From: a virus
IMG/VR virus record: IMGVR_UViG_3300044815_000101
Location: 1 to 40,301 of that record
Length of the DNA: 40,301 bases
Strand: one strand, 5' to 3'
The notes under the pieces are model-generated. The model was not told where the DNA came from, did not search any database, and saw only the letters and a program-made list of their open reading frames with translations. Numbering within the stretch: position 1 is the stretch's first letter; each line of letters begins with the position of its first letter. Below are positions 1-40,301 of this stretch, in pieces. Made by a program: the position numbers and the translations under genes.

Positions 1-288
1 TCCGGCGACGCGCGGATCTCCGGCGACGCGCAGATCGCCGGCGACGCGCAGATCTCCGGCGACGCGCAGATCTCCGGCGACGCGCAGATCGCCGGCGACG
101 CGCAGATCTCCGGCGACGCGCAGATCGCCGGCGACGCGCAGATCGCCGGCGACGCGCAGATCTCCGGCGACGCGCAGATCTTCGGCAACGCGCAGATCTC
201 CGGCAACGCGCAGATCTCCGGCAACGCGCAGATCTCCGGCAACGCGCGGATCTCCGGCAACGCGCAGATCGCCGGCGACGCGCAGATC
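1..288 (+). repeat. 16 tandem 18-bp repeats encoding [SAF]G[DN]A[QR]I hexads
   Basis: Sixteen contiguous 18-bp units are visible, with consensus tccggcgacgcgcagatc. Variation is limited: first base t or g, second base t in one unit, gac or aac at the third codon, cag or cgg at the fifth. Units 11-15 share the aac variant and units 1-10 and 16 the gac variant, which suggests block duplication. The array continues to the left edge and is probably longer outside the window. Unit length is a multiple of three, so copy-number change preserves the reading frame. Confidence 0.95.
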
Positions 289-564
289 GAGCAGCCGTGG
301 CACTTCCTGTTGGTGGAGCCGATCGGCTCCGAGAATGTCGCTGTCACCCTGTACCGCACCAAGAATGGAAAGCACCGGCTGCGTGTCGGCTGCTGGGAAG
401 GCACCCTCGGGACGCTGATGGCGGAGGTCAAGCGCCGCCGCGAACTGTGGCGTGCGACCGAGGAGCAGCAGGTGCTGTGGATGGCGCAGTACAAGGCCCT
501 CTACGCGCTGGGCAAGGCGACGGTGCAGCGGTGGGGCGACGACGCGAAGGCAGAGGCGAAGTGA
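1..564 (+). CDS. Hexapeptide-repeat (left-handed beta-helix) protein, 5' end cut by window
   Basis: The frame is open from base 1, so the true start lies upstream. The visible protein begins with 16 perfect-register hexads of the form [SAF]-G-[DN]-A-[QR]-I. These fit the hexapeptide consensus [LIV]-[GAED]-X2-[STAV]-X of left-handed beta-helices. A non-repeat tail of about 90 residues follows (IEQPWHFLLVEPIG onward), ending in a basic helical stretch rich in Glu, Arg and Lys. No catalytic residues of hexapeptide acyltransferases are visible. The role is unknown: a structural rod, a fibre-like domain or a host-interaction protein are all possible. The stop overlaps the GTG of the next gene, so the two are translationally coupled. 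The frame is clear, the function is not. Confidence 0.8.
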   Translation, partial: SGDARISGDAQIAGDAQISGDAQISGDAQIAGDAQISGDAQIAGDAQIAGDAQISGDAQIFGNAQISGNAQISGNAQISGNARISGNAQIAGDAQIEQPWHFLLVEPIGSENVAVTLYRTKNGKHRLRVGCWEGTLGTLMAEVKRRRELWRATEEQQVLWMAQYKALYALGKATVQRWGDDAKAEAK

Positions 565-812
565 CCACCTCGACAGTCGCGGAGCTGCGTGCCCGCTATA
601 CGATGCGGCACGGGCAGGTGGCGGAGCTGTTCGGGCTGCCCCGGCAGACGCTGCGCGACATGCTCGCCGCCGGTACCATCACCCTCACGGGGGTGCGGTT
701 CGGGGGCAACACGTCGCCGTTCCGGTACGACCCCGTCGAGGTGCAGGCCGAACTCGCCCGCTACACGACCGCCCTGCACGCGCAGGTCGGCGCCACACCC
801 GGCAACAACTGA
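561..812 (+). CDS. Small helix-turn-helix DNA-binding protein (excisionase/MerR-like fold)
   Basis: This 83-residue protein uses a GTG start whose bases 2-3 overlap the previous TGA (GTGA). Residues about 16-40 read RHGQVAELFGLPRQTLRDML, a typical winged-helix or excisionase-type HTH in which a small helical motif is followed by a Gly-containing wing (TGVRFGGNTSPFRYDP). Such proteins bind DNA as recombination directionality factors, terminase small subunits or regulators. No integrase is recognisable in the window, so an Xis role has no visible partner. It sits between the beta-helix gene and the secreted protein, with an 11-bp gap after its stop. Confidence 0.75.
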   Translation: MTTSTVAELRARYTMRHGQVAELFGLPRQTLRDMLAAGTITLTGVRFGGNTSPFRYDPVEVQAELARYTTALHAQVGATPGNN

Positions 813-826
813 GAAACGGAGCAACC

Positions 827-1528
827 ATGAAGAAGATCATCATCGCCGCCATCGCGGGCCTCGCGCTCGCGACCGGCATCGCCGCACCCGCGGCTGCCAC
901 CGACACCCCGCCCGCCTACCACCTGCTCATCTGGGAGGTGCCCGGCGGCCCCGGGGACATCTGGGAGCCTGACCAGGTTCTCGCCGACCACCTCATCACC
1001 GACACCGCATCCCTCGACCTGCTCGACGGCTCGCCGCTGCTGAAGTGCGGCAGCTACTACCAGGCCGACCTCGAATGGAACAGCGCGACCACGGATGCGC
1101 TGGTGGCCGGCGGGGTGCTGCGCAACCCGGGCGACCCGGCTGAGGATCACGCGTACGGTGCCCTCGGCGACGGGGTGAACCCGTGGAAGTACCTCACCAC
1201 CCCTGACTGTGTGCAGCCGGACGACGAGGTCACTCCGGGGTCCTCTGAGGTGCTCGAGTGCGGGGCGTCCCAGTGGGTCATCACGAACTGGCACGACGTC
1301 GTCACCTACACCGGTGATGCGCACGGGTTCACGGCGCAGCCCGCCGTCCGTGTCGACGATCCGACGACCTACCGTGCCGCGACTGCCACGGACTGCCCGC
1401 CTGCCGAGGAGCCGAGGTGCGGCACCGAGGGGACCCTCGCCTGCACTGGTGTTGAGCCTGCGCTGTTCGTCACCGCAGCAGCAGGACTCCTTGGTGCTGG
1501 CGTGTACCTGCGCCGCCGTTTCGCATAA
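827..1528 (+). CDS. Secreted cell-wall protein with LAxTG sortase-E-type sorting signal
   Basis: This is a 233-residue protein with a clear Sec signal peptide (MKKIIIAAIAGLALATG followed by small residues and a likely AxA cleavage near residue 25). At residues 204-208 it has LACTG, followed by a hydrophobic helix (ALFVTAAAGLLGAGVYL) and the positive tail RRRFA. This is the full tripartite cell-wall sorting signal. LAxTG is the motif known for class E sortases of high-GC Gram-positive bacteria. The mature part contains paired cysteines and Trp and Asp residues but no family I recognise. A phage-made, wall-anchored protein could alter the host surface, for example for superinfection exclusion or adhesion; that role is inference. 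A ribosome site gcggagc-like (aacggagcaacc) precedes the ATG, and a hairpin terminator follows. Confidence 0.85.
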   Translation: MKKIIIAAIAGLALATGIAAPAAATDTPPAYHLLIWEVPGGPGDIWEPDQVLADHLITDTASLDLLDGSPLLKCGSYYQADLEWNSATTDALVAGGVLRNPGDPAEDHAYGALGDGVNPWKYLTTPDCVQPDDEVTPGSSEVLECGASQWVITNWHDVVTYTGDAHGFTAQPAVRVDDPTTYRAATATDCPPAEEPRCGTEGTLACTGVEPALFVTAAAGLLGAGVYLRRRFA

Positions 1529-1542
1529 CCCATCCAACGCAG

Positions 1543-1572
1543 AACGCCGGCTCCTCGAAGGGAGCCGGCGTT
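1543..1572 (+). terminator. Hairpin terminator after the LAxTG gene
   Basis: A perfect 12-bp stem (aacgccggctcc pairing with ggagccggcgtt) has a 6-nt loop, 14 nt past the stop codon. There is no strong U-tract, as is usual for actinobacterial intrinsic terminators. It separates the secreted-protein gene from the next unit. Confidence 0.75.
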
Positions 1573-1582
1573 CCAATCCTCT

Positions 1583-1595
1583 ACTCGAAGGGAGG
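1583..1595 (+). promoter_or_regulatory. Start-associated CACTCGAAGG-type element
   Basis: ACTCGAAGGGAGG lies 7 nt before the ATG at 1603. It contains the Shine-Dalgarno core and matches the extended motif found before several other first genes (7861, 20605, 30479, 38854). The conservation extends 5' of the ribosome-binding core, so it is more than a generic SD. Confidence 0.6.
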
Positions 1596-1602
1596 CCATG
1601 AC

Positions 1603-1974
1603 ATGGTTACCAGCCACGTCACGCCTGACAGCATACAGGCAAACACGCCCACCGCCACCGACCTGCCGGCCGCACTGCAGGCGATGGTCGACCGAGGCCC
1701 CACCCCCGGGTTGCGGGGTAATCCGGTCGTCAACGGGTACTGGATAGTGCCCTGTAACGACGGTTGCGTCGACGGCGTGTTCACCCTCCCCGACGACACC
1801 ACCATGACGTGCGTGCAGTGCCGCGGCCGCGGGTGGATGTGGCTCGCCATGGTCGACGACCCGACGGACATCGCCTACGCGACAGCCCTCGACGCGGAGC
1901 TGACCGGCGGGCTGCCGCCGTACGATCCGCTCGAGGGCAACCCGTACGACCTGCGCCAGGGGGAGGACTACTGA
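1603..1974 (+). CDS. Hypothetical protein with DnaJ-like cysteine pairs
   Basis: This 123-residue protein has cysteines arranged as CNDGC followed about 18 residues later by CVQCRGRGWMW. The second element resembles one half of a DnaJ-type CxxCxGxG zinc finger, so metal binding is plausible. The rest is acidic and carries no recognised domain. The ATG at 1603 is preferred over the out-of-frame ATG at 1598 because only the former gives a long frame, and it follows the conserved start-associated element. It overlaps the next gene by one base (TGATG). Function unknown. Confidence 0.75.
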   Translation: MVTSHVTPDSIQANTPTATDLPAALQAMVDRGPTPGLRGNPVVNGYWIVPCNDGCVDGVFTLPDDTTMTCVQCRGRGWMWLAMVDDPTDIAYATALDAELTGGLPPYDPLEGNPYDLRQGEDY

Positions 1975-2309
1975 TGGTCACCACCCGCGGCCGCAAGGCG
2001 CACGAGCTCCCGCCGTCGGTGCGGCTGGCCCTGTCCGAGCATGGCTTCGGCACACCCGAGGCCGGCACGATCTCCGAGCACCTCCTCGCTCCGGCGGTGC
2101 GGCTGCATGTGGTGATGAGCGCACGCACCCGATCGCTTGTCGTCTGGCAGTTCGTGCACGTGCCCGGCCACCTCGCCGACGTGCTCAAGCGGGGGTCGGT
2201 GTCGGGTGGCGCGGAGGCGTTCGCCCGTGCGATGATGGTCGCCGACACGATCATCACCAACCGGTACTGCCTCGGCCCGCCGGTCGCCGACACGGTCGAG
2301 GAGGCTTGA
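1974..2309 (+). CDS. Hypothetical protein, 111 aa
   Basis: The start ATG shares a base with the previous stop, indicating translational coupling with the cysteine-pair protein. The sequence has alternating hydrophobic beta-like stretches (VRLHVVMSARTRSLVVWQF) and a C-terminal helix. No motif was recognised and no membrane segment or signal peptide is visible. Its TGA overlaps the -35 hexamer of the promoter for the next transcription unit. Codon use is high-GC and typical of the window. Confidence 0.7.
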   Translation: MVTTRGRKAHELPPSVRLALSEHGFGTPEAGTISEHLLAPAVRLHVVMSARTRSLVVWQFVHVPGHLADVLKRGSVSGGAEAFARAMMVADTIITNRYCLGPPVADTVEEA

Positions 2310-2334
2310 CCGGACCACCGACAACCTGTATAAC
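2306..2334 (+). promoter_or_regulatory. Sigma70-type promoter TTGACC-17-TATAAC
   Basis: TTGACC at 2306-2311 and TATAAC at 2329-2334 are separated by exactly 17 bp. This is the best vegetative promoter in the window. It would start transcription near 2341, giving a leader of about 40 nt before the ATG at 2381, and would drive the replication and recombination genes. The -10 is overlapped by the TGTATAACG operator-like site. Confidence 0.75.
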
Positions 2335-2335
2335 G
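2327..2335 (+). promoter_or_regulatory. Operator-like site TGTATAACG over the -10
   Basis: TGTATAACG matches the asymmetric element TGTAYAAC seen in the control region at 37657-38212 and at 30459-30467. Its overlap with the -10 hexamer suggests repression of the replication operon by the same DNA-binding protein. The similarity is seen in the sequence; the role is inference. Confidence 0.55.
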
Positions 2336-2380
2336 GAACTGCACAACATCTACTCGTTACCGATCAAGGAGGAACCAACC

Positions 2381-2884
2381 ATGAACCAGAACGCACCCAC
2401 CATCCCCGCAGACCAGCTCGCGCAGCTCATCGGCGGCACGCAGGACGACGGAGAGGCCGCCTTCCAGGCGCTGCTCGCCACCGCCGCCACCGAGCTCGGC
2501 ACCAGCAACTGGGCCACCCGCGACTCCTCGAAGAACGAGGGCTTCGTCGTCGAGGCGGCCAGCCCGCTCGTCGCCAACGAGATCGCCGCCGTCCGCGCCC
2601 ACGCCGCCGAGCAGATCAAGTACTGGTCGGCGAAGAAGGAGCAGGCCGAGAAGGTCGTCAAGGATGCGGCGCTCGCCGCCGCCGAGGCGAATTTCCCCGA
2701 TGAGGAGTCCGCCCCGAAGGTCATCACCTTCAAGGCGAACGGCGTCACCATCGCCACCTACAACCTGTCCGCCGACTCGCGGGTCCTCGACCAGGCCGCC
2801 GTGAAGGCGCTGTTCCCCGACACCCCCGACAACGCGCAGGTATGGAAGACGCAGCCCGGCTCGCGTCGCCTCCTGTTCAAGTAG
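2381..2884 (+). CDS. Hypothetical protein, first gene of replication operon
   Basis: This 167-residue protein is led by a strong SD (caaggaggaac). The middle (residues about 65-110) is a charged helical stretch likely to form a coiled coil (AAEQIKYWSAKKEQAEKVVK). The C-terminal 50 residues look beta-rich, with a pattern ending SADSRVLDQAAVKALFP and a basic tail. The general plan resembles small phage proteins found next to exonucleases, such as nuclease inhibitors or recombination helpers, but I do not recognise a specific family. It lies directly under the strong regulated promoter, so it should be expressed early and abundantly. It is followed by a terminator-like hairpin. Confidence 0.75.
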   Translation: MNQNAPTIPADQLAQLIGGTQDDGEAAFQALLATAATELGTSNWATRDSSKNEGFVVEAASPLVANEIAAVRAHAAEQIKYWSAKKEQAEKVVKDAALAAAEANFPDEESAPKVITFKANGVTIATYNLSADSRVLDQAAVKALFPDTPDNAQVWKTQPGSRRLLFK

Positions 2885-2888
2885 CAAG

Positions 2889-2924
2889 CCTCGCCCCGGG
2901 TGCCGATCACCCGGGGCGTCGAGG
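2889..2924 (+). terminator. Hairpin terminator or attenuator
   Basis: The core stem gccccgggtg (2893-2902) pairs with cacccggggc (2908-2917) around a 5-nt loop and is extended by cctc/gagg outside a small bulge. It lies 5 nt past the stop codon. The gene would be expressed more than downstream genes if termination is partial. Confidence 0.75.
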
Positions 2925-2937
2925 TCTAACCCACCTT

Positions 2938-3008
2938 CTGCACCACCTCGTTCGGGTCGTGGTGGTGCAGTGAACGGGGAGGCATCCACCCAGTCCGGTG
3001 GGTGCCTC
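2938..3008 (+). other. Two further hairpins upstream of the tRNA-like element
   Basis: CTGCACCAC (2938-2946) pairs with GTGGTGCAG (2962-2970). Then gaggcatccacc (2979-2990) pairs with ggtgggtgcctc (2997-3008) with one G-T wobble and a 6-nt loop. With the terminator at 2889-2924 this makes three consecutive stem-loops leading into the tRNA-like sequence. No ORF fits this stretch. Confidence 0.65.
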
Positions 3009-3010
3009 GC

Positions 3011-3077
3011 GGGACTGTAGCTCAACTGGCAGAGCGCGCCTAGCGGCGAGGTAGAGGTTCAACTCCTCTCGGTTCCA
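3011..3077 (+). tRNA. Degenerate tRNA-like element without a normal anticodon/variable region
   Basis: The acceptor stem is gggactg (3011-3017) with cggttcc (3070-3076), all pairs allowing wobble, plus discriminator A. The D arm is gctc/gagc with an 8-nt loop containing GG. The T arm is agagg-ttcaact-cctct. Only 17 nt lie between D stem and T stem, where 22-24 are normal. No 5-bp anticodon stem with a U33-type 7-nt loop can be formed; instead CGCC-TAGC-GGCG makes a mini-hairpin. No CCA is encoded. It is probably a decayed tRNA gene or a tRNA mimic. An amino acid cannot be assigned. Confidence 0.55.
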
Positions 3078-3120
3078 CGCAAGTACCACCTCACTCGAAT
3101 CGAAGGGAGCCAACCAGCTC

Positions 3121-3351
3121 ATGAACACCCTCCTGCTCATGCTCGCCGCAGCCTTCATGGTCGCCGTCGCCGGCCTCGCACTCGCCACCGCTGCCATGTT
3201 CGGCTTCGCCGACGACCGCTACGAAGACGGCCGCTGGTCCAGCTCCCGCCGTGCCGCATTCCAGCGCACCACCGCGGTCATCGCATTCGCCATCGCCGTG
3301 TTCCTGCTCGGACTGGTCGGCCTCCTCGCCGAGTACATCGGAAACCGATGA
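3121..3351 (+). CDS. Small membrane protein with two transmembrane helices
   Basis: This 76-residue protein has a first hydrophobic helix at residues 2-27 (LLLMLAAAFMVAVAGLALA), a charged loop (ADDRYEDGRWSSSRRAAF) and a second helix at about 50-70. Both termini are short. It is preceded by a CACTCGAAT-CGAAGGGAG version of the start-associated element. It overlaps the helicase gene start by ATGA, so it is cotranslated with a cytosolic DNA enzyme. Function unknown; a small inner-membrane anchor or holin-like protein is possible, but the replication context argues against a lysis role. Confidence 0.75.
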   Translation: MNTLLLMLAAAFMVAVAGLALATAAMFGFADDRYEDGRWSSSRRAAFQRTTAVIAFAIAVFLLGLVGLLAEYIGNR

Positions 3352-4994
3352 CCACCACGATGACGTCGTCGCGGATCTCCGACCTGCTCCCCGAGCAGAA
3401 CCTCGGCGGCGGGCGCACCCGGCAGGGTTTCCACGGGTACCAGTGGGACGGCATCGACCGCATCCACACCGAGTTCCGCATCGTCCTCGCCGACCAGCCC
3501 GGCCTCGGCAAGACCTTCCAAATACTCGGCACCCTCGAACGCGCCGGCCTCCTCGAGCGCAGCAACACTGTCAGCCTCGTCCTCGCCCCCAAGATCGTCG
3601 CGCAGATCGGGTGGAAGCGCGAGGTCGAGCGGTTCGTGACCCCCGCCTACCCCGACCTGCGGGTCCTCTACGTGCACGAGGGATCCGGCACCCAGAAACG
3701 GAAGGTGCTGCAGGAGGGCCTCGCGCTCGACGCGTTCAGGTACCGCCCGCCCGTCCTCATCATCGCCAACCACAACGCCATCGACTTCAAGCCCGGCAAG
3801 CCCATCCGGGTGCCCGAGCTGCTGCAGCCCGTCTACGACGCCATCATCATCGACGAGGCGCACCTGGTGCTGCCCACCCGCGTCAACGCGGACGCCGCCG
3901 ACCGCACCCAGTTCTGGCACGGCCTGTCCGTGCTCCGCGACCACCCGATGCAGTACCGGGTCGCCGTCTCCGGCACCACCGACCGCGGCAAACTCGAGAA
4001 CCGGCTCGGCTACTGGCGGTTCCTTCGACCTACCGACCTCCGCTACCGCTCCTTCTGGGGATGGGTGAACAGCACCTTCCGCACCTACGACCGAGTCGTC
4101 AACCGCCGCGGCACGAAGGTGCGGATGATCGAGCAGAAGCCGCTCGACATGATCGCATGGCTCGCCATGGACAAGGCGCACGTGCTGCGCCGCACCAAGG
4201 CCGAGGTGCTCCCCGAGCTCCCCCCGAAGCAGTACATGAATATCGAGGGCGAGATGTCGAAGCGGATGGTTGCCGCGTACGCCCGCTATGAGGCCGACCT
4301 GCTCGACGAAGCCGACCGCCTCGCCGGCCTCGGCATGCCCGAGTCGGCGTCCGCGCTGCAGATGAAGATGTACCTGCGCGGCCGCCAGCTCGCCACCTGC
4401 GAATGGGACTACACCACCACCGTCGGCCACGGGCACCGCAGCGAGCACGGCGTGCCCCTGCCGGCGGAGGAAGGCGATGCGTGGAAGCTGGACTGGCTAG
4501 TGCAATTCCTGCGCGAGCGCGAGGAGGGGCAGAAGGTCGTCATCGCCTCCGACTTCACTCAGGTGCTCGATTGGGTGGCCGTACACCTCGTCGCAGCACT
4601 CCCTGAGCTGCAGCTCGCCGTCCTCTCTGGCGACACCTCTGACACCAGCCGGTTCGCGATCGAGGAGGACTTTCAGCGCGGCACCCTGCAGGTGGTGCTG
4701 CTGTCCCAGTCGATCGGCGTCGGCATCACGTTGGATGCTGCCGACGACCTCGTGCTCGTCGACGTACCGAAGGACCCCGACAAGGTCGAGCAGGTCGAGG
4801 ACCGGGTGCACCGTGCCGGGTCGTTCCACCAGGTCACCATCTGGCGGCTCATCAGCGTCGGCACCATGGACGTGAAAGTCGTCAAGGCGCAGGACGCCAC
4901 CTACGCGAAGCTGCGCGCGATCAGCGATCACTCGCGCGGTGTCGACAACCGCCGCAAGATGCTCAACAAGGTCACCGGGAAGGCAACACGATGA
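3348..4994 (+). CDS. SNF2-family (SF2) DNA helicase/translocase
   Basis: This 548-residue SF2 ATPase shows motif I near residues 48-56 (DQPGLGKT), motif II IIIDEAHLVLP and motif III-like VAVSGTTDRGK. The C-terminal RecA-like domain carries KVVIASDFTQ, VLLSQSIGVGITLDAAD and the motif VI element QVEDRVHRAG. The order QYQWDGIDR to DEAH to QxxDRxHR is typical of SNF2-type translocases used by phages for replication fork remodelling or recombination. Its start overlaps the membrane gene, and its stop overlaps the next gene (ATGA). No nuclease or zinc domain is fused. Confidence 0.9.
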   Translation: MTTTMTSSRISDLLPEQNLGGGRTRQGFHGYQWDGIDRIHTEFRIVLADQPGLGKTFQILGTLERAGLLERSNTVSLVLAPKIVAQIGWKREVERFVTPAYPDLRVLYVHEGSGTQKRKVLQEGLALDAFRYRPPVLIIANHNAIDFKPGKPIRVPELLQPVYDAIIIDEAHLVLPTRVNADAADRTQFWHGLSVLRDHPMQYRVAVSGTTDRGKLENRLGYWRFLRPTDLRYRSFWGWVNSTFRTYDRVVNRRGTKVRMIEQKPLDMIAWLAMDKAHVLRRTKAEVLPELPPKQYMNIEGEMSKRMVAAYARYEADLLDEADRLAGLGMPESASALQMKMYLRGRQLATCEWDYTTTVGHGHRSEHGVPLPAEEGDAWKLDWLVQFLREREEGQKVVIASDFTQVLDWVAVHLVAALPELQLAVLSGDTSDTSRFAIEEDFQRGTLQVVLLSQSIGVGITLDAADDLVLVDVPKDPDKVEQVEDRVHRAGSFHQVTIWRLISVGTMDVKVVKAQDATYAKLRAISDHSRGVDNRRKMLNKVTGKATR

Positions 4995-5257
4995 CCGGCA
5001 CAACAGTGGTGCAACACCTCTATCAGCCGTACGCCTATGACCCGGCCACCCTGATCGAGTGCTGGTGCAGCTTCGGACGCGACCATGACGTCAACACCTG
5101 CAAGCCGCCGGAGCCGTCGAACCATGCGGAGATCCTCGCCGCCACCACCGGGCTGGACGTGTCGCTCATCCAGCGCATACTCATGGAGAACGACGCCCTC
5201 ACTTACCTCATCGAGCAGAACATCCACCAGCTGAACACCGAAGGAGCACGACCATGA
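4991..5257 (+). CDS. Hypothetical protein with N-terminal Cys/His cluster, 88 aa
   Basis: It overlaps the helicase stop by ATGA. The first half contains CWCSFGRDHDVNTC, three cysteines and a histidine that could bind a metal ion. The second half is two predicted helices (AEILAATTGLDVSLIQRIL and DALTYLIEQNIHQL) resembling a small HTH. It could be a helicase accessory or DNA-binding protein, but no family is recognised. It is coupled to the next gene by another ATGA overlap. Confidence 0.75.
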   Translation: MTGTTVVQHLYQPYAYDPATLIECWCSFGRDHDVNTCKPPEPSNHAEILAATTGLDVSLIQRILMENDALTYLIEQNIHQLNTEGARP

Positions 5258-5673
5258 CCGAGGAGAGCACACTCGCGACCACCCCCCACCGATTGGGGCA
5301 CTGGGAGGAGCGCCGCCGGGTGCTGCCCCTCTACGCGGTCGATCTCGCCCTGTTCGCCCTCTGGCGCGCAGTGACCTCCTTCGTCGCCAGCCGCGCCGGC
5401 GGCCGCGACGAGGTCATGGGCTTCGTCCGCCAGGTCGTGCCGCCACGCAACCGCGAGGTGCTCGTCTGGGACGAGACGCCCGCCGAGCACCACATGCGCC
5501 TGCAGCTCCTCGCCGCCGAACGCTACCGTCACGGCGGACCCGTCGACGGCGGCGCCGTGATGCTCACGAGATCAGGCGTCGCGCAGGCGCTCGCGGAGCT
5601 GCAGGACGCCGGCATCATCGGCATCATCCCCACGCTCGGCATCACAGGCATCGAGGCCGACCCGAATGACTGA
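5254..5673 (+). CDS. Hypothetical protein, 139 aa
   Basis: This gene lies between the Cys/His protein and the Cas4-like nuclease, with overlaps on both sides, so it is a member of the same replication/recombination operon. Residues 20-45 are moderately hydrophobic (VLPLYAVDLALFALW) but contain charged residues, so a membrane segment is doubtful. The C-terminal part (RSGVAQALAELQDAGIIG) resembles the second half of a winged helix. No catalytic motif is seen. Confidence 0.7.
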   Translation: MTEESTLATTPHRLGHWEERRRVLPLYAVDLALFALWRAVTSFVASRAGGRDEVMGFVRQVVPPRNREVLVWDETPAEHHMRLQLLAAERYRHGGPVDGGAVMLTRSGVAQALAELQDAGIIGIIPTLGITGIEADPND

Positions 5674-6658
5674 CTCCCGCTTCATCCCGATCCCCCTCAT
5701 CCGCGCCAACCCGATCGACCCCGCCACCGCGATCCCCGAGGCGGCGTGGACCGAAGCCGACCGGGAGGCGATCCGCACCGTTCACACCCTCTATGACGAG
5801 ATCGACGGCATGCGCAGCGGGTACGACAGGTCCCGGCAGAACAGCATCGGCCCCTCCGAGATCGGCATGGAGTGCGACCTGTGTTTCATGCGGAAGATGG
5901 CCGAGCTGCCGAAGAACGCCAACGACGACGGGTCGTGGAAGACACAAGTGGGCACCTACGTGCACGCCGGCCTCGAGCGCGACTTCGACGCCATGTTCGG
6001 CGATCTCGGCACCCGCATCTCCGAGGGCGAGCTGCTCATCGACGAATACGCCGGCAGGCTTCTCCGCGGCCACTGCGATATGTTCGTCCCCAACCTCCCC
6101 CAGGACTTCTCCGTGAAGTTCGAGCCGAGCGACTACGACGGGTACGACGGCACCGACCACAGCGTCCGCGCACAGCGCGCCGAGCACGCCGCCGCCCTCG
6201 CTGCAGCACCCGGCATCGTCGTCGACTGGAAGATCCCCTCCACCGACGAGGACGCCAACGGCAAGCTGAAACCGTCGACGACGATGCAGAAGACCGTCAA
6301 CGGCAACCTCAAGCGCGAGTACGTCGTCCAGTCGATGCTGTACGCGCGCGGGTGGGTGCGGCTCGGCTACAACGTCACCCACGTCGTCATCTACTACATC
6401 CCCTCGTTCGGGCAGCTGTGGCACGCGAAACCCGTCATCATGCGCTACTCCCCCGAGTGGGCGGCGTGGGGTGTGCAGCGGTGGCGCAGCGCCCTCGACG
6501 CCCGCAACGTGTTTATGGGCCTCGGTGCCACCGAGGAGGAGGCGTGGCAGCAGGTCATCGCCGCACAGCGGAAGGCATCGTTCTGCTTCTCCTGCAAGGG
6601 GTACGAGGAGCTCGAGCAGAACGCCGGCGGCCTCGCGATCTTCAAGGGCCTCAAATGA
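5666..6658 (+). CDS. Cas4/RecB-like PD-(D/E)XK exonuclease
   Basis: This 330-residue protein has the RecB-type nuclease order: GTYVHAGLERDF with the motif-I histidine at about 100, GHCDMF with Asp near 138, IVVDWK with Asp187 and Lys189, then YVVQSMLYARGW, the Q-xxx-Y motif. Cysteines C70 and C73 (ECDLC) and C307 and C310 (CFSC) flank the nuclease core. This is the arrangement that ligates an iron-sulfur cluster in Cas4 and AddB-type nucleases. In phages such enzymes resect DNA ends for recombination. No cas1 or CRISPR array is nearby, so a phage recombination role is likeliest. The start overlaps the previous gene by 8 bp. Confidence 0.85.
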   Translation: MTDSRFIPIPLIRANPIDPATAIPEAAWTEADREAIRTVHTLYDEIDGMRSGYDRSRQNSIGPSEIGMECDLCFMRKMAELPKNANDDGSWKTQVGTYVHAGLERDFDAMFGDLGTRISEGELLIDEYAGRLLRGHCDMFVPNLPQDFSVKFEPSDYDGYDGTDHSVRAQRAEHAAALAAAPGIVVDWKIPSTDEDANGKLKPSTTMQKTVNGNLKREYVVQSMLYARGWVRLGYNVTHVVIYYIPSFGQLWHAKPVIMRYSPEWAAWGVQRWRSALDARNVFMGLGATEEEAWQQVIAAQRKASFCFSCKGYEELEQNAGGLAIFKGLK

Positions 6659-6888
6659 CGATCGGCAGGAATGTCACAGCCGACGAGCTGAACACGAAGA
6701 TGCCCGGCCTCCTCGACGCGCTCGAGCGCCGCGGCGTCGCCATCTCCAACAACGCCGGCGCCATCATCGTCGATGGCTATATCGGCGACATCTTCTCCGC
6801 TATCACGGAGGCATCAGAAGTGGCTGCAGGTTCGCAGTCGCAGGAAAACAACGCAAACAAGGAAAGCGCAGGTATGCACAATGAGTAA
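6655..6888 (+). CDS. Hypothetical protein, 77 aa
   Basis: Its ATG overlaps the nuclease TGA (ATGA). A predicted compact N-terminal domain (ADELNTKMPGLLDALERRG) is followed by beta-like NNAGAIIVDGYIGD and a polar, probably disordered Gln/Asn/Ser tail. It overlaps the start of the SSB candidate. Its position between nuclease and SSB suggests a recombination accessory, but nothing specific is recognised. Confidence 0.7.
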   Translation: MTIGRNVTADELNTKMPGLLDALERRGVAISNNAGAIIVDGYIGDIFSAITEASEVAAGSQSQENNANKESAGMHNE

Positions 6889-7780
6889 CGAAGCACCAGC
6901 CCCCAAGGACCTCCTCACCGGCAGCTCGGCACCGACGGCGTCATTCGACGACCGCACGCCCGGGATCACCGTTGGGACCTACTACGAGGGCAAGGTCATC
7001 AGCGAGGAGGTGTCGCAGCAGACGAAGCCCGTCAAGCAGGGGGAAACCCCCGTGCTGCTGTTCTGGGACGAGCCGACCAACAACCGCCCGAAGTGGCAGA
7101 TGGTCCTCACCATCCAGAACAACGCCTACGCGGACGCCGACAACCCCGAAGGCCACCTCCGGGTGTTCCTCAAGGGCGGCGCCCTCATGGCGGCACAGGC
7201 GAAGGCGAAGGAGCTCGGCGTCGAGTCGTTCCTCCACGGCTTCGCACGCCTCACCTGGATCGGTACCAAGCCGGCGAAGACGCCCGGGTTCAACGACGCG
7301 AAGACGTACCAGTTCGACTTCGCGCCCGGAGTACCCGACGTCCAGGCGCAGCTCCTCGGCGGCGGGCAGGCGGCAGCGCCCGCGTTCGCGCCCCCCGTCG
7401 CACAGGCGGCACCGGGGATGCAGACGCAGTTCCCGCCCGCAGCACAGGCAGCCGCCAACCCGGCAGCCTTCACCGCACCCCAGCAGCCCGTCGCGGCCCC
7501 GGCGTTCGCGCCCCCGCAGACGCAGCAGCAGGTGTTTCCCCCGGCCCTGCCCCCCACCACCCTGCCTGCTGCGGCCATTCCCGCGCAGCAGGCCCCCGGT
7601 GACGCGGCGGCAGCCATCCTCGGCATGGGCGGCGTCGAAGTGACGCCGCTGCCCCCGGAGACGGCAGCGCAGGTAGTAGCGCTGCGCCAGGCGGGACTCA
7701 GCGACCAGCAGGTCGTCGAGGCGTTCGCGAAGTACAACATCACGGTGAGCCTTCAGCAGCTCGCCAACGTGCCCTTCTAG
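6881..7780 (+). CDS. Single-stranded DNA-binding protein candidate
   Basis: This 299-residue protein starts MSNEAPAPKDLLTG. The first 150 residues have the layout of phage SSB/OB-fold proteins: TVGTYYEGKVI, a loop with KPVKQGE, then KWQMVLTIQ, a GGALMAAQAKAKE helix and ARLTWIGTKPAKTPGFNDAKTYQFDF. The next 110 residues are low complexity, rich in Ala, Pro and Gln, a typical disordered SSB linker. The final 35 residues form a small helical module (TAAQVVALRQAGLSDQQVV). Genes on either side are a recombination nuclease and a primase-helicase. The SSB call rests on layout and context rather than on an exact motif. Confidence 0.6.
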   Translation: MSNEAPAPKDLLTGSSAPTASFDDRTPGITVGTYYEGKVISEEVSQQTKPVKQGETPVLLFWDEPTNNRPKWQMVLTIQNNAYADADNPEGHLRVFLKGGALMAAQAKAKELGVESFLHGFARLTWIGTKPAKTPGFNDAKTYQFDFAPGVPDVQAQLLGGGQAAAPAFAPPVAQAAPGMQTQFPPAAQAAANPAAFTAPQQPVAAPAFAPPQTQQQVFPPALPPTTLPAAAIPAQQAPGDAAAAILGMGGVEVTPLPPETAAQVVALRQAGLSDQQVVEAFAKYNITVSLQQLANVPF

Positions 7781-7796
7781 AGCACGCGCACGGCCC

Positions 7797-7876
7797 CGCC
7801 CCGCCCGCTCACCCACCGTGGTAGCGTGGCCGGGCGGGCACCTCTACCACCCCGTCACACCACTCGAAGGAGCGCC
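7797..7876 (+). promoter_or_regulatory. Leader of the primase-helicase gene
   Basis: TAGCGT at 7822-7827 fits the TANNNT -10 pattern but lacks a convincing -35. The leader can form GTGGTAG (7818-7824) with CTACCAC (7844-7850). CACTCGAAGGAG at 7861-7872 is the conserved start-associated element and ends 4 nt before the TTG start. Confidence 0.5.
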
Positions 7877-10525
7877 TTGGATTCCCCACAACCCGACCAG
7901 GGCAGGCCATTCCAGCGGCTCCTCACCGTCCTCGGCCGCGACCAGGACGGCATCCGCCTCTGCACCGCCGGAGCAGACCAGCCCTTCCACGTCATCCCCT
8001 CACTGTTCCGCCCCGACACCGTCGACATCGCCGTCGCCGCGTTCACCGAGAAGCACCTCGACGTCTGGTTCGAGATCAACTACGCCCCCCACGTCGCCGG
8101 CGGCCGCACCTCCGAGAAGGACGTCACCCGACTGTCTGCCCTCTACGTCGACATCGACTTCAAAGGCTCCGAGACAGGCAAGCAGGGCATGGGGTCGGAA
8201 CCCGCTGCCCTCGAGCTGTGCGACATGCTCGCCGGCGCCCTCGGCGTCGCCCCCGCCGCCATCCTCTGGTCCGGGCACGGGCTGCAGGCGTACTGGCCCG
8301 TCGAGGACGGCGCCATCGACGACATCAACCAGCAGGACATCATCAACCTCTCCAAGAGGTGGGGGCTGCTGTGCATGGAGATGGCGCGCGCTGAGGGCGG
8401 CGCCGTCGACAACATCTTCGACCTCGCCCGCATCTTCCGCGCCCCCGGCTCGACGAACTGGAAGAATCCGGCACGCCCCGCTCCCACCCGCATAGAGTTC
8501 CCGCAAGGCAACCTGCCGCTGACCGTCGAGGAGATCGGGGAGGTGCTGGACGCGCACGGCATCCGCCACCCCGACACCGCCGAGCTCGCCGGGGAAGTCG
8601 TCTCACCCCCGTCGGAATGGGCGTTCGCCGACGCTGACTGCCACCACGTCGCCATCATCATGGAGGGCGTCAACGCCACTCCCAACTCCCGCCACCACTG
8701 GCTGCTGCAGCAGGCCACCCTCCTCACCGCCAGCATCCGCTACGGCTGCATCACCAAGGACACATTCCGGCAGTACCGGAAGGCGATCGAGCAGCGCCTG
8801 CAGCAGCTGCTCACCTCCGACGCATCCAACACGCGCGCCTACTCCCCGTACGAGGTGGAGTCCGCGTTCCGCCGCGCCCTCCTGAACGTGCAGACCATGA
8901 GCCAGGTGAAGCTCGAGGAGGAGATGCGCCGCCACCCCCACCCGGTGCTGCGCCTCATCCGGCAGGCCGAGCAGGCATCCGACGCCGGCCAGTCCAACGT
9001 GCGCATCAAGAACGAAGCCACCCCCACCAACCCCGGCCCAGACATCGCCTTCGACGGCGGGAACGTCCTCAAACTGCAGCCGCGCGAGCAGGTCATCACC
9101 AATGAGTTCGCCTACACCGACGCATCCAACGCCGACCGCCTCGCCGACTACGTCGAGGCCGACTACATCTTCGTCCCCGGCATCGGCTGGCACCGGTGGG
9201 AGGAGGGCTGCTACACGCCCGACGAGGAGACGACGATCATGGAGCGGGCGAAGGAGTCGCTGCTCGCGTTCCGGCGCTCCTACCCCACCGTCGACGACGT
9301 CCACGCCCACGTCAAGAAGTCACTCTCCGCGGGCGGGCTGCGGGCATCCGTCGCCCTCGCCGAGACACTCCCGCAGATGGTGGTGCCCCCGCACCAGCTC
9401 GACGGGAAACCGTACGACCTGCCCACACCCGGCGGCATCGTCGACCTCAACACGGGCATCCTGCGTCCTGCACGCCCCCGCATCGACCTGAACACGATGC
9501 GCACCGCCGTCACCCCCGAACGCATGCCGACGCCCCAGTGGGATGCCTTCATGCTGTTCTGCATGCAGACCCCCGAGATGGTTGCCTACATGCAGCGACT
9601 CCTCGGGGCGACCCTCATCGGGGAACCGCGGTTCCACATCCTCCCGATCCTCACCGGCGACGGCGGCAACGGCAAGTCCACCCTCCTCAACATCGTCGAG
9701 TGGTGCCTGGGCGGGTTCGCGAAGCGCATGGACGAGAACTTCCTCATTGAGCAGCGCAACCAGCAGCACCCGCAGGAGATCGCACGCCTGCGCGGCTGCC
9801 GCCTCGCGATCGCATCCGAGGCCAAGGCCAACGGCCGGTTCGCCGAGGCCCGGGTGAAGGCCCTCACCGGCGAGAAGCGGCTCACCGGCCGGTTCATGGG
9901 CGAGAACAGCTTCGACTTCAACAACTCCATCACCATGTGGCTGCTCGTCAACCACCTCCCCGCCGTCGCCGCCGGAGGCAAGGGGTTCTGGCGCCGCATC
10001 CGCAAGATCGCCCTCAAAGGCAAGATCCTCAAGGAGATCGAGAACCTCGAGAACCTCATCTTCGACGCCGAGGGACCCGGCATCCTGCAATGGATGATCG
10101 ACGGGGCCGTCGAGGTCATCGCCAACGGCTTGCAGGACCCCGAGGCGGTGAAGCAGGCCACCAAGGAGTACGAGGTCGAGGAGGACCACCTCGGCCAGTG
10201 GGTGGCAGACAACCTCATGGTCAACCCGACCGTCGGGGCGCTCAAGGACGAGGTGTACCGCCGGTACAAGAGGTTCGCCGTCGACGCCGCCATCCCCGTC
10301 CTCTCCAAGTCGGTGTTCGCCCGCGAGCTGCACCACTACATCGAGATCAACGAGTTCACCTCCACCCCCACCGTCTACGGCGGCATCGCGCTCGCCGTCG
10401 AGCAGCTCGGCTACGGCCCCCTCGCCCCCGCCCCCAACGTGCGCCTCACCCACGAGCCGCTGCCGCCCACCCCGGGCGCACCCGGACTGTTCGACACCGC
10501 CATGACCGGCGGCAGCGATGAGTGA
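7877..10525 (+). CDS. Primase-helicase: AEP-like primase fused to D5-type SF3 helicase
   Basis: This is 882 residues from TTG at 7877. The TTG is chosen because CACTCGAAGGAG ends just before it and because the in-frame ATG at 7826 lacks a ribosome site. The N-terminal part has ALYVDIDFKG near residue 90 and AAILWSGHGLQAYWP near residue 130, the DxD and sGxGlqaYW signatures of RepB-like archaeo-eukaryotic primases. A D5-N-like region follows. A Walker A GDGGNGKST lies near residues 594-602, then RLAIASEAK and WLLVNHLPAV, and FWRRIRKI as a sensor/arginine region of SF3 helicases. It probably primes and unwinds at the phage origin. The methyltransferase gene overlaps its end. Confidence 0.9.
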   Translation: MDSPQPDQGRPFQRLLTVLGRDQDGIRLCTAGADQPFHVIPSLFRPDTVDIAVAAFTEKHLDVWFEINYAPHVAGGRTSEKDVTRLSALYVDIDFKGSETGKQGMGSEPAALELCDMLAGALGVAPAAILWSGHGLQAYWPVEDGAIDDINQQDIINLSKRWGLLCMEMARAEGGAVDNIFDLARIFRAPGSTNWKNPARPAPTRIEFPQGNLPLTVEEIGEVLDAHGIRHPDTAELAGEVVSPPSEWAFADADCHHVAIIMEGVNATPNSRHHWLLQQATLLTASIRYGCITKDTFRQYRKAIEQRLQQLLTSDASNTRAYSPYEVESAFRRALLNVQTMSQVKLEEEMRRHPHPVLRLIRQAEQASDAGQSNVRIKNEATPTNPGPDIAFDGGNVLKLQPREQVITNEFAYTDASNADRLADYVEADYIFVPGIGWHRWEEGCYTPDEETTIMERAKESLLAFRRSYPTVDDVHAHVKKSLSAGGLRASVALAETLPQMVVPPHQLDGKPYDLPTPGGIVDLNTGILRPARPRIDLNTMRTAVTPERMPTPQWDAFMLFCMQTPEMVAYMQRLLGATLIGEPRFHILPILTGDGGNGKSTLLNIVEWCLGGFAKRMDENFLIEQRNQQHPQEIARLRGCRLAIASEAKANGRFAEARVKALTGEKRLTGRFMGENSFDFNNSITMWLLVNHLPAVAAGGKGFWRRIRKIALKGKILKEIENLENLIFDAEGPGILQWMIDGAVEVIANGLQDPEAVKQATKEYEVEEDHLGQWVADNLMVNPTVGALKDEVYRRYKRFAVDAAIPVLSKSVFARELHHYIEINEFTSTPTVYGGIALAVEQLGYGPLAPAPNVRLTHEPLPPTPGAPGLFDTAMTGGSDE

Positions 10526-11186
10526 CAGGCCCCGGCTGCTGGACCTGTTCTGCTGCGCCGGCGGGGCCTCCATGGGGTACCACCGGGCCGGGTTCGACGT
10601 CGTCGGCGTCGACATTGCCCCACAGCCGAACTACCCCTTCGATTTCATCCACGCTGACGCCCTCGAGTTCATCCGCGCCCATGGTCACGAGTTCGATGCC
10701 ATCCATCTCTCGCCACCGTGCCAGCGTAACTCCACGATGACTCGACGGTGGGGCGCCGACGTCGTCAACTCGCATCCCGAGCTCATTGCACCCTCCCGCG
10801 AGATCGTCAAAGACCTCGGCATCCCGTACATCATCGAGAACGTCGCCGGCGCGCCGCTGCTCGATCCGATCGTCCTCTGCGGCGGGATGTTCGACCTCGG
10901 TACCGACTATGACGGCGAACACTTTACCCTCCGACGCCACCGCCTGTTCGAGTCCAACCTGAACCTCGTCGCCCCCCCCCATCCGGTGCACGAAGGTCGC
11001 GCGGTCGGCGTCTACGGGCACCCCGGCGGCTCCTCCAAACGCGACGGCATAAAGTTCCCACAGGCCGCCGGCTGGCGGGAGGCTATGGGCATCGATTGGA
11101 TGCGGATCTCCGAGCTGGCCGAGGCGCTGCCACCGGCATACACGCAGCACCTCGGCAGACAGCTCATGGAGGCGATCAGTGGCTGA
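10518..11186 (+). CDS. C5-cytosine DNA methyltransferase (compact)
   Basis: This 222-residue protein has motif I DLFCCAGGASMGYHRAG at residues 9-25, motif IV LSPPCQ at 64-69 with the catalytic Cys68, motif VI ENVAG at 107 and a C-terminal helix with AEALPPAYTQHLG resembling motif X. It is shorter than typical Dcm enzymes of over 300 residues, so the target-recognition region is minimal, as seen in many actinophage enzymes. It would methylate cytosine C5, probably to protect phage DNA. It overlaps the primase-helicase by 8 bp and the HNH gene by 8 bp. Confidence 0.88.
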   Translation: MSDRPRLLDLFCCAGGASMGYHRAGFDVVGVDIAPQPNYPFDFIHADALEFIRAHGHEFDAIHLSPPCQRNSTMTRRWGADVVNSHPELIAPSREIVKDLGIPYIIENVAGAPLLDPIVLCGGMFDLGTDYDGEHFTLRRHRLFESNLNLVAPPHPVHEGRAVGVYGHPGGSSKRDGIKFPQAAGWREAMGIDWMRISELAEALPPAYTQHLGRQLMEAISG

Positions 11187-11904
11187 CGACGATGTGACAC
11201 GCCGGGCCGAGCTCGACCCCGACAGCGTCTGCCTGCCCTGCAAGGCCGGCCTGCACAACGAGTGCGACCTGTCGTTCACCGAGATGCTCGAACCTGACGA
11301 CGAGTGCTGCTGCAAGGGCGCCTTCTCCATCGAGCTGTACAAGGAGCTCGACGCCGGCCTCGAGGCCCTCATCACCGCGGACAAGAAAACAGGCACCGGG
11401 GTGAAGGACCCGGGCGATGTCACCGACCACACCTCCACCGGCCGCAAACGCGCCGCCGAGATCGCCCCCATCTTCGACGGCATGACCTGCGAGTGGGCGT
11501 TCCTGAAGCACGCCGGAGGCGGGGCCGTGCCCATCGTCGGCTGCAACGGCTCCCTCATCTTCGCGCAGCCGGAGGACAAGTCGCTGCGCGGCGACCGCCA
11601 CCACGGCCCCGACAAGAACGTCCTCAACAACGCCCACGGCACCAACCTGCACCGCCTGTGCACCAGCTGTCACAACCGGTGGCACGCCCTCAACGACAAG
11701 CTCTACGCGCTCGGCGAGAACGGGAAGGCCCTGCGCCCGCAGCCGAACAGCCAGTACCTGCCCGCCGTGCCCTACTGGCCCCACGACGCGGTCACCCGCG
11801 CCACCGAGGAGGAGTACCAAGCGTCGGAGGACTGGTGGTCGCTACCGGCCGCACAGCGACCCGCCTACCCCTTCGCACCGTCAACCCCACCCCTGCAGCC
11901 ATGA
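11179..11904 (+). CDS. HNH endonuclease-like protein with Cys-rich N-terminus
   Basis: This 241-residue protein starts with GTG, 8 bp inside the methyltransferase gene. The N-terminal 50 residues contain CLPC and ECCCKG cysteine clusters likely to bind zinc. Residues about 135-170 carry an HNH-like core: GDRHHGPD, then NLHRLCTSCHNRWH with the asparagine, CxxC and histidines expected of zinc-supported HNH domains. The C-terminal tail is rich in Pro and Trp. The overlap with a methyltransferase makes a modification-nuclease pair possible, but a free-standing phage HNH nicking function is equally likely. Confidence 0.75.
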   Translation: MADDDVTRRAELDPDSVCLPCKAGLHNECDLSFTEMLEPDDECCCKGAFSIELYKELDAGLEALITADKKTGTGVKDPGDVTDHTSTGRKRAAEIAPIFDGMTCEWAFLKHAGGGAVPIVGCNGSLIFAQPEDKSLRGDRHHGPDKNVLNNAHGTNLHRLCTSCHNRWHALNDKLYALGENGKALRPQPNSQYLPAVPYWPHDAVTRATEEEYQASEDWWSLPAAQRPAYPFAPSTPPLQP

Positions 11905-11923
11905 TCGCGTGGCAGAATACCGG

Positions 11924-11958
11924 TGACCGGTCAACAGTGGTCGGCATCACTGAAGGAG
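11924..11958 (+). promoter_or_regulatory. TGACCGGTCA palindrome and start-associated element before the LysM gene
   Basis: TGACCGGTCA (11924-11933) is a perfect 10-bp palindrome in the short intergenic gap and might be an operator. CACTGAAGGAG (11948-11958) is a one-base-shorter version of the conserved start-associated element, 6 nt before the ATG. Confidence 0.4.
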
Positions 11959-11964
11959 TCACCC

Positions 11965-12435
11965 ATGGCAACACCGAAGAAGGCCGCCGCCAAGAAGCCG
12001 GCAGCCAAGCCCGCCGACGAGAAGACGCCGGAGCAGCTCGCGGAGGAGAAGCACACCGCCGACGTCGCCGCAGCAGATGCGGCGAACAAGGAGGACGCGA
12101 AGCAGGCGAAGGCCGCCACCCCGGTCGAGAAGCAGAAGGCCGAGGACGTCAAGAAGGACGTCGAGGACCCCACCGAGAACGAGTTCCACGAGAACGAGGT
12201 CGCCGCGGAGCCGGAGAAGCACGGCGCCGAGCCGGACGGCACCTACATCGTGCAGGGCGGCGAGGACCTGCTCGAGATCGCGAACCGCTTCTCCGTGTCG
12301 GTGAACCGGCTCGCCGAGATCAACCACCTGCACACCGGCTACCGCGGCCTCACCAAGGGGCAGGTCATCCGCCTCTACCCGCAGCCCGAGGACGGGTACG
12401 AGACGGGCGAGAAGGCCGCGACGGAGAACGCCTAG
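11965..12435 (+). CDS. LysM-domain protein with Lys/Ala/Glu-rich N-terminus
   Basis: This 156-residue protein starts at ATG 11965 because CACTGAAGGAG precedes it. The first 90 residues are an Ala/Lys/Glu-rich, charged and probably disordered or helical linker (MATPKKAAAKKPAAKPADEK). Residues 92-139 form a LysM fold: GTYIVQGGEDLLEIANRF, VNRLAEINHL and KGQVIRLYP. LysM domains bind GlcNAc-containing glycans such as peptidoglycan. There is no signal peptide, so delivery would be as a virion component or after lysis. Its stop overlaps that of the convergent minus-strand gene. Confidence 0.85.
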   Translation: MATPKKAAAKKPAAKPADEKTPEQLAEEKHTADVAAADAANKEDAKQAKAATPVEKQKAEDVKKDVEDPTENEFHENEVAAEPEKHGAEPDGTYIVQGGEDLLEIANRFSVSVNRLAEINHLHTGYRGLTKGQVIRLYPQPEDGYETGEKAATENA

Positions 12436-12776
12436 CCGGCGCGCGTCCCCAGCAGGTCATTGATGGCGGCCGCCCACGTTGCGAGGGCGGCCGTTGTCGC
12501 TGCCGGGTCGGCAGGGATGTCGATCGTCGCGAACAGGGGCGGCGAGTTGCGGCCGTCGTGGTTGTGGTTGCCGCGCGCCACCTCACCGGGGCCGGACCCT
12601 ACCCGATGGTGGAAGTCGGCGTCACGCTCCACCGACGCGTTCCGGTGCAGCCATTCCAAGAACTTCACGGACGGTGGCGACTTCGCGTTCAGGTCGCCCT
12701 TCTCAAGCTCGGCGAACAGGTCGGTGAGGGACTTGTCGCTCGGAGCCTGAACGGCCTCACTCTTTCCCAATGGCAT
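12432..12776 (-). CDS. Leftward gene, putative structural protein with HNHDG motif
   Basis: This 114-residue protein is read against its neighbours. A TAGGAT box lies exactly 6 nt before the ATG, the leaderless pattern of five other genes, which supports this start. It shows an N-terminal helical segment, then HHRVGSGPGEVARGNHNHDG, a motif style found in phage tail or fibre proteins near trimer interfaces, then an alanine-rich helix. The stop overlaps that of the LysM gene. Its own promoter and orientation suggest an inserted, independently expressed gene. Function is uncertain; structural is a guess. Confidence 0.7.
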   Translation of the reverse strand: MPLGKSEAVQAPSDKSLTDLFAELEKGDLNAKSPPSVKFLEWLHRNASVERDADFHHRVGSGPGEVARGNHNHDGRNSPPLFATIDIPADPAATTAALATWAAAINDLLGTRAG

Positions 12777-12782
12777 ACCGGC

Positions 12783-12788
12783 ATCCTA
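12783..12788 (-). promoter_or_regulatory. Leaderless -10 box TAGGAT
   Basis: On the minus strand TAGGAT is followed by 6 nt and the ATG at 12776. This spacing makes the ATG the probable first transcribed codon. No -35 match is visible. Confidence 0.6.
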
Positions 12789-12811
12789 GCCACCACCCGA
12801 AAGGCCCGCCC

Positions 12812-13246
12812 ATGAAGCTGTCGCTGTTCATCCCCGGCATCCCCGCACCGCAGGGATCGCACACCGCCTTCGTCTCGAAGCACAACGGCCTCGCCTCCCT
12901 GAAGGAGTCGTCGAGGCGGACGAAGCCATGGCGGAAGCTCGTCGCCGAGGCCGTCGCCGCCCACATCGAGGCGGTCGGGTGGGTGCGTCTCGACGACTGC
13001 GCGATCGAGGCGCGCGTCACCTTCTACTTCCCCCGCCCAAAGGCGGCGAAGAACCGGCCCTACCCCCACAAGGTCGGCCCCGGAGACATCGACAAGCTGC
13101 AGCGTGCCCTGTTCGACGGACTCACCGTCGGCGGCGCCTGGGGAGACGACTCGCAGCTGTGCCGCCTGTTCGTCGACAAGGCGTACGCGAAGCCCGAGTA
13201 CGACGAGGAACCCGGCGCCCGCGTCGAGCTGTGGCGGGTCCACTGA
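12812..13246 (+). CDS. rusA: RusA-like Holliday junction resolvase
   Basis: This 144-residue protein starts at ATG 12812 after cccgaaaggcccgccc. The sequence opens LSLFIPGIPAPQGSH, the RusA N-terminal pattern. It continues with VTFYFPRPKAAKN and then GPGDIDKLQRALFDGL and GAWGDDSQL, supplying the conserved Asp residues that coordinate metal for four-way junction cleavage. RusA-like enzymes resolve branched replication intermediates before packaging, which fits the position directly before the terminase. It overlaps the terminase gene by one base (TGATG). Confidence 0.88.
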   Translation: MKLSLFIPGIPAPQGSHTAFVSKHNGLASLKESSRRTKPWRKLVAEAVAAHIEAVGWVRLDDCAIEARVTFYFPRPKAAKNRPYPHKVGPGDIDKLQRALFDGLTVGGAWGDDSQLCRLFVDKAYAKPEYDEEPGARVELWRVH

Positions 13247-14904
13247 TGGTTGCCGCGAAGCCCCGCCCCATCACCGACAGCGACGAGCTGTTCCGTGACT
13301 TCGGCGAGCGCCTCCTCAACCTCGCCGACTTCCCCAACATCAACAACGCCACCCTCCACCTCAAACAGCAGGTCTTCCATGAGTCCCTCGACCACCTGCG
13401 CATCTTCCAGGCCGGCAACCAGGCCGGCAAGTCGTTCGTCGGCTACTTCGAGGACGCCAAATGGGCCACCAACACCCACGAGCACAACCCCCGCGCCAAC
13501 GCCGGCCCCCAGCACGGCCGCATCATCGTCCCCGACTTCACCAAGGGCGAGTACCAGATCGCCATCCCGAACCTCTCACGCCTCATCCCCCCGTCGTACC
13601 TGAAAGACGGCAGCTGGGACCGCTCCTACTCCAAATCCGAGCACCTCCTCACCCTGAGCAACGGGTCCACCATCGAGATCATGTCGCAGGAGCAGGAGGT
13701 CGACGCGTTCGCCGGCACCCAGCGCGACTTCGTGCACGCCGACGAGGAGTGCGAGAAGGAACGCTGGGACGAGTCGATGGTGCGCCTCATCCGCCGCCAC
13801 GGGTACGCGTGGGTGACACAGACCCCCGTGGCCGGCGTCGAATGGATCTTCGACGACTACATCAAACCGCTCACCGAGGGCGTCGCCGGCACCGGCCGGT
13901 ACGAGGGCACCTACCGCAACGACGCCAACGACGTCACCCGCGGCGCCCTGCTCGTCACCGCGTCCATCTGGGACAACGCCGTCAGCCGCGGCGGCGCGCT
14001 CCCCGACGAGGCCATCGAGCAGGTCCTCTCCCGCCTCTCCCCCGAGGACCGGCGGGTGCGCGAGTTCGGCACCATGCCCGAGATGGGCGGGTCCGCGTTC
14101 CCCGAGTTCAAACGCTCCACCCACGTCATCGAGCACACCGACCCGCGCCTCGACCGCGGCCAGCTCGTCATCCCCGACTCCGCCCGCATCTACACCACCA
14201 TGGACGACGGGCGCGTCAACCCGACCGCGTGGCTGTGGGTGGCCGCGATGAACGACGGCACCATGGTCACCTTTCAGGAGCACTACAAGGCCGGCTGGGA
14301 CATCAAGGACCATGTCGCCGAGGTGAAGCGCCGCGAGGACGAGCTCGGCAGGCCCATCTTCATGCGCGTCGGCGACCCCAAGATCAAGGCCGTCGACACC
14401 CGCGGCACCTCGATCCTCATCGAGTACGCCCGCGAGATGCGGCGCCTCGGCATGTCCATGCCAGGCATCAGCGTCAACAGCATCCCCCAGGACCGCCGCA
14501 TCCACCGGGCGAAGGTGCACCAGTACTTCCAGATCAACCCGCTCACCGGGCGGGCGTTCTGGGAGGTCCTCTACCTGTGCCCGAAGACCATCGAGGAGAT
14601 CTCCGGCCTCAAGAACGACGGATGGCAGAACCGGCAGGTCGCCAAACGGAACAACAAGAAGGAGGGCATCCGCGACGTCAAGAACCACACCTACGACGCC
14701 ACCAAGTACCTGGCCTCCATCATGGCCGACATCACCCCCGAGAGGCTCGAACAGTTGCATGCGGAGGCAGGGCAGCGGATGGCCGGGCTGTTCGAGCGCG
14801 AATACCACCCCGTAGACATGGCGAGTAACAGTTCTGTTATGCTCGGCGGTGACGAGGACCGGCCAGACGACGACTGGATGTACCGCTCCTACGACGAAGA
14901 CTAG
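13246..14904 (+). CDS. terL: Terminase large subunit (ATPase and nuclease)
   Basis: This 552-residue protein has Walker A QAGNQAGKS at residues 55-63 and Walker B VHADEE near 163-168. A Q/T-rich coupling motif (AWVTQTPVAG) follows. The C-terminal RNase H-like nuclease has YTTMDDGRVNPTAW, RVGDPKIKAVD and VKNHTYDATKYLAS, supplying the acidic metal ligands. It powers packaging of DNA into the prohead through the portal and cuts the concatemer. The last 25 codons are lower in GC and include a possible promoter. The start overlaps the RusA stop. Confidence 0.93.
   Translation: MVAAKPRPITDSDELFRDFGERLLNLADFPNINNATLHLKQQVFHESLDHLRIFQAGNQAGKSFVGYFEDAKWATNTHEHNPRANAGPQHGRIIVPDFTKGEYQIAIPNLSRLIPPSYLKDGSWDRSYSKSEHLLTLSNGSTIEIMSQEQEVDAFAGTQRDFVHADEECEKERWDESMVRLIRRHGYAWVTQTPVAGVEWIFDDYIKPLTEGVAGTGRYEGTYRNDANDVTRGALLVTASIWDNAVSRGGALPDEAIEQVLSRLSPEDRRVREFGTMPEMGGSAFPEFKRSTHVIEHTDPRLDRGQLVIPDSARIYTTMDDGRVNPTAWLWVAAMNDGTMVTFQEHYKAGWDIKDHVAEVKRREDELGRPIFMRVGDPKIKAVDTRGTSILIEYAREMRRLGMSMPGISVNSIPQDRRIHRAKVHQYFQINPLTGRAFWEVLYLCPKTIEEISGLKNDGWQNRQVAKRNNKKEGIRDVKNHTYDATKYLASIMADITPERLEQLHAEAGQRMAGLFEREYHPVDMASNSSVMLGGDEDRPDDDWMYRSYDED
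14827..14843 (+). promoter_or_regulatory. Possible internal promoter at the end of terL
   Basis: AACAGTTCTGTT (14827-14838) is an inverted repeat overlapping TATGCT (14838-14843), the same -10 hexamer used at 32755 and 37963. It lies in a locally AT-richer patch about 70 nt before the next gene. No good -35 is seen. Confidence 0.3.
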
Positions 14905-14912
14905 GAGCTCGG

Positions 14913-15179
14913 ATGCCGTTGTTCACCAAGAAGCCGGTCACCATCGAGGCGCGGCAGGTCGGCAACGACTACGACGAGGATCTCGCGATCATGCTGTGGT
15001 GCGGAGGCGAGCAGCTGTCCGCTGACGAGTCCGAGACATCCAATCTCCTATTCCGCATCCCCACCCTCGAGGGCGCCATGGAGGTCACCCCCGGCGACTG
15101 GGTCATTCGTGGCATCAAGGGTGAGTTCTACCCCTGCAAGCCCGATGTCTTCGCCGACTCTTATGAGGAGGCAGAGTAG
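14913..15179 (+). CDS. Conserved small phage protein, 88 aa
   Basis: The sequence begins [17 protein letters not shown] and ends with [20 protein letters not shown]. I recognise this as the pattern of a very common small phage protein ([21 protein letters not shown]-like) of unknown function. No catalytic residues are evident. It lies between terminase and the portal-proximal genes, and its stop is overlapped by the GTG of the next gene. Confidence 0.85.
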   Translation: [88 protein letters not shown]

Positions 15180-15892
15180 TGGCGCGCGCGCGGATCAAGA
15201 CCGCTCGCAACCCGAACCACCCCTACAAGTCCGTCATCTCCGACCGTCCCGGCCGAGGCAAGAACGGCGTCGACCTCATCGACATCGGCGCACCCCCCAT
15301 CCCCCGCTACGGCCTCATCTACATCACCAACCTCGAAGCCGCCCAGATCGCCGAGCACATCGGTTGGATCGACGGCGAGATCGTCCGCGAGAAACTCGCC
15401 GAGCTCGAGGCCGACAACCGCGCACTCCGCGCCCAACAGGCAGCACTGCCCCTCGCAATCAACGAGGCCACCGAAAGGTTCAAAGATGGACTCCTCGCTA
15501 CTGCTGGCGCTGTCGCTGCCGGTTACAACGCTGCTCTTGGGGCTGTTCCTGTGGCTGATCCTGGCGATGTTCCTGCGTGGGCAGCAGCAGTACCAGCAGC
15601 AGCAGAACTTGACTCTGGCCGCAGCGCTGAAGACCTCGCTCTCATCGATGACGGACACGGCGGAGACGCTGAAGACGATATCGGAGGACAACCGGTCGGC
15701 GACGGTGGCGCTGCTGACGGCGGCACGGGAGTCGACGACCCTGCAGATGCAGGCACAGCAGAGCCTGATGACGGCGGGGCACCAGCAGCTGCAGTCGATG
15801 GCGGTGCAGCAGAACCGGCAGCACGAAGCGACGGAGCGGTCGATCACCCGCCAGCACGAATCACTGACATCGCTGCTGACTACAACGATTAG
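15179..15892 (+). CDS. Hypothetical protein whose C-terminal part overprints the next gene
   Basis: This 237-residue frame starts with GTG at 15179. Residues 1-103 use typical codons and read like a compact domain ending in a coiled coil (IVREKLAELEADNRALRAQQ). Residues 104-237 overlap the next gene in another frame and become Ala/Gly/Asp-rich with many GCT and CCT codons, a bias unlike the rest of the window. There is no earlier in-frame stop, so if the N-terminal part is real the overlap is real. The tail may be unselected or a genuine overprinted disordered region. Confidence 0.65.
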   Translation: MARARIKTARNPNHPYKSVISDRPGRGKNGVDLIDIGAPPIPRYGLIYITNLEAAQIAEHIGWIDGEIVREKLAELEADNRALRAQQAALPLAINEATERFKDGLLATAGAVAAGYNAALGAVPVADPGDVPAWAAAVPAAAELDSGRSAEDLALIDDGHGGDAEDDIGGQPVGDGGAADGGTGVDDPADAGTAEPDDGGAPAAAVDGGAAEPAARSDGAVDHPPARITDIAADYND

Positions 15893-16109
15893 GCTCCTCG
15901 GCACCAAGGACCCCATCTCGTACACGCAGGTCGCCAACGCCGAACGCACCCCCGACGGCGGCACCGAGCCGTATGCTACAGGTGACGACCTCGAGGTGCA
16001 GCGACGGCAGCAGCTCGTCGACGAGCTGTTCAGCGGATACACACCGGTAGGAGACACAGATGCAGGCTTCAGATCCGATCTCGGCGATTTTGGACTCGAC
16101 CAGAACTGA
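15486..16109 (+). CDS. Membrane-anchored coiled-coil protein overlapping two neighbours
   Basis: This 207-residue protein starts at an ATG within the previous gene, preceded by ccgaaaggttcaaag, a good SD. Residues 3-30 form a strong transmembrane helix (LLLALSLPVTTLLLGLFLW), followed by QQQQYQQQQ-type and Ser/Thr/Gln-rich coiled coil to about residue 140, then a short globular tail. The codons favour G-ending CTG, TCG and ACG in the overlap. It overlaps the previous frame by 407 bp and the portal gene by 50 bp. A membrane protein at this site of a morphogenesis operon is unusual. Confidence 0.75.
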   Translation: MDSSLLLALSLPVTTLLLGLFLWLILAMFLRGQQQYQQQQNLTLAAALKTSLSSMTDTAETLKTISEDNRSATVALLTAARESTTLQMQAQQSLMTAGHQQLQSMAVQQNRQHEATERSITRQHESLTSLLTTTIRLLGTKDPISYTQVANAERTPDGGTEPYATGDDLEVQRRQQLVDELFSGYTPVGDTDAGFRSDLGDFGLDQN

Positions 16110-18225
16110 GTCCTTCACCCGCATCCCCACCGCCCCGACCGGCAGCACCGACCCGAACCAGATGACCCCCGCGCAGCTGCGCGCCTTCGCCGACAGCCCC
16201 GCCGGGCAGTCCCTCATCGCCTTCGTCAGCAGCCAGCTCACCAAGGCGCAGAACGCCCGCCAGCAGTACGAGCGCGGCTGGTACAAGTGCCTCGACATGT
16301 ACCGCGGCGAGCACTACACGCGGTGGATGCCGAACCAGCGCCGCATGGGCCGCGTCGTCGCCCCCGACTGGGACCGCCAGCCCGTCATGAACATCATCCG
16401 CCCCATCATCCGCACCGAGGTCGCGAAGACCACCAGCCAGCAGCCCAACGCCTCCGTCAGCCCCGCCACCAACGACGAGGAGGACATCCAGATGGCGCAG
16501 GCCGGCGAGTCCGCGTGGCGCTACCAGTACGACCAGACCCACTTCCACACCGAGGTGTTCCAGCCTGCCGAGTTCTGGCGCGCCACCACCGGCAACGGGT
16601 TCATCAAGACGTCGATGGACTTCTCCGAGATCGACCGCGTATCCACTGACGCCGCCCACAAGCAGCTCACCGCCCAGTACCCCGGTGCGGAGGCGTTCAT
16701 TCAGAAGCGCGCCGTCTACGGCGTCATCAAGCATGAGATGGTCACCCCGTTCCACCTGTACGTCTCCAACATGGAGGAGCCGAGCCTGCAGAAGCAGCAG
16801 TGGGTGATGCACGTGCAGCCGAAGCCGCTCGAGACGGCGCGCCGCCAGTTCAAGGGGTACGTCCCCGAGGACTGGACGCCTTCCATGGTCAACGCCGCAT
16901 CGATCCTCGACGTGTCGCGGCTCGGCGACAAGTCGGGCAGCGTCCACAACGCCGACCATGTCCTCATCAAGGAGGCGTGGATCAAGCCCGGTGTGCACTC
17001 CGCGCTCCCGCAGGGTGGCCTCGTCACGATCGTCGGCGACCAGATCGTCTACCTCTGCAAGGACGGCATCCCCTACGCGCACGGCGAGTTCCCCTTCGCC
17101 CACCTCACCGGCATCAGCACCGGGCTGTTCTACCGCGAGTCGGTCATCCGCGACCTCATCTCCCCCCAGCAGGAGCTCAACCTCACCTACGCGCAGATCA
17201 TCAAGGCGAAGAACCTCGCCTCCAAGCCGCAGATGTTCTACCAGGCCGGTGCGCTCACACCGTCGCGGATCACCTCCAAGCCGGGCCTGTACATCGAGGT
17301 CATCCAGGGCTTCGACTTCCCGAAGCCCGTGCCCATGCAGGACCTCCCCGGGTATGTGCAGTCGCTGCCGGCGCAGCTGCGCGCCATCATGGAGGACATC
17401 TCCGGCCAGCACGACGTGTCCCGCGGCGAGTCCCCCACCTCCGGCGCGTCAGCGACCATGATCGCCTACCTCGGCGAGCGCGACGACTCCTACCTCTCCG
17501 AGGTGTTCAAGGGCATCGAGGCCGCCGTCGAGACGTGCGCCCGCCAGTTCCTGTCACTCGCGGTGCAGTACTGGGACGAGCCGCGGCTCGTCAAGATCGT
17601 CGGCAACGAGGCCGGGCAGGACGCGAAGATGCTCAAGGGCGCCGACATCGGCTCCGGCACCGACATCCGCGTCGAGGCCGGCTCCGCACTGCCTATCTCC
17701 AAAGCCGCGCGCATCGCCCTCATCACCGAGTGGATGAAGCTGGGGTTCATCACCGTCGACCAGGGCTTCAAGGCCCTGCAGATGGGCATGGTCGACCAGC
17801 TGCTGAACACCATCCGCCAGGATGAGGCGCAGGCGCAGCGCGAGAACATCCGCATGAAGGACATCGACCCGGTGCAGCTGCAGATGCACCAGCTCGAGGC
17901 GCAGATGAACGCGCTGCAGCCGCAGATCGACCCGATGACGGGCCAGCCCGCCCAGCAGCCGCCCCTGTTCCCCGTCAACGAGTTCGACAACCACGCCGTC
18001 CACATGGAGGTGCACGGCCGGTTCATGAAGTCGCAGTCGTACGAGACGATGGCGCCGGAGCAGCAGGAGGTCTACCTCGAGCACTGGCGCGCCCACCGGG
18101 CCATGGTGCAGCAGCAGGCCATGCAGCAGGTCCTCGGCGGCATGCCGCCCGAGGGCGGCAGCCCCACCGCCGAACCCGGCGCCCAGCAGAACGTCCCCGC
18201 CTTCGCGGGGGTACCCCAGCAGTAG
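16060..18225 (+). CDS. Portal protein (P22-like size)
   Basis: This 721-residue protein starts at ATG 16060 after gtaggagacacag, inside the previous gene. The pattern includes FVSSQLTKAQNARQQYERGWYKCLDMYRG near the N-terminus and WDRQPVMNIIRPIIRTEV, typical of large podovirus portals. Later come stem/crown features such as RDLISPQQELNLTYAQIIKAKN and GQHDVSRGESPTSGAS. The C-terminal 100 residues are Gln/Met/Pro-rich, like the barrel region of P22-type portals. It forms the dodecameric DNA channel. It is followed by a scaffold-like protein, as expected. Confidence 0.88.
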   Translation: MQASDPISAILDSTRTESFTRIPTAPTGSTDPNQMTPAQLRAFADSPAGQSLIAFVSSQLTKAQNARQQYERGWYKCLDMYRGEHYTRWMPNQRRMGRVVAPDWDRQPVMNIIRPIIRTEVAKTTSQQPNASVSPATNDEEDIQMAQAGESAWRYQYDQTHFHTEVFQPAEFWRATTGNGFIKTSMDFSEIDRVSTDAAHKQLTAQYPGAEAFIQKRAVYGVIKHEMVTPFHLYVSNMEEPSLQKQQWVMHVQPKPLETARRQFKGYVPEDWTPSMVNAASILDVSRLGDKSGSVHNADHVLIKEAWIKPGVHSALPQGGLVTIVGDQIVYLCKDGIPYAHGEFPFAHLTGISTGLFYRESVIRDLISPQQELNLTYAQIIKAKNLASKPQMFYQAGALTPSRITSKPGLYIEVIQGFDFPKPVPMQDLPGYVQSLPAQLRAIMEDISGQHDVSRGESPTSGASATMIAYLGERDDSYLSEVFKGIEAAVETCARQFLSLAVQYWDEPRLVKIVGNEAGQDAKMLKGADIGSGTDIRVEAGSALPISKAARIALITEWMKLGFITVDQGFKALQMGMVDQLLNTIRQDEAQAQRENIRMKDIDPVQLQMHQLEAQMNALQPQIDPMTGQPAQQPPLFPVNEFDNHAVHMEVHGRFMKSQSYETMAPEQQEVYLEHWRAHRAMVQQQAMQQVLGGMPPEGGSPTAEPGAQQNVPAFAGVPQQ

Positions 18226-18240
18226 ACGAGGAGCACGAAA

Positions 18241-19194
18241 ATGAGCATGACCGACCCCACCGCACCCCCTGCCGCGCCTGCCGAGCCGGTGCAGCAGCAG
18301 GAGCAGCCGCCCGTCGAGGAGCCGCCCGCGTACGTCCCGCCGACCGGCGACGAACCGTGGGCGAAGTACCTCGAGAACGTCCCCGAGGTGCTGCAGCCGG
18401 AGATCGTCGGCGCGTTCCGTGAGATGAGCAGCAGTGCCGACACCCGCATCGCCGCGCTCACCCCGTACCAGCAGCTCGCGGAGGCCGGCGTCGACCCGGC
18501 GGCCGCGCAGCTCGCGGTGCAGTTCGCGGAGATGCTGTACGGGCAGGTCGACCCTGCGGACCCTGTCGCCGTGCACGCGTCGAAGCAGCGCCGCCTCGAG
18601 TTCTTCAACCAGTACAAGGGCATCCTCGAGGAGGCGGGCGTCCTCTCCCCCGCGGAGCAGCAGGCGGTCATCGCCGAGCAGCAGCGGCTCGCCGCGGAGC
18701 AGCAGGCGTTCGAGACGCCGGAGCAGAAGGAGATCCGCGAGCTCCGCGAGCGCTACGACATCCTCGCCGCCAGCCAGGGGCAGCTCACCCAGCTGCAGCT
18801 GCAGCAGTACGAGGCGCAGCAGACGCAGCAGCTCACCGAGGCGTACAAGGCGGACTGGCAGCAGGCGATCACCGCCAACGGGCAGGTGTCCAAGAAGGAG
18901 TTCGAGCTCATCTCCCTCCTCGCGCAGAACGACCCCGACGACAGCCCCGGCGTCATCGGGCGCGCCTACGCGCGGATGCTCGCCGACTACGGGCGCCTCC
19001 CCGACGCCGCCCCGGCCGCACCCGCTGTCGCCACCCCGCGGCCGCCCGTGCTGCAGCCCGGCGGCGCTGCCCCCGTCGAGGTGCCGACGGCGCAGCCGAT
19101 GCGCTTCGACGACCCAACCGGCCGCGGCAACCGCCAGCGCGCGGCACTCGAGGCGATCGCACTGCTCGGCCAGGAGGGCGCCCCTACCGCCTAG
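18241..19194 (+). CDS. Scaffolding protein candidate
   Basis: This 317-residue protein has a Pro/Gln/Glu-rich N-terminus and then long amphipathic helices (AEQQAVIAEQQRLAAEQQAFE, ELRERYDILAASQGQ) forming coiled coil. The tail is Pro/Ala-rich with a small helical end. This composition and its position between portal and major capsid are typical of phage scaffolding proteins, which direct prohead assembly. It starts at ATG 18241 after gacgaggagcacg; a second in-frame ATG at 18247 is possible. A terminator hairpin lies between it and the capsid gene. Confidence 0.8.
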   Translation: MSMTDPTAPPAAPAEPVQQQEQPPVEEPPAYVPPTGDEPWAKYLENVPEVLQPEIVGAFREMSSSADTRIAALTPYQQLAEAGVDPAAAQLAVQFAEMLYGQVDPADPVAVHASKQRRLEFFNQYKGILEEAGVLSPAEQQAVIAEQQRLAAEQQAFETPEQKEIRELRERYDILAASQGQLTQLQLQQYEAQQTQQLTEAYKADWQQAITANGQVSKKEFELISLLAQNDPDDSPGVIGRAYARMLADYGRLPDAAPAAPAVATPRPPVLQPGGAAPVEVPTAQPMRFDDPTGRGNRQRAALEAIALLGQEGAPTA

Positions 19195-19208
19195 ACCGCA
19201 GGAATGAT

Positions 19209-19235
19209 CGCCCCGTCTTTTGCACAGGCGGGGCG
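19209..19235 (+). terminator. Terminator between scaffold and capsid genes
   Basis: CGCCCCG (19209-19215) pairs with CGGGGCG (19229-19235), followed by ttctg. It would separate scaffold expression from the more strongly expressed capsid gene. Confidence 0.6.
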
Positions 19236-19250
19236 TTCTGCTGCTACCAT
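19220..19250 (+). promoter_or_regulatory. Possible capsid promoter
   Basis: TTGCAC (19220-19225) and TACCAT (19245-19250) are spaced by 19 bp. The -10 fits TANNNT but the spacing is long. The gap of about 75 nt to the capsid ATG leaves room for a leader. Confidence 0.35.
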
Positions 19251-19325
19251 CAGTCCCGAGTACAGCGCCCCGGCGTCAAGGCCATGCAGATTCCGAACCA
19301 CCCCCTTTTCCCCAAGGAGAATCCC

Positions 19326-20516
19326 ATGGCAACACAGACCACCGCCGCAGCAGACGCAGTCCTCAAGGTCAGCTACGGCAAGCTGCACGAGCAGCTCCGC
19401 GACGACGTCCCGCTCTGGAAGAACATCGAGCGCACCAGCGACCACCTCACCTCCGGCAACACGGAGGCCCAGTTCGCCATCAACACCCGCCGCAACCGCG
19501 GCATGGGCGCGCGCAACGAGATGGAAGACCTGCCGACGCCCGGCAACCAGAAGTACGCGCGCGCAAAGCTCTACCTGAAGAACTACTACGCCGGCATCAG
19601 CGTCTCCGGCCAGACGTTCGAGCAGGCCACCACGAACCCGCAGGCGTTCGTCGACGTCGTCGACCGCGAGGTCACCCGCGCCTACACGGACACCAAGATC
19701 GACATGAACCGTATGGCGTACGGCGACGGCTCCGGCGTGCTCGCCGCCGTCGACACCGCCGTCACCGGCGCCAACGTCGTCATCGACTCCACCCACTGGC
19801 TGCAGGAGGACGACGTCGTCGACATCGTCGACCTGTCGGCCCTGCCGACCGTCACCTACCTCTACCAGTCGATCACCATCGACGCCATCAACGAGGACAC
19901 CGAGACGGTCACCTTCAGCCAGTCGGTCACCGTCGCCGTCGGCGACATGATCGTCCGCCACGGCAACTACGGCGGCAAGGAGATCGAGGGCATCGACCTG
20001 CTCATCGGCACGCAGACGCTGCACGACATCAACCCCGCCACCAACTCGGTGTGGAAGTCGTACGTCAACAGCAGCGTCGGCGACCTCGAGCAGATCGACA
20101 TCCTCCGCGCGGTGCAGGGGGCGGCCCGCAAGGGCGGCAAGCCGACCCGCATCTTCACCGACTACGAGTCGTTCAACTCCTACTGGGACCTGTTCGCAGA
20201 CCAGCGCCGCTTCAACGACGGCAACCCTGACCGCGGAGGCCAGAATGTCGAGATGACGTTCAAGGCCGGCGCGCTCGGCAACCTGCCCATCACCCCGGAC
20301 TTCGACTGCCCCGCCGGCACGATGTTCATCGTCGACGAGAACGCGCTGGTTCTCAACCAGACGCACGACATCAAGTGGATGAACCGCGACGGCTCCATGT
20401 GGGCGCGGATCCCCGGCAAGGACGGTTACGCCGCGACGCTGTACTACTACGGCAACCTCGGCATCTACCGCCGCAACAGCTCCGCCAAGCTGGAAGGCAT
20501 CAACCCGCTCACCTAA
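19326..20516 (+). CDS. Major capsid protein (HK97-fold type)
   Basis: This 396-residue protein starts at ATG 19326 after ccaaggagaatccc. The layout fits podovirus capsid proteins: an N-terminal region LKVSYGKLHEQLRDDVPLWK, a central domain with QTFEQATTNPQAFVDVVDRE, and the C-terminal half with DIVDLSALPTVTY, IDLLIGTQTLHDIN and FDCPAGTMFIVDENALVL. This last motif resembles the A/P-domain strand that ends many phage capsid proteins. It has its own terminator and probably its own promoter. No decoration domain is fused. Confidence 0.85.
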   Translation: MATQTTAAADAVLKVSYGKLHEQLRDDVPLWKNIERTSDHLTSGNTEAQFAINTRRNRGMGARNEMEDLPTPGNQKYARAKLYLKNYYAGISVSGQTFEQATTNPQAFVDVVDREVTRAYTDTKIDMNRMAYGDGSGVLAAVDTAVTGANVVIDSTHWLQEDDVVDIVDLSALPTVTYLYQSITIDAINEDTETVTFSQSVTVAVGDMIVRHGNYGGKEIEGIDLLIGTQTLHDINPATNSVWKSYVNSSVGDLEQIDILRAVQGAARKGGKPTRIFTDYESFNSYWDLFADQRRFNDGNPDRGGQNVEMTFKAGALGNLPITPDFDCPAGTMFIVDENALVLNQTHDIKWMNRDGSMWARIPGKDGYAATLYYYGNLGIYRRNSSAKLEGINPLT

Positions 20517-20531
20517 GCGGCGACACGCGCC

Positions 20532-20584
20532 CCGAGGGGTCGTGCAGGCAGTATCCTCGTCTTACTGCCAGTGCGGCCCCTCGG
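20532..20584 (+). terminator. Long hairpin terminator after the capsid gene
   Basis: CCGAGGGG (20532-20539) pairs with CCCCTCGG (20577-20584), then TCGTGC with GTGCGG using wobbles, then GGCAGTA (20547-20553) with TACTGCC (20563-20569) around a 9-nt loop. A single A-A mismatch interrupts about 21 bp of stem. It lies 16 nt after the stop and is directly followed by the parS-like palindrome. Confidence 0.7.
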
Positions 20585-20585
20585 C

Positions 20586-20601
20586 CGTTTCACGTGAAAC
20601 A
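20586..20601. promoter_or_regulatory. Host-type parS site (ParB binding palindrome)
   Basis: The 16 bp CGTTTCACGTGAAACA match the bacterial parS consensus TGTTTCACGTGAAACA at 15 positions and contain the perfect 14-bp core GTTTCACGTGAAAC. That core is the actinobacterial ParB loading site. It is the only copy I see in the window. No parA or parB gene is visible, so host ParB would be the ligand. It lies between the capsid hairpin and the start-associated element of the next gene. Confidence 0.75.
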
Positions 20602-20604
20602 TCC

Positions 20605-20615
20605 CACTCGAAGGG
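20605..20615 (+). promoter_or_regulatory. Start-associated element CACTCGAAGGG
   Basis: It lies 7 nt before the ATG at 20623 and is identical over ten bases to the element before the primase-helicase. It supports that start over an in-frame upstream ATG at 20542. Confidence 0.6.
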
Positions 20616-20622
20616 CTACCGC

Positions 20623-21066
20623 ATGATCGACTTCTCCACCCTCGGCGAGGGCGACCTGCCCACCGAGGACGCACGCATACTCGCGCGGGAGATCCGCGAG
20701 CGCTGGCCCAGCCTCCGCCTGGTGCGCCTCAGCGACCGCGACCCCGAGTTCACCGAGCGCCGCCCCTACGCCGTCGTCGACACCGAGCCGATGGCCCTGC
20801 ACCGGATCATGAAGGTGCTGCCCCCGTCGCTGCTGAACAGCCGGCTCCTCGCCGAGCTCATCGACCAGCGCTCCCGCCAGTGGGGCGGGATGACCCCCGA
20901 CAGGTACTGGGCGCTCGAGAAGGCGAAATCCGATCTGAAGAAGCGGGAGCGCGAGGAGGCGCACGCCGCCAACACGGACCTGCTGCTGACAGCTTTCGCC
21001 TCACCCCTGCACCAGTTCCAGTACCATGACGGTGAGATGGACGACAGAGTCATCATCCGAAAGTAG
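20623..21066 (+). CDS. Head-associated hypothetical protein, 147 aa
   Basis: The start at 20623 follows CACTCGAAGGG. The sequence has an N-terminal helix (DARILAREIRERWPSLRLVRL), a mixed middle and a long charged helix (ALEKAKSDLKKREREEAHAA). No family is recognised. Position between major capsid and the head-tail adaptor suggests a head completion or minor capsid role. The next ATG lies 7 nt after its stop. Confidence 0.75.
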   Translation: MIDFSTLGEGDLPTEDARILAREIRERWPSLRLVRLSDRDPEFTERRPYAVVDTEPMALHRIMKVLPPSLLNSRLLAELIDQRSRQWGGMTPDRYWALEKAKSDLKKREREEAHAANTDLLLTAFASPLHQFQYHDGEMDDRVIIRK

Positions 21067-21073
21067 GTTCCCC

Positions 21074-21760
21074 ATGGCCGAGCTGTACACCCTCACAGGC
21101 ACCAACGTCGCCACCGAGGTGAAGGCGCAGTTCGGCGAGGAGGGCGACGTCCAGATCACCGACGCCCACGTGCTCCGGTGGATCAACCGCGGGCAGCGCG
21201 AGATCGCCGTCCGCACCCGGTTCCTGAAGTCGACCGTCACGAAGGACCTCGTCGCCGGAACCCCCACCTACGACCTCGGCGTCGACCGGCTCCTGCAGCT
21301 GGACTCCGTCTTCGTCAACGGGCTGCCGCTGAGCATGATGTCCGTGCAGGAGGCCGACAGCAGCATCCGCTACCTCGACCCGCAGGGCACCGCCAGCGGT
21401 TCGCAGCCGGAGGCCGGGTGGCTCGACAACGGCATCCTCAACCTCTACCCGAACCCGTCCGCCTCAGTCACCGGCGGGCTGCGCGTCAAGGTCATCGCCT
21501 ACCCCGCCGACCTCACCGCCATCGCGAACACCCTCACCATCCCCGACCGCCTGTTCAACCAGCTCGTCACCTACTGCCTCGCGCAGGCCCAGTACCTCGA
21601 CGCGAACCCCGAGCAGCACCAGCGCGACATCGCCGACTTCGAGCAGGGCCTCGCCCGCCAGTCGGAGATCCAGAACGCCGGCCTGTCCTCCGCGTTCCAG
21701 CAGATCCAGGGCGACCCCGATGACGGCATCTACTCCACCGGCGACGGGTACTTCGACTGA
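21074..21760 (+). CDS. Head-to-tail adaptor (short-tail type)
   Basis: This 228-residue protein has the pattern of podovirus adaptor or tail tubular A proteins: QITDAHVLRWINRGQREIAVRT near the N-terminus, then TYDLGVDRLLQLDSVFVNG, a beta region and YPADLTAIANTLTIPDRLFNQLVTYCLAQA. Such proteins form a ring under the portal and receive the tail nozzle. The ATG at 21074 has a weak SD (aagtaggttcc). It overlaps the nozzle gene by one base. Confidence 0.75.
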   Translation: MAELYTLTGTNVATEVKAQFGEEGDVQITDAHVLRWINRGQREIAVRTRFLKSTVTKDLVAGTPTYDLGVDRLLQLDSVFVNGLPLSMMSVQEADSSIRYLDPQGTASGSQPEAGWLDNGILNLYPNPSASVTGGLRVKVIAYPADLTAIANTLTIPDRLFNQLVTYCLAQAQYLDANPEQHQRDIADFEQGLARQSEIQNAGLSSAFQQIQGDPDDGIYSTGDGYFD

Positions 21761-23352
21761 TGGCCCGCAACTCGAAGCGCGCCCGCCGCCTCGGCCCCTT
21801 CACCGAGGGACTGGTGCAGCTGCTTGAGCCGTCCGCAATCTCCGACGCGGCACTCTCCGAGATCATCAACTTCGAGCAGGAGCTCGACGGTTCCCTGAAG
21901 AACCGGCCCGCGATCGTCTCCGACTCCGCCCTCCCCGACGCCGGCGCCGACAACACCCTCCTCGGCCCCGACTACTACACGGACACCTCCGGCAACACCT
22001 TCGCCGTCGTCACCGTCGGCACCACCACCCGCCTCTACAACATCGTCACGAAGGTGTGGACGCAAATCTGGGCGCACAAGGCATCCGGGTGGGTGCAGTA
22101 CGACAACAAGGTCGTCCTCATCTCCGAAACCGTCGTCGGCGGGTACTGGGAGGCCGGCGTATTCACCGCCACCCCGACGATGCCCCTCGGCAGCGACATC
22201 GTGTTCTTCAAGGAGCGGTTCTGGGCGTTCGGGGTCCGCGGAACCGCCAACGCCACCACCGTCTGGTTCTCCAACCTCACCGCCGCCGGCCCCCCCGCCA
22301 CCACCATCTACACCTGGTCGGCACTGGACTATTTCACCGTCTCCCAGGGCGACGGTGAGTGGGTGACCGGCATCATCGCCGGCGTCAACTCCCTCTACAT
22401 CTTCCGCAACGCCTCGGCGTGGAAGTTCTCCTACAACTCGACCCCGCTCGCCTCCGGCACCCTCTCCAACCTGTCGACGACGGTGGGGGCGGATAACAAG
22501 TGGTCGTTCTCCCGCTACGAGAACTACTACGTGGTGCTCTCCAACGGCACCCTGTACGAGATGATAAACGAGTACTTCTACCCGCTGAACGAGCTGAAGG
22601 TCAACTTCCAGCGCTCCGCCTACGTCGCCTCCCGCTCGATCGAGACGTGCCTGTCGATCTTCGGGGACCGTGCGATCGTCTGGTACTACGGCGCCATCTA
22701 CGTGTTCAACATGAAGCTCCGCGGGTGGACCAGATGGTTGACGACGACGACGAACGCTGCCCGGTTCCTGCAGATCCCGCAGACGGCGCTGCAGCGAGGT
22801 GAGCCGGCCGCGCTCGCAGTCACCGGCGGCACCGTCACCGCCCAGAAGGTCCTCTACCGGATCAAGGAGGGCACCGTCTCCGGCAACGGGGAGGAGATGT
22901 CGTGCATGATCCGCACGAAAGCGTACGACTTCGGGATCTCCGCGCTGAAGCGTCTGTTCTACTACGACGCCGAGGTGCGCACCTCGAGGGGTGTCGACTC
23001 GTTCGTGTTCCCCATCACCCTCCCGGCGGAGGACCCGGGGGTGACGTGGAACCAGATGACCCTCGCCTACTGGCCCACCAACTCCCCCGACATCGGCGAC
23101 CTGCTGCAGCTGCAGACATGGAACAGCCCCCTCTCGGCCGGCTCGATCACCTCGTTCGAGGACTCCGTCGACTTCCCCACCACGAACCCGCTGCAGCTGC
23201 TCATCAAGTTCATCCGCGGCGGTTTCGCGCGACGCTTCTACTTCGAGTTCTACATCTCCACCAACGGCAACGGGTCCACCAGCCCCGTCCGCATCTACAC
23301 CATCACGGTGTACGTTGGTGAGAAGGCGTACGCGGCAGCGAAGGTGTCCTAA
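21760..23352 (+). CDS. Tail nozzle/hub, P22 gp10 or T7 gp12-like beta-propeller
   Basis: This 530-residue, almost entirely beta-rich protein has repeated WxxF-type blades (WSFSRYENYYVVLSNGTLYE, DRAIVWYYGAIYVFNMKLRG). Early residues include ARRLGPFTEGLVQLLEPSAI and LKNRPAIVSDSA, the pattern of nozzle proteins where the first segment binds the adaptor ring. It plugs or extends the short tail. Position directly after the adaptor matches podoviruses. No catalytic depolymerase motif is visible. Confidence 0.75.
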   Translation: MARNSKRARRLGPFTEGLVQLLEPSAISDAALSEIINFEQELDGSLKNRPAIVSDSALPDAGADNTLLGPDYYTDTSGNTFAVVTVGTTTRLYNIVTKVWTQIWAHKASGWVQYDNKVVLISETVVGGYWEAGVFTATPTMPLGSDIVFFKERFWAFGVRGTANATTVWFSNLTAAGPPATTIYTWSALDYFTVSQGDGEWVTGIIAGVNSLYIFRNASAWKFSYNSTPLASGTLSNLSTTVGADNKWSFSRYENYYVVLSNGTLYEMINEYFYPLNELKVNFQRSAYVASRSIETCLSIFGDRAIVWYYGAIYVFNMKLRGWTRWLTTTTNAARFLQIPQTALQRGEPAALAVTGGTVTAQKVLYRIKEGTVSGNGEEMSCMIRTKAYDFGISALKRLFYYDAEVRTSRGVDSFVFPITLPAEDPGVTWNQMTLAYWPTNSPDIGDLLQLQTWNSPLSAGSITSFEDSVDFPTTNPLQLLIKFIRGGFARRFYFEFYISTNGNGSTSPVRIYTITVYVGEKAYAAAKVS

Positions 23353-23594
23353 TGGCAGGTGTCGAGCAGGATCCACTCCTCGGGGTGATCTCCACCAACC
23401 CGTTCGCCGTCGGCGCCCCGGTGTACGGGAACGGCACGATGCAGCCAACGCGTGGCCCGGTGGACATTTCGGGGTATCGTGAGCGTGATCTGAAACTACA
23501 GCGGCTCCGACAGCAAGCGAGGCAGGCGGCCACCGCGCAGATGATGAACCAAGTCCTCGGCACTGCCGGGGGTGGACTCCCCGGAAGGATCTGA
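23352..23594 (+). CDS. Small virion-region protein, 80 aa
   Basis: It overlaps the nozzle stop (TAATG). An N-terminal Gly/Pro-rich stretch is followed by a basic helix (RERDLKLQRLRQQARQAATAQ) and a Gly-rich tail. Its basic helix and position suggest an internal virion or tail accessory protein, but no homolog is recognised. It ends 2 nt before the next ATG. Confidence 0.65.
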   Translation: MAGVEQDPLLGVISTNPFAVGAPVYGNGTMQPTRGPVDISGYRERDLKLQRLRQQARQAATAQMMNQVLGTAGGGLPGRI

Positions 23595-23596
23595 CA

Positions 23597-24304
23597 ATGG
23601 CAAGAGACGTAATCGCGAAGAAGGCCACGACCCCTGTGCCGCCGGTCGATCCGCTGGCGGCCCTGCGCAAGCCCGCCGTCCCGCCACCGCCTGCTGGGTG
23701 GGCGTTGAACAACGGCCCGCAGACGATCGTGAGCCACGCGCTGAAGCCGGGCGCCGTCCAGCCGCAGGCGAACGGGAACACCTACGTCGGCCCGACCGTC
23801 CCCGGTGCGCAGACCGCAGCACCGGCCGGTGGTGGCTACGGTGGAGGAGGCGGAGGAGGCGCGGCAGCCGCAGGTCCTGCGGTGACGCCGATGACCTTCG
23901 ACGACTTCATCGCCAAGGACTTCGGCTACAACCAGACCCGCAACGAGGGCGACCGTCGCCTGCAGGACTTCGACGCCGAGACAGCCCGCATGCAGCAGGA
24001 GACGCAGTCGGAGCAGGCGATGCGCCGTGCCGTCCTGCAGCAGACCCTGCAGGAGCTCGGTGGGGACACCGCCAACGACGCCGCCAACCGCGGTATCCTC
24101 CGCTCCGGGCTGTACATGCAGAACCAGGACCGTGTCGACCAGGCGGGCGTGCGCGGCAACCAGGACATCGAGTCGATCCTCACCCAGCTCATCGGCCAGC
24201 GCGCCGGCGGGCGTGTGCAGCAGGAACAGGGCAACCGCTCTGCCCTCAACGACGTCCTCTCCCAGCTGTCGCAGCAGTTCAACTCCGGCCTGCAGATCGC
24301 GTAG
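23597..24304 (+). CDS. Internal virion protein candidate, 235 aa
   Basis: An N-terminal Pro-rich region leads to an eight-residue Gly run and an Ala run near residue 85. After that comes a long helical Gln/Arg-rich domain (DFDAETARMQQETQSEQ, NQDIESILTQLIGQRAGG). Such low-complexity plus coiled-coil proteins occur next to the large ejection protein of podoviruses. A SD aaggatctgac precedes the ATG. The assignment is by composition and position only. Confidence 0.65.
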   Translation: MARDVIAKKATTPVPPVDPLAALRKPAVPPPPAGWALNNGPQTIVSHALKPGAVQPQANGNTYVGPTVPGAQTAAPAGGGYGGGGGGGAAAAGPAVTPMTFDDFIAKDFGYNQTRNEGDRRLQDFDAETARMQQETQSEQAMRRAVLQQTLQELGGDTANDAANRGILRSGLYMQNQDRVDQAGVRGNQDIESILTQLIGQRAGGRVQQEQGNRSALNDVLSQLSQQFNSGLQIA

Positions 24305-24310
24305 GCGCCC

Positions 24311-25285
24311 ATGTCGTACGGGTACGGGTTCGGCCCTGCGCTGCAGAGCTGGTGGCAGAAGAACGTGATGGGGCAGGGGGCTGAGCCGGCGAAGCCCACC
24401 GGTTCAAAGGTCTCTTCCGGCGTCAAGCCGAAACCCTCTGCCGGTGGTTCGTCGAACCCGCTCGTCGACGCCATGCTCGGACTCCTCGGCGGCGGCGGAT
24501 CCGCTGGCAGTTACACCCCCGGTTACAACGGCGCCCCGGCGCGTGCTGCCGCGAATACTGCCTACGAGCGGCAGCTCGGCAACACGAAGAACGTGTACGG
24601 GCAGATCGACACTCAGATCGCCGGCCGTGCCCCGCAGATCGCAGCCGGCTACCAGCAGGCATCCGCTGCCATCAATGACGACGCCAACAAGCGCGCGGCA
24701 GCTGATGCCGCCCGTGGTGCCGAGGCAGACCAGCGCAACCTCGCCACAGCGGCCGCGCTCGGCCTCACCGCTGTGCAGCCCACGGGCACTCAGGCGGACG
24801 CACTGCAGCAGGCAGGCACCAACGCTTACCAGTCGAACGCGCAGGCATGGAATGGCTTCAACCAGGCGGCGCAGCAGACGGCGCTCGAGCGCAACACCGC
24901 CACCGGTGACGCGTTCCGGTACGCCGGCACACAGGCAGAGACGTCGCTGGGGGCGATGCTGCAGCAGGCGCTCGCGGCAATCGCCGGGCAGGAGGCATCC
25001 CACCGGGGCGGGTACTCCGGCGGCAAGGCGGGCGGCGGCAACGACTTCAAGATCCTGTCGCAGCTGATGGACTACGACCTCGCCCAGCAGAAACTCGGCG
25101 CAGCCGGTGGCGGCCTCACCTCCATCTCCCCTGCGGGGTGGTCGGCGATCCAGGCCGCATACGGGGCGCTGCCCGGTGGTGGCAGCGGTGTCACCAGCTC
25201 GCAGGCGAACGCCGCCGCACTGCAGGGCCTCGCATCCAACCCCCGGGACTTCGCGACCCTGTTCGCCGCTCTCAACGGCAAGTGA
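24311..25285 (+). CDS. Internal virion protein candidate, 324 aa
   Basis: The sequence opens MSYGYGFGPALQSWWQKN, then Gly/Ser/Ala/Gln-rich helical stretches such as RAPQIAAGYQQASAAIN and ALQQAGTNAYQSNAQAW. There is no signal peptide. Together with the 235-residue neighbour and the 1,714-residue protein it makes a three-gene set like the ejection proteins of podoviruses, which form a channel across the envelope. The SD for this gene is weak (gtaggcgcc). No lysozyme or transglycosylase motif is seen. Confidence 0.65.
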   Translation: MSYGYGFGPALQSWWQKNVMGQGAEPAKPTGSKVSSGVKPKPSAGGSSNPLVDAMLGLLGGGGSAGSYTPGYNGAPARAAANTAYERQLGNTKNVYGQIDTQIAGRAPQIAAGYQQASAAINDDANKRAAADAARGAEADQRNLATAAALGLTAVQPTGTQADALQQAGTNAYQSNAQAWNGFNQAAQQTALERNTATGDAFRYAGTQAETSLGAMLQQALAAIAGQEASHRGGYSGGKAGGGNDFKILSQLMDYDLAQQKLGAAGGGLTSISPAGWSAIQAAYGALPGGGSGVTSSQANAAALQGLASNPRDFATLFAALNGK

Positions 25286-25290
25286 CCGGG

Positions 25291-25296
25291 TAGCAT
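25291..25296 (+). promoter_or_regulatory. Leaderless -10 box TAGCAT
   Basis: TAGCAT is followed by exactly 6 nt and the ATG at 25303, within the 17-bp gap between the genes. The transcript would begin at or next to the start codon of the 1,714-residue protein. There is no SD in the gap. Confidence 0.6.
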
Positions 25297-25302
25297 CGCC
25301 TC

Positions 25303-28300
25303 ATGGCGGTTGACCCTACTCTGGCTGCCCGTGTCAGCTCGTACTTCGGCAGGAGCCGGGCAGGCGGGGCAAGCTCGTTCTCGTACCTGCCGCTGCAGTC
25401 GGCGACCCCGGTGGCATCGAACGCGAACAACTCCTCCGAGGCCCCCCAGAACGTGGGGCAGTGGCTGCTGAACCTCCTCAGCACAGGCACCTACATGACT
25501 GCGAACATCGGGCAGCAGTACGGCGACGCGGTTGAGAAGGTCAAGGCTGGCGACAATTTCGGCGGCTACCTGCAAGGCGTCATCGCCCCCGTCTCCGGCG
25601 CGCTGATGGGCCTCACCGAGGGGTTCGGTGGCCGGTTCGACCGCAACGGCGACGGCGTGCAGGAGCGCCCCCGCACGTGGGGGCAGAACCTCGAGGACCT
25701 CGGGGCCTTTGACTGGGTGAACCCCGAGGACTCCGGGCAGGTGTTCGGGCAAGCCGCCATCTCCACCGTCGCCGACATCGCCCTCGACCCCACCACCTAC
25801 CTGTCCGTCGGTGCCATCCCCATCATCAAGGGCCTGTTCAAAGGCGGCGCCGCGGCGCTCAAAGGCGCAGAGGAGGCCGGAGTCATCGGCGGGGCACTGA
25901 AAGGCGCATCCACGGAATGGAATGCGGCGCGTACAGCTACCCAGCTCGCGAAGGCGAACCGGGCCGAGAACCGGGGGCTGCGCCGCGACTTCGCCGACCA
26001 GATCCGCGCCGGCCTCATCGACAAGGCCGACATCCCCCAGATCAGGCAGGTGCTCGCCACCGCCGGCGTCTCCCGCGCCGCCATGTCGCCGGAGGTGATG
26101 GCTGCCGTGCAGGACGGTCTACGAGCCGCGAAAGAGGCCCCCGTGGTCGCCGGGGACGAGATCATCGAAGCCGGCAGCGCATCGAAGCTGCCGTCGTCGC
26201 TGCCGGAGCGCCGCTACGCCGACGAACTCGTCCCGACCCTGCGCGGGCAGCGCGCCAACCCACCGGACCCCGCTGCCGTACGCAGCATGTTCGAGAAGTC
26301 CCTCAACCGCCCCAAGGCGGCGAAGGGGGCGCTGCCGACCCCGAAGTTCTCCTCCACCGCCGACACCCTCGTGCGCCGCATCGCCGACGACCTCGTCGAC
26401 CCGGCAGAGATCAAGACGGCGCTGGCGGCGATCGGGAGGCTGAAGAACGGGGCCGAGCTACTGAAGCACCCGGTAACCGTCGGCGCCCGGCAGATGCCGT
26501 TGCGGCAGCTGCTGCAGGAGATGCACGCCCGCCGCGCCTCCGGCGCCCCACCACGGCCTGAGCACCGCGCCGCCCTCGACTCGGCGCTGCGCCCCGGAGC
26601 CACACCGCCGACCCCCGCTGTGTTCAACCCGGCGCGCCTGTCGGAGCTGATGCGGGAGCAGTACGGCCGCGAGCTCACCCAGGAGGACCTGGCCCGGTTC
26701 CTGTCCACCCCGAACACCGACAAGCTCGACGTGCTCCGGCAGATCGCGGGCGGCCCGCAGGCGGTCGGCTACTCCGACTTCGCGGAGGCCCTCGCCGGGG
26801 CGTCCGCCGGGGAGCTGTCCGCCACCGCGATGCGCCGCATGGCCGAGGCCGTCGGCATCCGGGTTCCCACCCGCGCCACCACCGACGAGGTGCGGTCGCT
26901 ACTGAAGACCGAGGGGCAGTTCAACTGGGACCGTATCACCGGGGCGCTGCGCTCCGAGGGCGAGGTCATGGCCGACCACGGCCTCGACGCCCTCGAGACG
27001 GCCACCGCCCGCGGCATCGACGTCGGCGCGGCGAAGACGCAGCTCGGCGCCGACTTCGCTGCGAAGGTAGCCCCCTCCTCCGGGTCGCGCCGCGGCATGG
27101 GCGCTTACGCGGCGATCACCGCGCTCGGCGAGGAGTGGGCGAAAAGGCTCGACAAGGGCGTCGAGTCCTTCGACCTGCTCTCCAACCAGACCATGCGCAC
27201 CATCATCGCCGCCGCATCGAAGGCGATGCAGCCCACCGCCACGCACCTCATCGGCGCCGACCGTGCCGGATTCGGCGCTGACCTCGCCGAGGTGATCCGT
27301 CTCGTCGAGTCGTGGGCGGACGCAGCCGGGTCCATGCCGCACATCTACGGCACCAGCTTCGCCGACACGTGGCAGGTGCGCTTCTCCGACATCCTCGACA
27401 ACCTCGGCCCGGAGGTCACCGGGAAGGCCCTGTTCACCCCCATGGTGTACCGGCAGGTCGCGTCGAAGACCGGTCTGACCATCTACCCGACGACGATCGC
27501 GAAGGCCACCGCCGAGGCCCTCAAGCACGCCGACGCCGGCTTCACCCCCGAGCAGGTCGCCTACCAGGTCACCAGCACGATCCTCGAGGACTCCAAGCGG
27601 GTCCGCAACGAGTTCATCGGCACCGCCGACGGGCAGGCTGCTGTCGCTGCCCTCTCGGCCCGTATGTCCGACCCCGAGTTCACCACCGCCCTCCTCGCCG
27701 TCCACGCGGCACGCAAGCCGCTCGCCGCCGCGATGAGCATCGACACCGCAGCCCGCGCTGTCACCCCTGTCGGTGACGCCATCGTGAAGGCGCTCGCCAA
27801 GGCCGCCGGTGGAGGCGACCGCGCCGAGGTGTTCTCCATTATCGACGAGGGCTGGAATATGGCTGCGCGGCTGCGCGGAGGCAAGCCCCTCGGCCACCTC
27901 GTCGACGACGTCGCACGCGAGCGCCTCAACCAGGGATTCCTGCGCGGGGTGCTCGGGGAGGCGGGCGCACGCGTGTTCAAGGCCGACACCCGCTCCGCAC
28001 GTGCCAACAACCCGGGAAACGCCGTCAGAAGCCCTAGGGAGGCCGCGCAGGGCGCGGAGGAGGCGCAGGCGGCGCTGCAGGCCCGTGGACCCCGTACCGG
28101 GCCGGAGGGGCAGCCGCAGAAGGCGCGCCGCAACCAGCAGTCGAAGGCGGAGGTGAAGAACCTCGACGACGCCGCTGACATCCACACGCAGGCCATCGAC
28201 GACATGATCGCCAAGGGCGAGATCGAGGACACCCCGCTCGGCCGCATCGAGGCCCTGTTCGAGCTCGAGATGGCCTACAAGGGCGGCCGCATGTTCCACA

Positions 28301-30447
28301 AGCTGGGGCAGGCCCTCGAGGGTTCGTTCGGGCAGGCGGACCTGAAGGGCCTCGCCACCGCTGTCAACGGCAACACCTACCGCCTCTCCGGCCTGTACGC
28401 GGAGTCGATGGTGAAGTGGGCGAAGAAGATCGGCTACGACAAGGACCCCGGGCAGCTGGGGAAGCTGTGGCGCGCCCTCGCCCGTGCGCCGATCGGCGCC
28501 GGCGACGACGTCCTCCGGGGTGTTCTCACCGCCGGGCAGCGCGCCGACGCCCTCAACCCCCTCGCCCGCACCGCCATCGACCCGCTCACCGCGGAGGAGG
28601 CCGACCTCGCGCTTGAGCTGAAGCAGTTCATCGACGTCGTCTTCGCCCCCGGCGGGCACGGCATGTTCTCCCGCTCCGGGGTCGTCGCCTCCGACCTCGC
28701 GAAGGAGCTGCGGCGTGTCGGCGCCCGCGACGGCGGGGAGGCGTGGGCGAAGTTCAAGGTCGACGACCAGCTGGCACTGCCGGACCAGACCGGGCTGTGG
28801 CGCACCTGGGACCTCGTCGACGGCGACGACCCGCTCGACGTGCTCGTCAAATACCACACCGCGCTGCAGGCGTCGTCGGTGAAGCCCTCCGTCGGGGCAT
28901 CCCTGGCCCGCCACTTCGGCAACGAGGCCGCCGGCATGAGCGCCGCCGAGGCGGCAGCAGCCGGGTGGAAGAAGGTCGACACGTTCGCGGAGGACGCCGA
29001 CCTGGCACGGTTTGTCGACCCCGACGCGTACTTCCCGTCGGAGATCGTCAAGCAGATGGCGTACACGCAGGAGTTCCTGAACGCCTCGACCCGGTTCGAG
29101 GGTCAGCTGGGGCGCTTCATGGACGTCTACGACTCGGTGCTGTCCGTGCTCAAGTCGAGCAACACCCTGTGGCGGCCCGGCCACCATGTCACCAACGTGC
29201 TCGGCGAGACGTTCATGAACTTCATGGCCGGCGTCAACCCGATGCGCTACACGAAGGGCGTCGCGGCGATGCGCGCCGGCGGGCACCTCACCGACGCGGA
29301 CCTGTCGCCGCTGGCACGCTACAACGCCTCCAACACCCCTGCCGGTTTCCAGGTGAAGGAGTCGTTCGGCTCCGACGCCACCCAGGTCGTCCTCAACGTC
29401 GGCGGCAAGAAGCAGCTGATGTCGATCGACCCGGGGTCGATCTGGCAGGCGGCCCTCGACCACTCCGTCGCGATCACCCACGGCCTCGCCGAGGACATCC
29501 TCGCCCCCACCATGGCGAAGCTGAACCCGTCGGCCGGGCGGCAGCTGCTGTCGCCGGTGATCGAGACGAACACGGCGCTCGCGAGGTTCTCCGCGGCCCG
29601 TGACAACGTGTTCCGTCTCACCCACTTCGTCGACGCCCTCGAGAAGGGCCAGTACCGCACCCTCGACGAGGCGTTCCGGCAGGCGGCGAAGGTGGTGCAC
29701 GACTACCACCCGACGATGCAGACCCTGTCGGCGTTCGAGCAGAAGTACGCGCGCCGCCTCGTGTTCTTCTACACGTGGCAGCGGCAGGCCATCGCCCGCG
29801 TGCTGAAGACCGCCCTCGACAAGCCGGGGTTGGTGACGGCGCCGTCGAAGATCCAGTACAACCTCGCGGAGGCGAACGGTCTGCAGCCGGACTCGTTCGG
29901 CGCCCCCCAGAACGGCGACCCCAGGATCGCTTCGTACGGGTCGGAGACGCTGCTGGGGCCGACCTTCGAGGCAGGGTTGACCCCGTTCGACGAGGGGTCG
30001 AACCTGTGGGGCTTCTCCATGTCGGCACCGCAGATCGATGGCATCCAGTCGCTGTTCAAGGGCCTCACCGTCAAACCGGAAGATGGTGCCGGCAACATCG
30101 GCAACATGCTCGCCGGCATCGGCGAGGGGGCGGCGGGGCAGCTGCCGCCGCTGCTGAAGGCCCCCATCGAGCTCGCGACCGGCAACAAGGTCGGCGACGG
30201 CGGCCCCATCGACGACATCGGCGAGTACCTGCTCGCGCAGACGGGCCTGCCGAACCAGCTGAACAACGCGATGGGCGGGTCGGCGGATCCGCGGAAGTCG
30301 GCGGAGGAGAACCAGGCCGACCAGCTGCGCTCCGCCCTGAACCTGCTGACCGGCATGAAGTTCCAGAACTACACCACCCCGCAGTCGGCGAACCGCGCCC
30401 ACCAGGAGGAGGTCGAGCGGCAGCGGAAACTCGCAGGGCTTGAGTAG
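25303..30447 (+). CDS. Giant internal virion (ejection) protein candidate, 1,714 aa
   Basis: This is the largest gene of the window. It is mostly alpha-helical with Ala/Arg/Asp-rich segments. Visible segments include a Gly-rich early region (GVIAPVSGALMGLTEGFGGRFDRNGDG), a middle low-complexity stretch near residue 910-960 rich in Gln/Arg (GAEEAQAALQARGPRTG), and a C-terminal block with WRPGHHVTNVLGETFMNFMAG and RRLVFFYTWQRQAIARVL. That C-terminal pattern recurs in large phage virion proteins of unknown function. I see no transglycosylase, protease or polymerase motif. The protein probably enters the cell with the DNA. It has its own leaderless start. Confidence 0.75.
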   Translation: MAVDPTLAARVSSYFGRSRAGGASSFSYLPLQSATPVASNANNSSEAPQNVGQWLLNLLSTGTYMTANIGQQYGDAVEKVKAGDNFGGYLQGVIAPVSGALMGLTEGFGGRFDRNGDGVQERPRTWGQNLEDLGAFDWVNPEDSGQVFGQAAISTVADIALDPTTYLSVGAIPIIKGLFKGGAAALKGAEEAGVIGGALKGASTEWNAARTATQLAKANRAENRGLRRDFADQIRAGLIDKADIPQIRQVLATAGVSRAAMSPEVMAAVQDGLRAAKEAPVVAGDEIIEAGSASKLPSSLPERRYADELVPTLRGQRANPPDPAAVRSMFEKSLNRPKAAKGALPTPKFSSTADTLVRRIADDLVDPAEIKTALAAIGRLKNGAELLKHPVTVGARQMPLRQLLQEMHARRASGAPPRPEHRAALDSALRPGATPPTPAVFNPARLSELMREQYGRELTQEDLARFLSTPNTDKLDVLRQIAGGPQAVGYSDFAEALAGASAGELSATAMRRMAEAVGIRVPTRATTDEVRSLLKTEGQFNWDRITGALRSEGEVMADHGLDALETATARGIDVGAAKTQLGADFAAKVAPSSGSRRGMGAYAAITALGEEWAKRLDKGVESFDLLSNQTMRTIIAAASKAMQPTATHLIGADRAGFGADLAEVIRLVESWADAAGSMPHIYGTSFADTWQVRFSDILDNLGPEVTGKALFTPMVYRQVASKTGLTIYPTTIAKATAEALKHADAGFTPEQVAYQVTSTILEDSKRVRNEFIGTADGQAAVAALSARMSDPEFTTALLAVHAARKPLAAAMSIDTAARAVTPVGDAIVKALAKAAGGGDRAEVFSIIDEGWNMAARLRGGKPLGHLVDDVARERLNQGFLRGVLGEAGARVFKADTRSARANNPGNAVRSPREAAQGAEEAQAALQARGPRTGPEGQPQKARRNQQSKAEVKNLDDAADIHTQAIDDMIAKGEIEDTPLGRIEALFELEMAYKGGRMFHKLGQALEGSFGQADLKGLATAVNGNTYRLSGLYAESMVKWAKKIGYDKDPGQLGKLWRALARAPIGAGDDVLRGVLTAGQRADALNPLARTAIDPLTAEEADLALELKQFIDVVFAPGGHGMFSRSGVVASDLAKELRRVGARDGGEAWAKFKVDDQLALPDQTGLWRTWDLVDGDDPLDVLVKYHTALQASSVKPSVGASLARHFGNEAAGMSAAEAAAAGWKKVDTFAEDADLARFVDPDAYFPSEIVKQMAYTQEFLNASTRFEGQLGRFMDVYDSVLSVLKSSNTLWRPGHHVTNVLGETFMNFMAGVNPMRYTKGVAAMRAGGHLTDADLSPLARYNASNTPAGFQVKESFGSDATQVVLNVGGKKQLMSIDPGSIWQAALDHSVAITHGLAEDILAPTMAKLNPSAGRQLLSPVIETNTALARFSAARDNVFRLTHFVDALEKGQYRTLDEAFRQAAKVVHDYHPTMQTLSAFEQKYARRLVFFYTWQRQAIARVLKTALDKPGLVTAPSKIQYNLAEANGLQPDSFGAPQNGDPRIASYGSETLLGPTFEAGLTPFDEGSNLWGFSMSAPQIDGIQSLFKGLTVKPEDGAGNIGNMLAGIGEGAAGQLPPLLKAPIELATGNKVGDGGPIDDIGEYLLAQTGLPNQLNNAMGGSADPRKSAEENQADQLRSALNLLTGMKFQNYTTPQSANRAHQEEVERQRKLAGLE

Positions 30448-30469
30448 TTAGTCAAAGTCGTTGTACAGT
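30440..30469 (+). promoter_or_regulatory. Promoter TTGAGT-18-TACAGT for the accessory operon
   Basis: TTGAGT (30440-30445) and TACAGT (30464-30469) are 18 bp apart. It starts in the last codons of the giant gene and would start an mRNA about 20 nt before the first gene's ATG at 30497. Confidence 0.55.
30459..30467 (-). promoter_or_regulatory. Operator-like site (TGTACAACG on minus strand)
   Basis: On the plus strand CGTTGTACA, preceded by AAGT, gives AAGTCGTTGTACAG, close to AGAGTCGTTATACAG at 37653. It overlaps the -10 of the accessory promoter and links this operon to the regulator of the control region. Confidence 0.55.
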
Positions 30470-30478
30470 GACGGCATC

Positions 30479-30490
30479 CACTCGAAAGGA
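30479..30490 (+). promoter_or_regulatory. Start-associated element CACTCGAAAGGA
   Basis: It lies 6 nt before the ATG at 30497 and shares CACTCGAA with other first genes of units. Confidence 0.6.
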
Positions 30491-30496
30491 TTACCA

Positions 30497-30796
30497 ATGC
30501 TCCAATCCGGCGATGCCGTGTTCTTCGACAAGCTCGGAGACAACACCAGCGTCCCGCTGCTCACCCTCGTGAGCGGCCTCGACATCCGCGACCAGATCCG
30601 CCGCCACGCCCGCGAGCACATCGTCAACCCCGGCCACCCGGTGCGCGGTCCGATCGTCCGCCTGCGCCTCCGCGGCGGCTTCACCATCGTTGACGAGGAC
30701 ACCGGGTACACGTACGGCACCGCCCGCAAGTCCCCCACCTTCACCGAAGGCCCCGACATCCCGCCGTTCGCCCCGCCAGCAGGGTTCCAGCGGTGA
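30497..30796 (+). CDS. Hypothetical protein, 99 aa
   Basis: The ATG at 30497 is chosen because CACTCGAAAGGA precedes it. The protein is beta-rich at its centre (PIVRLRLRGGFTIVDEDTGYTYG) with a Pro-rich C-terminus. No family is recognised. It leads the operator-controlled operon that contains the HNH and Acb2-like genes, and its stop is overlapped by the HNH GTG (GTGA). Confidence 0.75.
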   Translation: MLQSGDAVFFDKLGDNTSVPLLTLVSGLDIRDQIRRHAREHIVNPGHPVRGPIVRLRLRGGFTIVDEDTGYTYGTARKSPTFTEGPDIPPFAPPAGFQR

Positions 30797-31266
30797 GCGA
30801 GCAGCGGTGGGGAGCCGTCGTCAACCCGGTCATCATGGACGGCCTCATCGCCCTCGCCCCCGACCCTGCCTTCGGGGAGCGGTTCTGGTCCAAGGTCGAC
30901 AAGCGCACCGTCGACTACGACGACGACTGCTGGATATGGACCGCCGCCCTCTCCTCCGAGGGGTACGGCAACATGCGCTGCCTCATCGACGGGGTGTGGC
31001 GCAACGTCCGCTCCCACAGGATCGCCTGGTTCATCACCTACCCGCACATCATCGACACCGACCTGGTCCTCGACCACCTGGTGCCCGTCTGCCGTGGCCG
31101 GTACTGCGTCAACCCCATGCACCTGGACCCCGTCACCCGCGCAGAGAACACCGCCCGCGGCACCGGCGTCGGCGCCGCCATCCAACGATCCCTCCGCGCC
31201 GAGCACCTGCTCGAGCGGGACACCCGCGAGCGCCCGCTCGCCACACCAGAGAGGCTCATCGCATGA
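30793..31266 (+). CDS. HNH endonuclease (HNH_3-like)
   Basis: This 157-residue protein starts with GTG overlapping the previous TGA. It has FWSKVDKRTVDYDDDCWIWT followed by SSEGYGNMR, SHRIAWF, then DHLVPVCRGRYCVNPMHLDPVTRAEN. The DHLVP histidine pair, the NPMHL asparagine/histidine and the CRGRYC cysteines are the ordered signatures of HNH homing-type endonucleases with the small GYG-W motif. Many are free-standing mobile nucleases. It overlaps the Acb2-like gene by ATGA. Confidence 0.88.
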   Translation: MSEQRWGAVVNPVIMDGLIALAPDPAFGERFWSKVDKRTVDYDDDCWIWTAALSSEGYGNMRCLIDGVWRNVRSHRIAWFITYPHIIDTDLVLDHLVPVCRGRYCVNPMHLDPVTRAENTARGTGVGAAIQRSLRAEHLLERDTRERPLATPERLIA

Positions 31267-31616
31267 GCGCAGACGAGAACACCGAAAACCAGATCGCCGC
31301 ATCCAACGCCGCCCTCGCGAAGGCGAAGGCCCGGTTCTTCAAGGCCGGCGACTTCCCCGTCACCCCCGAGCAGCAGAAGGCGGTCGAGCTCCTGCAGGCG
31401 CACGTCATCGGCCTCGCCGCGGCGATTGAGCAGCACATCCCCGACGGCCGCAACAAGGCCCTCGCCCTCACCGCCCTCGAGGAGGTGCAGATGCGCGCAG
31501 GCCGCGCCGTCTGGGATCCCACCAGCACCTGGCCGCCCGACACCGCCCTGCAGCCCGGTGACCCCCACTACGCGCCGCCGCAGCCGGTCATGCCGTTCGA
31601 TGGGAGTGTGGACTGA
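31263..31616 (+). CDS. Acb2-like cyclic-nucleotide sponge candidate (anti-CBASS)
   Basis: This 117-residue protein has residues about 35-90 that read TPEQQKAVELLQAHVIG, then HIPDGRNKALALTALEEVQM and RAGRAVW. From memory of the Acb2 family, members end with a helical hairpin of the form P-x-x-R-x-x-x-LALTKLEEA-x-MWANAAI. The spacing and the LALT-LEE-xxM core agree, while the WAN part is changed to RAG. Acb2 proteins form hexamers that sequester cyclic oligonucleotide signals of CBASS and Thoeris. The flexible tail is Pro-rich. The family call is by pattern recall, not by alignment. Confidence 0.6.
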   Translation: MSADENTENQIAASNAALAKAKARFFKAGDFPVTPEQQKAVELLQAHVIGLAAAIEQHIPDGRNKALALTALEEVQMRAGRAVWDPTSTWPPDTALQPGDPHYAPPQPVMPFDGSVD

Positions 31617-31837
31617 TGCCCGACTACCGCGTCACTCACAGTCGCCCCGCGCCGCTCACCGAGGAGGGTGAGAGCCAGGGCGACCAGTCGCTGGGGTGGT
31701 CGGGGCGGGCCAAGGACCCGGCTGCCGCGATCGAGAAGTCCTACGAACAGTGGGGCGAGTCGATTGAAAACGACTACACCGTCACTGTCATCGAGATAGA
31801 CGCCGACGGCGACGAGATCGACGTCACCCCCTCATGA
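31616..31837 (+). CDS. Hypothetical protein, 73 aa
   Basis: The ATG overlaps the Acb2-like stop (TGATG), so it is in the same operon. It is an acidic protein with a beta-like end (YTVTVIEIDADGDEIDV) and a conserved-looking GWSGRAKDPAAAIE segment. No function is recognised. It overlaps a putative 27-codon gene by ATGA. Confidence 0.7.
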   Translation: MPDYRVTHSRPAPLTEEGESQGDQSLGWSGRAKDPAAAIEKSYEQWGESIENDYTVTVIEIDADGDEIDVTPS

Positions 31838-31917
31838 CGGGCCTAGAGGCGGTCGCCTGCGCCCTCGCGGTGTGGGTGGCCGTCCTCGCGGTCGGTGGCC
31901 TGCTCAATCGAGACTGA
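31834..31917 (+). CDS. Very small membrane peptide, 27 aa (putative)
   Basis: The ATG overlaps the previous stop. The peptide reads as one transmembrane helix (LEAVACALAVWVAVLAVGG) ending in LLNRD. Its last 75 bp overlap the convergent membrane gene's 3' end. Coding is plausible from the ATGA overlap but cannot be proved from such a short sequence. Confidence 0.4.
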   Translation: MTGLEAVACALAVWVAVLAVGGLLNRD

Positions 31918-32238
31918 CCCCGCCACCGTCTCCACGACCTCCTGCCAGCGGAACAGCAGCACCCACAGCAGCCGCGTCGACGTGAACCCGATGAACAGGT
32001 ACACCAGGTCGCGCAGGAGCTCCTTTGACACCCCCTGCCAGTCGGGGAACCACGACCCGACGACCGCGAGGTTGATGAGCGACCACAGCGACACGACGAA
32101 GTACATGACCGCACGGCCGCCCGGGTACTTCCGCCACTTCCGCGACCCGTACACGAGGATCCACACCGTCAGCACCAGGTCGACATAGATGATGGCGATG
32201 TTCGCCGTCCAGCGCAGGATCTCCTCAAGCAGCATCAT
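31843..32238 (-). CDS. Membrane protein with three transmembrane helices
   Basis: This 131-residue protein has hydrophobic helices at about 10-33 (TANIAIIYVDLVLTVWILVYG), 43-64 (MYFVVSLWSLINLAVVG) and 77-98 (LVYLFIGFTSTRLLWVLLF). The loops are basic and the tail is acidic/polar. Its ATG overlaps the upstream stop by ATGA. It could be a holin or a superinfection exclusion membrane protein; the lysis candidates nearby sit in a different operon. It is the last gene of a three-gene leftward set. Confidence 0.75.
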   Translation of the reverse strand: MMLLEEILRWTANIAIIYVDLVLTVWILVYGSRKWRKYPGGRAVMYFVVSLWSLINLAVVGSWFPDWQGVSKELLRDLVYLFIGFTSTRLLWVLLFRWQEVVETVAGSVSIEQATDREDGHPHREGAGDRL

Positions 32239-32432
32239 CGGGCCTTCCGTGCCATCGACAGGGTGAATTCCTTGCCGAAACCGTTCTGCTCCACCCTAGC
32301 GGCGAGGTACGCGTGCACCCGGTCGACGAGGGGCGCCTGCTGCCGCACCTTCTCGAGGTCCTCGTCGGCGTCGCGGATGATCTGCTCCATCCGCTCTGTC
32401 GAGGCGACGCTCTTGCGCTTGCGGGATCCCAT
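32235..32432 (-). CDS. Small basic/charged protein, 65 aa
   Basis: The start is ATG 32432, with gggagg 6 nt before it; a GTG one codon earlier would have too short an SD spacing. The protein is a basic N-terminus (MGSRKRKS) and a charged helix (MEQIIRDADEDLEKVRQQAP). It is coupled to both neighbours by overlapping stop and start. No domain is recognised; a coiled-coil cytoplasmic partner of the membrane proteins is plausible. Confidence 0.65.
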   Translation of the reverse strand: MGSRKRKSVASTERMEQIIRDADEDLEKVRQQAPLVDRVHAYLAARVEQNGFGKEFTLSMARKAR

Positions 32433-32719
32433 CACTCGCCTCCCTCTGGGGGCAGTTTAGCCCCCCGTTTTGGGGGCAGCAGTTCCTTGAACACATACTC
32501 GGCGAAACCCTGTGACTCGATCAGCTTCGTGTTCTGCTCGAGCGTGACCCGGGCTACCTCCGCGGACCTCTCCGCAGCCTCCTCGGCGCGCCGGCCGCGC
32601 CTGCCCGACCAGATGCGGTCGGTGGCGAAACCGATGACCAGGAACAGGCCGAGGCCGATGAACAGGGACCACCCGGAGATGTCGCCCCAGTCGCGCAGAA
32701 ACACCGTCCACCACTCCAT
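32432..32719 (-). CDS. Membrane-anchored coiled-coil protein, 95 aa
   Basis: It starts as a leaderless gene: TAGGAT, 6 nt, ATG. One transmembrane helix lies at residues 17-33 (WSLFIGLGLFLVIGFAT), followed by a basic and then Glu/Ala-rich coiled coil (RRAEEAAERSAEVARVTLEQ). No lysis or secretion motif is visible. It heads a leftward set of three small genes with the three-helix membrane protein. It is divergent from the gene at 32767 across a 47-bp gap. Confidence 0.75.
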   Translation of the reverse strand: MEWWTVFLRDWGDISGWSLFIGLGLFLVIGFATDRIWSGRRGRRAEEAAERSAEVARVTLEQNTKLIESQGFAEYVFKELLPPKRGAKLPPEGGE

Positions 32720-32725
32720 GGGGGA

Positions 32726-32760
32726 ATCCTAGCGGCGAGCGGCCGCCCCCGGGGTATGCT
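32726..32760. promoter_or_regulatory. Divergent pair of leaderless -10 boxes
   Basis: On the minus strand TAGGAT at 32731-32726 precedes the ATG at 32719 by 6 nt. On the plus strand TATGCT at 32755-32760 precedes the ATG at 32767 by 6 nt. Two back-to-back leaderless promoters therefore sit within 50 bp. Confidence 0.65.
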
Positions 32761-32766
32761 GTCGCC

Positions 32767-33219
32767 ATGACAGCCTTCGAAGTAGCCCGCAACGGCTCAA
32801 AGACACGCCAGGACGTTGTTTCCGTTCGCAACGCCCTCCCCACGTTCTCCGCCTTGTCGGACGATGTGGTCACCCTCGTCGACGCCACCAACGGCGCCGC
32901 CGCCACCATCGTCGCCACCCTGGCGACGGCCGCCACCGAGCAGGCTTTCCTGCAGAAGGTGATCGTCTCCGGCCTCGGCGCGACCGCCGCCGGATCCGCC
33001 ACCCTCACGATCGCAGGCTGCGAGGGCGAGGACTTCCTTGTCCGCATCCCCGTGCCCGCCGGCGCGACCCTCGCCCTCACCCCGGTGATCCTCACCTTCG
33101 ACCCGCCGCTGCGTGCGGCGACCGGCGACGACATCACCGCGACCGTCACCACCTTCGGTGCAGGCAACCTGCAGGCCGATGTCGTCGCGATCGGCTTCAA
33201 GGTCGCTGCGCAGGCATAA
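32767..33219 (+). CDS. Hypothetical beta-rich protein, 150 aa
   Basis: This monocistronic gene has a leaderless start (TATGCT, 6 nt, ATG) and ends at a strong hairpin. The protein is rich in Ala, Thr and Val and appears beta-sandwich-like (FLVRIPVPAGATLALTPVILTF, DDITATVTTFGAGNLQADV). It resembles in composition a head decoration or fibre protein, but no motif proves it. Codon use is typical of the window. Its position between two leftward operons and independent promoter suggest separate regulation. Confidence 0.7.
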   Translation: MTAFEVARNGSKTRQDVVSVRNALPTFSALSDDVVTLVDATNGAAATIVATLATAATEQAFLQKVIVSGLGATAAGSATLTIAGCEGEDFLVRIPVPAGATLALTPVILTFDPPLRAATGDDITATVTTFGAGNLQADVVAIGFKVAAQA

Positions 33220-33269
33220 CGGCAACAGCGAAGCCCCCGCCTCGAGAGGCGGGGGCTTCGCTGTTGCCG
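33220..33269. terminator. Perfect 23-bp bidirectional terminator
   Basis: Bases 33220-33242 pair perfectly with 33247-33269 around a 4-nt loop (cgag). It lies right after the rightward gene and just before the 3' end of the leftward operon, so it stops transcription from both sides. Confidence 0.9.
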
Positions 33270-33275
33270 AGGGGT

Positions 33276-33524
33276 TTAGCCGATCGGCTTCGGGGTGTTC
33301 GGGCTGTCAACGGCGAAGCCGAACACGACACGGGCCACCGCGTAGCCCGCCAGGGCAGGCCCGGTGAAGCCACTGATGTCGAACACAGGACTCGCGACAT
33401 CCACCGCGGAGGCGATGAACACGAGGCCGCCGATGCTGTCGAGAACCGTGCGCACAACCTTGCGGACGGCGGGATTCTCGATGACGACATTCGGTGTGCG
33501 GTTGGGCAGGTTGTTCTCGGTCAT
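33276..33524 (-). CDS. Holin candidate, two hydrophobic segments
   Basis: This 82-residue protein starts at ATG 33524 after ttaggagaaaaact, a strong SD. After a polar N-terminus, residues 25-45 (VRTVLDSIGGLVFIASAVDV) and 54-72 (GPALAGYAVARVVFGFAV) are weakly to moderately hydrophobic and may span the membrane. The charged end is NTPKPIG. It follows the endolysin gene in the same operon, the standard place for a holin in actinophages. The hydrophobic segments are not strong, so the holin call is moderate. Confidence 0.6.
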   Translation of the reverse strand: MTENNLPNRTPNVVIENPAVRKVVRTVLDSIGGLVFIASAVDVASPVFDISGFTGPALAGYAVARVVFGFAVDSPNTPKPIG

Positions 33525-33534
33525 AGTTTTTCTC

Positions 33535-34383
33535 CTAACTGTCGAAGGCGAAGGTTCCGCTGGAGGGGAATGCAGATGGCGCACCGACCACACCGCCCAT
33601 GATGTGTTTGACGCGGATGTACGGAGTGCTCTCAGTGACATCGAAATCGAGGGGCACAGCGGCAACATCAAGTAGCAGTCTGCGAATCAGCGTGCCAGTG
33701 GCGTCATCGGTGAATGCGAACTTGGCGTCGTAATGGGGCGCCCCATTTGAGGGAAGGTCGAAGCAGAGAGCGATCCAGTCGATGCGCTTGGTGCCTTCAG
33801 CTCCGTCAGGGACACGGGTGACGCCGTCGGCGCCGATGACATACCGGCCCTTCCAAGTACCAGCGAGATCTACCCGGACTATAAGCGGTGACTGCATGTC
33901 TTCTCCTTCGTCGCCCGGCTGCTCCGGGTCTGGACCTATTGGCTCGATCGCTTCGCCGGCCATGCTCTCACGCGCCCAGAGTACTCCGTCAGGGTCGCGG
34001 AGCACATCATCAACCCACACCCCCTCATGCAGGTGTGCGGAGGTTGAGATGCCGGCGCCTAAAGCGCCTTTCTTGCCTCCAGATTTGGCGAGGGCTGTCA
34101 ACGCCGTAACCGTTTCACCTGGTCTGACAAGGATCTTCGAGAGATGCCCGTCCAGTACCTTCACCTGACCGCTGCCAAGGTTGTAGCGGCAGCGCACCCA
34201 GTAGCCATATACCGGGTCGTCCGTCCCTATTGCTTCGACGACTCCGACGCCAGAGGCGTATACCGTCGTTCCTGTGGCAGCGACGGAGTCTCTGCCTTTG
34301 TGCCTGCGTATGCCGCCGAAACCTCCGCCGCGGGTGGTGCGGCGGTTCGGTATTCCGGCGAACAGGCGATTGTTGGTGGTCAC
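33535..34383 (-). CDS. Endolysin, M23-type metallopeptidase
   Basis: This 282-residue protein has a GTG start that overlaps the upstream stop. Residues 28-32 carry HxxxD (RHKGRDS) and residues 115-119 carry SAHLH, the zinc ligands of M23 (LytM-type) endopeptidases. A Gly-rich substrate region lies between. The C-terminal 130 residues (PLIVRVDLAGTWKGRYVIGAD onward) form an unrecognised, probably cell-wall-binding or structural domain. It cuts peptide cross-bridges in peptidoglycan. Codons such as TTA, ATA and AGA appear here but rarely elsewhere, suggesting recent acquisition. Confidence 0.88.
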   Translation of the reverse strand: MTTNNRLFAGIPNRRTTRGGGFGGIRRHKGRDSVAATGTTVYASGVGVVEAIGTDDPVYGYWVRCRYNLGSGQVKVLDGHLSKILVRPGETVTALTALAKSGGKKGALGAGISTSAHLHEGVWVDDVLRDPDGVLWARESMAGEAIEPIGPDPEQPGDEGEDMQSPLIVRVDLAGTWKGRYVIGADGVTRVPDGAEGTKRIDWIALCFDLPSNGAPHYDAKFAFTDDATGTLIRRLLLDVAAVPLDFDVTESTPYIRVKHIMGGVVGAPSAFPSSGTFAFDS

Positions 34384-35432
34384 TTAATGCCCTCAATGGT
34401 GACCAGCCCGGTGAATGTTCCGGTATTGACGGAAATAAGAAAACCCCGAGCCGCAGTGGCCCCCCGGTTTCCGATAGACCCCGATGCGGTCAGAGGCTGG
34501 GAAGCTCCGGCGTATTCGGTCAAGTCCATGCGGCCGGTCTTGAACGCGGCGACACTGATCGCATGCAGCCACAGAGTTATGGTGCGCGCGGAAGCAGAGG
34601 CTATGTACGCCGTCCATCCTGTGGTGGCATTCGCCTGTTGCTGTGTGCTCGCAGAAGCACCGGATCCGACGACGAGCTCGGCGTCATACCCGGTGCCAAT
34701 GGTTGCTGCAGCGGCATCGCGGAGGAATATGCTGATCTGGTTGGCCGTCGACGTAGCCGAAATCTCGATAGTGACTTTGTAGCGGTGGAACATTGTCTCG
34801 TCGAAACAACCGTCGAACGCAACAGATGTCGCTGTTGCCGCGAGTGAGACGGTGCCGTCAGCATTCACTGTTGCCGCTCCTGCACCGCCGAGGGTCGGCG
34901 CTGCAGGCTTGATGACCCCAGGAAGCGCAGTGAGAGCTCCAGCAGTACTCGTGATCCGGTAGGTGATGCCTGTGCCCGTGACAAGGATGCGCTGACCAAT
35001 GGCGAACGTCAGATCAGCGTCAGCCACCCATGCGGCGATGAAGGCGTCAAGATTTGTCTTGGTGTCCGCGATGACAGTCTCAACAGGCACCCAGTCGGCG
35101 GTCGCAGCACCAGCGCCAGCGATGCACTCCACCCAGAAAGCGGTGATGCCGGTGCCGGGCGCCGCTACCCTCACCCTGTCGCCGACGAGGGGGTCCGCGA
35201 TCGCCGTCAGTGTCGCCGGAGTCGCGGTCACCTCGCGGGCGAGGTTGCCGCGGCCCACCCCGGCCGTGTACGCGTTGGTGATGACCACCTGCGCGTCGAT
35301 GCGGGCGCGTTCGACGAGGATCCCGTTCTCGAGGGCCAGGAAGTCGGCGTTGACCACGGACGTCTCGAATATCTGCACCGTCGACGGGTCGGCGAGCAGC
35401 ATCCCGAAACCCGGACTGGTGATGTACGCCAT
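34380..35432 (-). CDS. Tail fibre/spike (receptor-binding) candidate
   Basis: This 350-residue protein has an N-terminal region of about 80 residues (MAYITSPGFGMLLADPSTVQ) with high-GC codons that looks conserved and helical/short, as in virion-anchoring domains. The rest is beta-rich with Ala/Thr/Gly and lower GC, ending in a compact domain (ARTITLWLHAISVAAFKTGR and GFLISVNTGTFTGLVTIEG) suggestive of a carbohydrate-binding or jelly-roll tip. It is upstream of endolysin in one operon. A SD agagagggcc precedes the ATG. Depolymerase residues are not recognised. Confidence 0.6.
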   Translation of the reverse strand: MAYITSPGFGMLLADPSTVQIFETSVVNADFLALENGILVERARIDAQVVITNAYTAGVGRGNLAREVTATPATLTAIADPLVGDRVRVAAPGTGITAFWVECIAGAGAATADWVPVETVIADTKTNLDAFIAAWVADADLTFAIGQRILVTGTGITYRITSTAGALTALPGVIKPAAPTLGGAGAATVNADGTVSLAATATSVAFDGCFDETMFHRYKVTIEISATSTANQISIFLRDAAAATIGTGYDAELVVGSGASASTQQQANATTGWTAYIASASARTITLWLHAISVAAFKTGRMDLTEYAGASQPLTASGSIGNRGATAARGFLISVNTGTFTGLVTIEGIK

Positions 35433-35448
35433 TGGTGGCCCTCTCTGC

Positions 35449-35464
35449 GAGCGGTTACCCGCTC
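35449..35464. terminator. Small hairpin at the TerS-like stop
   Basis: GAGCGG and CCGCTC pair around ttac, overlapping the stop codon of the TerS-like gene (35463-35465). The six base pairs give a modest attenuator rather than a strong terminator. Confidence 0.45.
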
Positions 35465-36203
35465 ATTCTTGCACGACCACCGCCTGCGGCGCCTCAACGG
35501 CGAGGGGCAGGTCGGAGGGGCGGTTCTGCAGCACCAGCTGCATGCGGGCGCCGATCCGGCGGATGACCTCCTGGTCGCCGACCTCCTGCGCGATCACATC
35601 GAGCATCGCCCGCCCGAACGCCATCACGTCCACTGTCGGCCCGCCGCGCGGGTCGTACTCGCCGGTGAGCTCCATCCCGAACTTGATGTAGTCGAGCTTG
35701 CCGGCCTCGATGCCCATCGCGACCCGCTGCCGCGCCACCGGCATTGTGTCGCGCAGCAGCTGGTTCGCGATGCGGGTGTACTCCTTGTTGAACGCCTCCG
35801 ACCGCAGCCACCCGTCCAGCTGCGCACGGGTCACCCCGGCGATGCGGAGCCGCTTCGCACTGTCGGCCTTGATGTCGGGGTCGAAGTAGATGCGCAGGAA
35901 GTTCGCCTGCACCCCTGTCAGCCCGCCCACCTGCCCGAGGGGGATGCCGCGGTCCTCGAGGGCGCGCCGCAGCTTCGACGTGGCAAGCACCGCATCCACC
36001 TGGTGCGGGGTCAGCTGCCCGTTCTGCAGCACGATCGCCGGCGTGTCCACCGGGAGGCCCTGCCGGTGGGCGACCTCCGCGGCGAGGACGACCGCGTCGA
36101 GCAGCTGCTGCTCACGGGTGCGCGCCACCGGCGGCTTCAGCCGGGTGTTGAACACCGGCCCCACGGTGACGGCGTCCCCGCCGATCTCGTCCTCGAACTC
36201 CAT
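35463..36203 (-). CDS. Terminase small subunit-like protein (phBC6A51/HTH type)
   Basis: This 246-residue protein has a central part SAKRLRIAGVTRAQLDGWLRS followed by FNKEYTRIANQLL, MPVARQRVAMGIEAGKLDYIKFGMELTGEYDPR. The order of an HTH with a W, a basic helix and a length-conserved 'K-x-x-LELTG' segment resembles phBC6A51-type small terminase proteins. The N-terminal 90 residues contain another HTH-like unit (GQLTPHQVDAVLATSKLRR). It lies about 21 kb from terL and on the opposite strand, so if it is TerS the subunits are unlinked. A transcription factor of similar fold is the alternative. Confidence 0.5.
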   Translation of the reverse strand: MEFEDEIGGDAVTVGPVFNTRLKPPVARTREQQLLDAVVLAAEVAHRQGLPVDTPAIVLQNGQLTPHQVDAVLATSKLRRALEDRGIPLGQVGGLTGVQANFLRIYFDPDIKADSAKRLRIAGVTRAQLDGWLRSEAFNKEYTRIANQLLRDTMPVARQRVAMGIEAGKLDYIKFGMELTGEYDPRGGPTVDVMAFGRAMLDVIAQEVGDQEVIRRIGARMQLVLQNRPSDLPLAVEAPQAVVVQE

Positions 36204-36207
36204 ACGC

Positions 36208-36720
36208 TCAGGCTACCGCGGCGTCATCCCACGCGCGGGCGACCAGCGGCGGCACCAAACGCAGGTGCTGCTGCCTCGGCAGCTCGAGCACCACCGCCTT
36301 GAGCGCCTCCTGCGACGGGAACCGCCGCTCCGCCCGCGCGTCGAACAGGAAGCGGGTGCGTGCCCGCTCGGCACGCAGCAGCCGCAGGTACCGTGCCCGC
36401 AGGCGCTCCTTCGCCGCCAGCTGCTGCTCGAGCACGGCGACACGCCGGTTGAGGACGGCGATGTGGTCGAGGCGCTCCCCGGCCGTCTGCCATGCCAGGC
36501 GCAGCTCGTCGCGCAGCTGCGCCTCCGTGAGCGCGAACTGCTGCTCCGGGGTGCGGCCGACGAAGTTGTGGTCCGCCGACCAGTCGATCCTCGGCGCCTT
36601 CGCGGCGCGGCGCTCGCGGATGCGGGCGACCAGCTCGGGGATGCCGATGAGGGCCGTCCAGCCGAGCAGCATGATCGCGGTGACGACGGCGGCGAGCTGC
36701 AGACCCTCGAGCGGCGTCAT
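36208..36720 (-). CDS. Membrane-anchored coiled-coil protein, 170 aa
   Basis: The start ATG 36720 shares a base with the upstream TGA. Residues 4-29 form a transmembrane helix (LEGLQLAAVVTAIMLLGWTA), followed by a charged segment and a long coiled coil (LNRRVAVLEQQLAAKERL). A basic C-terminal domain includes LELPRQQHLRLVPPLVARAW. It is cotranscribed with the XRE regulator and the TerS-like gene. It might be a spanin-like or tail-associated protein, but no motif supports a definite role. Confidence 0.7.
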   Translation of the reverse strand: MTPLEGLQLAAVVTAIMLLGWTALIGIPELVARIRERRAAKAPRIDWSADHNFVGRTPEQQFALTEAQLRDELRLAWQTAGERLDHIAVLNRRVAVLEQQLAAKERLRARYLRLLRAERARTRFLFDARAERRFPSQEALKAVVLELPRQQHLRLVPPLVARAWDDAAVA

Positions 36721-37226
36721 CACGCCACCTCCGTGGGGAGCTTCTGCACGGCGGCGAGGTACTCCGGTGACACGCCGAGGACGTTCATGAGGGCGCCGGC
36801 GAGGCTGTCGGGCATGCCGCGGGTGCGGAGGCCCTTCTCGTACCCGGCGACGACGTCCTCGTTGACGCGCAGGAGGGAGGCGAAACCGGTGGCGGAGTCG
36901 ACGACCTGCGAGCGCCAGTGCCGGAACGACGTGTAGTGGGCGATGTGGCGGGGTTCCAGCTGCAGGGTCGCACGGGCACGTGTGGACAGCTCCACCTTCT
37001 CCTCCTTCGCCAGCCACGCGACGAGCTCGTTGCGCAGACTGCCGGGCTGCATCTTCAGCCGCTTCTCGATCGCCGTGCGCGTCTCCGGCAGCGGCATCCG
37101 GGTGCGGCCCTCCTCAATGGCGGTCACCGTCCCCCGTGCGATCCCCAGGTCCCGTGCCAGCTGCGACTGCGACACCGCCGCACGCTGCCGCGCCAGGCGC
37201 AGCGGGTGATCCAGACGCCTACCCAC
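36720..37226 (-). CDS. XRE-family regulator with two HTH domains, immunity repressor candidate
   Basis: This 168-residue protein is read from GTG 37226, chosen because gggaggctcgc gives an SD at the right spacing; longer in-frame extensions are Arg-rich and unlikely. The first HTH is residues 10-40 (LRLARQRAAVSQSQLARDLG and GTVTAIEEG), a classic cro/C1-type fold. Residues about 90-160 (SATGFASLLRVNEDVVAGYEKGLRTRG, LAGALMNVLGVSPEYL) form a second HTH-like module. It probably binds the TGTAYAAC sites around 37660-38212. The protein lies 700-1,000 bp downstream of these sites in its own operon. Confidence 0.75.
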   Translation of the reverse strand: MGRRLDHPLRLARQRAAVSQSQLARDLGIARGTVTAIEEGRTRMPLPETRTAIEKRLKMQPGSLRNELVAWLAKEEKVELSTRARATLQLEPRHIAHYTSFRHWRSQVVDSATGFASLLRVNEDVVAGYEKGLRTRGMPDSLAGALMNVLGVSPEYLAAVQKLPTEVA

Positions 37227-37635
37227 GCGAGCCTCCCGCGAGATCCGCCGTCGCAGCCTCCGCAGCAGCACGCGCCGCCGCCTGCGCGTCAACCGCGGCC
37301 TGCTGGTAGGCGATGTACTCCGCACCGGTCAGCGGCGCCCCGTGCAGGCTCCTCACCTCGAGCACCCCCGCGAACGACGCCGCAATACTGGTGGCAGCCC
37401 GGGCGAACTGCGCATGCAGCGCCTGGCCTATCAGATCCCCCATCGAGTCCCAGTCCTGCTCGAGCAGCGCCGCCGGCAGCGAGATCGTCTCCACCAGCCC
37501 GAAGTCACCCACATCCTCCGGCAACGCCACCGACAGCTGCAGCACCCACGGGGCGGCAGGAGCCTCGGCATCCGGTGCGGCAGAGGCGTCCGGGTCGGCG
37601 TGCGGTGCGGGAAGGTTCTCAGGGGAGGTGTCCAT
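37219..37635 (-). CDS. Hypothetical protein, 138 aa
   Basis: The start is leaderless: TACCGT, 6 nt, ATG. The N-terminal 30 residues are Ala/Pro/Asp-rich, probably disordered, followed by a compact mixed domain (WVLQLSVALPEDVGDFGLVE) and an Ala-rich helix. No function is recognised. Its last codons overlap the XRE gene by 8 bp, so the two are coupled. An operator-like site lies just upstream of its -10. Confidence 0.75.
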   Translation of the reverse strand: MDTSPENLPAPHADPDASAAPDAEAPAAPWVLQLSVALPEDVGDFGLVETISLPAALLEQDWDSMGDLIGQALHAQFARAATSIAASFAGVLEVRSLHGAPLTGAEYIAYQQAAVDAQAAARAAAEAATADLAGGSRG

Positions 37636-37641
37636 GCCGAA

Positions 37642-37647
37642 ACGGTA
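37642..37647 (-). promoter_or_regulatory. Leaderless -10 box TACCGT
   Basis: TACCGT on the minus strand is followed by ttcggc and the ATG at 37635. An operator-like site lies 9 nt further upstream, inside the -35/-10 spacer position. Confidence 0.65.
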
Positions 37648-37656
37648 GCACAGAGT

Positions 37657-37665
37657 CGTTATACA
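37657..37665 (-). promoter_or_regulatory. Operator-like site TGTATAACG
   Basis: TGTATAACG on the minus strand is flanked by a conserved ACTCT, giving AGAGTCGTTATACAG on the plus strand. It is at the spacer of the leaderless promoter for the 138-aa gene. Confidence 0.6.
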
Positions 37666-37668
37666 GGT

Positions 37669-37956
37669 CTAGGCGTGCGCCATCATCCTGAACACGAACA
37701 ACCGCTGCGCATCCGGCTGCCCGAACGACCCCGTGCACACCTGGTGCACCATCACCAGCATCGGCCACACCTCCTCGTTGAACTGCGACAGGTCGGCCTC
37801 CTCAGCATGCTCGAGCCACTCCGCCACCAACGTGCACCCCTCAAACGGCGGCATCGGCCGCAACCGCGGATCATCAATGAACTGCCGCGGCACCTGCTGC
37901 ACGATGTCAGCCAGCGGACGGCGGGGAGGAGGGGCAAAGGGATCGTCGAGAGTCAT
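37669..37956 (-). CDS. Hypothetical protein, 95 aa, leftward operon first gene
   Basis: The start ATG 37956 is supported by TATGCT 6 nt upstream (leaderless). The upstream in-frame ATG at 37992 is rejected because its codons lie in operator DNA. The protein has a Pro/Arg-rich N-terminus (DDPFAPPPRRPLADIVQQVP) and an acidic centre (WLEHAEEADLSQFNEEVW), with a basic C-terminal helix. No family is recognised. It is separated by 33 bp with another promoter from the 138-aa gene. Expression is probably repressed by the same operator system. Confidence 0.75.
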   Translation of the reverse strand: MTLDDPFAPPPRRPLADIVQQVPRQFIDDPRLRPMPPFEGCTLVAEWLEHAEEADLSQFNEEVWPMLVMVHQVCTGSFGQPDAQRLFVFRMMAHA

Positions 37957-37962
37957 GGATTG

Positions 37963-37968
37963 AGCATA
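37963..37968 (-). promoter_or_regulatory. Leaderless -10 box TATGCT
   Basis: TATGCT on the minus strand is followed by caatcc and the ATG at 37956. The operator at 37971-37979 begins 3 nt upstream of this box. Confidence 0.65.
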
Positions 37969-37970
37969 GA

Positions 37971-37991
37971 CGTTATACACGGTGTTGTACA
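37971..37991 (-). promoter_or_regulatory. Tandem operator-like sites TGTATAACG and TGTACAAC
   Basis: On the plus strand CGTTATACA (37971-37979) is followed 12 bp on by GTTGTACA (37984-37991). They are two direct copies of the asymmetric site upstream of the leftmost leaderless promoter; the outer copy occupies the expected -35 position. Confidence 0.65.
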
Positions 37992-38086
37992 CGCAGGATT
38001 TTTGTACCGGCCATTGTCGGAGGGGCCGATGGGACCCACAAGCGAGAGGGGTGGGGCCTCTGTTCCCCTAGGGTCGGCGCAGAGTT

Positions 38087-38094
38087 GTTATACA
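38087..38094 (-). promoter_or_regulatory. Operator-like site (TGTATAAC)
   Basis: On the plus strand AGAGTTGTTATACA is near-identical to the site at 37657 (AGAGTCGTTATACA). It is centrally placed in the control region. Confidence 0.55.
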
Positions 38095-38204
38095 TAGAGT
38101 CGGAGGGGTGTAGCTGGCGTGGGCATAATAAAGAACGACTGGAACTCTGAGCTCGCAACATGGTTACTTGACCGGGGTGCCCGGGGTGTGGTAGTACCCC
38201 CATA

Positions 38205-38212
38205 TGTATAAC
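38205..38212 (+). promoter_or_regulatory. Operator-like site TGTATAAC
   Basis: TGTATAACAAC is read on the plus strand, the reverse orientation to the site at 38087. It lies 121 bp upstream of the ATG at 38333 and 31 bp downstream of a TTGACC hexamer. Confidence 0.5.
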
Positions 38213-38332
38213 AACAATGTAACAATGCCGTGCCTACCCCCTCCCCCTGCTTGCCCGAGTTGCACGGGTTGCACGGGTGTGTACTACCTTTGACCTAGCC
38301 CCGATCGGCGGGGCAGCGAAGGAGTAGGAACC

Positions 38333-38554
38333 ATGGCACTGAATGACTGGGCCGCAGAGGTGCGCAAGCACTACGGGCAGACGCTAGACGCGTTCGTCGC
38401 TGAGAACTACGGCGGCAACTGGGATGCGGCGCACGCGGCATTCGTCGAGGCGTACGACATCGGCGAGATCATTCCCCCCGCCCGCCTCGATGGTGGCGCG
38501 GCACCGTTGCGCGCGACGTCGCACGTGAGTGGATACCGGGGTGAGCAGCGATGA
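38333..38554 (+). CDS. Hypothetical protein, 73 aa, rightward first gene
   Basis: A good SD (cgaaggagtagg) precedes the ATG. The protein begins MALNDWAAEVRKHYGQTLDAFV and is helical; the C-terminus is Ala/Arg-rich. No domain is recognised. As the first gene rightward of the control region it probably responds to the same operators as the leftward operon. Its stop overlaps the next gene by ATGA. Confidence 0.75.
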   Translation: MALNDWAAEVRKHYGQTLDAFVAENYGGNWDAAHAAFVEAYDIGEIIPPARLDGGAAPLRATSHVSGYRGEQR

Positions 38555-38784
38555 GCGCCGTTCGCACATGGGCCGACGGTTTCGGGCGCTGGCATGCCGT
38601 TGTTCCCGACACTGCCGAGGGTCTGACTAGGGCTGTGGAGGCTATCGCGGGAGAGCTGCTCGCGAGGGCACCCAAAGGCGAGACGCTAGAGCAATTCGTC
38701 GCCTACGTGCACGAGGGTCTTATCTCGGTGCCAGATGCCGAGCCGGGCACGGTGCATTTCGCCGAGTACGCCCTAGACCTGTAG
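38551..38784 (+). CDS. Hypothetical protein, 77 aa
   Basis: The ATG overlaps the previous stop. The sequence contains GLTRAVEAIAGELLARAPKG and ETLEQFVAYVHEGL, two amphipathic helices, with a Trp-containing N-terminus (VRTWADGFGRWHAVVPD). Nothing specific is recognised. A strong hairpin terminator follows after 7 nt, closing this small operon. Confidence 0.7.
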   Translation: MSAVRTWADGFGRWHAVVPDTAEGLTRAVEAIAGELLARAPKGETLEQFVAYVHEGLISVPDAEPGTVHFAEYALDL

Positions 38785-38791
38785 GTCGCCC

Positions 38792-38822
38792 GGTGCCACG
38801 GCTCGACTAGAACCGTGGCACC
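38792..38822 (+). terminator. Hairpin terminator
   Basis: GGTGCCACGG (38792-38801) pairs perfectly with CCGTGGCACC (38813-38822) around an 11-nt loop. It lies 7 nt after the stop codon. Confidence 0.8.
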
Positions 38823-38853
38823 TGCGAGGCAGACAGTCTCATCCAGAATCACT

Positions 38854-38864
38854 ACTCGAAAGGA
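38854..38864 (+). promoter_or_regulatory. Start-associated element ACTCGAAAGGA
   Basis: It lies 10 nt before the ATG at 38875 and repeats the element found at 30479. It supports the very small gene that follows as a true start. Confidence 0.6.
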
Positions 38865-38874
38865 CGTCACTACC

Positions 38875-38988
38875 ATGACGAAGAACAGCCGTTACAGCCG
38901 CCCCGATGGGGACCGCACCGAAACCGCGCGGCACCGCTCGCAGGAGCGCCGCCAGCAGCGTGCACTCAAGAACCAGGTGCACGCATGA
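38875..38988 (+). CDS. Very small basic protein, 37 aa
   Basis: The peptide reads MTKNSRYSRPDGDRTETARH and then a basic Arg/Gln helix (QERRQQRALKNQ). The ACTCGAAAGGA element supports translation, and the stop overlaps the next ATG (ATGA). Such short basic proteins can bind RNA or DNA or act on host factors; no homolog is recognised. It is too short for length-based gene finding. Confidence 0.65.
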   Translation: MTKNSRYSRPDGDRTETARHRSQERRQQRALKNQVHA

Positions 38989-39140
38989 TCGCCCGCATGC
39001 TCTGCAGCACGGCGGGACTCACCCGCGGCGACCTCATCACCGTCACCGCCGTCAATGAGCCGTTCGCCACGGTCACCGCCCCGGACGGCTCACAGCAGCT
39101 CGTCCTCACCGGCGACTACGCCGAGGAGGTGGCAGCGTGA
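38985..39140 (+). CDS. Small protein, 51 aa
   Basis: The ATG overlaps the previous stop. The sequence has a short N-terminal helix and beta-like pairs (GDLITVTAVNEPFATVTAP, SQQLVLTGDYAEE). A small beta-barrel-like domain is possible. Its stop is overlapped by the next gene's GTG. No function is recognised. Confidence 0.65.
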   Translation: MIARMLCSTAGLTRGDLITVTAVNEPFATVTAPDGSQQLVLTGDYAEEVAA

Positions 39141-39421
39141 CCCGGATCACCCGCGCCGACGTCGAGCGGCAGGTGGAAAGCGTCAAGGCGGCCGCCGTGA
39201 ACGTCGGCGCTGTGCAGCTCACCTACTCGGGCGGCCTGTTCTCTGAGCTCTACCTGCAGGGGGCCTATGGCACCTACATGCTGCAGGCGGGCACCGACTA
39301 CGGGCACAAGGGCGGCGCGGTCGACGTCGGCACCGCTCGAGGGCTACGAGACATCTCGACATTCCTGCACGGCCTGCACACCGGCCTCGACTCGATCCGC
39401 TACACGAATAACCCCCGATGA
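39137..39421 (+). CDS. Hypothetical protein, 94 aa
   Basis: It uses a GTG start in a GTGA overlap with the previous stop. The protein has an N-terminal helix (RADVERQVESVKAAAVN) and a beta/Gly/Tyr-rich middle (LYLQGAYGTYMLQAGTDY) ending in GLDSIRYTNNPR. No domain is recognised. It is the third of four overlapping genes in a short operon ending at the terminator 39502. Confidence 0.7.
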   Translation: MTRITRADVERQVESVKAAAVNVGAVQLTYSGGLFSELYLQGAYGTYMLQAGTDYGHKGGAVDVGTARGLRDISTFLHGLHTGLDSIRYTNNPR

Positions 39422-39492
39422 CGCCGCAGGGCGTAACCGCCGGGATCCTCGCCACCGTGCTCCTCCTGGTCATCCTCACCAACCTGTTCTAA
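39418..39492 (+). CDS. Very small membrane peptide, 24 aa
   Basis: The ATG overlaps the previous TGA (ATGA). The peptide is one hydrophobic helix (GILATVLLLVILTNLF) after a short MTPQGVTA. The next feature is a terminator 10 nt downstream, which supports the end of an operon here. Small single-pass peptides occur as toxin-like or regulatory phage proteins; no specific role can be given. Confidence 0.55.
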   Translation: MTPQGVTAGILATVLLLVILTNLF

Positions 39493-39501
39493 CAACCGAC
39501 A

Positions 39502-39530
39502 GCCCCGCCGACCACCAAGGCCGGCGGGGC
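39502..39530 (+). terminator. Hairpin terminator closing the small-gene operon
   Basis: GCCCCGCCG (39502-39510) pairs perfectly with CGGCGGGGC (39522-39530) around an 11-nt loop, starting 10 nt after the TAA. Confidence 0.8.
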
Positions 39531-39751
39531 ATCGTCGCGCCCGCAGGCGCCAACGAAACGACTGGATCATCATCATCGCCACCGCCGCCCGCAACGCCCC
39601 CACCGGGGCCACCGCGAGCCGCGCAAACGCATGCCGAGGTGGCACCGGGCACCCCGGTCGCATCGCCACCGAATGGAACCAGCAGCGGCGCACTCAGGGC
39701 TGCCGCGAGAGCGAAGGACACGGCCATACGGCGGCTAGCACCCTCTCGCGC
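39531..39751. other. High-GC stretch without a convincing gene
   Basis: Between the terminator and the DnaA boxes I see only an 83-codon minus-strand frame (39727 to 39476) with a signal-like start (MAVSFALAAALSAPLL) and Gly/Asp runs. Its codon bias is weak and it runs through the terminator and the small peptide gene, so I do not call it. The rest may be a decayed gene. Confidence 0.5.
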
Positions 39752-39825
39752 TGTGGACAACTTATGCACAGGTTTGTTCATAGTTGTGGATAATTAATTG
39801 CATACTGCGTAGTGCTTGTGGATAA
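39752..39825. other. DnaA-box cluster, candidate replication origin
   Basis: TGTGGACAA (39752-39760, the reverse of the actinobacterial box TTGTCCACA), TTATGCACA (39762-39770, one mismatch to TTATCCACA), and two exact TGTGGATAA (39785-39793 and 39817-39825). The last two share orientation and are 32 bp apart. An AT-rich region follows directly. Four boxes within 74 bp is the hallmark of a DnaA-dependent origin. Confidence 0.7.
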
Positions 39826-39866
39826 CTCAGAATCGAATGACCCCAGTGTTTATAAGGGAAATAAAA

Positions 39867-40018
39867 GTTAGCGTTGCATGAGCTAATACGAACTCGGGCC
39901 TAGGGAAACTGCTATGCAATGCCTATTCATATTCTGAATCTCAACGATTGATCAGTGAAAAGGCATTCCATAGCGGTTTCCTATAGGGTGATTCTGCATT
40001 AGCTCCTGCAACGCTAAC
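39867..40018. repeat. 152-bp imperfect inverted repeat in the origin region
   Basis: Outer arms of 21 bp (39867-39887 and 39998-40018) pair with one mismatch. Inner arms (39899-39924 and 39961-39987) pair over about 26 bp with three to four differences. The arms are separated by unpaired 10-11 nt segments, and the central loop is 36 nt. The whole is AT-rich against a high-GC genome. It ends just before the ribosome site of the next gene. It could extrude as a cruciform, serve as a replication initiator site, or be a structured RNA leader. Confidence 0.85.
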
Positions 40019-40034
40019 TTGAGAGGACTTTCCT

Positions 40035-40301
40035 ATGAACGACCTGTCCGGCGCGACCGCCGCCGTATCCGCCCTTGCTGCCGATGTGGTGATTCCGTAC
40101 CCCATCGACATGGCCGAGCTGTCTGCGATCCAGCACGCCCTCATGGTCAACAGGTTGGAGGCCCGGGGCTTCCGGCTGCACCCCGACGACCTGCCCGCCC
40201 TGAACGTGGCCCTCTACGCCGACCCCCGCTCCCCCGCTCTGCCCGCGCTCGCCGAGGCCGACCCGGAGGCGCACCGGGTGGAGCGCCGCGCAGTGGTGGC
40301 T
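40035..40301 (+). CDS. Hypothetical protein next to the origin, 3' end cut by window
   Basis: The ATG at 40035 follows gagaggactttcct. The frame is open to the end of the window (89 codons seen). The visible part starts MNDLSGATAAVSALAADVV and contains PIDMAELSAIQHALMVNRLE and a Pro/Ala/Glu-rich stretch. No replication-initiator motif is recognised in the visible part. Its position beside the DnaA boxes and the large inverted repeat makes an initiator or copy-control role possible, but this is only positional. Confidence 0.7.
   Translation, partial: MNDLSGATAAVSALAADVVIPYPIDMAELSAIQHALMVNRLEARGFRLHPDDLPALNVALYADPRSPALPALAEADPEAHRVERRAVVA

Follow-up and report, generated by a model that had tools for sequence, protein, structure and literature searches.

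An Acb2/Tad1-type hairpin protein with a putatively remodelled nucleotide pocket in a phage of likely actinobacterial host

The window analysed here, which is the whole of the IMG/VR viral record IMGVR_UViG_3300044815_000101 (40,301 bases), contains a gene whose 117-aa product falls, as judged by profile matching, within the Acb2/Tad1 hairpin family. The explanation that we regard as probable is that this product is a nucleotide sponge directed against CBASS or a Thoeris-like defence, with a dinucleotide pocket that would be partly remodelled. With it, an established class of anti-defence proteins gains a divergent member whose source is probably an actinophage. The family, as sampled, splits by linked residues (numbered as in T4 Vs.4), with a Tyr-His type motif, Trp76 and Ala79 on one side and no motif, Arg76, Arg79 and Phe82 on the other.

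Results

The sponge gene and its surroundings

A first-pass annotation of the window had proposed a sponge gene at 31263-31616. The coordinates proved exact: the ORF runs from ATG to TGA on the plus strand, its translation includes the segment PDGRNKALALTALEEVQMRAGRAVW that had been singled out, and its GC content by codon position (0.71/0.47/0.92) is similar to that of the neighbouring ORFs, which is a normal coding bias. The ORF is confirmed as real and coding. It is preceded by a purine-rich GAGAGG, it overlaps the end of the preceding ORF by 4 bp and has one base of its stop in common with the start that follows, within a tightly packed run of ORFs that encode, in order, a 111-aa product, an HNH endonuclease, the sponge and a 73-aa product. 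The features of this region are:

25303-30447: 1714-aa ORF, without a Pfam match
30793..31266, plus strand: HNH endonuclease gene, directly upstream of the sponge gene (phrog_826, E 1.5e-20)
31263..31616, plus strand: Acb2/Tad1 hairpin-family protein, 117 aa, predicted cyclic-nucleotide sponge (ORF, PF24729, phrog_1454, model)
31356..31511, plus strand: PF24729 hairpin domain, residues 32-83, with predicted helices 35-58 and 63-84 (profile match, model)
31616..31837, plus strand: 73-aa ORF, directly downstream of the sponge gene, with no family over cut-off

Pfam HNH_3 matched the HNH ORF with an E of 0.059 only, under its cut-off. Between 30000 and 33300 no site was found for the promoter types that the scan covers. 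Comparison of the seven adjoining ORFs with the collected loci revealed no conserved neighbour; only the HNH ORF matched outside the window, in one locus (L043). The 1714-aa ORF is probably a virion protein, to judge by its position only, and its last 814 residues gave one pattern match and no relatives among viral contigs, so that no close phage kin was found by that route. Opposed to the sponge operon, on the minus strand at 31843-32719, lie a putative holin gene (PF23778), a gene for a DUF7620 protein (PF24596) and a 95-aa ORF.

The window encodes a phage gene set with a helicase, an exonuclease, a DNA polymerase/primase and a portal, together with a large terminase subunit identified by Pfam, and its minus strand carries a holin and an endolysin/peptidase. 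The record is classed as linear and is therefore possibly a fragment. A scan of the window for tRNA genes found none. The portal matches 13 phage records, the best 10 of which are Cellulosimicrobium, Microbacterium and Arthrobacter phages (34-36% identical), and these portal relatives make an actinobacterial host likely. Elsewhere in the window, positions 10518-11186 gave a weak match to a C-5 cytosine DNA methylase (E 2.3e-4, 21.1 bits), just under the curated cut-off of 22.

Family membership and predicted fold

The Acb2-like character proposed for the protein was borne out by the curated model PF24729 (Acb2/Tad1 hairpin), which matches its residues 32-83 with 47.3 bits (E 2.4e-12) against a curated cut-off of 27, and with 48.9 bits in the genome search. 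T4 Vs.4 (71.4 bits) and the Pseudomonas Acb2 chain over its residues 7-91 (66.5 bits) are also hit by this model, so that a single curated model unites all three; it found no match in 14 control genomes. The protein is also matched by phrog_1454 (E 1.1e-11). A profile of 11 rows, the window sequence included, reached 'Acb2 homolog 43' (PDB 9ptq) with E 2.4e-5 and Vs.4 with E 1.1e-3, and a profile of 42 rows reached Acb2 homolog 43 (E 2.7e-10), Vs.4 (E 4.3e-4) and Tad1 (E 5.6e-4). With the sponge protein alone, phmmer gave no match in the PDB, BLASTP against Vs.4 was not significant, and a single-sequence scan of viral contigs returned five pattern matches and no relatives. NCBIfam held no family for the window protein, Vs.4 or L013, a sister from the same branch. 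We filed the protein in the wider hairpin family and not as a strict Acb2 (cGAMP sponge), because the equivalents of Vs.4 Y8, H11 and K23 are absent.

In the AlphaFold2 prediction a first helix leads into a long helical hairpin (pLDDT 86.3; helices at residues 3-24, 35-58 and 63-84). The first helix of the window model is comparatively long, and the sponge reading does not account for it or for the tail at residues 85-117. With the window model, Foldseek ranked Vs.4 19th, the best E of any row being 0.75, and VIA placed Vs.4 second (Z 7.0, rmsd 3.0 over 60 residues), just below an unrelated protein and with unrelated helical proteins scoring alike. With L013, Foldseek gave T4 Vs.4 chains at ranks 1 and 2 (E 0.56 and 0.85) and Acb2 chains at ranks 4, 6, 8 and 15, with no E under 0.56; VIA gave Z 6.3 for Vs.4 (rmsd 2.6 over 62 residues) and 5.7 for Acb2, tied with unrelated chains. 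Comparison with Acb2 structures, which the first-pass annotation had named as a check, thus yielded the predicted helical hairpin, and a match of the models to Vs.4 and Acb2 that is suggestive but not decisive. That the structure searches give support which is weak is expected for helical hairpins.

Pocket and interface residues

In T4 Vs.4, a cGAMP-binding hexamer, Y8 and F82 provide the stacking surfaces for the ligand, which Y8, H11, K23 and R79 hold in place, the hexamer is made by L29, A66, A73 and A77, S74N disturbs cGAMP binding, and F82A and Y8A lower binding more than 25-fold and more than 5-fold, respectively (PMC10097602, excerpts). In addition, Panoptes is not triggered by Y8A, and T68M is cited as a change that weakens binding by T4 Acb2 (PMC12657230, excerpts). 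We placed the window protein in register with Vs.4 by hhalign, at E 3.4e-4 and with a probability of only 37.8. In this register two of the five cGAMP contacts are kept, R79 as R81 and F82 as W84, another aromatic, whereas Y8, H11 and K23 correspond to D30, V33 and Q45. Three of the four hexamer-interface residues are likewise kept (L29, A66 and A77 as L51, A68 and A79). The fourth, A73, is V75, while S74 is Q76 and T68 is T70. Two stretches of the hairpin carry the residues at issue:

31449..31472, plus strand: R63 to T70, an Arg and a Thr with a spacing of seven residues that align with R67 and T74 in Pseudomonas Acb2
31494..31514, plus strand: R78-A79-G80-R81-A82-V83-W84, that is, the 'RAG' of the first-pass annotation followed by R81 and W84 (alignment to Vs.4)

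Where Vs.4 has A73 and A77, the residues of Pseudomonas Acb2 are G79 and I83, and so these two positions are not strict. This proven sponge keeps Y11, K26 and R85 and has an Ala (A88) at the position of F82, so that no single contact is strict either. On this alignment the dinucleotide pocket of the window protein may be partly remodelled, with R81 and W84 kept and the equivalents of Y8, H11 and K23 lost. An altered pocket had been suspected earlier from the replacement of a 'WAN' triplet by RAG. The suspicion stands in so far as the pocket may differ at the positions of Y8, H11 and K23; it does not stand for the triplet, as W76 and C78 are not among the Vs.4 ligand contacts named in the excerpts of PMC10097602.

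The features shared with Vs.4 (PMC10097602, excerpts) are the PF24729 hairpin, L29, A66, T68, A77, R79 and T12, and an aromatic at F82, and Vs.4 differs by Y8, H11, K23, S74 and W76, by a longer hairpin loop and by Asp61 where the window has R63. Pseudomonas Acb2, whose chain in PDB 8h2j is named p26 and comes from phage PaP2 (PMC11722364, excerpts), shares PF24729, the Arg/Thr pair (R67, T74) and the Arg at the R79 position (R85); it differs by Y11 and K26 where Vs.4 has Y8 and K23, by A88 at the aromatic position and by AII at WAN. The second hairpin helix of Tad1 (PDB 7uav and others; RENACALT...MWMNR) aligns with the 42-row profile. Tad1 starts with an N-terminal antiparallel beta-sheet (PMC12043709, excerpts), unlike the window model, which has no strand and is helical at residues 3-24, and identity with Tad1 was rejected on this predicted structure.

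An arginine branch of the family

In the hhalign register the WAN of the first-pass annotation, there taken as the Acb2 signature, is W76-A77-C78 of Vs.4. Proven sponges read otherwise, AII in Pseudomonas Acb2 (PDB 8h2j) and WAC in T4 Vs.4, and the solved Acb2 homolog 43 has F-A-T there in the profile alignment; WAN therefore marks one branch and not proven sponges. Nor do the data support the replacement of WAN by RAG as a change special to the window protein: the change of Trp to Arg is common to a whole branch. Arg stood in place of Trp in 17 of 52 loci from a scan whose pattern omitted that position, and in 8 of the 10 phage loci examined out of 35 matching phage records.

The residues were tabulated for 66 sequences, namely 49 of 57 distinct IMG/VR loci (L019, L027, L032, L037, L041, L049, L062 and L063 were taken to duplicate others, or nearly so, and left out), along with 6 loci from genomes, 10 from phages and the window; 62 were kept once identical hairpins had been dropped. 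At position 76 half of these distinct hairpins (31) carry Trp or Tyr; the other 31 carry Arg and make up a branch that is defined by this Arg and whose size is biased by scan patterns some of which included it. Among the Arg rows, position 79 is Arg in 29 and Lys in 2, and position 82 is aromatic in 30; the Trp/Tyr rows have Lys in one and Arg in none at position 79, and Phe in two at position 82. A Tyr-His type motif before helix 1 was found in 0/31 Arg rows vs 25/31 Trp/Tyr rows, counts in which some IMG/VR starts, chosen by script, may be wrong and hide the motif in a few rows. A tree placed the Arg rows on one side of a branch with support of 89/83, which is moderate, and in 88% of 200 bootstrap trees; it rests on 53 columns, the Arg column among them. 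Intermediates exist: L029 and L080 retain Trp with Lys79 and Phe82, L076 reads WAGRAIF, and L074 has Arg76 and Arg79 but Ala82. Because of these intermediates, the sequences suggest that the Arg/Lys79 and Phe82 pair arose before the change of Trp to Arg. The L074 protein (L074:4932-5645) is itself a 238-aa hybrid, in which a Phe-His type N-terminus (GFHPAN) is joined to Arg76, Arg79 and Ala82.

The hairpin proteins nearest to that of the window are Wolfstar gp30, Tandem gp27, PhillyPhilly gp29 and Pepe25 gp61 of Microbacterium phages, and six genome loci of Microbacterium, Leifsonia and Pseudoclavibacter are likewise among its closest relatives. All share with the window GRNK or a close variant, R replacing W, and R or K at Vs.4 R79, and the relatives have F or Y at F82. 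The four phage proteins are 42-61% identical over 35-47% of the window protein length and, at 86-90 aa, lack the 33 residues of its tail; at residue 80, where the window has G, those of Wolfstar, Tandem and PhillyPhilly have I. Within the Arg branch the window protein departs at three positions: it has G at residue 80 (N in 22 of the 31 rows; G in 3, window included), W at 84 (F in 28) and, at the position of K23, Q at 45 (Arg in 18; Q in 5, window included), a position that presumes one length of hairpin loop where some rows differ.

Occurrence and defences of possible hosts

A clear actinophage member had been expected to widen the known host range. Such genes are already in GenBank, where Wolfstar gp30 and Sunfish gp10 are annotated as cyclic (oligo)nucleotide sequestering proteins, and in print, for Microbacterium phage Statler (PMC13348362, excerpts) and for mycobacteriophages Xandras and BigBubba (PMC11953737, excerpts); actinophage Acb2 genes are known and the range is not new. 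The Arg branch as such was not found named in searches of open-licence PMC papers. A tblastn search with the window protein gave 35 phage records (33 Microbacterium, one Curtobacterium and one Mycobacterium) and one with Boilgate gp2 gave 104. PF24729 matched in 8 of 398 Microbacteriaceae genomes, seven of them over the cut-off, with four Arg and four Trp cases, the one under the cut-off being Trp; two of the Arg cases (G003 and G006) were already in the table as L066 and L069. The named Arg-branch members come from Microbacterium phages and Microbacteriaceae genomes.

Among 199 Microbacteriaceae genomes, SMODS domains were found in 9 and ThsB-type TIR domains in 22, as domain matches and not whole systems; in the 14 control genomes SMODS matched in 3 (2 over the cut-off) and ThsB in 1. 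Of the six named genomes in which a branch member occurs, two also gave SMODS matches. Parts of CBASS and Thoeris-like systems therefore exist among possible hosts.

Discussion

In the explanation that we favour, the gene encodes a small Acb2/Tad1-family protein with a helical hairpin, which, by analogy with Vs.4 and Acb2, would assemble into a hexamer. The hexamer would bind cyclic-nucleotide alarm molecules from a host CBASS or Thoeris-like defence and, by holding the alarm nucleotide and not cleaving it, leave the host suicide effector off. A cyclic di- or trinucleotide is the probable ligand. A narrower version of this explanation, whose odds overlap with it, is that the dinucleotide pocket is disused and that what the sponge binds is, for the most part, cyclic trinucleotides at the trimer interface, or else an ADP-ribose signal of the Thoeris type. 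We hold this to be possible, if rather doubtful. The exchange of Y8, H11 and K23 for D30, V33 and Q45 argues for it, as do the intact R63 and T70, which are found in Pseudomonas Acb2 and Tad1, whereas Vs.4 has no such Arg; we infer that an Arg of the R63 type belongs to the trinucleotide site. The frequencies of ThsB-type TIR and SMODS domains point the same way, but they come from Microbacteriaceae, which may not be the host of the window phage. Against a disused pocket, the dinucleotide contacts R79 and F82 have their counterparts in R81 and W84, and F82A harmed Vs.4 more than Y8A did (PMC10097602, excerpts); nor does any single residue decide the ligand, since the F82 aromatic is lacking in Pseudomonas Acb2.

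The placement of the gene two ORFs past the presumed virion ORF, overlapped by the HNH gene, and the partial loss of pocket residues would also suit a hairpin that serves as an oligomerisation or scaffold module with no immune ligand to bind, linked for instance to the HNH endonuclease or to the late operon. This we consider improbable, since such genes lie upstream of the terminase in Wolfstar and Sunfish and between a ssDNA-binding protein and a RuvC-like resolvase in Pepe25 and Fransoyer, a variable placement that fits an accessory gene, and of the neighbouring ORFs only that of the HNH endonuclease had a match in an outside locus, a single one. Still less probable is a decayed family member that has lost binding. 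The departures at G80, Q45 and W84 might speak for decay, but the frame is open with normal coding bias, G and Q recur in other branch members, and R63 and three of the four interface residues are retained.

Beyond the family-level sponge activity that we favour, the Arg branch as a whole might be a re-tooled sponge with a pocket suited to a signal so far not associated with Acb2, for example one from defences special to Actinomycetota, which we put forward as a rather unlikely reading. The side of the pocket formed by the first helix (Vs.4 Y8 and H11, and in the window also K23) would have been replaced, and the Arg at W76 would stand on the same helix as the kept Arg/aromatic pair. The split between the branches offers a simple test of which residues determine ligand choice, and a different signal bound by the Arg branch would point to the signals of actinobacterial defences. 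One branch member, at L012:4971-5573, carries a C-terminal extension of ~120 residues after the hairpin, without a Pfam match.

What the first reader, a model, noticed from the sequence alone, without database searches (positions are those of the whole stretch)
39752..40034. DnaA-box cluster plus a 152-bp inverted repeat: a candidate phage replication origin
Seen: four DnaA boxes in 74 bp (two exact TGTGGATAA, one TGTGGACAA, one TTATGCACA), then an AT-rich inverted repeat with 21-bp outer arms (one mismatch) and about 26-bp inner arms. Known: DnaA boxes of this form bind host initiator; few dsDNA phages with their own primase-helicase depend on DnaA. Inference: a plasmid-like origin used at the prophage or early stage, with the large palindrome as a second initiator site or cruciform.
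Basis: partly seen in the sequence, partly recalled or inferred. Interest (0 to 1): 0.85.

Follow-up and report, generated by a model that had tools for sequence, protein, structure and literature searches.

The report
Palindromic phage replication origin with DnaA boxes
A phage of high-GC bacteria carries, in one short AT-rich gap before its early genes, four binding sites for the host's replication starter protein beside a very large palindrome, and relatives keep this layout in the same place while the palindrome's letters change, so it is most likely where the virus starts copying its DNA.

Summary
All four DnaA boxes in the 40.3 kb window lie within 74 bp. Beside them is the window's strongest inverted repeat (156 bp, 65-nt arms, 77% complementary; fold z about -12). 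Both sit in the deepest AT-rich trough of a 67% GC phage fragment.

It is most likely a replication origin. Portal-based searching found IMG/VR relatives with a homologous primase-polymerase/SF3-helicase. At the syntenic place, upstream of the early genes, six of the 12 contigs examined there have clustered DnaA boxes, and nearly all have a large palindrome. One lineage conserves boxes and outer arms but not the spacer; between lineages the arm sequence differs entirely. That resembles the pRN1 stem-loop origin, also served by a primase-polymerase/SF3 protein. DnaA boxes look like an accessory present in some lineages.

An early-promoter operator array, or a site with both roles, remains possible. 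No replication or binding was tested. The roles of DnaA and of the primase-polymerase are inferred.

The parts
39752..39760 (-). DnaA box TTGTCCACA
   Evidence: exact match
39762..39770 (+). DnaA box TTATGCACA
   Evidence: exact match to TTRTSCACA
39785..39793 (-). DnaA box TTATCCACA (consensus)
   Evidence: exact match
39817..39825 (-). DnaA box TTATCCACA (consensus)
   Evidence: exact match
39691..40094 (.). deepest AT-rich trough of the window, probable unwinding region plus initiator sites
   Evidence: 36% GC at the 100-bp minimum against 67% mean
39865..39887 (.). outer left arm of the palindrome, AAGTTAGCGTTGCATGAGCTAAT
   Evidence: 22/23 complementary to 39998-40020
39904..39929 (.). 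inner left arm
   Evidence: 23/26 complementary to 39956-39981
39930..39955 (.). central 26 nt between the arms
39956..39981 (.). inner right arm
39998..40020 (.). outer right arm, ATTAGCTCCTGCAACGCTAACTT
40035..40301 (+). first gene downstream (cut off by the contig end), with a purine-rich GAGAGGAC upstream of its start; no family match
39418..39492 (+). small single-helix hydrophobic peptide gene left of the origin (MTPQGVTAGILATVLLLVILTNLF); a similar small hydrophobic ORF precedes the locus in several relatives
   Evidence: read by eye
36720..37325 (-). HTH (Xre-type) regulator whose homologue lies about 2-3 kb from the same locus in relatives
7826..10525 (+). primase-polymerase + D5_N + SF3 helicase with a predicted C-terminal winged-helix-like end; candidate initiator

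Best explanation
The locus is the phage's own origin for bidirectional (theta-type) replication early in infection, just upstream of the rightward early operon. Inferred working: host DnaA binds the four boxes and helps open the AT-rich DNA. The palindrome supplies inverted docking sites for the phage's primase-polymerase/SF3 helicase (C-terminal winged helix), which assembles as two opposed hexamers, melts the core and primes both strands. Shown here: the anatomy, its statistical reality, its syntenic recurrence in relatives, the conservation of boxes and outer arms in one lineage, and the domain make-up of the candidate initiator. Inferred: that replication starts here, that DnaA binds, that the primase-polymerase is what reads the arms, and that the sites are inverted docking sites rather than an extruded cruciform.
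For: Only DnaA cluster and best palindrome of the window, in its deepest AT trough. Homologous primase-polymerase in 19 of 27 related contigs. DnaA-box clusters at the matching place, about 8-10 kb upstream of that gene, in G006, G013, G015, G018, G019 and G024. Flanking HTH gene syntenic. The locus holds the best palindrome of the sequence scanned in G001, G002, G009, G010, G018 and G019, with different sequence in each lineage. In one lineage GTGACAGCG arms and DnaA boxes are nearly invariant while the spacer varies. Phages with the same structural module but a Pol I replication module (Shocker, Jasmine, DS1) lack a cluster. The primase-polymerase has an AEP-like DxD motif, D5_N and SF3 domains, an ASFV PrimPol-like fold and a helix-helix-helix-strand-strand C-terminus. 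In pRN1, a protein of this domain make-up needs a roughly 100-nt stem-loop whose structure but not sequence is conserved (PMC4234260).
Against: No binding or replication test. The arms of the window itself have no sequence relative anywhere searched, so its own arms cannot be tested for conservation. TM4-type phages with related primase-polymerase have no DnaA boxes in the stretches read. G009 has only a one-mismatch box and G017 a single box with short palindromes. GC skew was not informative because it follows gene direction. The palindrome directly precedes a gene start, as an operator would.
Confidence: 0.7

Rival explanations
1. Early-promoter control region: the palindrome is an operator array for the conserved HTH regulator or for the product of the first early gene, and DnaA acts as a transcription factor. 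No replication starts here.
For: It sits directly before the first gene of an operon. Relatives G001, G002 and G006 have a DNA-binding-like first gene after it (by eye). A 15-bp perfect palindrome is invariant beside the arms in one lineage. A conserved HTH gene lies 2-3 kb away. One promoter-like match overlaps a box.
Against: Arms of 15-25 bp spanning 100-156 bp plus a whole DnaA cluster are more than an operator usually needs. The promoter-like match is within chance (1 found, 0.5 expected). Many origins also autoregulate, so this may coexist with the best explanation.
Confidence: 0.17
2. Prophage or plasmid maintenance origin.
For: DnaA boxes plus repeats is a plasmid-origin layout; actinobacterial phages with extrachromosomal prophages exist (PMC7157519).
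Against: No tyrosine integrase, serine recombinase or ParA in nine family contigs; no portal relative in 84,980 genomes. About 5 kb of the window's genome is probably missing, so a repA there cannot be excluded.
Confidence: 0.05
3. DnaA decoy: the cluster titrates host DnaA to stop host replication, and the palindrome is a separate element.
For: Clustered strong boxes in a phage with its own primase and helicase.
Against: Only two to four clustered boxes per genome, always next to the palindrome at one place; a decoy needs neither.
Confidence: 0.04
4. RNA element: the hairpin acts in the leader transcript or as an RNA replication primer.
For: Strong RNA fold on both strands; RNA-based prophage origins exist (PMC7157519).
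Against: Both strands fold equally; mismatches show no G-U bias to either strand (4 against 3). No Rfam family at its gathering score; the microRNA matches are far below it.
Confidence: 0.04

Closest known systems
pRN1-family stem-loop origin (Sulfolobus plasmids; proposed also for Bordetella phage BIP-1), PMC4234260
   Same: Large stem-loop of about 100 nt or more, conserved in structure but not sequence, in an element whose replication protein joins an AEP primase, an SF3 helicase and a C-terminal winged helix.
   Different: Here DnaA boxes stand beside it; it lies kilobases upstream of the primase-polymerase gene, before the early operon, not just downstream of the replication gene; bacterial host.
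Phage P4 and SaPI origins (initiator-helicase with its own binding repeats)
   Same: A helicase-primase type initiator is expected to bind repeats at the origin.
   Different: P4 alpha has a Toprim primase; DnaA clusters are not part of those models as I know them; no repeat sequence is shared. Details partly from memory, partly from PMC4234260 and PMC7145576.
Iteron plasmid origins with DnaA boxes (P1, F, RK2 type)
   Same: DnaA boxes next to repeated initiator sites and an AT-rich part (general knowledge).
   Different: Sites form one nested palindrome rather than a row of direct repeats, and no plasmid-type Rep gene was recognised.
Extrachromosomal mycobacterial prophage origins (PMC7157519)
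   Same: Origins of actinobacterial phages.
   Different: Those use RepA or an RNA, with parABS; that paper reports no repeated motifs next to repA; here no ParA was found.

Membership tests
pRN1-type stem-loop origin | large stem-loop of about 100 nt or more | tested here: met
   156-bp repeat, z about -12
pRN1-type stem-loop origin | structure kept while sequence diverges among relatives | tested here: met
   different palindromes at the matching place in several lineages; weak in G017 and G006
pRN1-type stem-loop origin | AEP primase + SF3 helicase + C-terminal winged helix replication protein | tested here: met
   DxD motif, D5_N, SF3, ASFV PrimPol-like fold; the C-terminal winged helix only as predicted secondary structure
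pRN1-type stem-loop origin | stem-loop directly downstream of the replication gene | tested here: not met
   locus is about 6-10 kb upstream of the primase-polymerase in relatives
pRN1-type stem-loop origin | stem integrity required for replication | not testable with these tools
   needs mutants
DnaA-box replication origin | cluster of consensus DnaA boxes beside AT-rich DNA | tested here: met
   four boxes in 74 bp
DnaA-box replication origin | host DnaA binds and initiates | not testable with these tools
   needs footprinting and depletion of DnaA
Iteron origin | several copies of one initiator word | tested here: inconclusive
   clear in relatives (GTGACAGC, GCTTGATGCTA); in the window outer and inner arms share only a weak word, chance about 2%
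Extrachromosomal prophage origin | repA or RNA origin with parABS | tested here: not met
   no ParA in nine contigs; window incomplete; repA and parB not searched by their own profiles
Known RNA family | covariance-model match at gathering score | tested here: not met
   only a tRNA at 3011-3077 in the window

The most novel reading that the evidence does not exclude
A widespread, undescribed hybrid origin of podovirus-like phages: host DnaA and a phage primase-polymerase/SF3 helicase co-initiate at a giant palindrome that is kept as a shape while its sequence turns over freely. In a sample of 80 viral contigs chosen only for two nearby DnaA boxes, the contig's best palindrome lay next to the boxes in 17, against 8.5 expected (P about 0.003), including distant portal relatives L186 and L210 with 249- and 234-bp palindromes.
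Probability: 0.3. Interest if true: 0.75.

Novelty: new variant of a known kind. Interest (0 to 1): 0.55.

Why it matters
Origins of most phages outside a few models are unmapped. If right, this gives a concrete, portable test case for how a primase-polymerase/SF3 initiator picks its start site, shows a phage with its own primase-helicase still recruiting DnaA, and offers a way to find origins by shape rather than sequence in environmental phages. I found no paper in the searched library describing DnaA boxes in this family, but most subscription journals are not in it.

Tried and rejected
DNA similarity of the region to phage and plasmid records: none in phages, only short chance-like matches in plasmids. 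Outer-arm pattern in IMG/VR: none. Single-protein searches with the flanking genes and the primase-polymerase: none confirmed; the portal alignment worked. Portal in sequenced genomes: none. RNA explanation: no strand bias, no Rfam match at gathering score. Assembly-made palindrome: judged unlikely because the arms are only 77% alike and relatives have the same layout. Miniature transposon: no target duplication seen by eye at the palindrome ends, no second copy in the window. GC skew: follows gene direction. The idea that all four window arms carry one iteron is weak. The GTGACAGC-type pattern scan mostly returned unrelated contigs besides the known five, and L114 was dropped after reading its ORFs.

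Full report
WHAT THE WINDOW IS. The window is a 40,301-bp IMG/VR virus record, 67% GC. Its portal is nearest to Cellulosimicrobium phage DS1, Microbacterium phage Shocker and Arthrobacter phage Jasmine (34-36% identity, genomes of 45-47 kb), so probably about 5 kb is missing between its right and left ends (inference). Early genes at the left end include an SNF2-type helicase, an exonuclease and a primase-polymerase/helicase; a minus-strand block at 31.8-38 kb carries a peptidase, an HTH regulator and a TerS-like gene (the last only by resemblance).

THE OBSERVATION. All details are confirmed with small corrections. The four boxes are the only ones in the window; the palindrome is 39865-40020, the strongest in the window; both lie in the deepest AT trough.

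RELATIVES. A portal alignment found 157 relatives in IMG/VR, 80 kept. Of 27 longer contigs, 19 encode a primase-polymerase 35-43% identical to the window's. Twelve contigs had the stretch upstream of that gene available. In six (G006, G013, G015, G018, G019, G024) two to four exact DnaA boxes cluster there. G018 and G019 are near-identical and not independent, and G013, G015, G018, G019 and G024 form one lineage by their shared repeats. G017 has one box; G009 a one-mismatch box; G001, G002, G010 and G011 none near the locus. So DnaA boxes vary between lineages.

THE PALINDROME IN RELATIVES. At the same locus there is a large palindrome in almost all: G018/G019 (106 bp, z about -8), G024, G013, G015, G016 (z -2.7 to -3.8), G009 with two of about 100 bp (z about -3), G001, G002 and G010 (z about -5 to -7). 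It is the best palindrome of the whole contig in G009, G018 and G019 and of the stretch held in G001, G002 and G010; in G013, G015, G006 and G024 it is not the best. I did not inspect G011 at this locus. The z-scores are for segments I selected because they are palindromes, so they describe strength and are not independent tests; the position of the best palindrome is the fairer evidence. The flanking HTH gene is homologous and 2-3 kb from the locus in L092, L093, L094, L096, L098 and L109, about 4 kb in L106.

CONSERVATION TEST. In the one alignable lineage the outer arms GTGACAGCG...CGCTGTCAC, a further iteron pair, the DnaA boxes and a 15-bp palindrome ATGTCGTGACGACAT are nearly invariant; the spacer between arms is not, and differences there do not keep pairing. 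Between lineages the arm sequence is wholly different while a palindrome stays. Both facts fit initiator sites that co-evolve with their protein; shape selection is possible but not shown.

THE CANDIDATE INITIATOR. The primase-polymerase has an invariant DxD motif, D5_N and DUF5906/SF3 domains, best fold matches to ASFV PrimPol (E 9e-17, low overall TM-score, 12% identity), and a predicted helix-helix-helix-strand-strand end at about 773-856 (model mean pLDDT 69.5). A winged helix there is an inference from secondary structure. Nothing shows that it binds the arms.

CONTROLS. Phages with the same structural genes but a Pol I type replication module have no box cluster (Shocker and DS1 no boxes; Jasmine, Adat and Casserole scattered); ctEqG8 has two boxes 236 bp apart. 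Mycobacteriophages TM4, Reptar3000 and Prithvi, with related primase-polymerase, have no boxes in the 31-36 kb read. So neither module alone predicts the boxes.

LIFESTYLE. No tyrosine integrase, serine recombinase or ParA in nine contigs and no portal relative in 84,980 genomes argue for a lytic phage, though each contig may be incomplete.

HOW GENERAL. DnaA-box pairs are common in viral contigs (120 stretches before the scan stopped at its limit). In 80 of these the best palindrome lay within 400 bp of the pair in 17, expected 8.5 (P about 0.003). This was a follow-up not planned in advance; a first count with a wider exclusion zone gave 21. The sample may include host DNA and phage-plasmids, and AT-rich intergenic DNA favours palindromes. 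Several top cases carry portal and terminase genes. It is a lead, not a result.

COMPARISON. It works most like the proposed pRN1-type stem-loop origin (PMC4234260), with host DnaA boxes added and a different position relative to the replication gene. It is not filed as a pRN1-type member because the positional feature is not met and function is untested.

Noticed in passing
window 30690-31616 (ORF; gene call 31263-31616): C-terminal match to the Acb2/Tad1 hairpin domain (E 6e-12), a domain of anti-CBASS/anti-Thoeris sponges; phrog_1454 also matches.
   Followed up: no
window 1-361: In-frame tandem 18-bp repeat (SGDAQI-type hexapeptide) at the very left end of the contig; probably where the assembly broke.
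   Followed up: no
window 33220-33269: Perfect 24-bp inverted repeat with 2-nt loop, possibly a bidirectional terminator.
   Followed up: no
window 3011-3077: tRNA found by Rfam (48.6 bits) but not by ARAGORN.
   Followed up: no
L150 around 21581-21840 (Arthrobacter phage Bridgette): Strong palindrome score (60) a few hundred bases downstream of its primase-polymerase gene, the position proposed for pRN1/BIP-1.
   Followed up: no
L186 6104-6352; L210 531-764: 249- and 234-bp palindromes beside paired DnaA boxes in contigs with distant portal relatives.
   Followed up: partly
L100 11500-12400 (G009): Two ~100-bp palindromes sharing a word of about 20 bp in four copies, with GCGAAAAAGTTGCAGATAGC present once in each orientation.
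   Followed up: partly
L091, L090, L093, L094, L109 (alignment A3): Invariant 15-bp palindrome ATGTCGTGACGACAT next to the origin arms, probable operator.
   Followed up: no
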